Assembly: GCA_023262495.1 (NCBI GenBank)
Contig: JALRAS010000005.1
Location: forward strand, 3,672-54,715
Length of the DNA stretch: 51,044 bases
Direction of reading: 5' to 3'
DNA from: Bacteroidia bacterium
GTDB lineage: Bacteria > Bacteroidota > Bacteroidia > UBA4408
The translations under genes and the position numbers were made by a program. Position 1 is the first letter of the stretch. Each line of letters starts with the position of its first letter. Below are positions 1 to 51,044 of the stretch, piece after piece. The notes under the pieces were generated by a model. That model had not been told where the DNA came from. It saw nothing but the letters and a program-made list of their open reading frames with translations, and made no database searches.

Positions 1-197
1 TATACAATAGGGTATCCGGCTGTTTCGCAAATCTCAACCTGATCGGCACCTGCTTTTTTAAGTGATGCTGCTACTGCTTCGGCAGTTTTTACAACATCAT
101 TTTTGTATGCAGGGTCGGCACTTACCGAAGGAATACGTAATAATTCAAAAAGTTCATCAAGGAATCGTTGTTGGTTGCTTTGGATATAGGCATTCAT
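1..197 (-). CDS. M20-family metallopeptidase/dipeptidase, N-terminal fragment (truncated by window edge)
   Basis: Reverse-strand reading from ATG at 197: MNAYIQSNQQRFLDELFELLRIPSVSADPAYKNDVVKTAEAVAASLKKAGADQVEICETAGYPIVY; typical N-terminus of M20 dipeptidases; open to edge. Confidence 0.8.
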   Translation of the reverse strand, partial: MNAYIQSNQQRFLDELFELLRIPSVSADPAYKNDVVKTAEAVAASLKKAGADQVEICETAGYPIV

Positions 198-217
198 AGT
201 AATTCTGTATTTTTATA

Positions 218-1741
218 TTAATTAAACAATGGAATATTTCTTTGGTTGAAATCTTTTATTGCCGTGGCCATGTATAAATTTCTCCACGTGGCAGCTGCCT
301 CTTTATTCAACAAGTCAAGGATAGGTTTATCATCGCACAATAGGGGAACTTCGGAAAGTTCTTGTGACTCAAATTGAAAACTTTTATGGGCGGTTTTAAA
401 ATCGTGCTTTGAAGCAAATATCAAAATATTGCCTTCTTCCTCTTTGGCTGCGCTAGATAGTAAATGATAATGAAAATTTGATTGCTTTAAGGTCTTTACT
501 ATAGCTTTTATGCCTTTGCTTTTTTCACCTGTTTTAAAGCCATAATTATTAATCACCAACATCCCATTGGTATTAAGGAGTGCTTTTACTTGACTTAAAC
601 TTTCTTCGGTAATCAAATGAGAAGGATTTTCTTCACCCTTAAAAACATCGAATACAATCAAATCATATTTTTTTTGCGTAGTATTGACATACCTGCGCGC
701 ATCGTCAACAAATACCTTGGTGCGCTTGTTTAGGGAGAAGAATTGTTGTGCTGCATAAACAACGCGTTCATCAAATTCAACAGCATCAACTTCAAAATTA
801 TTTTTAACGAGTTCGTTGGCAACAACACCTCCACCTAATCCCAACAACAGCGCCTTTTTTCCTTCCACCTGCTTGCTTGCTTCATCAACCAGCAACGATA
901 CATAGGGGAAGTAGCGGTGTGCTGTGTCTTGTTGGTTATCGTATGTTTGAATTACTCTATTGAATAGCATCATGCGAATATAGGAAACAGGTGTTTGTTG
1001 CTGTTGGTATACCGGATAATCAACCACCATGATTTGGCCCAGTAATCCCTCTTTACTATACAGTATTTTGATGTCGGATATGGCAGTTTCTTTGGTCAGA
1101 ATAAGTTTACCAAACAACATCAATAAAAGTGAAGCAATCAAGAATATTTTTCTTTGCTTAATGATTGCAATAAGCGGAAGTAGGCCCAGTATTGCGCCTG
1201 TTATAAAGGCGGGCTTACTTAATCCAAAGGTTGGAATAATGTAAAATCCCATGCCAAAGGTGGCAATAATACCGCCAACCGTGGAAACAGCATAAATATT
1301 ACCGGCCATATTGCCTGCATGATGCTGATGGTCGCTTAGTTTTTCAATGATGAGAGGTGATACCATCCCCATTAAAAATACCGGAGGCATCAGAAAAAGT
1401 ATGGTCGAGAAAATGATGGATGTTAGAAAGGGAAGATGGGTACTCCATGCAATAATGATACTTGCACTAATGGGCATGGCCGCGGTGAAAACAGCTGCAA
1501 CAAGCAAAACGTAAAATAGTAATTTGGCATTTTGACTCCGTCCTGCCCAATATCCTCCTGTAAAATATCCGGCAGCCAAACCACCTAGGGTAACAGCCAT
1601 AACGGTTGCCCAAACGTAAAGAGATGAGCCAAAGTAAGGGGCTAGCATTTTAGCACCAATCAACTCCGCACTCATCACTGCTGCTCCCTCGGTAAAGGAG
1701 AGGGTGTACAAGAAGAGTCGATTAGGATTGGCTTGTATCAT
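218..1741 (-). CDS. Membrane-anchored spermidine synthase-like protein (multi-TM N-terminus plus SAM-dependent methyltransferase-fold C-terminus)
   Basis: ORF 218..1825; the start is more likely ATG at 1741, overlapping the upstream stop as TAATG; C-terminal half has LLLGLGGGVVANEL...VDAVEFDERVV...YDLIVFDVF. Confidence 0.8.
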   Translation of the reverse strand: MIQANPNRLFLYTLSFTEGAAVMSAELIGAKMLAPYFGSSLYVWATVMAVTLGGLAAGYFTGGYWAGRSQNAKLLFYVLLVAAVFTAAMPISASIIIAWSTHLPFLTSIIFSTILFLMPPVFLMGMVSPLIIEKLSDHQHHAGNMAGNIYAVSTVGGIIATFGMGFYIIPTFGLSKPAFITGAILGLLPLIAIIKQRKIFLIASLLLMLFGKLILTKETAISDIKILYSKEGLLGQIMVVDYPVYQQQQTPVSYIRMMLFNRVIQTYDNQQDTAHRYFPYVSLLVDEASKQVEGKKALLLGLGGGVVANELVKNNFEVDAVEFDERVVYAAQQFFSLNKRTKVFVDDARRYVNTTQKKYDLIVFDVFKGEENPSHLITEESLSQVKALLNTNGMLVINNYGFKTGEKSKGIKAIVKTLKQSNFHYHLLSSAAKEEEGNILIFASKHDFKTAHKSFQFESQELSEVPLLCDDKPILDLLNKEAAATWRNLYMATAIKDFNQRNIPLFN

Positions 1742-2928
1742 TAATTTTTTGAACCACTTTTGATGATGGTATATTTTGTTTTTAGTTTTAAAAACCAACC
1801 TTCGAAGTAGGCATACGACAGCCATGATACCAGAATGGTGAGTGCGGTTACTGAAGCATAAATAACCAACTGCGGTATGAGTTCGTTGGAAGGCATGATG
1901 CCTGCTGCTTTCATTAAATAAATTACAAGCGGTATCAACATGAAGTGGTACATGTACATGCTATACGAAATTTTACCTAAGAAATTAAACACATCATTTT
2001 CAAGTTTGATGATGGAATCGGGATTGCCCGAAACATTGGCAATAATAAATAGGAAAATTACACTGTAAACTAAGTGAATGCCATCTTGTATGGCAGGAGG
2101 TGTAAATAAAATCAAAATAGGAATACAGAGTAAGCACATTGGAAGCACAATAGGTTGGTACACCAAATTTTTAAATTGTGTTTTGTAATTGTAAAGTAGG
2201 TAGGCACCCATACCACCAATTGTCATAGATTCTATTTTGGTCATAGCCAAGAATTTTTTAATGATTGCAAGTGTTGGACTGCCATATCCGGCCTTGAACA
2301 AAATTAACACAAATACCTTAAGACCAATCATGATGCAAAATACAATGACCAACATTTTGAAAATATTACCGGCTTTTTTGGCAAGTACAGGCCATATCAA
2401 ATAAAATTGTTCCTCAACACCAATCGACCATGTTTGACTAATCATAGGCACAGGTGAAAAAATGGCATGGGCAATATTTGGGAAGATAATTAAATAAAGG
2501 AATAGATTGATTCCAAAATGATCGTTAAGTTCTTTACTTGAAAAGCTAATCGATCCATTGACAATATATGGAACAACAAAAAAACCCAAAATAACAATAA
2601 GGTAGTAGAGGGGCCAAATTCTCAAGATCCTTCGCAAGTAGAACTTTTTAACTGCAATTGTTCCTGTTTTTGCTTTCTCAACAAGGAGTAAATAAGTGAT
2701 TAAAAAACCACTCAATACAAAGAAGAAATAAACTCCCAAACCTCCTGCCTCAAACACAAATGTATTTACAGCACTTTTCAAGGTTAGGATATTTGAACTA
2801 TGATTTCCCCACAAATTTGGTAACCCCATAAAATGTTTCACCAATTCTATATGTGTAACCACTACTGCCATTGCAGCAAAGAAACGCAGCCCGTTTAACC
2901 CCGGAAAATAAACCTTGTTATTATCCAT
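1741..2928 (-). CDS. Acyltransferase family 3 (OafA/YrhL-like) integral membrane protein
   Basis: GLNGLRFFAAMAVVVTHIE, FVLSGFLITYLLL, QTWSIGVEEQFYLIWP motifs. Confidence 0.92.
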   Translation of the reverse strand: MDNNKVYFPGLNGLRFFAAMAVVVTHIELVKHFMGLPNLWGNHSSNILTLKSAVNTFVFEAGGLGVYFFFVLSGFLITYLLLVEKAKTGTIAVKKFYLRRILRIWPLYYLIVILGFFVVPYIVNGSISFSSKELNDHFGINLFLYLIIFPNIAHAIFSPVPMISQTWSIGVEEQFYLIWPVLAKKAGNIFKMLVIVFCIMIGLKVFVLILFKAGYGSPTLAIIKKFLAMTKIESMTIGGMGAYLLYNYKTQFKNLVYQPIVLPMCLLCIPILILFTPPAIQDGIHLVYSVIFLFIIANVSGNPDSIIKLENDVFNFLGKISYSMYMYHFMLIPLVIYLMKAAGIMPSNELIPQLVIYASVTALTILVSWLSYAYFEGWFLKLKTKYTIIKSGSKN

Positions 2929-3160
2929 TACAGGTTAAAATAAAATGGTTGCATTTCATGTTGACAGGGTATATTGATTTGTTATCGCTTCGCAAAATTA
3001 TTTTAATCAAACTGCTCATAGTTGCTTCATCAGTTAACCGGTAATTTGCAGCATATCAATCAAAAAAATCACTCCAATACACTGCTGCAAATTTCAGTTC
3101 ATTGGCATTATTTTGAGCAACAAATATCTTAATTTTTTTTAATCTCTCGAGATGCCTTTT

Positions 3161-3289
3161 ATACCAATTGCATTTATTTTTTAGTCCAACTAAAAAATAA
3201 ATTTGCAATGATTAATGCCGATACTACCTGAAAATAGTACAATGAGGCAATGTCGAAATTGGACTAAATTGAAAGTGTAATCGGTATTA
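3161..3289. repeat. MITE-like element with ~30-bp imperfect terminal inverted repeats
   Basis: Left end ATACCAATTGCATTTATTTTTTAGTCCAAC vs reverse complement of right end ATACCGATTACACTTTCAATTTAGTCCAAT, 22/30 identical by eye; internal AT-rich hairpin 3168-3208. Confidence 0.6.
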
Positions 3290-3377
3290 ATTATCAGGGG
3301 TACTTTTGCTCGGGAAAATCATATTGTAATCAAAGGCACGCAAATGCATACCAGACAAAGCGATTGATAGATGTTAG

Positions 3378-4031
3378 CTACTTTTTTTTGATTTCGCTGC
3401 TGAGTTCAATGACTGTATTATACACGTATGTCTTGTGCTTTTTTATAGACACGCCAATGTATAAGACCTCGGGATTGAGTAGCGATTTTCTATGACTCAA
3501 GCTAGGAATGCCCTCGTCAATGAGTAAATCTATAACTATGCTAAAGGCATCGCCATAGCCATATTGACAATTTTCAAACACTTTTTTATATCTCTTGCTC
3601 AAGTGTGCTGCGCGCATTTCATAAGTTTCACCGGTGGGTGAATTGTGTCCTACCTTACCTTTAACGCCCATTTCGGTAGCATGTTTTTTAGCCATTTCAT
3701 ACAGGTCAAATTTAGGTTCAATGCATCCTGTTGCTTGCATGTTGTTGAGATCTTTCAGTAAACTGCTTAAGTAAGAAGTCTTCTCTATGGCTGCAGAATC
3801 TAGATAGTCTTTAAGATAGGTATCTGCAAACAACTTAGGATTGATACGTACCATGTTGATGTACATCACAACAGCTTTTTCTTCAGCCGTAAGATAGCCG
3901 GTTGATTGCGCAGTTTGACATTTTTTTAGCAATGAATCGGGCCACTCTGCTGACAATGCCCCAGCAGGGCAACTCAAAAAAACATACATGACCAATCCAA
4001 TATAGTGCTTCATTCTTTTATTATCATGCAA
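3378..4031 (-). CDS. CAP (SCP/PR-1-like) domain secreted protein
   Basis: AVVMYINMVRINPKLFADTYL ... MAKKHATEMGVKGKVGHNSPTG; signal-like N-terminus. Confidence 0.8.
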   Translation of the reverse strand: MHDNKRMKHYIGLVMYVFLSCPAGALSAEWPDSLLKKCQTAQSTGYLTAEEKAVVMYINMVRINPKLFADTYLKDYLDSAAIEKTSYLSSLLKDLNNMQATGCIEPKFDLYEMAKKHATEMGVKGKVGHNSPTGETYEMRAAHLSKRYKKVFENCQYGYGDAFSIVIDLLIDEGIPSLSHRKSLLNPEVLYIGVSIKKHKTYVYNTVIELSSEIKKK

Positions 4032-4056
4032 AAATTATGCATCAATTGTGCCAAAC

Positions 4057-5700
4057 TTAAAATACTTGTTTCCCATCGCTGAATGTTTTTAAAACCTTGA
4101 TATAAGGAATATCATACTCATTGCAATTCATAATGTCTTTATCAATAATGATAAAGTCAGCTGCTTTGCCCACTTCCAGGCTGCCTCTCATTTTCTCTTC
4201 AAATCCTGCATAAGCAGCCCAACTCGTGAATGCTCTTATTGCCTGTTCGCGCGATATTTTATTTTGCGATTCAAAACCGCCTGCCGGTATTCTTCTCAAA
4301 TCTTGACGTGTTACCGCGGCATAAATACCTCTGAAGGGATTGATACCCTCAACCGGAAAGTCACTACCACCGGCAATCATCCCCGCGTGTTCAATTAACT
4401 TCTTTAAAGCATAGGCATTTTTAGTCCGTTCTTTTCCAATACGATCATATACCCAATACATGTCGGAAGTTGCATGTGTGGGCTGAACCGATGGAATGAT
4501 TTTATTCAAAGCAAATTTTTTAAAGTCAGATTCATCAATGACCTGTGCATGCTCTATTCTCCATCTTCTATGCCTATCATTGCCAAGTACCTGATGATAC
4601 AAATCAAGGATAAAACGATTGGCAGAATCACCAATGCAATGCGTGTTCATCTGGAATTGTGAACGTGCAATTTTTTGGGCAACTGCTCTCAAGGAATCGG
4701 GATGCGATAGTAAAAAACCTGCCTCATTTTTTTTATCTTGGTATGGCTTCAATAAGCATGCTCCTCTCGATCCCAGAGCCCCGTCAGCATATACTTTAAA
4801 TGCCCTTACGCTGAGGTTTTCTTTAATGATTGGCCCACTTTTAAGGTAATGTTTTAAATTATCCTGATCAGCAGACAGCATCAAGTGTAGTTTCATTTTA
4901 AGTTTGCCGCTCGTTTGCAAACTATCTAAAAATTCTACTATTTTTTTTGAAAGTCCTGCATCGGCCACAGAGGTGAGACCTACCTCAAAACAATTTTTTT
5001 GTGCAGTCATCAAAGCATCAAAACGCTCTGATACCGATGGGTCGGGAATGTGCTTGCTTACCTCATTTACTGCGTTGTCAATAAGCATACCGGTGAGGGT
5101 TTGCTTTCCGTTTTTAGTGATTATTTCAAATACACCACCCTCAATTTTGTTGGCAGCGGTAATGCCTGCAAGGTCGAGTGCCTTCTGATTAGCTAATGCA
5201 GCGTGGCCATCCACACGCGACAGGAGCACAGGTCGGTCAGGGAACAATTTGTCTAAGCTGTCTTTAGTTGGAAAGTCCTTCACCTTCCAATCGTTTTGAT
5301 CCCAACCTCTTCCCTTTATCCATAGTGATTTTGATGTGGTGGAAAATTCCTGTACGCGTTGAATTACCTCGTTGAATGAACGTGTGCCTGTGAGATCTAC
5401 CTCGCGCAATCCTAATGCATAATAATAGAAATGCGTATGGGCATCATACAAGCCAGGGAGTACGGTCTTTCCTTGTAAGTCAATCTTTTCAGGAGCATCA
5501 TACAATTCAAAAATTTTGGCCGTTGTTCCAATAGCAGCAATTTTTCCATCTTTTACAGCCATGGCAGCGTGCTTTGAAAATGCACTGTCAACGCTATAGA
5601 TAGTAGCGTTGTATAAAATCATATCTACTTGTGTATGACTTTTACATCCCGCAAGTGCAATGATGAGTAGGGAACAGATAATGCTGATGATGTTTCTCAT
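4057..5700 (-). CDS. Amidohydrolase family lipoprotein (YtcJ-like)
   Basis: Lipobox IIALAGC; LPGLYDAHTHFYYYALG; NTHCIGDSANR; IAGGSDFPVEGINPF. Confidence 0.9.
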   Translation of the reverse strand: MRNIISIICSLLIIALAGCKSHTQVDMILYNATIYSVDSAFSKHAAMAVKDGKIAAIGTTAKIFELYDAPEKIDLQGKTVLPGLYDAHTHFYYYALGLREVDLTGTRSFNEVIQRVQEFSTTSKSLWIKGRGWDQNDWKVKDFPTKDSLDKLFPDRPVLLSRVDGHAALANQKALDLAGITAANKIEGGVFEIITKNGKQTLTGMLIDNAVNEVSKHIPDPSVSERFDALMTAQKNCFEVGLTSVADAGLSKKIVEFLDSLQTSGKLKMKLHLMLSADQDNLKHYLKSGPIIKENLSVRAFKVYADGALGSRGACLLKPYQDKKNEAGFLLSHPDSLRAVAQKIARSQFQMNTHCIGDSANRFILDLYHQVLGNDRHRRWRIEHAQVIDESDFKKFALNKIIPSVQPTHATSDMYWVYDRIGKERTKNAYALKKLIEHAGMIAGGSDFPVEGINPFRGIYAAVTRQDLRRIPAGGFESQNKISREQAIRAFTSWAAYAGFEEKMRGSLEVGKAADFIIIDKDIMNCNEYDIPYIKVLKTFSDGKQVF

Positions 5701-5703
5701 GTG

Positions 5704-6459
5704 CTATTTTCTGAAGGTTGTAGTAGCGTTTGCCTGTGCTTTTGGGGTAATAGTAATGTCGCTGATATTCACATGCTCGGGGCGCGAAGCTGCCCAATAA
5801 ACCGCATCGGCAACATCATGGGCACTCAAGGGGGTAAGTCCTGCATAAACTTTTTTTGCTCTTTCGCTGTCGCCCTTATATCTTACCAAACTGAATTCTG
5901 TTTCAACCATGCCGGGCGCTATATTGGTCACTCTGATGCCGTGTTGCAACAAATCTATGCGCATGGTTTGAGACAATGAATCAACGGCATGTTTTGTTGC
6001 ACAATATACATTACCGTTGGCATAGTTTTCTTTACCTGCTATGGAGCTGATGTTGATGATATGTCCTGCTTGCTGCAATACCATCATCGGTGCCACAATT
6101 CGCGCCATATAAAGCAAACCTTTGATATTGGTATCAATCATTGTTTCCCAATCGCTATGCAGCCCTTCGTGAATCGGATTGAGGCCCGCAGCTAATCCTG
6201 CGTTATTAATGAGTATATCAATTTGTTGGTAGTCGGTCGGCAATTTTGTGATTGCGTTTTCGCAAGCCACCTTATTGGTTACATCAAATACCAGTGGCAA
6301 GGTGTTAGTGCCATATTGAGTTTGAAGTGTTTGCGTCAATTGTTTGAGTTTTTCTTCACGCCTTCCTGTGATGATCAATCGATAACCGTTTTCGGCAAAG
6401 ATGTGCGCGCAGGCTTCTCCTATGCCTGAAGTTGCTCCTGTTATAAGTACTGTTTTCAA
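5704..6459 (-). CDS. SDR-family NAD(P)-dependent oxidoreductase (YdfG-like)
   Basis: TGATSGIGEACAHIFAENG; NNAGLA; YCATKHAVDSLS; PGMVETEFS. Confidence 0.92.
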   Translation of the reverse strand: MKTVLITGATSGIGEACAHIFAENGYRLIITGRREEKLKQLTQTLQTQYGTNTLPLVFDVTNKVACENAITKLPTDYQQIDILINNAGLAAGLNPIHEGLHSDWETMIDTNIKGLLYMARIVAPMMVLQQAGHIINISSIAGKENYANGNVYCATKHAVDSLSQTMRIDLLQHGIRVTNIAPGMVETEFSLVRYKGDSERAKKVYAGLTPLSAHDVADAVYWAASRPEHVNISDITITPKAQANATTTFRK

Positions 6460-6584
6460 CGTTTATATAATTTATTGCTGCAAAAGTAAGATTAAAATAC
6501 TTTGAAGGGTGCACTAAAATTTCTGTTAATAAACTTTCAATTGTGAGATAAAAAACTTTACTTTGAGAGTCTAAACTTAACTAT

Positions 6585-8363
6585 ATGAGTAATCCACTAA
6601 AAGGCGGAGAGTTTTTGATCCGCACCACCGAAGCGAAAGATATTTTTATTCCGGAACAATGGAACGAAGAACAACAAATGATTGCCCAATCATGCCATGA
6701 TTTTTTGGCTGCAGAAATTTGGCCGAATCTCGATAGAATTGATGCTCAAGAGGAAGGGCTTACAGTGTCATTGTTAGATAAGGCAGCCGAATTAGGTTTG
6801 CTTGGGCTCAATGTTCCTGAAGAATATGGAGGTTTTGAAAAAGATTTTGTTACCGGCATGTTGGCTACTGAAGTAATTGGTGCCGGACATTCATTTGCGG
6901 TATCTATCTCTGCACACACCGGTATTGGAACACTTCCCATATTGTATTATGGTAATGAAGCACAAAAACAAAAATACATTCCTAAATTGGCAAGTGGCGA
7001 GTGGAAAGCTTGCTACTGTCTAACAGAGCCCAACTCGGGATCTGATGCCAACAGTGGTAAAACAAAAGCCGTGTTGAGTGCCGATGGAAAGCATTACATC
7101 CTTAACGGTCAAAAAATGTGGATTACCAACGGAGGATTTGCTGATGTATTTACCGTGTTTGCCAAAATAGATGATGATGAAAATTTAAGTGCGTTCATTG
7201 TTGAAAAAAGTTTTGGTGGCATAACACTTAATCCCGAGGAGCATAAGATGGGAATAAAAGGCAGCAGCACCCGACAAGTATTTTTCAATGATTGTAAAGT
7301 GCCTGTCGAAAATTTATTGAGCGAAAGACAAAACGGTTTCAAGATTGCTGTTAACATATTAAACATGGGCCGTGTAAAGTTGGCTGCAGCAGCGCTTGGT
7401 GGCTGTAAGCGTGCTTCAGGTATTTCAGTAAACTATGCCAACGAGCGTCAACAATTTGGCCGCCCTATTGCAAAGTATGGTGCCATACGACACAAATTAG
7501 CAGAGCAAGCGATTCGCATTTACGCCATGGAGAGTGCGCTGTATAGAGTTACTCAAAATATTGAAGATGCCATCAATGCTTATGCAGCATCAGGAATGGA
7601 CAAAGGAAAAGCCATTTTAAAAGGGGTAGAGCAGTTTGCTCCCGAGGCAGCAATCATGAAAGTTGCCGGTAGTGAGGTGCTTGATTATGTTGTTGATGAA
7701 GGTGTTCAAATATACGGTGGTATGGGATACAGTGCCGAAGCGCCTATGGACAGAGCTTATCGCGACAGTCGTATCAATCGAATCTTTGAGGGAACCAACG
7801 AAATCAACCGTATGCTCATTGTGGATATGATGCTGCGTAAAGCTATGAAAGGAGAGTTAGATTTAATGGGGCCCGCACAAAAGGTTGCTGCCGAGTTAAT
7901 GAGTATCCCCGATTTTGGTGGCGATGATGATACTCCTTTTGCGAAAGAGAAAAAATATATCGAAAATTTCAAAAAAGCGGCTTTGATGGTAGCCGGTGCT
8001 GCGGCACAAAAGCTCATGATGGAGTTGTCAAAAGAGCAGGAGGTGTTGATGAATATTGCCGACATGATAATTGATTTATACATCTCTGAAAGTGTGATGC
8101 TGCGTGTTGAAAAATTATGCAGCATGAAAGGTGCCGATCATTGTAAAGAGCAATTAGAAATGATGCGTGTATACATCAACGATGCTGCGGATCGTATTCA
8201 TAAAAATGGTAAAGATGCCATCAATTCCTTTGCTGAAGGTGATGAGTTACGCATGATGTTGATGGGCTTGAAACGTTTCACTAAAACAGATCCATTCAAT
8301 AGCAAAGAGGCACGTAGAGTTGTTGCAGCCAAATTAATTGCAGAGAATAAATACTGTTTTTAA
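6585..8363 (+). CDS. Acyl-CoA dehydrogenase family protein
   Basis: CYCLTEPNSGSDANS; RQQFGRPIAKYGAIRHKLA; QIYGGMGYSAEAPMDRAYRDSRINRIFEGTNEINRML. Confidence 0.95.
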   Translation: MSNPLKGGEFLIRTTEAKDIFIPEQWNEEQQMIAQSCHDFLAAEIWPNLDRIDAQEEGLTVSLLDKAAELGLLGLNVPEEYGGFEKDFVTGMLATEVIGAGHSFAVSISAHTGIGTLPILYYGNEAQKQKYIPKLASGEWKACYCLTEPNSGSDANSGKTKAVLSADGKHYILNGQKMWITNGGFADVFTVFAKIDDDENLSAFIVEKSFGGITLNPEEHKMGIKGSSTRQVFFNDCKVPVENLLSERQNGFKIAVNILNMGRVKLAAAALGGCKRASGISVNYANERQQFGRPIAKYGAIRHKLAEQAIRIYAMESALYRVTQNIEDAINAYAASGMDKGKAILKGVEQFAPEAAIMKVAGSEVLDYVVDEGVQIYGGMGYSAEAPMDRAYRDSRINRIFEGTNEINRMLIVDMMLRKAMKGELDLMGPAQKVAAELMSIPDFGGDDDTPFAKEKKYIENFKKAALMVAGAAAQKLMMELSKEQEVLMNIADMIIDLYISESVMLRVEKLCSMKGADHCKEQLEMMRVYINDAADRIHKNGKDAINSFAEGDELRMMLMGLKRFTKTDPFNSKEARRVVAAKLIAENKYCF

Positions 8364-8380
8364 ATAAAAATGAAAGGTAT

Positions 8381-8408
8381 GTGGTTGGAGTAAACTCCAA
8401 CCACTTTT
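8381..8408 (+). terminator. Rho-independent-like terminator after acyl-CoA dehydrogenase
   Basis: GTGGTTGGAGTAAACTCCAACCACTTTT: ~10-bp stem followed by a short T run. Confidence 0.6.
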
Positions 8409-8484
8409 GGAAACTTGTAGTTGCATTTTTCCTGCTTCCTGCATCAAGTACAATTGGTTAGCAACACTTCTTTACACCAAATTT

Positions 8485-8895
8485 TTATTGTAACATCAGG
8501 AGTAATGTTGATGCTCTTAATTGACCAAAAATAATGGCCTTTTGATTAAATGCGATCCCACATGCGATTGCGTCCTCCTTACTAATATCAATGATCAATA
8601 ATGACATTTCGTTGGGCCAGCCTTTTGTTCCTTCTCCATAACCCAAAACAAATTTATATCCTCGAGTTTCTACGTAGTTGATGAGTTGCTTATGACGCAG
8701 TTCGTTTTGCTCTGCCGTTAACAATTCAGAGAGAGGATTATAGGCGGTTATAAAGGCGTATGTTGTGCAGTTGTTTTCAATTAACAAATGGTCAAGTTTC
8801 TCATTTTTTTTACCCACTTGTATCACTATATCTTCAACAATATACCTTGTCTTTGCATAAGCTGATTTGAGCTCTCGGTTTTTATGTGTATACAT
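8485..8895 (-). CDS. DUF3293-like hypothetical protein
   Basis: YAFITAYNPLSELLTAEQNELRHKQLINYVETRGYKFVLGYGEG resembles the DUF3293 core. Confidence 0.65.
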   Translation of the reverse strand: MYTHKNRELKSAYAKTRYIVEDIVIQVGKKNEKLDHLLIENNCTTYAFITAYNPLSELLTAEQNELRHKQLINYVETRGYKFVLGYGEGTKGWPNEMSLLIIDISKEDAIACGIAFNQKAIIFGQLRASTLLLMLQ

Positions 8896-8938
8896 ATTAT
8901 ACCTTAACTTATGATTAATTAATACTTGATTTTGGCTA

Positions 8939-10078
8939 TTATTTCAACAATTGTAATTGCCCAATAACAAGCGCATCAATAATTTCCCAGGGCACATTAG
9001 CTTTTCCAAAATGTCCGTAGGCAGCTGTGCCAATGTAAATAGGTGCTTTTAACCCTAAGGTGCGTATGATACCCTGAGGTGTTAAATCAAACAGTGATTG
9101 AATGGCTTCCTCTATTTTTGATTCATCAATAACTCCTGTTTCATGCGTATTTACATATAAACTTGTTGGTTCCGCTTTTCCTATGGCGTATGACAGCTGA
9201 ATAGTGCACCGAGTGGCAAGGCCTGCCTCAACAATATGTTTGGCAACATATCTTGCTGCATAGGCGGCTGAGCGGTCAACCTTACTCGGATCCTTTCCGC
9301 TAAAAGCACCACCTCCATGCGGGCACGAACCACCATAAGTGTCAACAATAATTTTACGACCTGTAAGGCCTGTATCGCCATGCGGACCTCCAATTGTGAA
9401 GCTACCAGAAGGATTAATCATAATCACCGGATTGCCTTTCAGATCATAAGAACTAATCACCGGATGAATAATTTGCTCGGTAACAAATTTGCTTAATGCA
9501 GCCTGTGAAATGTGTTTCACATGTTGTGTAGACAATACAATGTTTTCGATGGCAACAGGTATATTGTTTTCATACCTGATGGTTACCTGTGATTTGGCAT
9601 CAGGCAATAGTACAGAGTCTTCTTGCATTCTTACTTCCCTTTGTTTTTCCATCAGTTGATGCGCTATCATAATGGGCATAGGCATTAGCGCAGGCGTTTC
9701 TCTACAGGCATAGCCAAACATTATTCCTTGATCACCTGCGCCACCATCGATAACACTGCTGTTAATTTCCGGACTTTGTTCGTGTAGTAAATTGATGTAA
9801 GCGGCATCTGCTTCACTGAATCCAGTAGCACTATCAGTGTAACCAATTTCTTTAATCACTGCTCTTGCTATGGCAATGGCATCAACATGTACTTTTGAGG
9901 TTACTTCACCGGCAATCACCAATTGTCCTGTTGTAATGAGGCATTCGCAGGCTACTTTGGCTTCGGGGTCTTGTGCTAAATAGGCATCTAAAATGGCATC
10001 AGAAATTTGATCGGCTACTTTATCGGGATGTCCGTTTGATACCGATTCGCTTGTAAATTGAAATGTTTTTGTTTTCAT
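8939..10078 (-). CDS. metK: Methionine adenosyltransferase (S-adenosylmethionine synthetase)
   Basis: FTSESVSNGHPDKVADQISDAILDAYL; GAGDQGIMFGYA; GPHGDTGLTGRKIIVDTYGG; likely start is the internal Met (MKTKTFQFTSESV) at 10078 rather than 10108. Confidence 0.97.
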   Translation of the reverse strand: MKTKTFQFTSESVSNGHPDKVADQISDAILDAYLAQDPEAKVACECLITTGQLVIAGEVTSKVHVDAIAIARAVIKEIGYTDSATGFSEADAAYINLLHEQSPEINSSVIDGGAGDQGIMFGYACRETPALMPMPIMIAHQLMEKQREVRMQEDSVLLPDAKSQVTIRYENNIPVAIENIVLSTQHVKHISQAALSKFVTEQIIHPVISSYDLKGNPVIMINPSGSFTIGGPHGDTGLTGRKIIVDTYGGSCPHGGGAFSGKDPSKVDRSAAYAARYVAKHIVEAGLATRCTIQLSYAIGKAEPTSLYVNTHETGVIDESKIEEAIQSLFDLTPQGIIRTLGLKAPIYIGTAAYGHFGKANVPWEIIDALVIGQLQLLK

Positions 10079-10146
10079 GTGTATTGTTTTTAAGTTTTTA
10101 CAATACATCAGTAATGGGATGGCAACATGTTATTTTGACGAAATGT

Positions 10147-10219
10147 CCGCATCTAACTGCCACCGTGGAGTTGCTACTCTCGGTTGGCACCTTTGCCTAG
10201 GCAAAAGATTCCTGATGTA
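10147..10219 (-). promoter_or_regulatory. Candidate S-box-like structured leader RNA, copy A, upstream of metK
   Basis: Minus strand TACATCAGGAATCTTTTGCCTAGGCAAAGGTGCCAACCGAGAGTAGCAACTCCACGGTGGCAGTTAGATGCGG; P2 and P3 stems; shares CCAACCGAG...CCACGGTGG...TGCGG with copy B. Confidence 0.6.
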
Positions 10220-10280
10220 ATCAATAAATTAAATGGTTGATTAAGTAATATTTGTTTTAAATTTCATGTGAGTCATTTGG

Positions 10281-10679
10281 TTATACCCTGTAAATGTCGG
10301 CTTCATTTCTTTTGAATCCGGCTAGCACTGTGGACCTGTCATCAGGGCTTTTCATCACAACTTCAAAAAACTTACATGATTTAGGAAGCGCACCAAAAAT
10401 GAGTATAAATGTATGCGTTTTATCAATGGGTAGCAAAGTGCCATTAGGCCAAAAAGTAATGTTTTCGGCATGCAGTAACTTGCTTTTAGGAGAACCCTCA
10501 TCGGTAATTAAATAGGTATTGGGGGTAATGCAGATGTGAAAATCTTTGACATCTGTGATGAGTTCAATGATGACGGTTACCTGCGACTCTCTTAAGGGAA
10601 ATTTGTTGGGGTGTATTTCCATTTTGAGAATCGGCTTTTTTGCCGGTGTTGAATGAGAGGAATTAGATTGACTGTTCAT
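10281..10679 (-). CDS. Hypothetical protein
   Basis: 132-aa ORF, 6 nt downstream of 10686..11036 on the same strand; no family recognised. Confidence 0.6.
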   Translation of the reverse strand: MNSQSNSSHSTPAKKPILKMEIHPNKFPLRESQVTVIIELITDVKDFHICITPNTYLITDEGSPKSKLLHAENITFWPNGTLLPIDKTHTFILIFGALPKSCKFFEVVMKSPDDRSTVLAGFKRNEADIYRV

Positions 10680-10685
10680 AATTGA

Positions 10686-11036
10686 TTAATTATTTTCAGA
10701 GGTTTGTAAATCTTCTTCCTTCACACATGTCTCTGTTTTCTGTTTTTTGCTCGTTGCTATGTTACTTTTTCGTGCCCTGCTTTTTTCCGATTGAAGATCG
10801 AGCTTTATAAAGCGCCACCTGTAAAATGCAGGCTCCTGAAACTCATAATAACTGAGTCTTGGATTTACAATTTCTTCAAGCTGACATGATTCCGTTGGTA
10901 AAGCTCTAACAGTGTAAACCTTCATGGCCTCAGGAAATTTCATGAACTCGGCATACGCATTATTTTTAAGTACCTCCGAGAAGTCATCATTAATACATAA
11001 GATTTTATCACCTATTTTAAAATTAGGAATTTTCAT
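10686..11036 (-). CDS. Hypothetical protein (small basic-tailed)
   Basis: 116-aa ORF, MKIPNFKIGDKILCINDDFS; no family recognised; followed closely by another ORF. Confidence 0.6.
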   Translation of the reverse strand: MKIPNFKIGDKILCINDDFSEVLKNNAYAEFMKFPEAMKVYTVRALPTESCQLEEIVNPRLSYYEFQEPAFYRWRFIKLDLQSEKSRARKSNIATSKKQKTETCVKEEDLQTSENN

Positions 11037-11256
11037 TGTTATTAAATTTTAGTTAGTAATTATTTGATTTGAAAAAGATGCTCAATAGGTTATGAGCCCG
11101 TGGTGCAAATCAGCAATTTCAGCTGTAATTTGTAACCAAATAACAGGATAACGGATCAACCGTAATGAAAATTAAAATAGTGTTTCATACAACAATTTTT
11201 GTTGCATGCAGGAGTAAAATAAAGTAGGGTAAACTGAACTAATTTTGGCAGTGTGC

Positions 11257-11332
11257 CCGCATTATTTTTACCACCGTGGTGTTCAACTCGGTTGGCAGTA
11301 GCTCCTTTTTAGGGGAAGCAACTTCTGAATGC
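11257..11332 (-). promoter_or_regulatory. Candidate S-box-like structured leader RNA, copy B, upstream of the two hypothetical genes
   Basis: Minus strand GCATTCAGAAGTTGCTTCCCCTAAAAAGGAGCTACTGCCAACCGAGTTGAACACCACGGTGGTAAAAATAATGCGG; same architecture as copy A. Confidence 0.55.
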
Positions 11333-11378
11333 ATGGTTAATATTTAGAGAACTTTTTTCGAAATTTCTTTCGATGGCA

Positions 11379-11411
11379 CAAATGTAATTGAAAGAAATTT
11401 AATTAAGCAAA
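11379..11411 (-). promoter_or_regulatory. Bacteroidetes-type promoter (TTTG-N21-TACATTTG) upstream of copy B
   Basis: CAAATGTA at 11379-11386 and CAAA at 11408-11411 on + strand, i.e. TAnnTTTG and TTTG on the minus strand. Confidence 0.55.
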
Positions 11412-11673
11412 TAAGATTGAAAAAATTAACAAAAAATGATGAGCGTAGATAAATAGCTGCTTCCCAACCGCGAATATTAACTACAATTATTTTGTGAATG
11501 AATGACTTAATTTTTGAGCTTAGATTAATGAAAGTTAAACATAGCAATTAAGAATGGCTTATAGAAATAAGATTTGCTAGTATTCATGTTAACTTGTCTT
11601 CACTCGAATTGATACAATTGTAAACAATTATTCGCTACCTTTATTTTCCATAAAAAATACACGCACCATTAAT

Positions 11674-12771
11674 ATGAAATACAAAAGAATGCCAATAGAG
11701 GCCGAATCGCCCGAAGAGCTTGGATATGGCAATATTGAATGCAACCTTGCCGAAAGCTCGGTTACTGATACCAATTTCAAAGATCTCGATTTTAATATTA
11801 AAGATATTACCTTGTGCTATGGCGATCACAAAGGTTTGCCTGCTTTGCGCGAATTAATAGCAGCCGATTACGGCCTTCAACCTGAGCATATTATTTTGGT
11901 GCCCGGTGCTGCTGCAGGATTATTCATTGTGGCCACATCACTGCTCAATAAAAATAGTCAGTTACTGGTTGAACGGCCCAACTACGCCACTAATATAGAA
12001 ACACCGCGTTTGTTGGAGTGTGAAATTAATTTTATCGATTTGCACTTTGAAACGCAATACAAGCTCGACTTGTACAGACTTAGCACGATGGTAAAAAGTA
12101 TGCCTTCATTAATCAGTATTACCACCCCACACAACCCCACAGGCAGTGTGCTTACGGAGGAAGAATTAATGGAGGTAGTCGAACTTTCGCGCAGGCATGG
12201 CAGTTATTTACTCGTTGATGAAACATACCGTGAGTTAAGTTTCAACAATCCGCCACCATTGGCAGCAAGTATCAGCGATAACGTTATTTCTGTTTCATCG
12301 GTGAGTAAGGCCTACGGTTTACCCGGTATAAGAATGGGTTGGATTGCATGTAAAAACAAGCATTTGTTGGAAACATTCTTAGCCGCCAAAGAACAGATTT
12401 TTATTTGTAACTCGTTGCTTGATGAGCATGTGGCCTTGCATTATCTGCAGCATAAGCAGCAATTTTTTGCCCCTATCAAGCAGCATATCAACAATAATTT
12501 TAAGGTACTTGAGGAGCACATGAATAGCAGTAAAAATTTAGAATGGGTAAAACCACAGGGAGGTGTAGTATGCTATCCCAGAATTATACCAAGTATTGAT
12601 TACAAAGTATTTTATAAGGAACTCTATCACAAACATAAAACTTTGGTTGGTGCGGGGCATTGGTTCGAAACATCACAAAAATACATGCGCATAGGTTTTG
12701 GTTGGCCCACAAAGGAAGCGCTGCAACAAGGGCTCCATCATATAGAAGCAACTATTGATGGTTTAAAATGA
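11674..12771 (+). CDS. PLP-dependent aminotransferase class I/II
   Basis: TTPHNPTGSVLTEEEL; LLVDETYREL; SVSSVSKAYGLPGIRMGWIA. Confidence 0.92.
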   Translation: MKYKRMPIEAESPEELGYGNIECNLAESSVTDTNFKDLDFNIKDITLCYGDHKGLPALRELIAADYGLQPEHIILVPGAAAGLFIVATSLLNKNSQLLVERPNYATNIETPRLLECEINFIDLHFETQYKLDLYRLSTMVKSMPSLISITTPHNPTGSVLTEEELMEVVELSRRHGSYLLVDETYRELSFNNPPPLAASISDNVISVSSVSKAYGLPGIRMGWIACKNKHLLETFLAAKEQIFICNSLLDEHVALHYLQHKQQFFAPIKQHINNNFKVLEEHMNSSKNLEWVKPQGGVVCYPRIIPSIDYKVFYKELYHKHKTLVGAGHWFETSQKYMRIGFGWPTKEALQQGLHHIEATIDGLK

Positions 12772-12819
12772 TAATTTAATTAAGTTTGGCAAATCTTTAC
12801 TCATTAATACATTCTGAAA

Positions 12820-13635
12820 ATGTCAGTTCATAAAGAAGTAAAAAAAGTAACTACCAACACCTTGCAGGAGATGAAGCGCAAAGGAGAAAAAATTGCTATG
12901 CTCACAGCGTACGATTTTTCAATGGCAAAGATCATTGATGCTGCCGGCATAGATGTCATCTTAGTGGGCGACAGTGCCAGTAATGTGATGGCGGGTCATG
13001 AAACTACCTTGCCAATTACATTGGATCAAATGATTTATCATGCGGCCTCTGTAATTAGGGGTGTTGACAGGGCTTTGGTTGTGGTTGATTTGCCTTTTGG
13101 TTCTTATCAGGGCAATTCTAAGGAGGCACTCACTTCAGCCATACGTGTCATGAAAGAGTCGGGAGCGCACGCTGTAAAGATGGAGGGAGGTAAAGAAATT
13201 GAAGAATCAGTAAAACGAATTTTATCTGCCGGTATTCCTGTAATGGGTCACTTGGGTTTAACACCGCAGTCGATTTATAAATTTGGCACCTACAACGTAC
13301 GCGCCAAAGAAGAGGAAGAAGCCAAGCGCTTAATTGAAGATGCACACGTGTTGGAAAAAGCCGGCTGCTTTGCCATTGTGCTCGAGAAGATACCTGCCGC
13401 ATTGGCCACCCAAGCAGCCACAGAAATTTCGGTGCCTATGATAGGGATAGGAGCGGGTAGTGGAGTTGATGGTCAGGTACTCGTATTACATGATATGCTG
13501 GGTTTGAATGTAGGGTTTAATCCAAGGTTTTTAAGACGTTATCTCAATCTATTTGATGACATTAAACAAGCAGTGGGAAGCTATGTGAGCGATGTAAAGG
13601 CAAAAGATTTTCCAAATGCAGGAGAACAATATTAA
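12820..13635 (+). CDS. panB: 3-methyl-2-oxobutanoate hydroxymethyltransferase
   Basis: [67 protein letters not shown]. Confidence 0.97.
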
Positions 13636-13646
13636 ATAGGCGCTTT

Positions 13647-15581
13647 ATGACCTTAAAAAAATTATTCAGAAAAAAATCTGCCGCGCATATTCTTGAACAA
13701 TTAGATCATGCTAAAGATGAACAAGGAGGTTTGGCTCGGCACCTGGGAGTGCGCGATTTAACAGCATTTGGTATAGCCGCTATCATTGGTGCCGGCATTT
13801 TTAGTACCATTGGCAAAGCAAGTGCCGATGGTGGCCCTGCTGTAATTTTTCTGTTTTTATTTACTGCCTTGGCATGTGGTTTTGCAGCATTTGCTTATGC
13901 AGAATTTGCTTCTATGGTTCCCGTAAGTGGCAGTGCTTATACCTATTCATATGTGGCATTTGGTGAATTCTTCGCATGGATTATTGGTTGGGCACTCATC
14001 ATGGAGTATGCTATCGGAAATATCGTAGTGGCCATTTCTTGGAGCGATTATTTTGTTTCATTGCTCGAGGCAATCAATATTCCCGCATTGGGTATTAGTG
14101 GCATTCATATACCTGAATGGGCAACAATGGATTTCTTTACTGCACGCAACGGATACGAAGAAGGAACAAGGTTATTGGCTGCAGGAAACGTTTTAGATGG
14201 TTCAGCTTTGTCGCAATACAACGCATGGAAATATGCTCCAACATTAGGAAACTTTCATGTGGTGCTTGATATACCGGCTTTGCTCATTATTTTTTTGATA
14301 ACCGCTTTGGTATACAGGGGTATGAAAGAAACGCGCAACGCAGGCAATGCCATGGTGGTGGTTAAACTTGCAGTAGTTTTAGTCATCATTTTTGTGGGGA
14401 TATTTTATGTTGATGTAAATAATTGGCATCCGTTTGCGCCCAACGGTATCAGCGGTATTTTGAAAGGAGTTTCCGCAGTATTTTTTGCCTATATAGGTTT
14501 TGATGCCATCAGCACAACTGCCGAAGAATGTAAAAATCCACAACGCGATTTGCCCAAAGGAATGATGTATGCCATAATCATTTGTACGGTACTTTACATT
14601 GCGGTGGCATTGGTTTTAACAGGTATGGTCAGTTATAAGGAGTTGAATGTGGGAGATCCGCTTGCCTTTGTTTTTGAAAAATTACATTTAACAAAATTAT
14701 CGGGATTGATTTCGGTAAGTGCAGTGGTGGCAATGGCAAGTGTGCTATTGGTTTTTCAAATGGGGCAACCGCGTATTTGGATGAGTATGAGTAAAGATGG
14801 ATTACTCCCAAAGAAGTTTGCGCACATACATCCTAAATATAAAACTCCCGGATTTAGTACTATCATAACAGGTTTTGTAGTGGGTATTCCGGCATTGTTT
14901 ATGGATTTAAGTACAGTGGCCGATATATGTAGTATAGGTACCTTGTTTGCTTTTGTGCTTGTGTGCGCAGGCGTATTAAAATTGCAGTTAGATCCGCATG
15001 CACCCGAAAGAAAATTCAAAACACCTTACATCAATGGGAAGTACATTGTGCCTGCGTTATTTGTGAGCGGTGTATTGATAGCGCTGCTGTTTAACCAAAC
15101 CAATACAATGAACTTTTTGAAGTGGCAAAAATTGAAAGACAGTGAACAAATAATTGCTGCGCTTGATGTGCATGATAAATTTGAGTTGCAGAAGTCGGCT
15201 ATGCAGGATCAACTGATTGATGTTTCACTTTTTAAATCTGCAGATGTTGCTGCTGAAATTATGAACAGCACGGATGCTAATCAGTTGCAATTATTCTTGG
15301 AAAGAAGCCCCATCGATAAAGCAAAATACATGCAAACGGGCTGGGAGGTTTTCAAGCATCAAATTCCTTATTGGATATTTATTTTGATAGCGCTGCTGAT
15401 GTGTTTTTACAGTTATAAACATTCCTTCTCACTTATTCCTGTGTTGGGCATGATGTGTTGTTTGTATATGATGAGTGAGCTGGGTGTTCACAATTGGATT
15501 GGATTTACGGGATGGCTGTTGGTGGGATTGGTGATTTATTTTGGATACGGTTATAGGCACAGTAAGCTGAATGTGAATTAA
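13647..15581 (+). CDS. APC-family amino acid permease
   Basis: LTAFGIAAIIGAGIFSTIGKAS; FFAYIGFDAISTTAEECKNPQRDLPKGM; many TM segments. Confidence 0.92.
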   Translation: MTLKKLFRKKSAAHILEQLDHAKDEQGGLARHLGVRDLTAFGIAAIIGAGIFSTIGKASADGGPAVIFLFLFTALACGFAAFAYAEFASMVPVSGSAYTYSYVAFGEFFAWIIGWALIMEYAIGNIVVAISWSDYFVSLLEAINIPALGISGIHIPEWATMDFFTARNGYEEGTRLLAAGNVLDGSALSQYNAWKYAPTLGNFHVVLDIPALLIIFLITALVYRGMKETRNAGNAMVVVKLAVVLVIIFVGIFYVDVNNWHPFAPNGISGILKGVSAVFFAYIGFDAISTTAEECKNPQRDLPKGMMYAIIICTVLYIAVALVLTGMVSYKELNVGDPLAFVFEKLHLTKLSGLISVSAVVAMASVLLVFQMGQPRIWMSMSKDGLLPKKFAHIHPKYKTPGFSTIITGFVVGIPALFMDLSTVADICSIGTLFAFVLVCAGVLKLQLDPHAPERKFKTPYINGKYIVPALFVSGVLIALLFNQTNTMNFLKWQKLKDSEQIIAALDVHDKFELQKSAMQDQLIDVSLFKSADVAAEIMNSTDANQLQLFLERSPIDKAKYMQTGWEVFKHQIPYWIFILIALLMCFYSYKHSFSLIPVLGMMCCLYMMSELGVHNWIGFTGWLLVGLVIYFGYGYRHSKLNVN

Positions 15582-15650
15582 CTGCAACGCCTGATGAAGT
15601 AATTTTTGGTATTAAAAGCCACACAATAGTTTAGTTTTAAGTTTAAGTTA

Positions 15651-15658
15651 TATATTTG
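15651..15658 (+). promoter_or_regulatory. Bacteroidetes -7 box TATATTTG
   Basis: TAnnTTTG match ~22 nt upstream of ATG 15680. Confidence 0.45.
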
Positions 15659-15679
15659 TCCTTATCGGACACGCGCATT

Positions 15680-16387
15680 ATGGTTTTTAAAAAATATCAA
15701 ATCAACATTTTATTTAGTTTTTTTTCATTCATCATCATGTTGACTTTGTGTGCAGGATGCGGTACTTTTACCACTGATGAAATAAACAGTGGGACAATCG
15801 AATACGAAATCAGTTATCCCAACCCTTCGGAAATTACAATGAGTTTGGATTTAATGCCTAAAACTTTGACCTACAGGTTTTCAGAGAATCATACATGCAG
15901 TGAAATTTCAGCGGGTTTAGGTGCGCTTAAAACAAATGTGTTAACCGATTTTAATGAGAAGAAAGTGATACAAACGCTCAACCTGATGGGCAAAAAATAC
16001 AAGGTAGATTTCGATCAAGCAACAATCGATAGCATGTTGCAAGCCGAGCCACCCATCAAAATTGTAACCACTCAAGAAACAAAAAAAATTGCCGGTTATG
16101 ACTGTTACAAGGCTAAATGCACCACCAAAGATGCAGGCGGAGCGCTGATCAACTATGAAGTATACTATACAAAGGCAATCAAGGTGCCCAATCTAAATTG
16201 GTTCAATGCTTATAAAGCCATTGATGGCATGTTGATGGAATACAGGGTTAAGCGTTATGGCATCAATATGGTATTCAAAGCCAAAACAGTTTCTCCTGAT
16301 GGTGCTGATGATAGCGCATTTCAATTAGAAGGTGACTATAAAAGTATTCCTGCTGCTGAAATGGAAAGCTACTTTAAAATGTATTAA
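15680..16387 (+). CDS. Lipoprotein of unknown function
   Basis: MVFKKYQINILFSFFSFIIMLTLCAGC lipobox; ORF track begins at TTG 15656 but ATG 15680 is more plausible. Confidence 0.7.
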   Translation: MVFKKYQINILFSFFSFIIMLTLCAGCGTFTTDEINSGTIEYEISYPNPSEITMSLDLMPKTLTYRFSENHTCSEISAGLGALKTNVLTDFNEKKVIQTLNLMGKKYKVDFDQATIDSMLQAEPPIKIVTTQETKKIAGYDCYKAKCTTKDAGGALINYEVYYTKAIKVPNLNWFNAYKAIDGMLMEYRVKRYGINMVFKAKTVSPDGADDSAFQLEGDYKSIPAAEMESYFKMY

Positions 16388-16579
16388 ACACTTTGCTTAT
16401 CAGTAATTAGTTTAACGAGTCATACTTAATTGGTTGGGTGTATGTCCAAACAATATCTATCTCCTGTACCCAAAAAGTAATGTTGTATTGTTTTCAAATT
16501 GGGATAAATTAACACCACAATGAAACTAAAAATTAATCACTTGTGTTTTACCTTTGTATAACAATCAAAATTATCAGCA

Positions 16580-19294
16580 ATGAAAAAAGCCATCAAGATT
16601 ATCGGAGTTGTATTGTTATTAATGATAGCATTAATACTCACTGCACCATTTATATTCAAGGACAAACTGGTTGCGTTAGTAAAAGAAGAGGCCAATAAAA
16701 ATTTGAATGCCAAAGTTGACTTTGGCGTTTTTGATTTAACCATAATCAAAAGCTTTCCTCATTTTACCTTCAGCATCGATCAAGTAAGTGTGGTTGGTAT
16801 TAATGAGTTCGAAAATGATACATTACTGTCGCTTGGAAATCTTGAATTAAAGATGGATTTAATGAGTGTGATCAAGGGCGATCATATCAAAATTCAATCG
16901 ATTGTTTTAAACACGCCCCGCATTCAGGCCTTGGTATCAAAAAACGGGAAAGCCAATTGGGATATCACTAAACCATCTAAAGATAGTGCCACAACCTCTG
17001 AGCAACCGAGTAAATTTCAATTGAGCTTAAAGAAATTTGCTATCAATAACGGATACCTACTGTACGATGATCAACAAGCCAACATGCGTGCTGAATTAGC
17101 CGGCTTAAACCATGAACTACAAGGCGATTTTACCCAAGATAATTTTTTAATGAACACCATTACTAAGATTGCTTCGCTTGATGTTGCTGAAGGTGGCGTG
17201 TGTTATTTTAAGCATGTAGAAACCGAAATTAAAGCAGATTTAGAAATGGATATGAAGGCATCGAAATATACGTTCAAAGAAAATGAATTTAGACTCAATG
17301 CATTGGTATTTGGCCTTGATGGCTTTGTGGCAATGCCTAAGGAAGATATTGATATGGATATCAAATTCTTGGCCAAGAAAGCTGCTTTCAAGGAATTTTT
17401 ATCGCTCATTCCCGGTGTGTATACCAAAGATTTTGCCGATGTGAAAACTGCCGGTAATTTGGCTTTTAGCGGTTATGCAAAAGGAACTTATAATGATAAA
17501 AGAATGCCCGCATTTGGTTTGACTTTGAAGGTGGATAATGCCATGTTTCAATACCCATCATTACCTAAAAAAGTAGAGAACATCAACATCGATTTAAGTG
17601 TAAGCAATAACGATGGTGTGCCCGATCATACCATCACCGATATCCGAAAGTTTCATGTTGAAATGGCTGGTAACCCAATAGATGTGCGTATGAGAATTGC
17701 CACCCCGGTGAGCGATGCAAACATTGATGGTACTGTTAAAGGTAAAGTTGATTTAAATAGCATGAAGGATATTATTCCTATGGAAAAAGATGAAAAATTA
17801 AATGGGGTGATTACTGCCGATGTTGTGTTAAAAGGCAGTATGTCAGCCATTGAAAAAGAGCAATACCAAGATTTTAATGCCAGCGGAAATATGACCATTG
17901 AAGGAATGCAATACCAAAGCAAAGCTACACCCTATGGCGTTAATATTAAAAAAGCATCCTTGGATTTTACACCAAAGTATCTAGATTTAACTGCCTTTGA
18001 TTGTATGCTTGGAAAAAGCGATTTACAGGCAAAAGGTAAAATTGAAAACTATATGGCCTATGCCATGAAAGATGAAATGCTGAAAGGCAATGTAAGTTTA
18101 TCTTCTAATTATTTTGATTTGAATCAGTTTATGACTGATGAGCCCGAAAGAGCAGCAAAACCTGCAGACACAGCAGCAATGACTGTAGCTGAAATTCCTG
18201 CCAACCTCGATTTTACAATTACTTCAGCTTTCAATAAGTTGATTTACGATAACATGGATATAAGCAATGTAAAGGGCAAACTTACAATGGCAAATAGCGA
18301 ATTGCGTATGCAAGATGTAAGTATGAATTTGTTAGATGGTTCAATGATATTAAACGGTCTTTATGGAACTAAAAATGTAAAAGCGCCTGTGATAGATTTC
18401 AACATGGGCATCAAAAATTTTGATATACCCAAAACCTATAAAACATTTAATACAGTGCAAAAAATGGCTGGTATTGCCGAGTATGCAACGGGCAGTTTTA
18501 ATTGCGAAATCAGTTTTAGTGGTATCATGGATGCCCACATGAATCCCGTTTATCAATCATTAAATGGTGCTGGCCGATTGCAAACCCAAAATGTAGTATT
18601 AAGCAATTACGCACCACTAAACAAAGTGGCCGATGCTATTAAAATGGATAAGTATAAGCGTTTGAGTCTCAATAATACCAACCTTTCCTTTAAGTTTAAA
18701 GATGGTGGCGTTGATGTAGAACCATTTGATATCAAAGCTGGCGACAGTAAGCTCACGGTACAGGGTAGAAGCAATTTTGATCAAACCATCAATTTTCCAT
18801 TAACCTTTGATATTGCACGCAGCGATTTTGGTGGCGCAGCCAATAACATGCTCAATGGCTTGGTGGCCCAAGCAAACAGCAAGGGAACAAATTTTTCCTT
18901 GGGAGAAAGGGTGCAGCTGAGTGCTCTACTAACCGGTACAGCCAAAAATCCTGTAGTAAAAACAAACTTAAAAGCGGCAGCAGGAAATATGGTTGATGAT
19001 TTAAAAAACAAAGCCAAAGAAGAAATCGATAAAAAGAAAGCTGAACTTGAAGCCAAAGCCAAAGCAGAATTGGACAAGAAAAAAGCAGAGGCTGAAGCAG
19101 CACTCAATAAAACTAAAGCAGAGGCCGAAGCCAAAGCCAAAGCAGAGGCCGACAAAGCCAAAGCTGAAGCCGAAAGGTTAAAAAAAGAAGCAGAAGCCAA
19201 GGCCAAAGCAGAGGCCGATAAAGCCAAAAAAGCTGCCGAAGAAAAAGCCAAGAAGGAGGCAGAAAAAAAATTGAAAGGACTTTTTGGTAAGTAG
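16580..19294 (+). CDS. AsmA-family protein with a TolA-like Lys/Ala/Glu-rich C-terminal tail
   Basis: MKKAIKIIGVVLLLMIALILTAPFIFKDKLVALVKEEANKNLNAKVDFG; AsmA-like repeats; tail AKAEADKAKAEAERLKKEAEAKAKAEADKAKK. Confidence 0.88.
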   Translation: MKKAIKIIGVVLLLMIALILTAPFIFKDKLVALVKEEANKNLNAKVDFGVFDLTIIKSFPHFTFSIDQVSVVGINEFENDTLLSLGNLELKMDLMSVIKGDHIKIQSIVLNTPRIQALVSKNGKANWDITKPSKDSATTSEQPSKFQLSLKKFAINNGYLLYDDQQANMRAELAGLNHELQGDFTQDNFLMNTITKIASLDVAEGGVCYFKHVETEIKADLEMDMKASKYTFKENEFRLNALVFGLDGFVAMPKEDIDMDIKFLAKKAAFKEFLSLIPGVYTKDFADVKTAGNLAFSGYAKGTYNDKRMPAFGLTLKVDNAMFQYPSLPKKVENINIDLSVSNNDGVPDHTITDIRKFHVEMAGNPIDVRMRIATPVSDANIDGTVKGKVDLNSMKDIIPMEKDEKLNGVITADVVLKGSMSAIEKEQYQDFNASGNMTIEGMQYQSKATPYGVNIKKASLDFTPKYLDLTAFDCMLGKSDLQAKGKIENYMAYAMKDEMLKGNVSLSSNYFDLNQFMTDEPERAAKPADTAAMTVAEIPANLDFTITSAFNKLIYDNMDISNVKGKLTMANSELRMQDVSMNLLDGSMILNGLYGTKNVKAPVIDFNMGIKNFDIPKTYKTFNTVQKMAGIAEYATGSFNCEISFSGIMDAHMNPVYQSLNGAGRLQTQNVVLSNYAPLNKVADAIKMDKYKRLSLNNTNLSFKFKDGGVDVEPFDIKAGDSKLTVQGRSNFDQTINFPLTFDIARSDFGGAANNMLNGLVAQANSKGTNFSLGERVQLSALLTGTAKNPVVKTNLKAAAGNMVDDLKNKAKEEIDKKKAELEAKAKAELDKKKAEAEAALNKTKAEAEAKAKAEADKAKAEAERLKKEAEAKAKAEADKAKKAAEEKAKKEAEKKLKGLFGK

Positions 19295-19371
19295 TAACCT
19301 TGCTTGTAATATTGTATCTTGTGATTACACAGATGCCATTAAATATCACCATACACCACTAAAAAATATCA

Positions 19372-21360
19372 TTGTTGAAACACCTATTCATTACACTGCT
19401 CATCATTAACTGTGTTCTTGCACCACAACTTTCAGCGCAGGAAGAAAATCAAAGTGCTTGCCCCGAAATAACCAATAAAAAAGCAATTGAGTATCTCGAA
19501 AAAGGACGCAATAAAAAGAAATACGAGTTCAAAGAACGTATGGAATATGTAAAGAAGGCACTTGAAGAAGAGCCCGATTTTGCCGAGGCGCAATACGAAA
19601 TGGCAGCCCTGCAAATAACCTTAGCAGTTGGCAACGGCACCGGATTTAAGCCTGCTGAAAAATATCTCTTACGCGCTATCGAATTATGTCCTGACATTAA
19701 TCCTTATGCCTATTATTACCTCGGACAAATTGCATGGGGTGGCGAAGATTATGCTAAGACAGTAAGCTATTTTGAAAAGTTTACTAAAAACCCCGAAAAT
19801 GCCAAAAAACCCGAAGATTTTGACAAGGCTGCTGCCCTATTAAGACAAGCAAAATTTTATGAGCAGATTTATAAAAACAAAGTAGAGTTTGATCCTAAGC
19901 CCATCAAAAATATCGACACCTTTGAAGATGAATTCCTGCCCATGCTATCGCCTGATAATGAATTTTTATACTACACAAAAAGATACATGAAGCAGGGTAA
20001 AGACGTGCTCTTTCCACAACAGGTTGAAGAGTTAACAGAAGCCCAAAGAAGTAATGGTGAATTTGTGAAGCCGCATGCTATGGACATGCCATTCAATACA
20101 CCCGGTGAAAATTATGGCGGCATCACTTTTTCTCTCGATAACAAACATCTGTTTATTACCGTTTGCAAAGCCAATAAAAAGGGCTATGTCAATTGCGACA
20201 TTTATACCTCAGATTTTAACCGTGAAGAGGAGTGGGGGCCACTCAAAAATTTGGGGCCAAACGTAAACACCGAAGATGGCTGGGAGGCGCAACCCTCCTT
20301 AAGTTCAGATGGTAAAACCCTCATCTTTGCAGGTGCACGTGCAGATGGAAAGGGAATGGATTTATACAAAACAGAACGCGAAAATACCAATGCTGAATGG
20401 CAGCCGGCAGTAAATATGGGACCACAAATTAATACCGATAAAAACGAAAAATCACCCTTCATTCATAGCGATAGCCAAACCTTATATTTCACATCAGACG
20501 GTTGGCCGGGAGTTGGTGGGTATGATATTTTCTTTGCTAAAATGAATGATGACGGAAAATGGACAACACCCAAAAATATTGGTATTCCAATTAATACCGA
20601 GAAAGATGAGGTAGGATTTTTTGTGAGCACCGATGGGCAATTGGGCTATATCAGCAGCAAAGATTTAAAAGGCAAAGGAGCAGGAGGATGGGATATCTTT
20701 TCATTCCCGCTATACAAGGAAGCACGCCCCGAAAAAATTCTTTTCATCAAAGGCGAGCTCAGAGATGAAACAGGAGCACTCATGAGCAATACTAAAATAG
20801 AAATCGAAACCATGTCATCTAAAAAGAAAACCATGTTAGATGTTGATTCGGTAACAGGAAAATACACCACCGTAGTAACGTTAAAAGGCGATGAAGATGC
20901 CATACTTACGGTAAAACGCCCCGATTACGGCTTTTACAGTACCTACATCAAAGCAGGTGATACAACCATAGGCAAGCCCATAAAAATTAATATGGATGTA
21001 AAGCCCATCGAAAAAGGAGCAACTTTCAATATCAAGGATATTAATTATAAAAGCAATTCGGCTGATCTTACCGAAGAAAGCAAACGTGTGCTACAAAAAT
21101 TTGCCGAGTATTTAAACGAAACCAAAGATTTATCTATAGAAATTCGCGGGCATACCGATAATGTTGGTAATCCAAAATCAAACTTAGCACTAAGCACCGA
21201 TAGAGCATTCACAGTCATGGATTTTTTGTTGCAGCATGGCATACCCAAATCGCGTGTGTCCTTCAAAGGCTTTGGCGATACCAAACCTATAGCCGACAAT
21301 AGCACCGAAACAGGAAGAGCCAAGAACCGAAGAACAGAGTTTGTCATATTGGGTAAATAA
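19372..21360 (+). CDS. OmpA-family protein with TPR, PD40/WD40-like propeller and regulatory domain (PorE-like architecture)
   Basis: TPR-like N-term; repeated SPDNEFLYYTKR/FSLDNKHLFIT/SSDGKTLIFAG/HSDSQTLYFTSDG; OmpA C-term IEIRGHTDNVGNPKSNLALSTDRAFTVMDFLLQHGI; TTG start. Confidence 0.88.
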   Translation: MLKHLFITLLIINCVLAPQLSAQEENQSACPEITNKKAIEYLEKGRNKKKYEFKERMEYVKKALEEEPDFAEAQYEMAALQITLAVGNGTGFKPAEKYLLRAIELCPDINPYAYYYLGQIAWGGEDYAKTVSYFEKFTKNPENAKKPEDFDKAAALLRQAKFYEQIYKNKVEFDPKPIKNIDTFEDEFLPMLSPDNEFLYYTKRYMKQGKDVLFPQQVEELTEAQRSNGEFVKPHAMDMPFNTPGENYGGITFSLDNKHLFITVCKANKKGYVNCDIYTSDFNREEEWGPLKNLGPNVNTEDGWEAQPSLSSDGKTLIFAGARADGKGMDLYKTERENTNAEWQPAVNMGPQINTDKNEKSPFIHSDSQTLYFTSDGWPGVGGYDIFFAKMNDDGKWTTPKNIGIPINTEKDEVGFFVSTDGQLGYISSKDLKGKGAGGWDIFSFPLYKEARPEKILFIKGELRDETGALMSNTKIEIETMSSKKKTMLDVDSVTGKYTTVVTLKGDEDAILTVKRPDYGFYSTYIKAGDTTIGKPIKINMDVKPIEKGATFNIKDINYKSNSADLTEESKRVLQKFAEYLNETKDLSIEIRGHTDNVGNPKSNLALSTDRAFTVMDFLLQHGIPKSRVSFKGFGDTKPIADNSTETGRAKNRRTEFVILGK

Positions 21361-21366
21361 TTTTTT

Positions 21367-21450
21367 GGGCGTTCCCTTTTTGTTTGATGGCAAGCACATC
21401 AAACAAAAAGGTCGTGCTTTCCGCCCCGCATGGCGGGATAGCTCCAATCA
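21367..21450 (+). repeat. 3'-end-associated repeat element, copy 1
   Basis: GGGCGTTCCC[TTTTTGTTTGATG..CATCAAACAAAAA]GGTCGTGCTTTCCGCCCCGCATGGCGGGATAGCTCCAATC, starts 6 nt after the stop of the upstream + gene. Confidence 0.65.
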
Positions 21451-21475
21451 CTAACGCAAACTTCCGTATATAACC

Positions 21476-21547
21476 CTTACACCTAATCACTCGTACTCCT
21501 TTGCAACGAGTACGCATCACATATGCGTTTGCAACGCATGAATAACT
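21476..21547 (+). repeat. 72-bp direct repeat, copy 1
   Basis: CTTACACCTAATCACTCGTACTCCTTTGCAACGAGTACGCATCACATATGCGTTTGCAACGCATGAATAACT. Confidence 0.9.
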
Positions 21548-21559
21548 CTTCTCTCTGCT

Positions 21560-21582
21560 CTCGCTCGCGTCCCGCGAGTGAG
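21560..21582 (+). repeat. Hairpin CTCGCTCGCG-TCC-CGCGAGTGAG
   Basis: 10-bp stem (one G.T), TCC loop; identical 23-mer on minus strand at 23303-23325. Confidence 0.85.
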
Positions 21583-21670
21583 GCTACAAACAGGCCTCTT
21601 GCCGATTCATAATTTTTACGTGCATAACAATGCTATCAACACCAAAATGCTACATTCATAATTCAACACG

Positions 21671-21742
21671 CTTACACCTAATCACTCGTACTCATTTGCA
21701 ACGAGTACGCATCACATATGCGTTTGCAACGCATAAATAACT
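21671..21742 (+). repeat. 72-bp direct repeat, copy 2
   Basis: Same sequence as 21476-21547 with 2 mismatches, offset 195 bp. Confidence 0.9.
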
Positions 21743-21981
21743 ATTCCATTTTTTTGCGAGTATAAGATTTAAATAATGAGTCAGCATTTACATTTTAAAA
21801 TTCAATGCTGAATATAAACCCCATAAATTTACCTTGATGAATGCACCACCACAAAGTCTTCAGCACAGTATCTGTTGCTAACATTACTATTCATGTCATT
21901 GAGAACAAGTCTTTAAGAAATGTTTATATTTGTTTTTAAATAACAAGTACATTACCTTAAAACGATAATCAATCTATTTTT

Positions 21982-23142
21982 ATGAAGATGATAACGACCA
22001 AACAACTGCTAATTTTTTGTCTTTCATTGTTAAGCAGTATGTTTACTTATGCCCAGCAAGTAGGCCATACCACCTATACCTTTACCGATGCATCGAGAAA
22101 CAACCGACAAATTACAACAGAGATTTATTACCCTGCCACTATAGCGGGCAACGATACGCCAATCATGCCGGGAAGTTTTCCGCTCCTTGTATTTGGTCAT
22201 GGTTTTGTGATGGTGTACAGTGCATATGATAATATTTGGAATGCCTTGGTGCCAGAAGGTTATATAGTGGCCTTGCCAACCACTGAAGGAAGTTTTGCCC
22301 CTGTGCATAATGATTTTGGATTAGACCTTAAATTTTTAGTTACCCAAATGCAATCCACGGGAGCCGGCACTTCAATACCTGCTGCCAGTGTTGGGCTAAC
22401 TTCGGCTATTATGGGGCACTCGATGGGCGGTGGCTCTTCTTTTTTATCCGCTGCAGGCAATACCAATATAACCACTATGGTAACATTTGCTGCCGCAAAT
22501 ACCAATCCTTCATCTGTAACAGCAGCTGCACAGGTGAGCGTGCCAACCCTTATTTTTAGTGGTGCAAATGACTGTGTAGCACCTCCGGCACAACATCAAG
22601 ATTTGATGTATGATGCTTTAACAGCAGCCTATAAAACACAAATCTATGTCACAGGTGGTGGGCACTGTTACTTTGCAAATAATAATTTAAACTGCACTTT
22701 TGGTGAGTCAACCTGCACACCTTCGCCCAGTATCACACGTGCTGCGCAACAAGATGCTACTAACGATTTAATGAAGCTTTGGTTGAGTTATTATTTAAAA
22801 GGCGATTGCACTTCCTCTGTGGCATTTCAAGATTCTTTAGCTGCAAGCAATCGGATTACCTTTCGTCAAAATCAATCTATAGCTTGTATCACCGCTTTAT
22901 CGGAAAACCATAGTCATTCCGATTTTAATATTTTTCCCAATCCTGCAAACGATAACGTACACATAACCGCAACCGATGAGCCAATACATTCTGTGAGCAT
23001 ATATGATGCTAAAGGCAGGTTGGTATACACTGCAAATATCCATGATGTTACATCATTCATACTTGACCTATCAAACTATCACGAAGGATTTTACTGCGCA
23101 GTAATAAACAACCGTGTAAGCAAAACCTTTATGGTTAATTAA
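21982..23142 (+). CDS. Alpha/beta-hydrolase (dienelactone hydrolase-like) with T9SS type A C-terminal sorting domain
   Basis: GHSMGGGSS nucleophile motif; C-term FNIFPNPANDNVHI...GRLVYTANI...GFYCAVINNRVSKTFMVN. Confidence 0.85.
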   Translation: MKMITTKQLLIFCLSLLSSMFTYAQQVGHTTYTFTDASRNNRQITTEIYYPATIAGNDTPIMPGSFPLLVFGHGFVMVYSAYDNIWNALVPEGYIVALPTTEGSFAPVHNDFGLDLKFLVTQMQSTGAGTSIPAASVGLTSAIMGHSMGGGSSFLSAAGNTNITTMVTFAAANTNPSSVTAAAQVSVPTLIFSGANDCVAPPAQHQDLMYDALTAAYKTQIYVTGGGHCYFANNNLNCTFGESTCTPSPSITRAAQQDATNDLMKLWLSYYLKGDCTSSVAFQDSLAASNRITFRQNQSIACITALSENHSHSDFNIFPNPANDNVHITATDEPIHSVSIYDAKGRLVYTANIHDVTSFILDLSNYHEGFYCAVINNRVSKTFMVN

Positions 23143-23280
23143 TTCCTGGAATTTGAGCTGCCCTATGTTGTGCCCAAACGATTGGTCACACCAACGATGG
23201 CGAAAAAAGTTCCTTCATCATTCAAGTTCATCATTCCTTGTTGCTTGTTCAATATTCAAAACAACTTCACATCAATTCGC

Positions 23281-23413
23281 AGGCCGGAGGCCTATTGGTA
23301 AGCTCACTCGCGGGACGCGAGCGAGAACACAAACGATGGTGGTAGCTGTATTTAGGTTGGCGCGGACGCCAACCTTGGACAAATATGAAGAGCGTAGTTC
23401 GGAAACTACGCTC
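23281..23413 (-). repeat. Array of four hairpins with constant TCC/TCCG loops
   Basis: 23281-23293, 23303-23325, 23354-23375, 23390-23413; stems unrelated, loops GGA/CGGA on +, i.e. TCC/TCCG on -. Confidence 0.8.
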
Positions 23414-23447
23414 AGGAGGGGCGACCACAAACGATTGCGAAGATTGT

Positions 23448-23541
23448 AAAGCGCAAAAGGGACAGCAGCGGCATCCTCCCGGCCAACAGGGCGGGAGATA
23501 TAGCGGATGGCCCGGTGACTGCGGCAGCAGGCATTTGCCCT
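23448..23541 (-). repeat. 3'-end-associated repeat element, copy 2
   Basis: Minus strand GGGCAAATGCC...CCGGGCCATCCGCTATATCTCCCGCCC...GGGAGGATGCCGCTGCTGTCCCTTTTGCGC; begins at the TAG stop of 23540..24640. Confidence 0.65.
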
Positions 23542-24640
23542 AATTACCCGTAACTTTTAATTGACAACTGATGGCGTAGTGATCCGAAAGTTTTTCTTGA
23601 TGGGTGAGGTACTCGAATGCCTCAAATTGAGTGCTATGCAAAATATAATCGATGCGGTAGCTGGGAAATATGCCCACGTAAGTTTTACCCCATCCTTTAC
23701 CGGCTTCTACAAAAGCATCGGTGAGGTTGTTGGTCATGGTTTGATAAGTGTAGGAAGCGGGTGTATCATTAAAGTCGCCACACACAATTACAGGATATGG
23801 CGAACTACTGATGCTGCGTGCCACGCTGTCAACCTGCTCAGCTCGCTTGATGAAGGCACGTTTGAGTCTTCTTGCAATTTTTTTTGAACCACTGTATTCG
23901 TCCACTTCTACACTATCATTACCAAGTGCATCTATAAATTGATAGTCTTCCTTGAGCAAATGTATGCTTTGCAAGTGCATGTTATACACGCGCACGGTAT
24001 CGTTATGAATAAGCATATCGGAATAGATGCAAATGTTGTTGCTTTTTTCGCGGAAGTTAACATGCCCTGAATTGATAATTTTATATTTGCCATAAGTAGC
24101 AATTCCCCAGTGATGTTTGTTGCGCAGGGTTAATGTAAATTCGTAATCGTTATACGGTAGTTGTAAAATTTGTTTAAGTGAATCTACATTGATGTACTCA
24201 TTATCATCATCGGCATAAAACTCCTGAAAAGCAATAATATCGGGCTTTTCTTTTTTTATAAACTCAAATATTTGTTGCCTTGTTTCTTTGTTTTTGCTCC
24301 AATTGTACAAGTCAAAAAGACGAACATTGAAGCTCATGATCTTAATGGCTTGTGTATTTTGCGGAAGCTCTTTGCTGCTTAATCTAAGTTGAAAAATGGT
24401 ATTAAAATGAAAAAAACCTATAACAAGTGCAATACCCGAAAACAGCATAAGCTTACTCTTACGCAACAACCAAAATAGCAAGAAAAAAATATTGAGGATG
24501 TAAATAGCAGGGTAGGCCAAACCTAAAAAAGCCAGTGGCCAAAATTTGGCCGGACTCACATAGGCATTCATGTAGCACAAGAGCAAAGCGCCAATGGCTA
24601 ATAAATTAAAAAAGAAAAATACTTTTTTTAGCAAAGACAT
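23540..24640 (-). CDS. Endonuclease/exonuclease/phosphatase family membrane protein
   Basis: IKIMSFNVRLFDLYNW; PDIIAFQEFY; VIVCGDFNDTP; SDHYAISCQL. Confidence 0.92.
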   Translation of the reverse strand: MSLLKKVFFFFNLLAIGALLLCYMNAYVSPAKFWPLAFLGLAYPAIYILNIFFLLFWLLRKSKLMLFSGIALVIGFFHFNTIFQLRLSSKELPQNTQAIKIMSFNVRLFDLYNWSKNKETRQQIFEFIKKEKPDIIAFQEFYADDDNEYINVDSLKQILQLPYNDYEFTLTLRNKHHWGIATYGKYKIINSGHVNFREKSNNICIYSDMLIHNDTVRVYNMHLQSIHLLKEDYQFIDALGNDSVEVDEYSGSKKIARRLKRAFIKRAEQVDSVARSISSSPYPVIVCGDFNDTPASYTYQTMTNNLTDAFVEAGKGWGKTYVGIFPSYRIDYILHSTQFEAFEYLTHQEKLSDHYAISCQLKVTGN

Positions 24641-24676
24641 AGCATACTATCAGCACAAATCGATAAAACGAATGAA

Positions 24677-24708
24677 TATCACAAGGCAAAATGCATTGCC
24701 TTGTGATA
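24677..24708 (-). terminator. Hairpin between S46 peptidase and EEP genes
   Basis: TATCACAAGGCAA-aatgca-TTGCCTTGTGATA, 13-bp stem; weak T tract. Confidence 0.45.
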
Positions 24709-24727
24709 AGGTGTTGATACGTTTGAA

Positions 24728-26893
24728 TTAATTGGTCAGTTTCATTTCGTTTACCAAATTAGTGGCACCTGCCAATTTATCCATAATGAATAATACATAG
24801 CGGATGTCAACACAAATGGTGCGCTTTAGTTGCGGATCGAACACAAGGTCTCCGGTCATGGCTTCCCAATTGCCATCAAAAGCAATACCAATCAATTCTC
24901 CTTTGTCATTCATAACGGGGCTGCCCGAGTTACCTCCTGTAATATCATTGTTGGTTAAAAATGCCACTTTAAGTTCCCCATTTTCGGCATAACGTCCAAA
25001 GTCTTTTTTCTTGATGAGTTCAATCAATTTTTCGGGCACATAAAATTCAGATGTTTTATCCTTTTTTGCTTTCTGCAAAATACCATCTGTGGTGGTGTAG
25101 TAATTAAAGTTAACAGCATCGGCAGGTGCGTATGATTTAATATTGCCATATGTTAAACGCTCGGTGCTATTGGCATCAGGATAAAATGTTTTATCTTTTC
25201 TAAACTTCATCAATCCTTCTAAATAAATTCTTTTCAAGCGATCGGTTTGTGCCATAAATTTTTGTTGAGCAGGAGCAATTTGTGCGGTGTTAAATTGTGT
25301 AAGCTCGTTGTTTAGCACAAACACAGGGTCTTTCTCAAAGCTCTTTGCATCGGGTTTAGCAAGCCATTTTTCAAACTTCTCTTTTGAGGTGAAGATACTT
25401 TTTTCAAAAAGTTTATCGGCCCATTTGCTCACTTTTTCTTCATTACTTTTTCCTTTTCCTGCAGCAATTTTAGCAATTGCGGGTGGGAGCTTTGCAGCAG
25501 GAATATCGGCTATGTACATCAAAATCATTTCTTTCACTACCGATAAATCTGTTTGTGTATCATAATCTTTAAAAAACTCATCGGCTGCTGATTTGGCATC
25601 TGCAGTAGCTTCTGCAAGTGCTTTGGCATCGGCAGGTTTTTTTGCTGCTTCATCTTTTACTCTTGAGGCAATTCTGATTAGCTGCGCTGCTTCACAACTT
25701 TTACCGGCCAAATTAAGATATAATAATTGAGAAACCATATCCTTGTATCCATCTACAGCGGTGGCATATTCGCTCAAAATATCGGCATATTTGGCATTGC
25801 CTTCGCTACTTTTAGCCCAAGCAGTAAAGGCGGCTTCTTCTTTTTTTCTTTGTGAAATAACGTCTAGTCTTTCGAGTCCTTCATTTTGCCCAATATAGTA
25901 TTTCCATGAGTTAGCCATTGAAGCATGTTTTGCTGAATATTGTATGCGCACTTTGGTGTCGGCATCCATATTTTTTTTCCATGTTTCGAGTCGTTTGCCA
26001 AACAATTTAATTTGAACGGGATTGATGTATTGCATTTGCAATTCCATACCGGGTGAAGTGATGTAGCGATTTGTTCTACCCGGGAAACCCATGATCATGG
26101 CAAAGTCACCTTCTTTATATCCTTTCAGCGAAACAGGAATAACGTGCTTTGGCTTGTAAGGAACATTATCAGCAGCATATTCGGCCGGTTTGTTGTCTTT
26201 GTTGGCATAAATGCGCAATAGTGAGAAATCTCCTGTATGACGTGGCCACATCCAATTATCCGTATCACCGCCAAACTTTCCTATTGATTGCGGTGGAGCG
26301 CCAACCAAGCGCACATCTTTGAATGTTTCGTATACAAATAAATAAAATTCATTGCCATTAAACATGTCCTTTACAACAGCTTTGTACTTGCCATCTTCGG
26401 CAGCTTTCTTAGAAATTTCTTTGGTGGCATCGCCAATCATTTTGCTGCGGTCTGCAGCAGATGTATTGTCATCAATGCCTTTTAAAACCTGTGCAGTAAC
26501 ATCTTCCATTCTCACTAAAATGGAAGCAGTTTGTCCGGGTATTTTAAGCTCTTCGTTGAATGATTTAGCCCAAAAACCATCATCAAGATAATTATGTTCC
26601 ACGGAGCTATTTTCTTGAATAGCGCTGTAAGCGCAATGATGATTGGTAAACAATAAACCGTTTTCTGATACAATTTCTGCCGTGCAAAATTCGAGACTTA
26701 CGATGGCATCTTTTAAAGCAGCTTGGTTAATGTTATAAATTTCTTCGGCAGTTAATTTGCAGCCATGCTTGGCCATATCCTCAGCATTCAAACGCTTTAC
26801 CAACATAGGAAGCCACATACCCTCATCAGGTATGGCAAATAGGTTAACACAATAAAATGTAACTATGGTAAAGGTTAATAAAATCTTCTTCAT
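24728..26893 (-). CDS. S46-family dipeptidyl-peptidase (DPP7-like)
   Basis: NHHCAYSAIQ; TDNWMWPRHTGDFSLLRIY; ITGGNSGSPVMNDKGELIGIAFDGNWEAMTGD. Confidence 0.95.
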   Translation of the reverse strand: MKKILLTFTIVTFYCVNLFAIPDEGMWLPMLVKRLNAEDMAKHGCKLTAEEIYNINQAALKDAIVSLEFCTAEIVSENGLLFTNHHCAYSAIQENSSVEHNYLDDGFWAKSFNEELKIPGQTASILVRMEDVTAQVLKGIDDNTSAADRSKMIGDATKEISKKAAEDGKYKAVVKDMFNGNEFYLFVYETFKDVRLVGAPPQSIGKFGGDTDNWMWPRHTGDFSLLRIYANKDNKPAEYAADNVPYKPKHVIPVSLKGYKEGDFAMIMGFPGRTNRYITSPGMELQMQYINPVQIKLFGKRLETWKKNMDADTKVRIQYSAKHASMANSWKYYIGQNEGLERLDVISQRKKEEAAFTAWAKSSEGNAKYADILSEYATAVDGYKDMVSQLLYLNLAGKSCEAAQLIRIASRVKDEAAKKPADAKALAEATADAKSAADEFFKDYDTQTDLSVVKEMILMYIADIPAAKLPPAIAKIAAGKGKSNEEKVSKWADKLFEKSIFTSKEKFEKWLAKPDAKSFEKDPVFVLNNELTQFNTAQIAPAQQKFMAQTDRLKRIYLEGLMKFRKDKTFYPDANSTERLTYGNIKSYAPADAVNFNYYTTTDGILQKAKKDKTSEFYVPEKLIELIKKKDFGRYAENGELKVAFLTNNDITGGNSGSPVMNDKGELIGIAFDGNWEAMTGDLVFDPQLKRTICVDIRYVLFIMDKLAGATNLVNEMKLTN

Positions 26894-26946
26894 TGTATAA
26901 TAAAGTTTAAGTTTAAGAATTAAATAGTAAAAGGGTTGAAAAGGGT

Positions 26947-27561
26947 CTAAAATAAACCGTGTATCTCTGCATCAATTTTGCTCACAATTACGCCAAGGTC
27001 TTCATTAGATTCTGCAAAGTTGAGGTTGTCAACTTCAATGATAAGCAGTTTGCCATGATTGTAGGTAGAAATCCAAGCTTCGTAACGCTCATTAAGTCTT
27101 TTGAGATAATCGAGTCGAATAGAGTTTTCGTAATCTCTGCCTCTTTTTTGAATTTGATTAACAAGTGTGGGCACCGATGCTCTTAGGTAAATAAGCAAAT
27201 CAGGAGGTTGTACAAACCCATCCATCAGGTTGAAAAGTGTAAAATAATTTTCGAAATCACGGGTAGTCATTAAGCCCATGCTATGCAGGTTTGGCGCAAA
27301 GATGTAGGCATCTTCATAGATTGTTCTGTCCTGAATAACATTTTTACCACTCTTTCTGATTTCGAGTACCTGATTAAAACGGCTATTTAAGAAGTAAATT
27401 TGCAGGTTAAAGCTCCAACGCTGCATGTCTTCGTAAAAATCGTTGAGGTAAGGATTGTCATCAGCATCTTCAAAATGAGCTTGACAATTGTAGTGCTTAG
27501 CGAGCAGGGTGGTAAGCGTTGTTTTCCCGGAGCCGATGTTTCCGGCTATTGCAATATGCAT
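26947..27561 (-). CDS. Deoxynucleoside kinase (dAK/dGK family)
   Basis: IAIAGNIGSGKTTLTTLLAKHY; QDRTIYEDAYIFA; PDLLIYLRASVPTLVNQIQKRGRDYE. Confidence 0.93.
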   Translation of the reverse strand: MHIAIAGNIGSGKTTLTTLLAKHYNCQAHFEDADDNPYLNDFYEDMQRWSFNLQIYFLNSRFNQVLEIRKSGKNVIQDRTIYEDAYIFAPNLHSMGLMTTRDFENYFTLFNLMDGFVQPPDLLIYLRASVPTLVNQIQKRGRDYENSIRLDYLKRLNERYEAWISTYNHGKLLIIEVDNLNFAESNEDLGVIVSKIDAEIHGLF

Positions 27562-27716
27562 AATGTGAAACGTTTAATTTTTGAGCCGACTAAAGTAAAA
27601 AAAATATCAAGTTAAAAAGGTATGAATGTGCAGTAATTCACAATTTTTGAAAACTTTCTTGGTTTTTACACATAAGTGTATGCAAATACTTACCTTTGCG
27701 GTCATAATATGCAGTC

Positions 27717-27980
27717 ATGATTTTACTCACTTTATTGTTTTTAAATCTTGGAGGGTCTGAAGTAATGCTCATCTTGTTGGTGATTTTACTTTTTTTCGGG
27801 TCTAAGAACATTCCTAATTTGGCCCGTGGATTGGGCAAAGGAATGCGTGAGTTTAGAGAAGCAACAGATGGTATTAAAAGAGAAATAGAAAACAGTGCAT
27901 CACCTGTTACGGATGAAATGAAAAAGGCAAGTGATGGTATTCAGCAGCAAATAAACGAACACAAAGCTGCAAACAACTAA
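27717..27980 (+). CDS. tatA: Sec-independent protein translocase TatA/E
   Basis: GGSEVMLILLVILLFFGSKNIPNLARGLGKGMREFREA. Confidence 0.92.
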   Translation: MILLTLLFLNLGGSEVMLILLVILLFFGSKNIPNLARGLGKGMREFREATDGIKREIENSASPVTDEMKKASDGIQQQINEHKAANN

Positions 27981-27991
27981 ACAGAATTATT

Positions 27992-29173
27992 TTGAAACAC
28001 GTTTTATCGGGCACCCTCAATTTGGTTGTATCGTGCCACTATGGATTTGAGGAACTGCTAGCTGAGGAACTCAGCGCCCTTGGCTTCGAGCAAATAAATT
28101 TACACAACCGTTCGGTAACCTGCACAGGTACGCTTGAAATGGTTTACCGTGCTAATTATTGCTGCAGGTTGGCCTTAAGGGTTTTAATTAAGATAGCCTC
28201 ATTTGAAGCACCAGATAGCAATACTTTGTATGAAGAGGTGTATGATTTGCCATGGGAGCAATTGATTGATGCTGATGCTAAAATTGCCATCAACAGTATT
28301 TGTAATCAGTCGCAGTTCGATAATACCATGTTTGTATCGATGCGCGCCAAAGATGCTATTGCCGATTTCTTCCGTCATCGCACGGGCATTAGACCATCGG
28401 TAGATAACGATAACCCTGATTTAAGAGTGCAGGTACATATTTTTAAGGAGCAGGCCACAGTGTTGCTCGACTCTTCGGGCGATTCATTGCACATGCGCGG
28501 ATATAGAACTGCAGTGAACAAGGCACCTATCAGTGAAGTGTTGGCAGCCGGTCTCATTATTAAATCGGGTTGGACACCCGATCAAGCATTTTATGATCCA
28601 ATGTGCGGGTCAGGCACCTTTTTGATTGAAGCGGCTATGATGTCGACTAATACGCCTGCCGGTTTTTACAGAAAGGGATTTGGTTTTGAAAGATGGAAAG
28701 GTTTCGATAGAGCGCTATTTGAACATGTTGTTGCAGAGGCATGCAGTAAAAGAAAATTACTCACCAAATGTGTCATTGAAGGTAGCGATAGTGCAAGGAA
28801 AAGTTTGAGCATTAGCCGAGACAACATCAAGTTTGCAGGTTTATCAGGGCTTATTAAAACATCTTTAGCCGATTTTGAAACAGCACCGGCTCCCGAAGAA
28901 CCCGGCACCATTATCATCAACCCACCGTATGGCGGGCGTTTTGATAAAGACGATGTGGAAGTGTTGTACCAGCGAATTGGTGATACGCTTAAAAAAAATT
29001 ACAAAGGCCACACGGCATGGATCATTACTGCAAACAGAGAAGCCGTGAAGCACATTGGCTTACATGCCACCAAAAAATTTATTGTATTTAACGGACAGTT
29101 AGAGTGCAGATTCCTTAGATATGATATATACGAGGGCTCTAAAAAAGCCAAGCATCAACAGGGCAGTATATAA
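27992..29173 (+). CDS. THUMP-domain class I SAM-dependent RNA methyltransferase (RlmL N-terminal-like)
   Basis: DPMCGSGTFLIEAAM; IIINPPYGGR; GSDSARKSLSISRDNIK; TTG start. Confidence 0.92.
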   Translation: MKHVLSGTLNLVVSCHYGFEELLAEELSALGFEQINLHNRSVTCTGTLEMVYRANYCCRLALRVLIKIASFEAPDSNTLYEEVYDLPWEQLIDADAKIAINSICNQSQFDNTMFVSMRAKDAIADFFRHRTGIRPSVDNDNPDLRVQVHIFKEQATVLLDSSGDSLHMRGYRTAVNKAPISEVLAAGLIIKSGWTPDQAFYDPMCGSGTFLIEAAMMSTNTPAGFYRKGFGFERWKGFDRALFEHVVAEACSKRKLLTKCVIEGSDSARKSLSISRDNIKFAGLSGLIKTSLADFETAPAPEEPGTIIINPPYGGRFDKDDVEVLYQRIGDTLKKNYKGHTAWIITANREAVKHIGLHATKKFIVFNGQLECRFLRYDIYEGSKKAKHQQGSI

Positions 29174-29233
29174 TTCCTTTATTATTTTTAGTAGTAACAA
29201 TGCCTTGCAAACGAGGATGAGATTGAGTGACTT

Positions 29234-29302
29234 GGGCAATCCATCGCTCTGCTCAGGCCGGGCCATTCGCGCTACACGGTAGCTTGCTGCTGTCCCTATT
29301 GC
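29234..29302 (+). repeat. 3'-end-associated repeat element, copy 3
   Basis: GGGCAATCCATCGCTCTGCTCAGGCCGGGCCATTCGCGCTACACGGTAGCTTGCTGCTGTCCC, ~60 nt past the stop of the upstream + gene. Confidence 0.6.
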
Positions 29303-29558
29303 AATTTTTCTAAAAGGAATAACGGTCAAAGTAGGCAAATCCTTTCAACAGCATAACATCATCAATACAGCTTAAATAGCTTCGGCTATCGGCAGAACAC
29401 GTTCTTAAACCCGAATTAATCAGTAGAAGTTACGCAGGTAACGCACTGGTCATTTTATGTGGGTAATCTCGCTTAGCAGGTGTTTTAAATCCATTGAACC
29501 AATCGATTGAATTACAGCTGTTTTAGCGATTCCGCATTTTCTAATGCAGCATTTGGGT

Positions 29559-29579
29559 TGAAAGTGTAATCGGTATTAT
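29559..29579. repeat. 21-bp match to one end of the MITE-like element at 3161-3289
   Basis: TTGAAAGTGTAATCGGTATTA also at ~3269-3289. Confidence 0.7.
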
Positions 29580-29645
29580 TTAGCTGCAACAATTAGGACT
29601 CACAGTCACGAGTTTGAGAATTAGTATTTAAAGTTGCCTAAAAAT

Positions 29646-29681
29646 AATAAACCCGCCTGACTGCAGTCAGGCGGGTTTATT
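29646..29681 (-). terminator. Rho-independent terminator of the T9SS protein gene (36-bp perfect palindrome)
   Basis: AATAAACCCGCCTGACTGCAGTCAGGCGGGTTTATT. Confidence 0.85.
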
Positions 29682-29700
29682 ATTTAATGATTGATTTGAA

Positions 29701-31680
29701 TTATTTTTTCACCATCATTTTGCGAGTAACGCTTTTGTTACCTGCTTTCACAGTGTAAAAATATAATCCTGAAGCAAGGTCAGAACCATCGATGTTCACA
29801 CGGTGAGAACCTGCCATCATGTTGCCTTTGTCAAATGTTGCAACAGTGGTACCAAGAGTATTCACGATATCAATAGTTACATGAGCTGTTTCAGTTAAGC
29901 TTAGGTTAAAGCTAGTCTGTAAATCGAATGGATTTGGAGCATTGCCGCTTACATCAAAACCTTCTGCTTTACCAATGCTTCTTACACTAACAAATTCTGA
30001 TTGATCGAATTCAATTCCACTAACAAAGAAATGTTTCATGGGTAAGGTAACATCAACAATGTTTGGCCATTCATTCGGTAATGAAACGGTTGCTGGTGTT
30101 TTGTATAAAGTACCGTTTTGTAGGGTAATGTTTGAGATGTATAAGAAATAGTTCTCGGCATCTTCAGTAAATTGCTTAGTTGCTGTCCACTTTTGATTGG
30201 TTACATCATATCCTTTACCAAAAATATTTGGCTTGTTATTTTGTAATTCATCGTTTGGATCTGGGTTTGTATCAAGCCAGTAGTAAAATAATTTAGAACC
30301 ATCATCAGAACGACTCATTTGCATCCTTGCATCAATTTCAAAAGGAGCACCTGTATCATCGGTAAAAGGAGAGAAGTCAGCTGCATTGTCAGTGTTTAAT
30401 GAATCTACCATTACAGCATCCCAACCATTAGCAGTGGTGTAGGTGTCAAACATATAAAAAGTTTTTACCGGAGAAGCTGCATTGTAGGCAAAAGTGTACC
30501 CTAATGAATCATTGCTCATTGTAAAACCGCTTATTACAGTTGAGAAAATGTGTAAATTACCATTTTCGTCAACAGCGCAATCCATTCCTTTTGCCATGGA
30601 GAACCAAGCTTTGCCCGGACCGGTAAAACCATTATCGGCACTTACCCATGCGGCATCAAGTGTTGAGTCAATAGCAGGAATTGAAGAGAAGTTGAAGTTT
30701 GGCAATTGATTCCAAGTTGCACCGGCATCGGTAGTTTTGTATACAATTGGCGCATAACCTTTTGCTGTATCATTGGTGATTGCAGCATCAACACCGTTAA
30801 AAATAACATAACCTATGTTTCCGGCTTTATTCCAAGCGGTTTGAGCAATAGTGTATGTTTCGTTAGAACCATCTGTACCTACGTAGAAGTTAGGTTTTAA
30901 AGAGTCAACTGTCCAAGTGAAAGTATTGCCGTTTGGAGTTGCATAATTAAGGGATGCTCCTCTGTACAATTGAGCAATAGCAGTTGTTCCGTTTGGATCG
31001 GCATACAATCCGCCAGTTACAATTGTTTTTAGGTCAGTGGCGGTGGCACCAATACGCGCAAAACCTTGATTGATAACACCGGCAGAACCATCAATGTTAA
31101 AAGTTGGTGTAATGTTGGTACTGTCAAGCTTGGCTGAAGAAAAATAATTTCCAATCCAACCTGAACCTGAAGTGATAGGTCCTGAAATGGTTGCAAAAGC
31201 ATTATTGATGTCGGTATTACCCGATGGATTAAAAATAGCACCACTTGGATAACGACAGAGGTTCACAGCATCATTGGTTTGAACGATTGAATCCCATGTT
31301 GTACCGTAATTGGTTGAAAAAGTGTTTAATATATAACCTGAGTTGGAGCCCACCAATAAATCCATGTATTGGCTACTGATGCGATGTGTAAATAGCACAG
31401 CATTTAATTGTTGGTTGGCAGTTAAGCAGTTTGATTCGGTAACAATTAAGCCATAAGCATTTCTTGATCCGGCAAACTGAGTTTTTGTTACTGCACGATT
31501 AGAGCCTCCTTGATTGAAATTAAAAGGCGGCCTTTGTTGCGTTGCTGCAGGAAAACGAAAACCATCGTTGTTGTTGAATTTAAAATTCGTTTTGTCCTGA
31601 AGCTTAAAGGTTTTTTGTGACTGCGCAAAGTTCACTGTAGTGAAACCTATACCAATCGCTAGGAGTAAAATTTTCTTCAT
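29701..31680 (-). CDS. Secreted protein with T9SS type A C-terminal sorting domain
   Basis: Signal peptide MKKILLLAIGIGFTTVNFAQS; C-term NAPNPFDLQTSFNLSLTETAHVTIDIVNTLG...GLYFYTVKAGNKSVTRKMMVKK. Confidence 0.9.
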   Translation of the reverse strand: MKKILLLAIGIGFTTVNFAQSQKTFKLQDKTNFKFNNNDGFRFPAATQQRPPFNFNQGGSNRAVTKTQFAGSRNAYGLIVTESNCLTANQQLNAVLFTHRISSQYMDLLVGSNSGYILNTFSTNYGTTWDSIVQTNDAVNLCRYPSGAIFNPSGNTDINNAFATISGPITSGSGWIGNYFSSAKLDSTNITPTFNIDGSAGVINQGFARIGATATDLKTIVTGGLYADPNGTTAIAQLYRGASLNYATPNGNTFTWTVDSLKPNFYVGTDGSNETYTIAQTAWNKAGNIGYVIFNGVDAAITNDTAKGYAPIVYKTTDAGATWNQLPNFNFSSIPAIDSTLDAAWVSADNGFTGPGKAWFSMAKGMDCAVDENGNLHIFSTVISGFTMSNDSLGYTFAYNAASPVKTFYMFDTYTTANGWDAVMVDSLNTDNAADFSPFTDDTGAPFEIDARMQMSRSDDGSKLFYYWLDTNPDPNDELQNNKPNIFGKGYDVTNQKWTATKQFTEDAENYFLYISNITLQNGTLYKTPATVSLPNEWPNIVDVTLPMKHFFVSGIEFDQSEFVSVRSIGKAEGFDVSGNAPNPFDLQTSFNLSLTETAHVTIDIVNTLGTTVATFDKGNMMAGSHRVNIDGSDLASGLYFYTVKAGNKSVTRKMMVKK

Positions 31681-31845
31681 TGCTTTTGAATTAGTTGTGT
31701 ATTAAATTTAGTTGATTTTTATGTTAAAGGTTACAAATTTAGTTAGCAATAGATAAAAAACAAATTTTATTCAAAACTTTTTATGAGGCGTCATTAGTGT
31801 TAGACCTAATTTGATTTAGCTTTGCCCAATCTAATTCATAAAGGT

Positions 31846-32634
31846 ATGCAAGAAGCGCTAAAATCATTTGAAAAACTGCTTAAAATTATGGACGATCTGC
31901 GTGCAGGTTGCCCCTGGGATCGCGAACAAACTTTTGAATCGCTCCGACACTTGACCATAGAAGAGGTGTATGAGTTAAGCGATGCCATCATGAAAAATGA
32001 TAAACAGGAAATAAAGAAGGAAATAGGAGATGTGTTGCTACACATTGTTTTTTATGCTAAAATTGGCTCTGAAACAGCCGATTTTAATATTACCCAAGTG
32101 ATTGATGCCTTGTGTGAAAAATTGATTTTTCGACATCCACATATTTATGGAGATCCCAATAATGGTGGAAAATTAATTGAGGTTGAAAATCAAAATCAGG
32201 TGAAGGAAAACTGGGAAAAACTAAAAATGAAGGAAGGTAATAAGTCTGTTTTAGGTGGTGTTCCGGTTTCGTTGCCGGCCATGATCAAGGCACAGCGTAT
32301 TCAAGAAAAAGTTCGTGCGGTTGGTTTTGATTGGGATAATCCTGCTCAAGTGTGGGACAAAGTGAATGAGGAATTATTAGAATTTAAAACTGAAATTGAC
32401 AACAATGCCGATCATACTAAAAAGGAAGAGGAGTTCGGTGATGTGTTGTTTAGTTTAATCAATTACGCGCGATTTGTGGGAATCAATCCGGAAGATGCCC
32501 TCGAAAAAACCAACCGAAAATTTATCAAGCGTTTTCAGTATCTGGAAGAGGAATCAAAAAAAGATGGAAAAAAACTCACGGAAATGACGCTAAACGAGAT
32601 GGATATATATTGGAATCGGGCCAAGAGTATGTAA
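31846..32634 (+). CDS. mazG: Nucleoside triphosphate pyrophosphohydrolase
   Basis: LRAGCPWDREQTFESLRHLTIEEVYELSDAI; EEEFGDVLFSLINYAR; ORF track starts at TTG 31822, ATG at 31846 more likely. Confidence 0.95.
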   Translation: MQEALKSFEKLLKIMDDLRAGCPWDREQTFESLRHLTIEEVYELSDAIMKNDKQEIKKEIGDVLLHIVFYAKIGSETADFNITQVIDALCEKLIFRHPHIYGDPNNGGKLIEVENQNQVKENWEKLKMKEGNKSVLGGVPVSLPAMIKAQRIQEKVRAVGFDWDNPAQVWDKVNEELLEFKTEIDNNADHTKKEEEFGDVLFSLINYARFVGINPEDALEKTNRKFIKRFQYLEEESKKDGKKLTEMTLNEMDIYWNRAKSM

Positions 32635-32733
32635 TAAATGCAGTTATCACTATCGTGCGGTTGATAGATAATTGTTTTTCTTTTGAAATGATTCCACTAA
32701 TGAGATTTAATTTGCACGCTAAAAGCATCAATA

Positions 32734-34200
32734 TTGAGCGCAATTAAAAAACTGGCTTCTCAAACGGCTGTTTATGGCCTTAGCAGTATTCTCGGCAGAT
32801 TACTCAATTATTTATTGGTGCCACTTTACACTAATATTTTCCTTCCCGAAGAATATGGTGTGGTAACCGAATTTTATACCTATGTTTCCTTTTTTGCAGT
32901 GATGCTTACCTACGGTATGGAAACTGCATTTTTCAGATACAGTCAAAAGGAGGATACCAATCAAACTACAGTATATGCAACGGCATTGTTATCAGTAATT
33001 ACAACTACCGCTATTTTTTTGTTGTTTGGATTTTTATTTTCCGATCATATTGCACAATCGCTCAGTTACCAACAACATGTGTGGTACATACAGTGTTTTT
33101 TAATCATCATAGCTATCGATGCGGTTACAGCAATTCCATTTGCCAAACTAAGAGCAGAAAATAAAGCACTCCGTTTTGCGGGTATTCGCTTGGTTAATAT
33201 ATTTCTAAACATTAGCGTAAACCTATTCTTTCTGCTGCTATGTCCGGCCGTTGTAAAAGACTATCCTGAGCAACTGAGCCATTTTTACGATGCACAAATT
33301 GGAGTTGGTTATATTTTTATTGCCAATTTACTGGCAAGTGTAGCCACACTATTGTTGCTGATGCCGCAATTTAAAATCAAGTTGCAATTCGATAAAAAGT
33401 TATGGAATGAACTAATTAAATATGCCCTGCCACTGTTGCTTGTAGGACTAGCAGGAATGATTAATGAAACAGCTGACAGGGCTATGCTCAAATATCTGCT
33501 CCCTGCGGGAAGTAATGTGATGGCAGAAATTGGTATTTATGGCGCATGCTATAAAATCAGTATCATCATGACCATCTTTATTCAAACCTTCAGGTATGCA
33601 GCAGAGCCATTTTTTTTCAGTCATGCCAAAAATAAAGATGCCAATCAATTGTATGCCGATGTAATGAAATACTTTGTGATTGCCTGTGCAGCCATTTTTT
33701 TAATCACATTACTTTACCTTGATATTGTCAAATTTTTTGTTGGTAAAAAATATTGGGCCGGCTTGCCTATTGTACCTATTTTATTGTTGGCCAACTGGTT
33801 TCTAGGAATATACTTCAACCTTACGGTGTGGTACAAACTTACCAACAAAACCGGCTATGGTGCCGGTATCAGCATTTTCGGGGCCTTGCTTACCATCGTT
33901 TTTAATTTCATATTTATTCCATTATTTGGCTACTACGGTGCAGCATGGACAACCCTCATTTGCTATGCAGCAATGATGCTTACCAGCTATTTTCAAGGCC
34001 AAAAACATTTTCCTATCAACTATGATTTAAAACGAATTATCGGTTACATCATTTTTGCAATTACCTTGTATTTGCTGTCGAACTTGTTTGCTAATTACTC
34101 AGTATCGCTAAAATTATTGTTGAATACAGTATTGCTATTCTTTTTCTTAGGAACTGTTTTCAAGCTCGAAAAAAAACAATTCAAAAGTGTTGCGCTTTAA
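32734..34200 (+). CDS. Polysaccharide biosynthesis/flippase (Wzx/MATE-like) membrane protein
   Basis: KLASQTAVYGLSSILGRLLNYLLVPLYTNIFLPEEYGVVTEFY; ~14 TM; TTG start. Confidence 0.88.
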   Translation: MSAIKKLASQTAVYGLSSILGRLLNYLLVPLYTNIFLPEEYGVVTEFYTYVSFFAVMLTYGMETAFFRYSQKEDTNQTTVYATALLSVITTTAIFLLFGFLFSDHIAQSLSYQQHVWYIQCFLIIIAIDAVTAIPFAKLRAENKALRFAGIRLVNIFLNISVNLFFLLLCPAVVKDYPEQLSHFYDAQIGVGYIFIANLLASVATLLLLMPQFKIKLQFDKKLWNELIKYALPLLLVGLAGMINETADRAMLKYLLPAGSNVMAEIGIYGACYKISIIMTIFIQTFRYAAEPFFFSHAKNKDANQLYADVMKYFVIACAAIFLITLLYLDIVKFFVGKKYWAGLPIVPILLLANWFLGIYFNLTVWYKLTNKTGYGAGISIFGALLTIVFNFIFIPLFGYYGAAWTTLICYAAMMLTSYFQGQKHFPINYDLKRIIGYIIFAITLYLLSNLFANYSVSLKLLLNTVLLFFFLGTVFKLEKKQFKSVAL

Positions 34201-34810
34201 TCTCACAAAGGTCAGCTGTTTTATGCTGTGTTTCATCTGCGCTTTTCACACTAATGCATCAGGGCAAAATTGCGATACGATTTATTATCATGACGGCAGT
34301 GTGCTCATGATTACAATTAAAATAAATGAAAAAGATTCTGTGTTGCTTTGTCGTGATATTGATGGTAAAAATATACTTGTAAGTGATGTTATATCCTACC
34401 AGTTTTTCGATAAAAAATTTAATAAAAAGCGTACAGTTACAATTATCGATAAGGTATTGTATGAAGATTACTGCATATCCGAATCGGATACGATTTATCA
34501 ATACATACAACATCACGATGCATTTGATTTAACGCTCAAGCAATTTTACAGCTATTTGGAGCAGCAGGTGGTATATCCCAAAAATGCTTTAAAGAAAGGC
34601 ATACAGGCCCAAGTAAAAGTGAGTATGGTTATCGATAAAAAAGGAGTCATCACACAAATTACTTCACTCACCAAACACGAATGGGGATTCGAAGAATCAC
34701 TCATTAAAACAATCAGCGATAAAAAGCAGTTTGGTTTTGTGCTGTACCACAACAAACCTGTTAATTATTATTTGGAAATACCTTTTGCATTTGTCATCAA
34801 AAAAAGATAA
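34187..34810 (+). CDS. TonB C-terminal-domain (energy transducer-like) protein
   Basis: VVYPKNALKKGIQAQVKVSMVIDKKGVITQITSLTKHEWGFEESLIKTI; GTG start, overlaps upstream gene. Confidence 0.75.
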   Translation: MLRFNLTKVSCFMLCFICAFHTNASGQNCDTIYYHDGSVLMITIKINEKDSVLLCRDIDGKNILVSDVISYQFFDKKFNKKRTVTIIDKVLYEDYCISESDTIYQYIQHHDAFDLTLKQFYSYLEQQVVYPKNALKKGIQAQVKVSMVIDKKGVITQITSLTKHEWGFEESLIKTISDKKQFGFVLYHNKPVNYYLEIPFAFVIKKR

Positions 34811-34943
34811 TTAAATGCAATGCAGTTTGAGAAATACAGATGAATAACTCTATTAAAATTTATTACATTTATGCCCTTAAAAGTCACGTTTGATTGAAAA
34901 AAATCTCGGTAAAATTAAATTTTAAAACACCTACATTCGTTTC

Positions 34944-35534
34944 ATGAACAAACTCATTAGATATTTATTACAAGGTATTTTATTTACCGTGCCTGTTGCG
35001 ATAACCGTATACGTTATTTTAACCATTACCCGATGGGTTGGTAATGGAGTAGATTTTTTAGGAATAGCCATACATCCATTAATTGATCCGCTATTGGGCC
35101 TCATCGGAGGAATAATTGTTTTAATTCTAATTGGAGCATTAGGCACTTCAATCTTTTTTTATCCGGTATTTAAGCGCATAGAACAGGTCATTGAAAAAAC
35201 CCCTTTTCTAAAAATTGTTTATACCTCTGTTAAAGATCTGCTCTCGGCTTTTGTTGGACAGAAAAAAAAATTCAACAAACCTGTTATTGTTAAAGTAAGC
35301 GAACACCCCTTAATGGAAAAATTAGGTTTTATCACGCAGCACTCCTTAAAAGATTTAGGCATTGAAGGAAAAAAAGTAGCTGTTTATTTTCCTTTGAGTT
35401 ACAGTCTTTCGGGCGATTTATTTATCATTCCTGAAGAAAATATCAAGCCGGTGAATGTGCCTGCCGCTGAGTTTATGAAGTTTATTATATCGGGCGGTGT
35501 AACCGAAATTGATGAGAACGCAGAACACGATTGA
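34944..35534 (+). CDS. DUF502-family membrane protein
   Basis: RYLLQGILFTVPVAITVYVI...PFLKIVYTSVKDLLSAFVGQKKKFNKPVIV. Confidence 0.85.
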   Translation: MNKLIRYLLQGILFTVPVAITVYVILTITRWVGNGVDFLGIAIHPLIDPLLGLIGGIIVLILIGALGTSIFFYPVFKRIEQVIEKTPFLKIVYTSVKDLLSAFVGQKKKFNKPVIVKVSEHPLMEKLGFITQHSLKDLGIEGKKVAVYFPLSYSLSGDLFIIPEENIKPVNVPAAEFMKFIISGGVTEIDENAEHD

Positions 35535-35537
35535 TTA

Positions 35538-36029
35538 ATGAAAAATGTAAGCAAAATTTTGATGGTTTGTTTGGGCAACATTTGCCGTTCGCCCTTAGCG
35601 GAGGCAATTATGCGAGAAAAATTAAAGCAATTTAATCTCCCAATTGCTGTAGACTCTGCCGGAACATCTAACTATCATATTGGTGAAAATCCCGATAGCA
35701 GAAGCATTGCTAATGCTGCTAAAAATGGTATCGATATTAGTCAACTTAAAGCGCGTCAATTCAGCGCGCATGATTTTGATCAATTTGATTTGATTTATGT
35801 GATGGATGAGAGTAATTACAATAATGTAACAGCATTGGCTCGTGATGAAAATGATAGCAATAAAGTAAGAATAATCATGAATGAGCATGAAGCCCTTGGT
35901 TATACGCATGTGCCCGATCCCTATTTTGGTAAGGAAAAAGATTTTCAGTTGGTATTTGATTTGCTTGATAAAGTATGCGAAAAAATATGCCGAAATTTTC
36001 AGCAACAACTGACCAACATCAATCATTAG
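35538..36029 (+). CDS. Low-molecular-weight protein-tyrosine phosphatase family
   Basis: ILMVCLGNICRSPLAEAIM (CX5R); VPDPYFG. Confidence 0.94.
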   Translation: MKNVSKILMVCLGNICRSPLAEAIMREKLKQFNLPIAVDSAGTSNYHIGENPDSRSIANAAKNGIDISQLKARQFSAHDFDQFDLIYVMDESNYNNVTALARDENDSNKVRIIMNEHEALGYTHVPDPYFGKEKDFQLVFDLLDKVCEKICRNFQQQLTNINH

Positions 36030-36032
36030 CAT

Positions 36033-37892
36033 ATGTGTGGTATAGCGGGCTATTTTTCTCCTTCCGGAAGATTTCACAAAGAACATCTTGAACAAGCAAC
36101 ATTAAGTTTACAACACCGAGGTCCCGATGCAGGAGGCACTTATTTCGAGAGTTGTGTGGGACTCGGACACCGTAGATTGAGCATCTTGGATTTATCAGAA
36201 GGTGCTAATCAGCCCATGATGAGTGGTAATAATCGCTTTGTAATTGCCTACAATGGAGAGGTTTTTAACTTCAAAGAAATTGCAGAAGAGATAAAAAAGT
36301 TCCGACCTGGTATTGTATTCAAAACAAGTTCCGATACCGAAATAATAATTGAGGCCTTTGCCCTTTGGCGTCAAAATATGGTAAATAAGCTCAACGGTAT
36401 GTTTGCCATTGCTATTTACGACAGAGATCATGATTCACTGCATATTTTCAGAGATAGATTGGGCATAAAGCCATTGTATTTTTATTGGGATGATCGTGAC
36501 TTTTTCTTTGCATCAGAGTTAAAAGCTTTTAAAGCGCTCAAAGGGGCAATCAATTTTGAATTAAACGAGCATGCCTTACCTTACTTTTTTCATTTAGGAT
36601 TTATTCCTGAGCCGCACAGTATTTATAAAAACATTTACAAATTCCCTGCTGCGTCTTATTTAAAACTCAACAAGCACGGATTTGAAATCAGCGACTATTG
36701 GTCGCCCGCGTCCAAGCTCACATCAGAGTTGATGACAGATGAAAAAAAATCAAAACAACAGCTCAAAGAACTACTGGTTTCTTCGGTTAACTACCGCATG
36801 ATTAGTGATGTGCCTTTTGGAACTTTTTTGAGTGGAGGAATTGACAGTAGTTTGGTTACTGCTGTGGCTCAAAGTATTTCAAATGTACCTGTTAAAACCT
36901 TCTCTATTGGCTTCGATCAAAAAGAACACAGCGAAGGTCATTATGCAGCCGCAGTAGCATCGTATCTTAAAACAGATCACCATGCATTTGATGTGAGTCA
37001 ACAAGATGCGATTGATTTAGTAGATAGTCTTGATCAGGTATATGATGAACCCTATGCAGATACCTCAGCCATACCAACTATGCTTGTGGCCAAACTTGCC
37101 CGAAGATATGTTACCATGACGCTGTCAGGCGATGGCGGTGACGAATTGTTTATGGGTTACGGTGCGCACAGATGGGCAGAACGCTTTTCAAATCCGCTCA
37201 TAGCAGGCCTCAGAAAACCCATACAAATGGCACTTAGCATGGGTAATAATCGTGCTAAAAGAGTTGCCCATCTTTTTGAAGCCTATGCTCGCGAAAACGT
37301 GCAAAGCAATATTTTTTCGCAGGAGCAAAATATGTTTTTTTCAAAAGAATTGAAACGAATACTTAATTTGAAAGGCATTGAAGATATTGCTTATATGCCC
37401 CTGATGCAAGAGCTTAAACGCAAGCTGTCTGCAAAAGAGGCGCAGGCACTATTCGATATGTATGTTTATTTAAAAGATGATTTATTGGTAAAAGTTGACC
37501 GCGCAACCATGCAGCATTCTCTCGAAACGCGCGTTCCATTGCTTGATTACAGAATTGTTGAGTTTGCGCTCAATCTCGATGAAAATTTAAAAATAAAAGG
37601 CAATGTGTCGAAGTACTTGTTGAAAGAGTTGTTATATGATTATGTGCCAAAAAGTTATTTCGACAGGCCTAAAAGAGGGTTTTCCATTCCTATGCACATT
37701 TGGCTTCGACATGATTTTAAGGCCTATGCCGAGAAGTATGTAACCAAAGAAATGTGCGAAAGATATGGCATAGTCAAGTGGGATTACGCGCAAAAAATAT
37801 ACAACCACTTCTACAAAGATAAACTCGATTTATATTACAATCGCCTGTGGCTCATCATCAGTATTCACAAATTTATGGAGCGCAACTTTTAA
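36033..37892 (+). CDS. asnB: Asparagine synthase (glutamine-hydrolysing)
   Basis: MCGIAGYF; LQHRGPDAGG; GTFLSGGIDSSLV; TLSGDGGDELFMGY. Confidence 0.95.
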   Translation: MCGIAGYFSPSGRFHKEHLEQATLSLQHRGPDAGGTYFESCVGLGHRRLSILDLSEGANQPMMSGNNRFVIAYNGEVFNFKEIAEEIKKFRPGIVFKTSSDTEIIIEAFALWRQNMVNKLNGMFAIAIYDRDHDSLHIFRDRLGIKPLYFYWDDRDFFFASELKAFKALKGAINFELNEHALPYFFHLGFIPEPHSIYKNIYKFPAASYLKLNKHGFEISDYWSPASKLTSELMTDEKKSKQQLKELLVSSVNYRMISDVPFGTFLSGGIDSSLVTAVAQSISNVPVKTFSIGFDQKEHSEGHYAAAVASYLKTDHHAFDVSQQDAIDLVDSLDQVYDEPYADTSAIPTMLVAKLARRYVTMTLSGDGGDELFMGYGAHRWAERFSNPLIAGLRKPIQMALSMGNNRAKRVAHLFEAYARENVQSNIFSQEQNMFFSKELKRILNLKGIEDIAYMPLMQELKRKLSAKEAQALFDMYVYLKDDLLVKVDRATMQHSLETRVPLLDYRIVEFALNLDENLKIKGNVSKYLLKELLYDYVPKSYFDRPKRGFSIPMHIWLRHDFKAYAEKYVTKEMCERYGIVKWDYAQKIYNHFYKDKLDLYYNRLWLIISIHKFMERNF

Positions 37893-37898
37893 ATATAA

Positions 37899-37930
37899 TT
37901 TGAGTTTTTAAACATTTTAACGTAGGTTTG
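37899..37930 (+). promoter_or_regulatory. Bacteroidetes-type promoter TTTG-N20-TAGGTTTG
   Basis: TTTG 37899-37902 and TAGGTTTG 37923-37930 upstream of the GT2 gene. Confidence 0.5.
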
Positions 37931-37952
37931 GAACAATAAAAAGATAAGTATT

Positions 37953-38873
37953 ATGCAGATTTCAGTTGTCATACCTGTTTATAATGAATCAGCTTTGATT
38001 GATGAGTTGTACGAGGCGGTGATGTCGGCAATGAAAAAGTTTACCGATGATTTTGAAGTGATATGTGTGAATGATGGGAGCAAGGATAACACGCTTGAAA
38101 AATTATTTCATTGCCACCAAAAAGATAAACGCTTTAAGGTACTGAATCTCTCCAGAAATTTTGGTCATCAGAGTGCCTACACTGCCGGATTGAACTACGC
38201 CAAAGGGGATTTTGTAGCGATGATGGATGGCGATTTACAGGATCCGCCAGAGTTGATTGAAGCCATGTACAAATGTGCCATTGAAAATAATTCAGATGTG
38301 GTTTATGGCCGAAGAACCGAACGCAAAGAAACATTCTTTAAGAAATTCTCAATTAAGCTATTTCATTTTATTTTTAATAAGCTAAGCAATATCAATGCAC
38401 CTGCCAATGTGGGAAATTTTAGTGTGATGAATAGGAAGGCGCTACAAGCTTTTCTTGCCCTTGAAGAAAAAAACAGATATCTACCGGGCTTACGCTTTTT
38501 CATTGGTTTTAAGCAAGATTATGTAGACTATAGTCGTGATGATAGAACGATTGGTGAAGCAAAAATGAACTTTAGCAGACTGCTTAAATTGGCACTCGAT
38601 GCGATTTTCTCTTTTTCTAAATTACCCATTAAAATTTGCCTCTATCTTGGAATCATAGGAATAATTTTTACCTTGATAGGAGGGATGGTAGTGATATATA
38701 AAAAGCTAACCGGTGAGGCAATTACAGGTTGGACATCCATACTTGTCAGTTTATACTTTTTAGGTAGTGTGCAATTGCTTTTTATGGGTATCATTGGCGA
38801 ATATGTGCATCGTATTTTTGTGGAAACACAAAACCGACCGGTATATATCGTTAAAGATTTCTTCGAGGACTAA
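37953..38873 (+). CDS. Glycosyltransferase family 2 (DPM1/GtrB-like) with C-terminal TMs
   Basis: ISVVIPVYNESALIDELYE; MMDGDLQDPPELI; two C-terminal TM helices. Confidence 0.94.
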   Translation: MQISVVIPVYNESALIDELYEAVMSAMKKFTDDFEVICVNDGSKDNTLEKLFHCHQKDKRFKVLNLSRNFGHQSAYTAGLNYAKGDFVAMMDGDLQDPPELIEAMYKCAIENNSDVVYGRRTERKETFFKKFSIKLFHFIFNKLSNINAPANVGNFSVMNRKALQAFLALEEKNRYLPGLRFFIGFKQDYVDYSRDDRTIGEAKMNFSRLLKLALDAIFSFSKLPIKICLYLGIIGIIFTLIGGMVVIYKKLTGEAITGWTSILVSLYFLGSVQLLFMGIIGEYVHRIFVETQNRPVYIVKDFFED

Positions 38874-38875
38874 TC

Positions 38876-40381
38876 ATGTTGAAACAACTAAAAGCGGTCA
38901 TCAAGCGTAACCCTTCTGCTTTCAGAATTGTTGCTTTTGGTTTTTTATTGCGACTACTTTTTACCTACGTTATTGCTCCATTTTATTTCAACCGCGAAAA
39001 TATTTATCTAGATGGTGATACCACCTCTTGGATGGCCGGATTGTATCACATGGTATACAAAGGCGAATTCACCATGATGATTGACCGTGAAATGGCTTAT
39101 TATTGCCGTATGCCGGGCTATTCATTTTTTCTTGCGCCAGCTTTTTTCATGGTTTCTCTTTACCTCAAGTTATTTGTAAGCGAGGCAGCTTCCATTCAAC
39201 CCGAAATGTGGTATCCCGTATTAAAAATTACTGCAATTTTTCAAATGATTATCGATAGTATCAGTATTTATTTGATGTATTATGTGGTATTAAAAACGTT
39301 AAAAAGTTACCAAGCAGCTATTGTAGCAGCGCTATTGTACGCCTCTTATCCGTTCATCATTGTTTGGAATCCGGTGTGCTATTCAGAGGTGCCTTCGGTA
39401 TTTTTTAGTTTGCTGGCTATGGCAATTTTTCTAAGAAGTGAGCAAAAAATTTGGCTCGCTTTTGCTGGATTCTGCCTTGGTTTTGCTGTTTTAAACCGAC
39501 CGCAGTATGCCTTGCTTGCTCCACTTATGTGTATCATCTTTTATCAAAAGTATCAATCTTCATTGTTCCGAAATTTAAGCAAGATTGTGGTGTTTTTTGC
39601 TTTTTTTACCATCACTTATGGTGCATGGCCGCTTCGAAATTATGTCCGATTCAATAAAATTGTTCTTACCCAAGACCTCCGTGGTTACGATTGCTGGAAT
39701 GATGATGTAATTGCATTTATGCAATACATTTACAGCGTAAAATCAGAATGGAATCCGCAGTTTACGCAAATCATTCAAAACAAAACAGTTGTTTTTCCGA
39801 AAGAGTCATACCGCACAGTTGAGGACTCTTTATTGTTAGAAAAGGCAGTGTACATGGCTAAAAATTGTGGCCGTGGCTTTAGCGAGTGGGATGGATATTG
39901 GAAAAAAACAATTCCTATATTTGATATCACGGGTGATTGCTCATCAGAAATCGCATCTATTTTTAATCACTTACGAAAAAATCAAATCAAACATCATCCA
40001 TACAACTTTTATGTAAAATTACCCTTGTGTAACTTAAACAAAGCGATCTTCAAATCAGGTCTCGCGGGTGAAGTAACTATGGCAAGAAGACTTGGTGAAA
40101 ATTTGTTTTATTACCGCAGCTTGCTCATTCTTTTAGGATTAGCAGGTATTTTCATGATGTTGTTTAAGCAAGAAACAAGACCGATTGCTGCATTTGTAGG
40201 TTTATTTTTTGTTATGCTATACGGGTACCTATGCTTTGGAACAAGTCCTCAATGCCGCAATATCGAGATCAGATATTTTTTACAGGCCGATATATTGTTG
40301 CTCATTCCTGCCGCATTTTTATTGGCTCGTTTATCTTTCGTAAATAGTTTTACGGCAAGATTTTTTCCTGAAAAACGATAA
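38876..40381 (+). CDS. Multi-TM glycosyltransferase, GT39/ArnT-like
   Basis: Polytopic; DGDTTSWMAGLYHMVYKGEF; adjacent (2 nt) to GT2. Confidence 0.65.
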   Translation: MLKQLKAVIKRNPSAFRIVAFGFLLRLLFTYVIAPFYFNRENIYLDGDTTSWMAGLYHMVYKGEFTMMIDREMAYYCRMPGYSFFLAPAFFMVSLYLKLFVSEAASIQPEMWYPVLKITAIFQMIIDSISIYLMYYVVLKTLKSYQAAIVAALLYASYPFIIVWNPVCYSEVPSVFFSLLAMAIFLRSEQKIWLAFAGFCLGFAVLNRPQYALLAPLMCIIFYQKYQSSLFRNLSKIVVFFAFFTITYGAWPLRNYVRFNKIVLTQDLRGYDCWNDDVIAFMQYIYSVKSEWNPQFTQIIQNKTVVFPKESYRTVEDSLLLEKAVYMAKNCGRGFSEWDGYWKKTIPIFDITGDCSSEIASIFNHLRKNQIKHHPYNFYVKLPLCNLNKAIFKSGLAGEVTMARRLGENLFYYRSLLILLGLAGIFMMLFKQETRPIAAFVGLFFVMLYGYLCFGTSPQCRNIEIRYFLQADILLLIPAAFLLARLSFVNSFTARFFPEKR

Positions 40382-40384
40382 TAT

Positions 40385-41215
40385 CTATTCTTGAATTTTA
40401 GATATGGGACTCGCAAGTCCTCTGTAATCTTTGAGGTCCATCTTTACAGAACCAACAAGTATATTTGCCTGCGCTCTGATAGGAATTTTGTTTTCATCAT
40501 CAGATATCCATACATTCAAGTCCTCTTCATCCTTAAAAATTCTACCTTTTTGTATCACCGGTCTAAACTTGATACACTTAAACTTTCCTAATGAAGTAGT
40601 GATGGTTTCTTTTCCTACATACTTTATTTTCATCGGAAATAACTCTTCATCAACAAAACTATTGATGGTATAAATATTGCCTGGCTTGGCATTACTAAAA
40701 TCAATACAACGAGCAAAATAAAAGGAGGAGATCATATCTTGTAAATCTCTTTTATCTTTGGGAACATCATAGGTTTTACCTTCACTGATCACTTGATTGG
40801 TGTGGTGGTTATACACATAGTTTTGATTGATTTTATAACCGCCTTCATCCACTCTTCTGATGAATGCCATTGGCAATAATGCCTCCCTATCAATATAGGA
40901 TTCGTAGCGGTCGCGAACCTTAAAAAACCAATCGAAAGCGCCAATACTTTTACCAATTCCAACCACATGGTAAGTTGGTCGGCCTCCAAATTCACGTTCT
41001 TCATTGGTTACCTCTAAAGTAGCAATTCCAGCATCAATGGCACCATAGTGCAAACGATAGGTAAGTAATTCCCCTGTTTTAAAGGCCTTATTTTTTTTGG
41101 GTGAAAAAGGATCGGGATTTATATGGCTATTTGTTTGTGCATTAAAGCCACTTGAAGCGAGTAAAATGAGTGCAAATACACATAAAGCGAATTTAACATC
41201 AAGCAAGGTTTTCAT
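40385..41215 (-). CDS. DUF3108-domain protein
   Basis: AFKTGELLTYRLHYGAIDAGIATLEV; WFFKVRDRYESYID; FKDEEDLNVWISDDENKIPIRA. Confidence 0.85.
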   Translation of the reverse strand: MKTLLDVKFALCVFALILLASSGFNAQTNSHINPDPFSPKKNKAFKTGELLTYRLHYGAIDAGIATLEVTNEEREFGGRPTYHVVGIGKSIGAFDWFFKVRDRYESYIDREALLPMAFIRRVDEGGYKINQNYVYNHHTNQVISEGKTYDVPKDKRDLQDMISSFYFARCIDFSNAKPGNIYTINSFVDEELFPMKIKYVGKETITTSLGKFKCIKFRPVIQKGRIFKDEEDLNVWISDDENKIPIRAQANILVGSVKMDLKDYRGLASPISKIQE

Positions 41216-41337
41216 AAAAAAGAATTTCTATTTAATGGATACCAATCAAACGCTGTTCCAAAAAATTCAACTGTTAAAAATACTTATAGAGCAATGGTCA
41301 ATGTGAAAACAAAAGACCAATATTTTAATAATCGGCA

Positions 41338-43248
41338 TTATCTCAAGAGGTTTTGATAAAAAGCAGCTTTTTCAGGTTCTTTCATATTCATATAGGTAAC
41401 AGCCAAAAAATTAATGGCCTTCTTGTTGCTTGGATCCAACTCATACGCCTTGGTGAACCATACAATAGCTTCACTATAATTGCCTGAGGCCCCGTAGCAA
41501 CTACCAAGATTTATCATAGCATCAATGAAGCGAGGATTTAAGTCAATCGATTTTTTAAAAATATCAATGGCTTCCACGAATCTTCCTTTATTGAAATAAT
41601 AGGCACCTAAATTACTTAATGCAACACTATTGGAAGGGTTATACTGAAGTCCTTTTTGAAAATAAACCGCAGCACTATCCATCAAGTTGAGCTTATAAAA
41701 CCCAACACCAATTTGTGTCCAACCATCAGAGTATTCGGGAAAAATTGATACGGCTTTTTTTACCTCTTCAATCCCTTTCAACAGGAATGCCTTTCGTTTA
41801 ACTGAATCTTTTTCCTCTTCCCCAATTTTTTTTATGAGTTCGTTGCCTAAATAGTAGTGTGTTTTGGCACTTTGTGGATTCAGATCAACGTCATGTGTGT
41901 AGAGTGTAAGATTATCTTTCCAATCCATGTTTCTGCTGATTGTTTTTATGCTGTACAGTAACAAAATTAAGGCAATCACATAGGAAAACTGTTTCCTTTT
42001 TTCATCACTCGACCATTTGCTAAGGTCGGCAACATTTAACTTAAAGAGTAATGCCATTAAGTAGGAGAGGCCTAAACAAAAACCCATAGAAGCCAAGAAT
42101 GTAAAACGTTCTGCTTTAGCAGCACCAATGGTAATAAACAAATTAGAATATAATGAAAGTCCTGCAAAAATGAATAGTAATGAGAACGATAAAACAGGAT
42201 GTTTTTTGTAGGTGATAAATACAAGCATGAGTGCAGTGAACACAATTAAAATTCCTATCAATATACTCAGGTTCATTCCGCTCTCCAATGGTATTGAGTT
42301 GTATGAATAATCGTATATAAGCGGATGAGGTAATACAAATAATTGGAAATAATCACCAAGCACTTGCATGCTTCCTGCTAGTTTAAGAAAAAAATTAGCT
42401 TGTGTGCCAATTGGGTTATCAATTGTTGTAACGCTTTGCAGACCTGCAAACGAGCCAAGAATTCCTTTTCTTAACAACATATAAAGTGCCAATGGAAGCA
42501 ACATGGCTGCCGCAGCGCCCGTATATTTTGTCGATGCATCTCTTCTAAAATAAAATAGCATAAGCCCCATAATTGGAATTACCAGAATAGCTGACTCCTT
42601 GGCCAGAAAGGCAATAAAGATGCTTAACGCACCGGCAATAAGTGATAATATTTTACCCGTATCAACATACTTGAGCACTTGGTAAATACTTATGAATGAA
42701 AACAGGAAACAGAGTAATTCATCTCTACTTTTGATATTGCCTGCAACCTCTGTATGTATGGGATGAGCCATAAATAATAACACCGCAGCTATTAACACAT
42801 TTTCATTGAGATGAGGGAGTAAACGTAATAATGTTTTCAGTAGGATAAAACCACAACAGATGTATACCAAAATATTCATTAAATGACCAAGGAAAGGATT
42901 GTCGGGCGAAAGCGACCACTCAATGGCAAACATGACCAAAGATAGTGGGCGGTATAATCCGTCATTCACATTGAGATAACCGGTTCTATAGCTGGTTTTA
43001 AAAATCATCCCAATGTTTTTTGCTCCTTGATTCACAATGTTGTTTTCCTTGATAACCGAAAAATCATCAAGTACATAGCCATTTGAAAGCGTGTTGCCGT
43101 ATGTTATAAGTGCAAGTAAAGTAATCAACAGATAAAAAGGCATAATGCTTTTTTGCACGCTCGAAGCAGGTTTTGGCGCAGCTTTGGCTTGTTCGTGCGA
43201 CTGCTGAAATTTTTCTCGCTTGGTTGGTTTTTTTTTCGGCTGTTGCAT
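41338..43248 (-). CDS. TPR-containing multi-TM protein (TMTC/O-mannosyltransferase-like)
   Basis: N-term polytopic region GYVLDDFSVIKEN...SRDELLCFLFSFIS plus C-terminal TPRs. Confidence 0.85.
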   Translation of the reverse strand: MQQPKKKPTKREKFQQSHEQAKAAPKPASSVQKSIMPFYLLITLLALITYGNTLSNGYVLDDFSVIKENNIVNQGAKNIGMIFKTSYRTGYLNVNDGLYRPLSLVMFAIEWSLSPDNPFLGHLMNILVYICCGFILLKTLLRLLPHLNENVLIAAVLLFMAHPIHTEVAGNIKSRDELLCFLFSFISIYQVLKYVDTGKILSLIAGALSIFIAFLAKESAILVIPIMGLMLFYFRRDASTKYTGAAAAMLLPLALYMLLRKGILGSFAGLQSVTTIDNPIGTQANFFLKLAGSMQVLGDYFQLFVLPHPLIYDYSYNSIPLESGMNLSILIGILIVFTALMLVFITYKKHPVLSFSLLFIFAGLSLYSNLFITIGAAKAERFTFLASMGFCLGLSYLMALLFKLNVADLSKWSSDEKRKQFSYVIALILLLYSIKTISRNMDWKDNLTLYTHDVDLNPQSAKTHYYLGNELIKKIGEEEKDSVKRKAFLLKGIEEVKKAVSIFPEYSDGWTQIGVGFYKLNLMDSAAVYFQKGLQYNPSNSVALSNLGAYYFNKGRFVEAIDIFKKSIDLNPRFIDAMINLGSCYGASGNYSEAIVWFTKAYELDPSNKKAINFLAVTYMNMKEPEKAAFYQNLLR

Positions 43249-43313
43249 AAATATTTTTTCTTTTACTTAAATAGCAGTGGCTGCTAATTAATAAATTCAA
43301 GTGTTGAAGTCAA

Positions 43314-43802
43314 TTACTTCATGTTCACAAACTGCAATGGAATCTCGAAGTTAGCAGTCCTGATGGCGGCAATAACGGCTTTCAACTCATCAATCTTTTT
43401 TCCTGAAACACGAACCTGTTCATCCATGATTTGCGCCTCTACTTTCAGTTTCATGTCCTTTACATGCTTCACAATTTTCTTTGCTGTTTCTTTATCAATC
43501 CCTTGTTTAATTTTGATATCTTTCTTAAGCATATTGCCCGATGCATATTGTTCCTTTCCAAAATCTAAGGCAAGGGGATTCAAACCTTGTTTGATCATCC
43601 TATTTCTAATAGTGTCTTCAATGGCCTCAATCCTCATTTCACTTTCAGTCAGTATATGCACAATTAGCAACTTTTTATCTAATTCAATACTGCTGCCAGA
43701 ACCTTTGAAATCATATCTAGAAGTGATGTCTTTTCGAGCTACATTAATAGCATTGTCTAGTGTTTGAATGTCAATTTTGTTAACGATGTCAAATGATGGC
43801 AT
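43314..43802 (-). CDS. YajQ-family nucleotide-binding protein
   Basis: MPSFDIVNKIDIQTLDNAINVARKDITSRYDFKGS. Confidence 0.95.
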   Translation of the reverse strand: MPSFDIVNKIDIQTLDNAINVARKDITSRYDFKGSGSSIELDKKLLIVHILTESEMRIEAIEDTIRNRMIKQGLNPLALDFGKEQYASGNMLKKDIKIKQGIDKETAKKIVKHVKDMKLKVEAQIMDEQVRVSGKKIDELKAVIAAIRTANFEIPLQFVNMK

Positions 43803-43811
43803 AGGGAGTAT

Positions 43812-44900
43812 TTATGGTCTAATTTTTTTGAATTTTTCGGGTCTTAAAATTGGGTTAATCATTTTAAACCACAAAGGTGGCATAAGGGCAACATAAAACA
43901 TTCCATAATAGCCCGAGGGTAATGAGTAACCTTGATGATGTTGAAGCACTTGATATGGCTTTGAAGCTCTCAGGTGATGATCGGCATGTCGTGATAACTC
44001 CACAAGTCCGTATCGGCTGGTAATTTTATTACTCTGCCATGCATGGTGTGTACTAAATTTTTCAGAAAGATCTCTGCTCAATCCATAATGCTCAATGTAG
44101 TTCACATATTCCAATAAAAAAATAGCCATGGCAGCGTATGCCAAGTATACAGCTAAAACCCCAATCCCAAATATGATGGTGATCAGAGCCAAAATCAACA
44201 ACTCGATGAGGGAACTTAAGGTTACAAAATTAAAAAAATGACTTCCACTATGATGGTAGATGCGTCTTCTTTCTGAATAGAAGGCACTCATAAATTGACC
44301 CGGAATGGTACGAAAGATAAAACTATATAAATTTTCTCCATAACGAGCAGTGGCAGGGTCGCCCTCGGTACAAACATATTTGTGGTGCCCCTTAATATGT
44401 TCGATATAAAAGTGAGCATAATTAACCTGGAATAAATTAAATATGCCCAATGCCCTCAACAAAGCAGATTTACGGTGTATAAGTTCGTGCGCCACAACAA
44501 TTCCGTTTGTTCCGGCATGAATGCCAGATGACAAAACCGCTGCAACCAAAAATATCCCTGTAAGGCGCTCACTGATGACCCCATTGAGCAAGGTGAAGGT
44601 AACACTAAAATGCAGCGCGCTCAATAGGATAAGAATGATGGTAGGCAGCACATCGCCTTCTTTAGTATCATTTGAATCAGTTGCATCGGGTAAAAACCAC
44701 TCCAAAACAGGTAACAATAACATTGAATAAATGATGTTCAAGGCGGCTGACCAACCTCCGTATATATTGCCAATCAAGCAGAGTATAGCAGGAATACAGG
44801 CAAATAAGTATCTTAATGAAAACATAAAAGGTGTTTTTACTCCATTCAAATATATTAATTTAAATAAAAACAAGCGTATTTGGTGATTAAAATAAACCAA
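43812..44900 (-). CDS. Alkane 1-monooxygenase-like (AlkB-type) di-iron membrane protein
   Basis: His boxes HELIHR, HIKGHH, NYIEHYGL, LSRHADHH. Confidence 0.85.
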   Translation of the reverse strand: MVYFNHQIRLFLFKLIYLNGVKTPFMFSLRYLFACIPAILCLIGNIYGGWSAALNIIYSMLLLPVLEWFLPDATDSNDTKEGDVLPTIILILLSALHFSVTFTLLNGVISERLTGIFLVAAVLSSGIHAGTNGIVVAHELIHRKSALLRALGIFNLFQVNYAHFYIEHIKGHHKYVCTEGDPATARYGENLYSFIFRTIPGQFMSAFYSERRRIYHHSGSHFFNFVTLSSLIELLILALITIIFGIGVLAVYLAYAAMAIFLLEYVNYIEHYGLSRDLSEKFSTHHAWQSNKITSRYGLVELSRHADHHLRASKPYQVLQHHQGYSLPSGYYGMFYVALMPPLWFKMINPILRPEKFKKIRP

Positions 44901-44913
44901 TTATGATTGGAAA

Positions 44914-44935
44914 TTGACTACAGTGCTGTAGTCAA
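44914..44935 (-). terminator. Hairpin between mnmD and AlkB-like genes
   Basis: TTGACTACAGTGCTGTAGTCAA inverted repeat. Confidence 0.4.
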
Positions 44936-44949
44936 AGCGAACAAAAAAA

Positions 44950-45648
44950 TCAGGATTTTATGGCTCTTGTTATTTCCCTTTTACCGGGCGGCCCAGGCAA
45001 ACTCTCCACTAAAAAACCGATTGACCTCAAGCTACGTTTTACCGATCCTTTAGCACAGTATGTTAACAACATGCCGCCTGAATCAATGGAATCAAACATC
45101 TTTTGTAGTATTTCTTCTGACCATATTTCCGGCTGAGTTCGTGGGCCAAAAGCATCAAAATATACAAGATCATATTCGTTTTTAGGAAGGGTAATTTCTT
45201 CAATCTTACGATGATGTAACAGGCAGTAAAAATTTGTTGCGGCTTCGAATGTTGTATTGGCAGGAGATGTATGCAATTGCTTCAAAAACTTTTCTGAATC
45301 GATACTTTTTATTTGATTGTGGTAACCAAGCTCTGCAATGATGTCGGGCTCAATAGGGTTTGCTTCCACAGCCGTATATTCGATGAGGTGCATGTTTTCA
45401 GACTTTAAAAAAGTGTCATAGGTTAACAGGCAATTCAGACCAGTTCCCAGTCCAATTTCTAAAATACGAACAGCTGATTTTTGTATTTGTAACAGGCCAT
45501 TTTGTATGTAAACATGAGTGCTTTCTTGCAGGGCGCCATGCATAGAATGATAATGTTCATCACTATTGGGCAACGATAAAGTCATTGAGCCATCTGCAGT
45601 TAAAACTGCTTGAGGTTTGATATATGACGAGGTATTTCCGATGAACAA
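44950..45648 (-). CDS. mnmD: tRNA (5-methylaminomethyl-2-thiouridine) methyltransferase MnmD-like
   Basis: SDEHYHSMHGALQESTHVYI; ILEIGLGTGLNCLLT; DLVYFDAFGPRTQPEIWSEE; GMLLTYCAKGSVKRSLRSIGF. Confidence 0.92.
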   Translation of the reverse strand: MFIGNTSSYIKPQAVLTADGSMTLSLPNSDEHYHSMHGALQESTHVYIQNGLLQIQKSAVRILEIGLGTGLNCLLTYDTFLKSENMHLIEYTAVEANPIEPDIIAELGYHNQIKSIDSEKFLKQLHTSPANTTFEAATNFYCLLHHRKIEEITLPKNEYDLVYFDAFGPRTQPEIWSEEILQKMFDSIDSGGMLLTYCAKGSVKRSLRSIGFLVESLPGPPGKREITRAIKS

Positions 45649-45652
45649 GCCC

Positions 45653-47704
45653 CTACTTTTTTACCGCAAAATACTTGTAAATTTCATGCTGCGCTCTTTT
45701 CTTAATACCATCAGGCGCTTGACGATATGGATTATCCTGCTTCTCATTTAAAATTCTAACCTTGGTACTGCCGTTCCATTGCAGATCAAAAGTTTTCTTT
45801 ATTTCTTTTTTAAGCGCGGGATCGTAAATTGGGCATGCCACCTCGGTTCTAAAGTCGAGGTTGCGTATCATCCAATCGGCAGAGGAAATAAAAACTAGTT
45901 CATTGCCGTTATTGTGAAAAACCATGCTGCGCGCGTGTTCCAAAAATTGATCAACCAAGCTGATGGCTTGTATGTTTTCACTCATGCCCTTTACACCGGG
46001 TACAAGTGAGCATATCCCGCGTATAATCAATTCCACTCTAACTCCCGCATTGCTGGCGGCATATAGTTTCTTAATCAGTTCTTCATCTGTTAAACTGTTT
46101 AGCTTTAACTGTATCAATGCGGGCTTGTTGGCTTTGGCATTTTTAATTTCATTTTGAATGAGCTTAATAATTTTATTTCTCATAAAAAATGGCGCCACCA
46201 ATAAAGACTTGTATGTTCCTGTTTTGTAATTATTCTTGAAGAAGTGAAATACTTTTTCTACTTCCGAGGTGATGCGTTGATTGCATGTGAGCAAACTGAA
46301 ATCACTGTAAACTTTGGCTGTAACTTCATTGAAATTACCGGTTCCGATGTGCGCATAGGCAATTGATTTGTTGTTTTCCTTGCGGGTAACGTAAATTAAT
46401 TTTGAATGTACCTTAAGCCCCTGAACACCATAAATAAGTGTTGCTCCTTCATCTTGCAACTTATTAGCAATGTTCAAATTGGCCTGTTCATCAAATCTTG
46501 CTTGAAGCTCAACCACCACCGTTACATTTTTTCCATTTTGTAATGCGTTTATTAGAGCATTGATGATTTTTGAATTTTTGGCTACCCGATAAAGAGTAAC
46601 TTTGATATCCACAACAGCAGGATCAATGGCCGCTTCGCGTAAGAAATCGATGATATGGTCAAAACTTTGATATGGGAAAGTAAGCAAAATGTCCTGTTTT
46701 CTGAGCACTTCAAACATGCTTTTATTTCCTTTCAAACGCGGATGCTCAAGCGTTGGTAAAGGGGCACTAATAAGATTTGTACCGCCTACTTTTGGAAACT
46801 TCATGAAGTCTTTAAAGTTATGATAACGACCTCCGGGAATGAGTGCCTGATTTTTATCAATCTTCATGCTCTTAGTAAGATATTCAAGCATATCTTTTGG
46901 TATTTGTTGATCGTAAACAAGTCTTACCGGATCACCAATTTTTCTTTGCTTTAAGCTTTTTGAAATTTTTTCAGTAATGCTTTTTGATAAATCACTATCG
47001 ATGTCTAGCTCTGCATCGCGAGTAAGCTTGATGGTATAAGCGCCATACGTATCAAAGTTGAATACAAAGAAAATATCCTCCAAGCAATACCTGATAACAT
47101 CATCAAGTAAAATAAGGAATGTGTCTTCTTTATGCTCATTACCGGGCAACTGCACAAATCGCGGCAAGTCATCAGGAACTTGTATCAGCGCATATCTTGA
47201 ATCTTTACTCTTGGTTTTATGAGATAATTTTACAGAAAGATAAATCGATTTATCGCGCAGTGATGGCAACTTGCTGGTATGTTGCAACATGATAGGCACA
47301 AGCAGCGGGCGCACATTTTCCTTGAAATAATTCTTAACAAACTCACCTTGTTTTTTACTGATAGTTTTCTCATCTACAATAAATACATGATTGCTTTTTA
47401 AACCCACCAAAATTTCGGCATAAATACGGTCGAATTCTTTTTGCTGATGAACAACAATCGCTTGAATTTTGTGCAGCACTTTGGTGGGATTTTCACCGAT
47501 ATACGATTTTGCATCTTTCCCCAAGTTAATCATTCTCTTGTAGGTTCCCACCCGCACACGGAAGAACTCATCAAGGTTGTTGGAAAAAATACCCAAGAAT
47601 TTAATTCTCTCAATGAGTGGTAAGCTTTTATCAGCAGCTTCTTGTAGCACTCTTGCATTAAATGATAACCAACTAATATCCCTGTTAATCAAGGTTGCTT
47701 TCAT
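45653..47704 (-). CDS. ppk1: Polyphosphate kinase 1
   Basis: INRDISWLSFNARVLQEA; FLGIFSNNLDEFFRVRV; DILLTFPYQSF; AYAHIGTGNFNEVTAKVYSDFSLLT. Confidence 0.97.
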   Translation of the reverse strand: MKATLINRDISWLSFNARVLQEAADKSLPLIERIKFLGIFSNNLDEFFRVRVGTYKRMINLGKDAKSYIGENPTKVLHKIQAIVVHQQKEFDRIYAEILVGLKSNHVFIVDEKTISKKQGEFVKNYFKENVRPLLVPIMLQHTSKLPSLRDKSIYLSVKLSHKTKSKDSRYALIQVPDDLPRFVQLPGNEHKEDTFLILLDDVIRYCLEDIFFVFNFDTYGAYTIKLTRDAELDIDSDLSKSITEKISKSLKQRKIGDPVRLVYDQQIPKDMLEYLTKSMKIDKNQALIPGGRYHNFKDFMKFPKVGGTNLISAPLPTLEHPRLKGNKSMFEVLRKQDILLTFPYQSFDHIIDFLREAAIDPAVVDIKVTLYRVAKNSKIINALINALQNGKNVTVVVELQARFDEQANLNIANKLQDEGATLIYGVQGLKVHSKLIYVTRKENNKSIAYAHIGTGNFNEVTAKVYSDFSLLTCNQRITSEVEKVFHFFKNNYKTGTYKSLLVAPFFMRNKIIKLIQNEIKNAKANKPALIQLKLNSLTDEELIKKLYAASNAGVRVELIIRGICSLVPGVKGMSENIQAISLVDQFLEHARSMVFHNNGNELVFISSADWMIRNLDFRTEVACPIYDPALKKEIKKTFDLQWNGSTKVRILNEKQDNPYRQAPDGIKKRAQHEIYKYFAVKK

Positions 47705-47718
47705 ACGTCACAATGCTT

Positions 47719-48156
47719 TTACTTAGAAATTTTATCAATATTTTTAGAGAGTTTTGCCTTTGATTTGTTTTGATGAGACACGGCATTCATCAAGTTATTT
47801 CCTCTGCGTATTTTTTTTACGCCTGTTTTTTTGGTTGGAGCAGCAACGGAGGAGGCAACCTTCTCGACTACTTTTATTTGATTTGTTTTTTTTACTGCAA
47901 CTTTCTTATTTTCATTTTGCTTGCTTTCGCCATTCAACTTATTCTCGGGGACTTCAACTTTGTCGACTAAGCCAATTGCTTCCATTTGTTTCTGAAATTT
48001 TTTTTGTGTTTTCAAGAACTTTTTGGCCAGGTCTTTGCAATGGTTCTTGATGTTTTTTGAGAAAATAATGGCAACTGCGGGATCAATTTCACGGAATACT
48101 TTTTCTGTTTGCCTAAGGAGCAACTGTTCAAGATCCTTTTTGTGATTTTTTTCCAT
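47719..48156 (-). CDS. Lys-rich hypothetical protein
   Basis: 145 aa; N-terminal helical part, basic low-complexity C-terminus; 15 nt upstream of ppk1. Confidence 0.7.
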   Translation of the reverse strand: MEKNHKKDLEQLLLRQTEKVFREIDPAVAIIFSKNIKNHCKDLAKKFLKTQKKFQKQMEAIGLVDKVEVPENKLNGESKQNENKKVAVKKTNQIKVVEKVASSVAAPTKKTGVKKIRRGNNLMNAVSHQNKSKAKLSKNIDKISK

Positions 48157-48176
48157 AATCCTGTTTCTTTAAAACG

Positions 48177-48207
48177 CAAATATATACTTATGATAGGTTT
48201 TATTGCA
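48177..48207 (-). promoter_or_regulatory. Bacteroidetes-type promoter TTG-N20-TATATTTG
   Basis: CAAATATA on + strand at 48177-48184, CAA at 48205-48207, just upstream of the gene starting at 48156. Confidence 0.45.
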
Positions 48208-48253
48208 ATATCATTAAAATACTTAACATTGGAGTAAATTTATCTATACAAAT

Positions 48254-49456
48254 ATGTTTTTTAAGATGACTGAAAATGTAATTAATGCGGCAAAGATGCT
48301 TGCAATGATGACTTTGCTGTTATTTTCAGTAGGTGTTCATGCACAAGAGAAAATGATTACCGGTGCCGAAAATACTGCAGCATGGTTTCCTTTGGTTAAG
48401 GATAAAAATATTGCACTTGTGGCTAATCAAACCAGCATCATTGGTCAAACACATCTAGTAGATACAATGCTTCGTTTGGGATTGAAAGTTGCTAAAATAT
48501 TTTCTCCCGAGCATGGTTTTAGAGGCGCTGCAAGTGCAGGTGAAAAGGTAAGCGATGATGTGGATTCAGCAACTGGGATATCTGTTGTTTCATTATACGG
48601 CAATAATAAAAAACCTACCGCTGAAGCGCTGCAAGGCATTGATATCATGATTTTTGATTTGCAGGATGTTGGAGTACGATTCTACACTTATATCAGCACC
48701 ATGCATTATGTGATGCAGGCCTGTGCCGAGCAAAAAATTCCACTCATCATTTTGGATCGTCCAAATCCAAACGGCTTTTATGTTGATGGTCCTGTTTTGC
48801 AAGATTCCTTTGCCTCATTTGTGGGAATGCACAAGGTGCCTGTAGTGCACGGTTTAACTATTGGAGAGTATGCACAAATGATCAACGGAGAGCATTGGCT
48901 AAAGCAAAATATTGCATGCGAAATTAAAGTCATTCCTTGTGTTGGATACACGCATCAATCGCGGTATTTTTTACCTGTCAAACCCTCTCCCAATTTACCT
49001 AATCAACTTGCCATTTATTTATATCCAACACTGTGTTTTTTTGAAGGTACTGTTATTAGTGTAGGACGAGGAACAAGTAAACCTTTTCAACAATATGGGC
49101 ATCCACTGCTCATGAACAGCGAAACATCATTTGTTCCCAAAAGCATGCCGGGAGCAAGCAATCCGCCTTATGCCAATGAGGTTTGTTTTGGTTATGACTT
49201 GAGCAATTATGATGATGTTTCCGACTCACTAAGCTCTGGTATTCACCTAGAAATACTTATAGATGCGTACCGCAATTTTCCGGATAAGAAAATTTTTTTC
49301 AACTCATTTTTCAATAAACTTGCGGGTAATGATATCCTCCAAAAACAGATTGTTTCAGGCAAATCTGTAGCAGAAATTAAAGCCTCTTGGCAGTCAGATT
49401 TACAACAGTACAAAATTGTGAGGAAGAAATATTTGCTCTACCAAGACTTTGAATAA
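48254..49456 (+). CDS. DUF1343 family protein (NamZ-like exo-beta-N-acetylmuramidase)
   Basis: KNIALVANQTSIIG; KIFSPEHGFRG; LDRPNPNGFYVDGPVL; PSPNLPNQLAIYLYPTLCFFEGTVISVGRGTSKPFQQYGHP. Confidence 0.92.
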   Translation: MFFKMTENVINAAKMLAMMTLLLFSVGVHAQEKMITGAENTAAWFPLVKDKNIALVANQTSIIGQTHLVDTMLRLGLKVAKIFSPEHGFRGAASAGEKVSDDVDSATGISVVSLYGNNKKPTAEALQGIDIMIFDLQDVGVRFYTYISTMHYVMQACAEQKIPLIILDRPNPNGFYVDGPVLQDSFASFVGMHKVPVVHGLTIGEYAQMINGEHWLKQNIACEIKVIPCVGYTHQSRYFLPVKPSPNLPNQLAIYLYPTLCFFEGTVISVGRGTSKPFQQYGHPLLMNSETSFVPKSMPGASNPPYANEVCFGYDLSNYDDVSDSLSSGIHLEILIDAYRNFPDKKIFFNSFFNKLAGNDILQKQIVSGKSVAEIKASWQSDLQQYKIVRKKYLLYQDFE

Positions 49457-49517
49457 ATTACCTCTGCCAAATAAACTATTGCTACTCTATCAAATACAAT
49501 TTTAGGAATACAACAAC

Positions 49518-50072
49518 TCAGATAGAATAGTCTTTGAGGTGTTGTGGGTTATCCTCGGGGGCAATCAGTTTAATAGTTTCTATGGCCTTACCAAGTCGGT
49601 TAAGCGCAATATCTTCACCTCCGCTATTTTCCCATTCGGGCTGATTTTTTTTCCTGTTTTCAATAAATGAGTACTGAGCAACGATGAGCAATCTTTCTTT
49701 TTGCTGAATGATAAAATAACATTTAGAAAAAGCTTTTTTATGAGGATTCACTGCTGAAACATAAGCCCGATAAATTTTTCCGAACTGATGATTGTTGTAT
49801 TTTCTGATCATAAAAAGGAGCGCAGGGGTACAACTTACATCTTCGTTTTCATAGAGTGCAGCAATATCATGATCTTCTTTCTTTTGGTAGGCCACCCCAA
49901 ATTGATCCTGGAGATGTTGTGTGCCATAACTGTTAAGCTCATCAACCAAAGGATTGAGTATTTTAATATCTTGCTTGAGGTAAGCACTTAGGGCACTTGC
50001 CTGCAAGTTTAAAAACGCCTGCATGAACGCTACTACCGGTAATTCTATTTTTTCCATTTGGGTTGTGAGCAT
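49518..50072 (-). CDS. Hypothetical protein
   Basis: 184-aa ORF; no family recognised. Confidence 0.65.
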   Translation of the reverse strand: MLTTQMEKIELPVVAFMQAFLNLQASALSAYLKQDIKILNPLVDELNSYGTQHLQDQFGVAYQKKEDHDIAALYENEDVSCTPALLFMIRKYNNHQFGKIYRAYVSAVNPHKKAFSKCYFIIQQKERLLIVAQYSFIENRKKNQPEWENSGGEDIALNRLGKAIETIKLIAPEDNPQHLKDYSI

Positions 50073-50086
50073 GTATTGCTAGTGAA

Positions 50087-51044
50087 TTATTTAAGCCCGT
50101 ATTTTGACTTGTATTTCTTGTAAAGTTGATGCTGTATGTTATCTAAGTTGACCATTCTGCCTGAAATGAATGCTGCATTGATATGACTGCTTTTCATATC
50201 GAGTAGGTCGCCTTCACAAATTAAAATATGTGCACCTTTTCCTTTCTCAATACTTCCTGCCGATTTATCTATACCCAAAATTTTAGCAGCATTGAATGTG
50301 ATTGAACTAAGTGCCTGTTCTTTGCTTAAACCCCATGCAGCGGCAGTGCCTGCCATAAACGGAAGGTTTCTTATTTGCCAAAAACCATCACAGCTTAGCG
50401 CATACAATATACCTGCATCCTGCAGTTTTTTTGGTAATTTGTAGGCTGCATCAATATCATGATCATCATCAGGAGGCAGCGAGTGTGTGCGGCCTAGTAT
50501 TACCGAAACATTGTGCTCTTTCAATAAATTTAAAACTAAATCAGCATTGGCTCCTCCAACAAGCGTGAAGGTTAATTTGTACTTATTGCAAAGGCTGATG
50601 GCAGCCATAATTTCTTTCACATAGTCGGCATGAATGTATAAACGTTTCTTCCCATTAAACAAGCCACGCATGGCCTCCAAATGCAAATTCTTAACCTCAG
50701 GAGAAGGATTCATATTGTAGGCATAGGCATCTGCAAAAATCGTTTCCAATTGCTGCAATTCCTTGTTGATTTTTTCTCTTTGTTTCTTCTCAAAGTCCTC
50801 TTGATTGTTTTCGCCATAGTAAACCCTCATCGATGGCCAATTGATATGAATGCCTTCATCGGTAAGGTAAGCGGCATCTTCCCAATTCCAGGCATCCAAT
50901 TGCACAACAGACGAAGTTCCGCTTACCACACCCCCTTGAGGCGTAATTTGGGCAAGTAAAATACCATTGGAGCGAATGGTGGGAGTAATTTTACTGTCAG
51001 TATTGTAGGCAATAATTGATCGAACACCGGGATTGATACTACCC
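50087..51044 (-). CDS. Amidohydrolase-family protein, C-terminal portion (truncated by window edge)
   Basis: Frame stays open to the edge (GSINPGVRSIIAYNTDSKITPTIRSNGILLAQITPQGGVVSGTSSVVQLDAWNWEDA...); GTAAAWGLSKEQALSSITFNAAKILGIDKSAGSIEKGKGAHILI. Confidence 0.88.
   Translation of the reverse strand, partial: GSINPGVRSIIAYNTDSKITPTIRSNGILLAQITPQGGVVSGTSSVVQLDAWNWEDAAYLTDEGIHINWPSMRVYYGENNQEDFEKKQREKINKELQQLETIFADAYAYNMNPSPEVKNLHLEAMRGLFNGKKRLYIHADYVKEIMAAISLCNKYKLTFTLVGGANADLVLNLLKEHNVSVILGRTHSLPPDDDHDIDAAYKLPKKLQDAGILYALSCDGFWQIRNLPFMAGTAAAWGLSKEQALSSITFNAAKILGIDKSAGSIEKGKGAHILICEGDLLDMKSSHINAAFISGRMVNLDNIQHQLYKKYKSKYGLK

Follow-up and report, generated by a model that had tools for sequence, protein, structure and literature searches.

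In the window, a 51,044-nt stretch of DNA from a Bacteroidia bacterium, the leader of a metK gene on the minus strand contains an RNA that is assigned by its sequence to the SAM-I/IV riboswitch family and is predicted to sense SAM (Table 1). Through this RNA, SAM quite probably represses translation of the gene downstream, which is predicted to specify a second, accessory SAM synthetase. The aptamer class is already known and its members described here are new; the part worth testing is the expression platform.

Table 1. Features of the metK region in the window
Feature	Position	Strand	Evidence or remarks
Second SAM-I/IV aptamer; two small unannotated genes and metK follow downstream	11231..11337	-	RF01725, 49.6 bits
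Possible 10-codon leader ORF MKHYFNFHYG*, directly after the start hairpin of the second aptamer	11156..11188	-	sequence
116-aa protein, no known family	10686..11036	-	no Pfam, NCBIfam or PHROG match
132-aa protein, no known family	10281..10679	-	no Pfam, NCBIfam or PHROG match
SAM-I/IV aptamer, accessory metK leader	10121..10223	-	RF01725, 47.2 bits; R1, 65.7 bits
5' strand of P1 and start of J1/2, UACAUCAG, proposed partner switcher	10212..10219	-	partners 10153-10150 or 10111-10104
P1, CATC/GATG	10217-10214 with 10153-10150	-	read from sequence
P2 hairpin, CTTTTGCC-TA-GGCAAAGG, 8 bp, continuous	10207-10200 with 10197-10190	-	sequence, RF01725
P3, GCCAACCG...CGGTGGC, core CCAACCG...CGGTGG	10188-10181 with 10165-10159 (span 10159..10188)	-	
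P5 hairpin, GAC/GUC, 3' of P1	10147-10145 with 10139-10137	-	RF01725 structure line
Likely PK-2 3' strand, GUUGC	10122..10126	-	pairs with P3 loop GCAAC, 10174-10170
Anti-P1 strand, CUGAUGUA, complement of the 5' strand of P1	10104..10111	-	pairs with UACAUCAG, 10219-10212
Start-codon hairpin, UGUAUUGU...ACAAUACA	10080..10107	-	p 0.020 against shuffles
Accessory S-adenosylmethionine synthetase MetK2, 379 aa	8939..10078	-	three S-AdoMet_synt Pfam domains
DUF3293 protein downstream of metK	8485..8895	-	PF11697, 2.6e-17

When a region of 1.9 kb was scanned, the SAM-I/IV model RF01725 matched the metK leader over its full length (model positions 1-99, E 4.3e-6), the Rfam gathering cut-off of this model being 41.1 bits. 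A gathering scan of the whole window had missed the aptamer because of its fast filters. The model R1 was built here from 34 relatives, the metK-leader aptamer itself included, and a search of the genome with it returned three copies, identical to the three obtained with RF01725. The third copy is located on another contig (C263:3627-3718). Up to an E value of 10, RF00162 (SAM-I) gave no match at the metK-leader site, and RF00634 (SAM-IV) and RF01724 (SAM-Chlorobi) gave none anywhere in the genome. Membership in SAM-I, SAM-IV or SAM-Chlorobi was therefore rejected. The folding energy of the single sequence was uninformative (z = -0.94).

The P2 helix of the metK-leader aptamer is devoid of the internal loop present in SAM-I and SAM-IV, which is the stated mark of SAM-I/IV (PMC2864571), whose P2 is undivided (PMC6890682). 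In the alignment of the 34 sequences, 96.1% of the cells in P1, P2, P3 and P5 are paired, a value falling to 29-36% if the partners are slid by one column. The covariation score is 0.430 compared to 0.189 +- 0.015 after shuffling, and none of 500 shuffles reached the native value. All four pairs at the base of P2 covary on both sides. While the core pairs of P3 are invariant, its closing pair, A-U, G-C or G-U, covaries. P5, expected in SAM-I/IV, is paired in 93.1% of the cells, with two of three pairs covarying on both sides. One P1 pair is mismatched (A-C) in the metK-leader aptamer. The pseudoknot PK-2, also expected in this family, is supported for the set of 41 loci (mean -4.88 kcal/mol for native and -3.66 kcal/mol for swapped partners, 0 of 2000 permutations); at the metK-leader locus alone, the pairing GCAAC/GUUGC is weakly significant (p = 0.07).

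These results change the picture given in an earlier note on this DNA. P1, P2 and P3 are all found on the minus strand as drawn there, and the proposal of a structure beyond chance is borne out by the end-to-end RF01725 match and by covariation, which is strong in P1, P2, P3 and P5. The note could not decide if an existing covariance model covers the motif; RF01725 does. Its leading reading, a reduced SAM-I (S-box) riboswitch, had to be given up, as had the options SAM-IV and SAM-Chlorobi, and it is the option of SAM-I/IV in front of metK that the full-length match supports. P4 and a kink-turn in P2 are indeed absent, but their absence is normal in SAM-I/IV and no sign of reduction. Since lack of the P2 internal loop marks this family, the compact layout is the ordinary one of a named class. 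Similarly, the exchange of G-C pairs in P3 was correctly seen, but it is the SAM-I/IV consensus. The interval 10219-10147 encloses the core helices, but the aptamer really spans 10223-10121, and an end at 10147 excludes most of P5, the likely PK-2 strand and the expression platform. The inner P3 stem GAGT-AGCA-ACTC is present as letters, but competes with PK-2.

Downstream of the aptamers, a compact expression platform consisting of an anti-P1 strand and a start-codon hairpin is predicted as a common feature, with the hairpin overlapping the anti-P1 strand in most loci. Across loci, the anti-P1 strand, which can pair with the 5' side of P1 and with J1/2, is located 8-37 nt past the aptamer. 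In the metK leader, the pairing of UACAUCAG with CUGAUGUA amounts to -10.9 kcal/mol (p 0.004 against shuffles). Complementarity was significant (p<0.05) against dinucleotide shuffles in 26 of 39 loci and, counting one locus per genome, in 20 of 25, with a mean of -10.6 kcal/mol for native and -6.1 kcal/mol for swapped partners, not reached in 10000 permutations. The 5' arm of the start-codon hairpin in the metK leader overlaps the anti-P1 strand, and a single base separates its 3' arm from the AUG at 10078. A genome of the same genus, G001, retains this hairpin as UGUAUUGA/UCAAUACA with an inner pair changed on both sides. At 33 loci, the distance from aptamer to AUG has a median of 56 nt (interquartile range 53-61), and the hairpin is below p 0.05 against shuffles at 19 of them; a clear start hairpin was not found at some loci (G188, G349, G159 C43, G299 and G021). 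Family membership, covariation, anti-P1 complementarity across loci and the start-proximal hairpin are shown by computation.

Folding predictions pointed to a connection between the two parts of the platform. In 28 of 33 loci, the anti-P1 stretch is paired with the 18 nt that end with the AUG, and blocking it in silico made the start region more open at 25 of the 33. The start was opened more by blocking anti-P1 than by blocking other positions (0.19 versus 0.11, Wilcoxon p 6e-4), combined p-values being optimistic because seven start codons were in part assigned by inspection and not all loci are unrelated. At the metK-leader locus itself, anti-P1 blocking exceeded only half of the control positions. 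With a folding model that includes neither ligand nor pseudoknot, the predicted ligand-free minimum of the metK leader is the anti-P1 state at -37.2 kcal/mol, 5.3 kcal/mol below the P1 state (-31.9 kcal/mol). In the literature searched, to which the central structural study of SAM-I/IV did not belong, no description of the anti-P1/start-hairpin platform, which may be new, was found.

SAM binding, the direction of control and the translational level of control are what we infer. In the proposed mechanism, the 5' strand of P1 (UACAUCAG) would, in the absence of SAM, pair with CUGAUGUA, the anti-P1 strand some 30 nt upstream of the start codon. This pairing would disrupt the hairpin UGUAUUGU/ACAAUACA and keep the start codon accessible. 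When SAM is present, P1 and PK-2 would form and free the anti-P1 strand; the hairpin could then fold directly before the AUG, hiding the start codon and blocking ribosome entry. The output would be a translational OFF switch operating without a Shine-Dalgarno site. Repression by SAM is favored by the product of the gene, a synthetase making the proposed ligand. Occlusion of the start codon would be a fitting output since Bacteroidetes have no Shine-Dalgarno sites and use the structure of the mRNA to tune initiation (PMC6847099).

Other modes of action have to be considered. Many SAM riboswitches act by transcription termination, and the hairpin downstream of the aptamer could be a terminator or a Rho-dependent signal. 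A terminator-like stem with a T run is in fact located downstream of the second aptamer, between the 10-codon ORF and the 116-aa gene (11097-11080, minus strand), but a single occurrence is compatible with chance (0.8 expected), and no such site was found in the metK leader. Moreover, no U tract accompanies the start hairpin, after which come the AUG and coding sequence rich in A. Termination is therefore judged unlikely. PK-2 alone could also be the switch, with a SAM-stabilized pseudoknot controlling the gene and anti-P1 being incidental. For an RNA studied by crystallography in the SAM-I/IV class, the pseudoknot is reportedly part of the regulatory switch, and PK-2 complementarity is supported for the set of loci. 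With its end 43 nt upstream of the AUG, however, the PK-2 strand is too distant to mask the start site, and anti-P1 complementarity is stronger and more widespread, which renders this explanation rather improbable.

A change of ligand, for example to SAH or another SAM derivative, appears least probable and would come as a surprise. Most hits in the class precede genes of unknown function and many downstream genes are not methionine genes, but the CCAACCG/CGGTGG core columns are almost invariant, metK copies included, and the metK-leader copy stands before a SAM synthetase. Repression of translation by SAM thus remains the preferred reading for the metK leader.

Two metK genes are present in the genome, and MetK2 matches the product of the other one, on contig C88, at about 54%. 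In a tree of 78 MetK proteins, MetK2 and the copies of G001, G043 and a Bacteroidia MAG (L099) constitute one group (support 100/99) apart from the housekeeping MetKs of the class. A SAM-I/IV aptamer is located upstream of all four metK genes of this group; in G043, a true tandem of aptamers about 60 nt apart precedes metK2 (L092 4111-4203 and 4265-4355, minus strand). In the leader of the housekeeping metK of the same genome, neither a riboswitch match nor an R1 match was detected, and no SAM-I/IV was found in the metK leaders of 19 relatives, a survey that revealed SAM-II in two relatives. A phage origin of riboswitch and metK is unsupported, the motif being present in none of the best 80 viral metK contigs.

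The complete order of aptamer, 116-aa ORF, 132-aa ORF, aptamer and metK is retained in G001. The 116-aa ORF is considered coding because its differences from G001 are distributed 31/18/54 over the codon positions, and an ORF equal in length to the 132-aa ORF is found at the equivalent place in that genome. Ten-codon ORFs occur at the place equivalent to the one after the second aptamer in G001 (MIHYYNFHYG*) and G043 (MKFFKKIDYG*), an arrangement pointing to a leader peptide that the riboswitch would control. A gene for a DUF3293 protein is also found near a SAM-I/IV-metK in G056. A match to a Bacteroidetes-type promoter at 11411-11379 is only suggestive, such matches being no commoner in the window than by chance. 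In G001, panB is about 0.4 kb from the first aptamer; in the window, an aminotransferase-like ORF of 365 aa intervenes (11674-12771, plus strand). The acyl-CoA dehydrogenase gene of G001 has its place on a different contig. The neighborhood of the metK cassette is thus rearranged.

At least one SAM-I/IV match above the cut-off was detected in 31 of 395 genomes of the class. Among the products of the genes downstream are MetK, AAA ATPases, an antiporter and many proteins that belong to no family. Aptamers at L016, L019, L024 and L027 precede MoxR-like AAA ATPases (PF07728 match for the L016 protein); at L024, the ATPase aptamer directly follows a metK-like ORF with an aptamer of its own. At locus L030 (G275:C2), three aptamers are crowded into about 1.2 kb, and the genes that follow them specify three different proteins of no known family. 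The genome of the window also contains a classical SAM-I riboswitch (G000:C73:162-277, 78.8 bits) and a cobalamin riboswitch (L097 10560-10770, 93.3 bits).

SAM-I/IV of these bacteria may share one conserved translational platform free of Shine-Dalgarno sites, with the 5' strand of P1 alternating between aptamer and start hairpin. The regulon that they serve may consist of accessory genes, mostly without names, and include a MetK lineage that has spread laterally; we regard this broader proposal as evenly balanced. It would provide a concrete model, open to mutation and with about 30 natural examples, of how a riboswitch could act on translation in a phylum that does without Shine-Dalgarno sites. 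It also marks the unannotated genes beside the extra SAM synthetase as probably SAM-regulated.

Comparison with the known SAM riboswitches places the RNA as follows. With SAM-Chlorobi (RF01724) it shares the location upstream of metK, but that model has no match in the genome. The core of the SAM pocket is shared with SAM-I (S-box, RF00162), from which the metK-leader aptamer differs by having neither the P2 kink-turn nor P4. P5 and PK-2 are located 3' of P1 as in SAM-IV (RF00634; PMC6890682), whereas P2 is continuous instead of being divided into P2a and P2b. P1, the loop-free P2, the P3 core, P5, the PK-2 strand and metK downstream all agree with SAM-I/IV (RF01725; PMC2864571), the differences being that P2 has 8 bp here and that, in this bacterial class, a predicted shared anti-P1/start-hairpin platform follows the aptamer.
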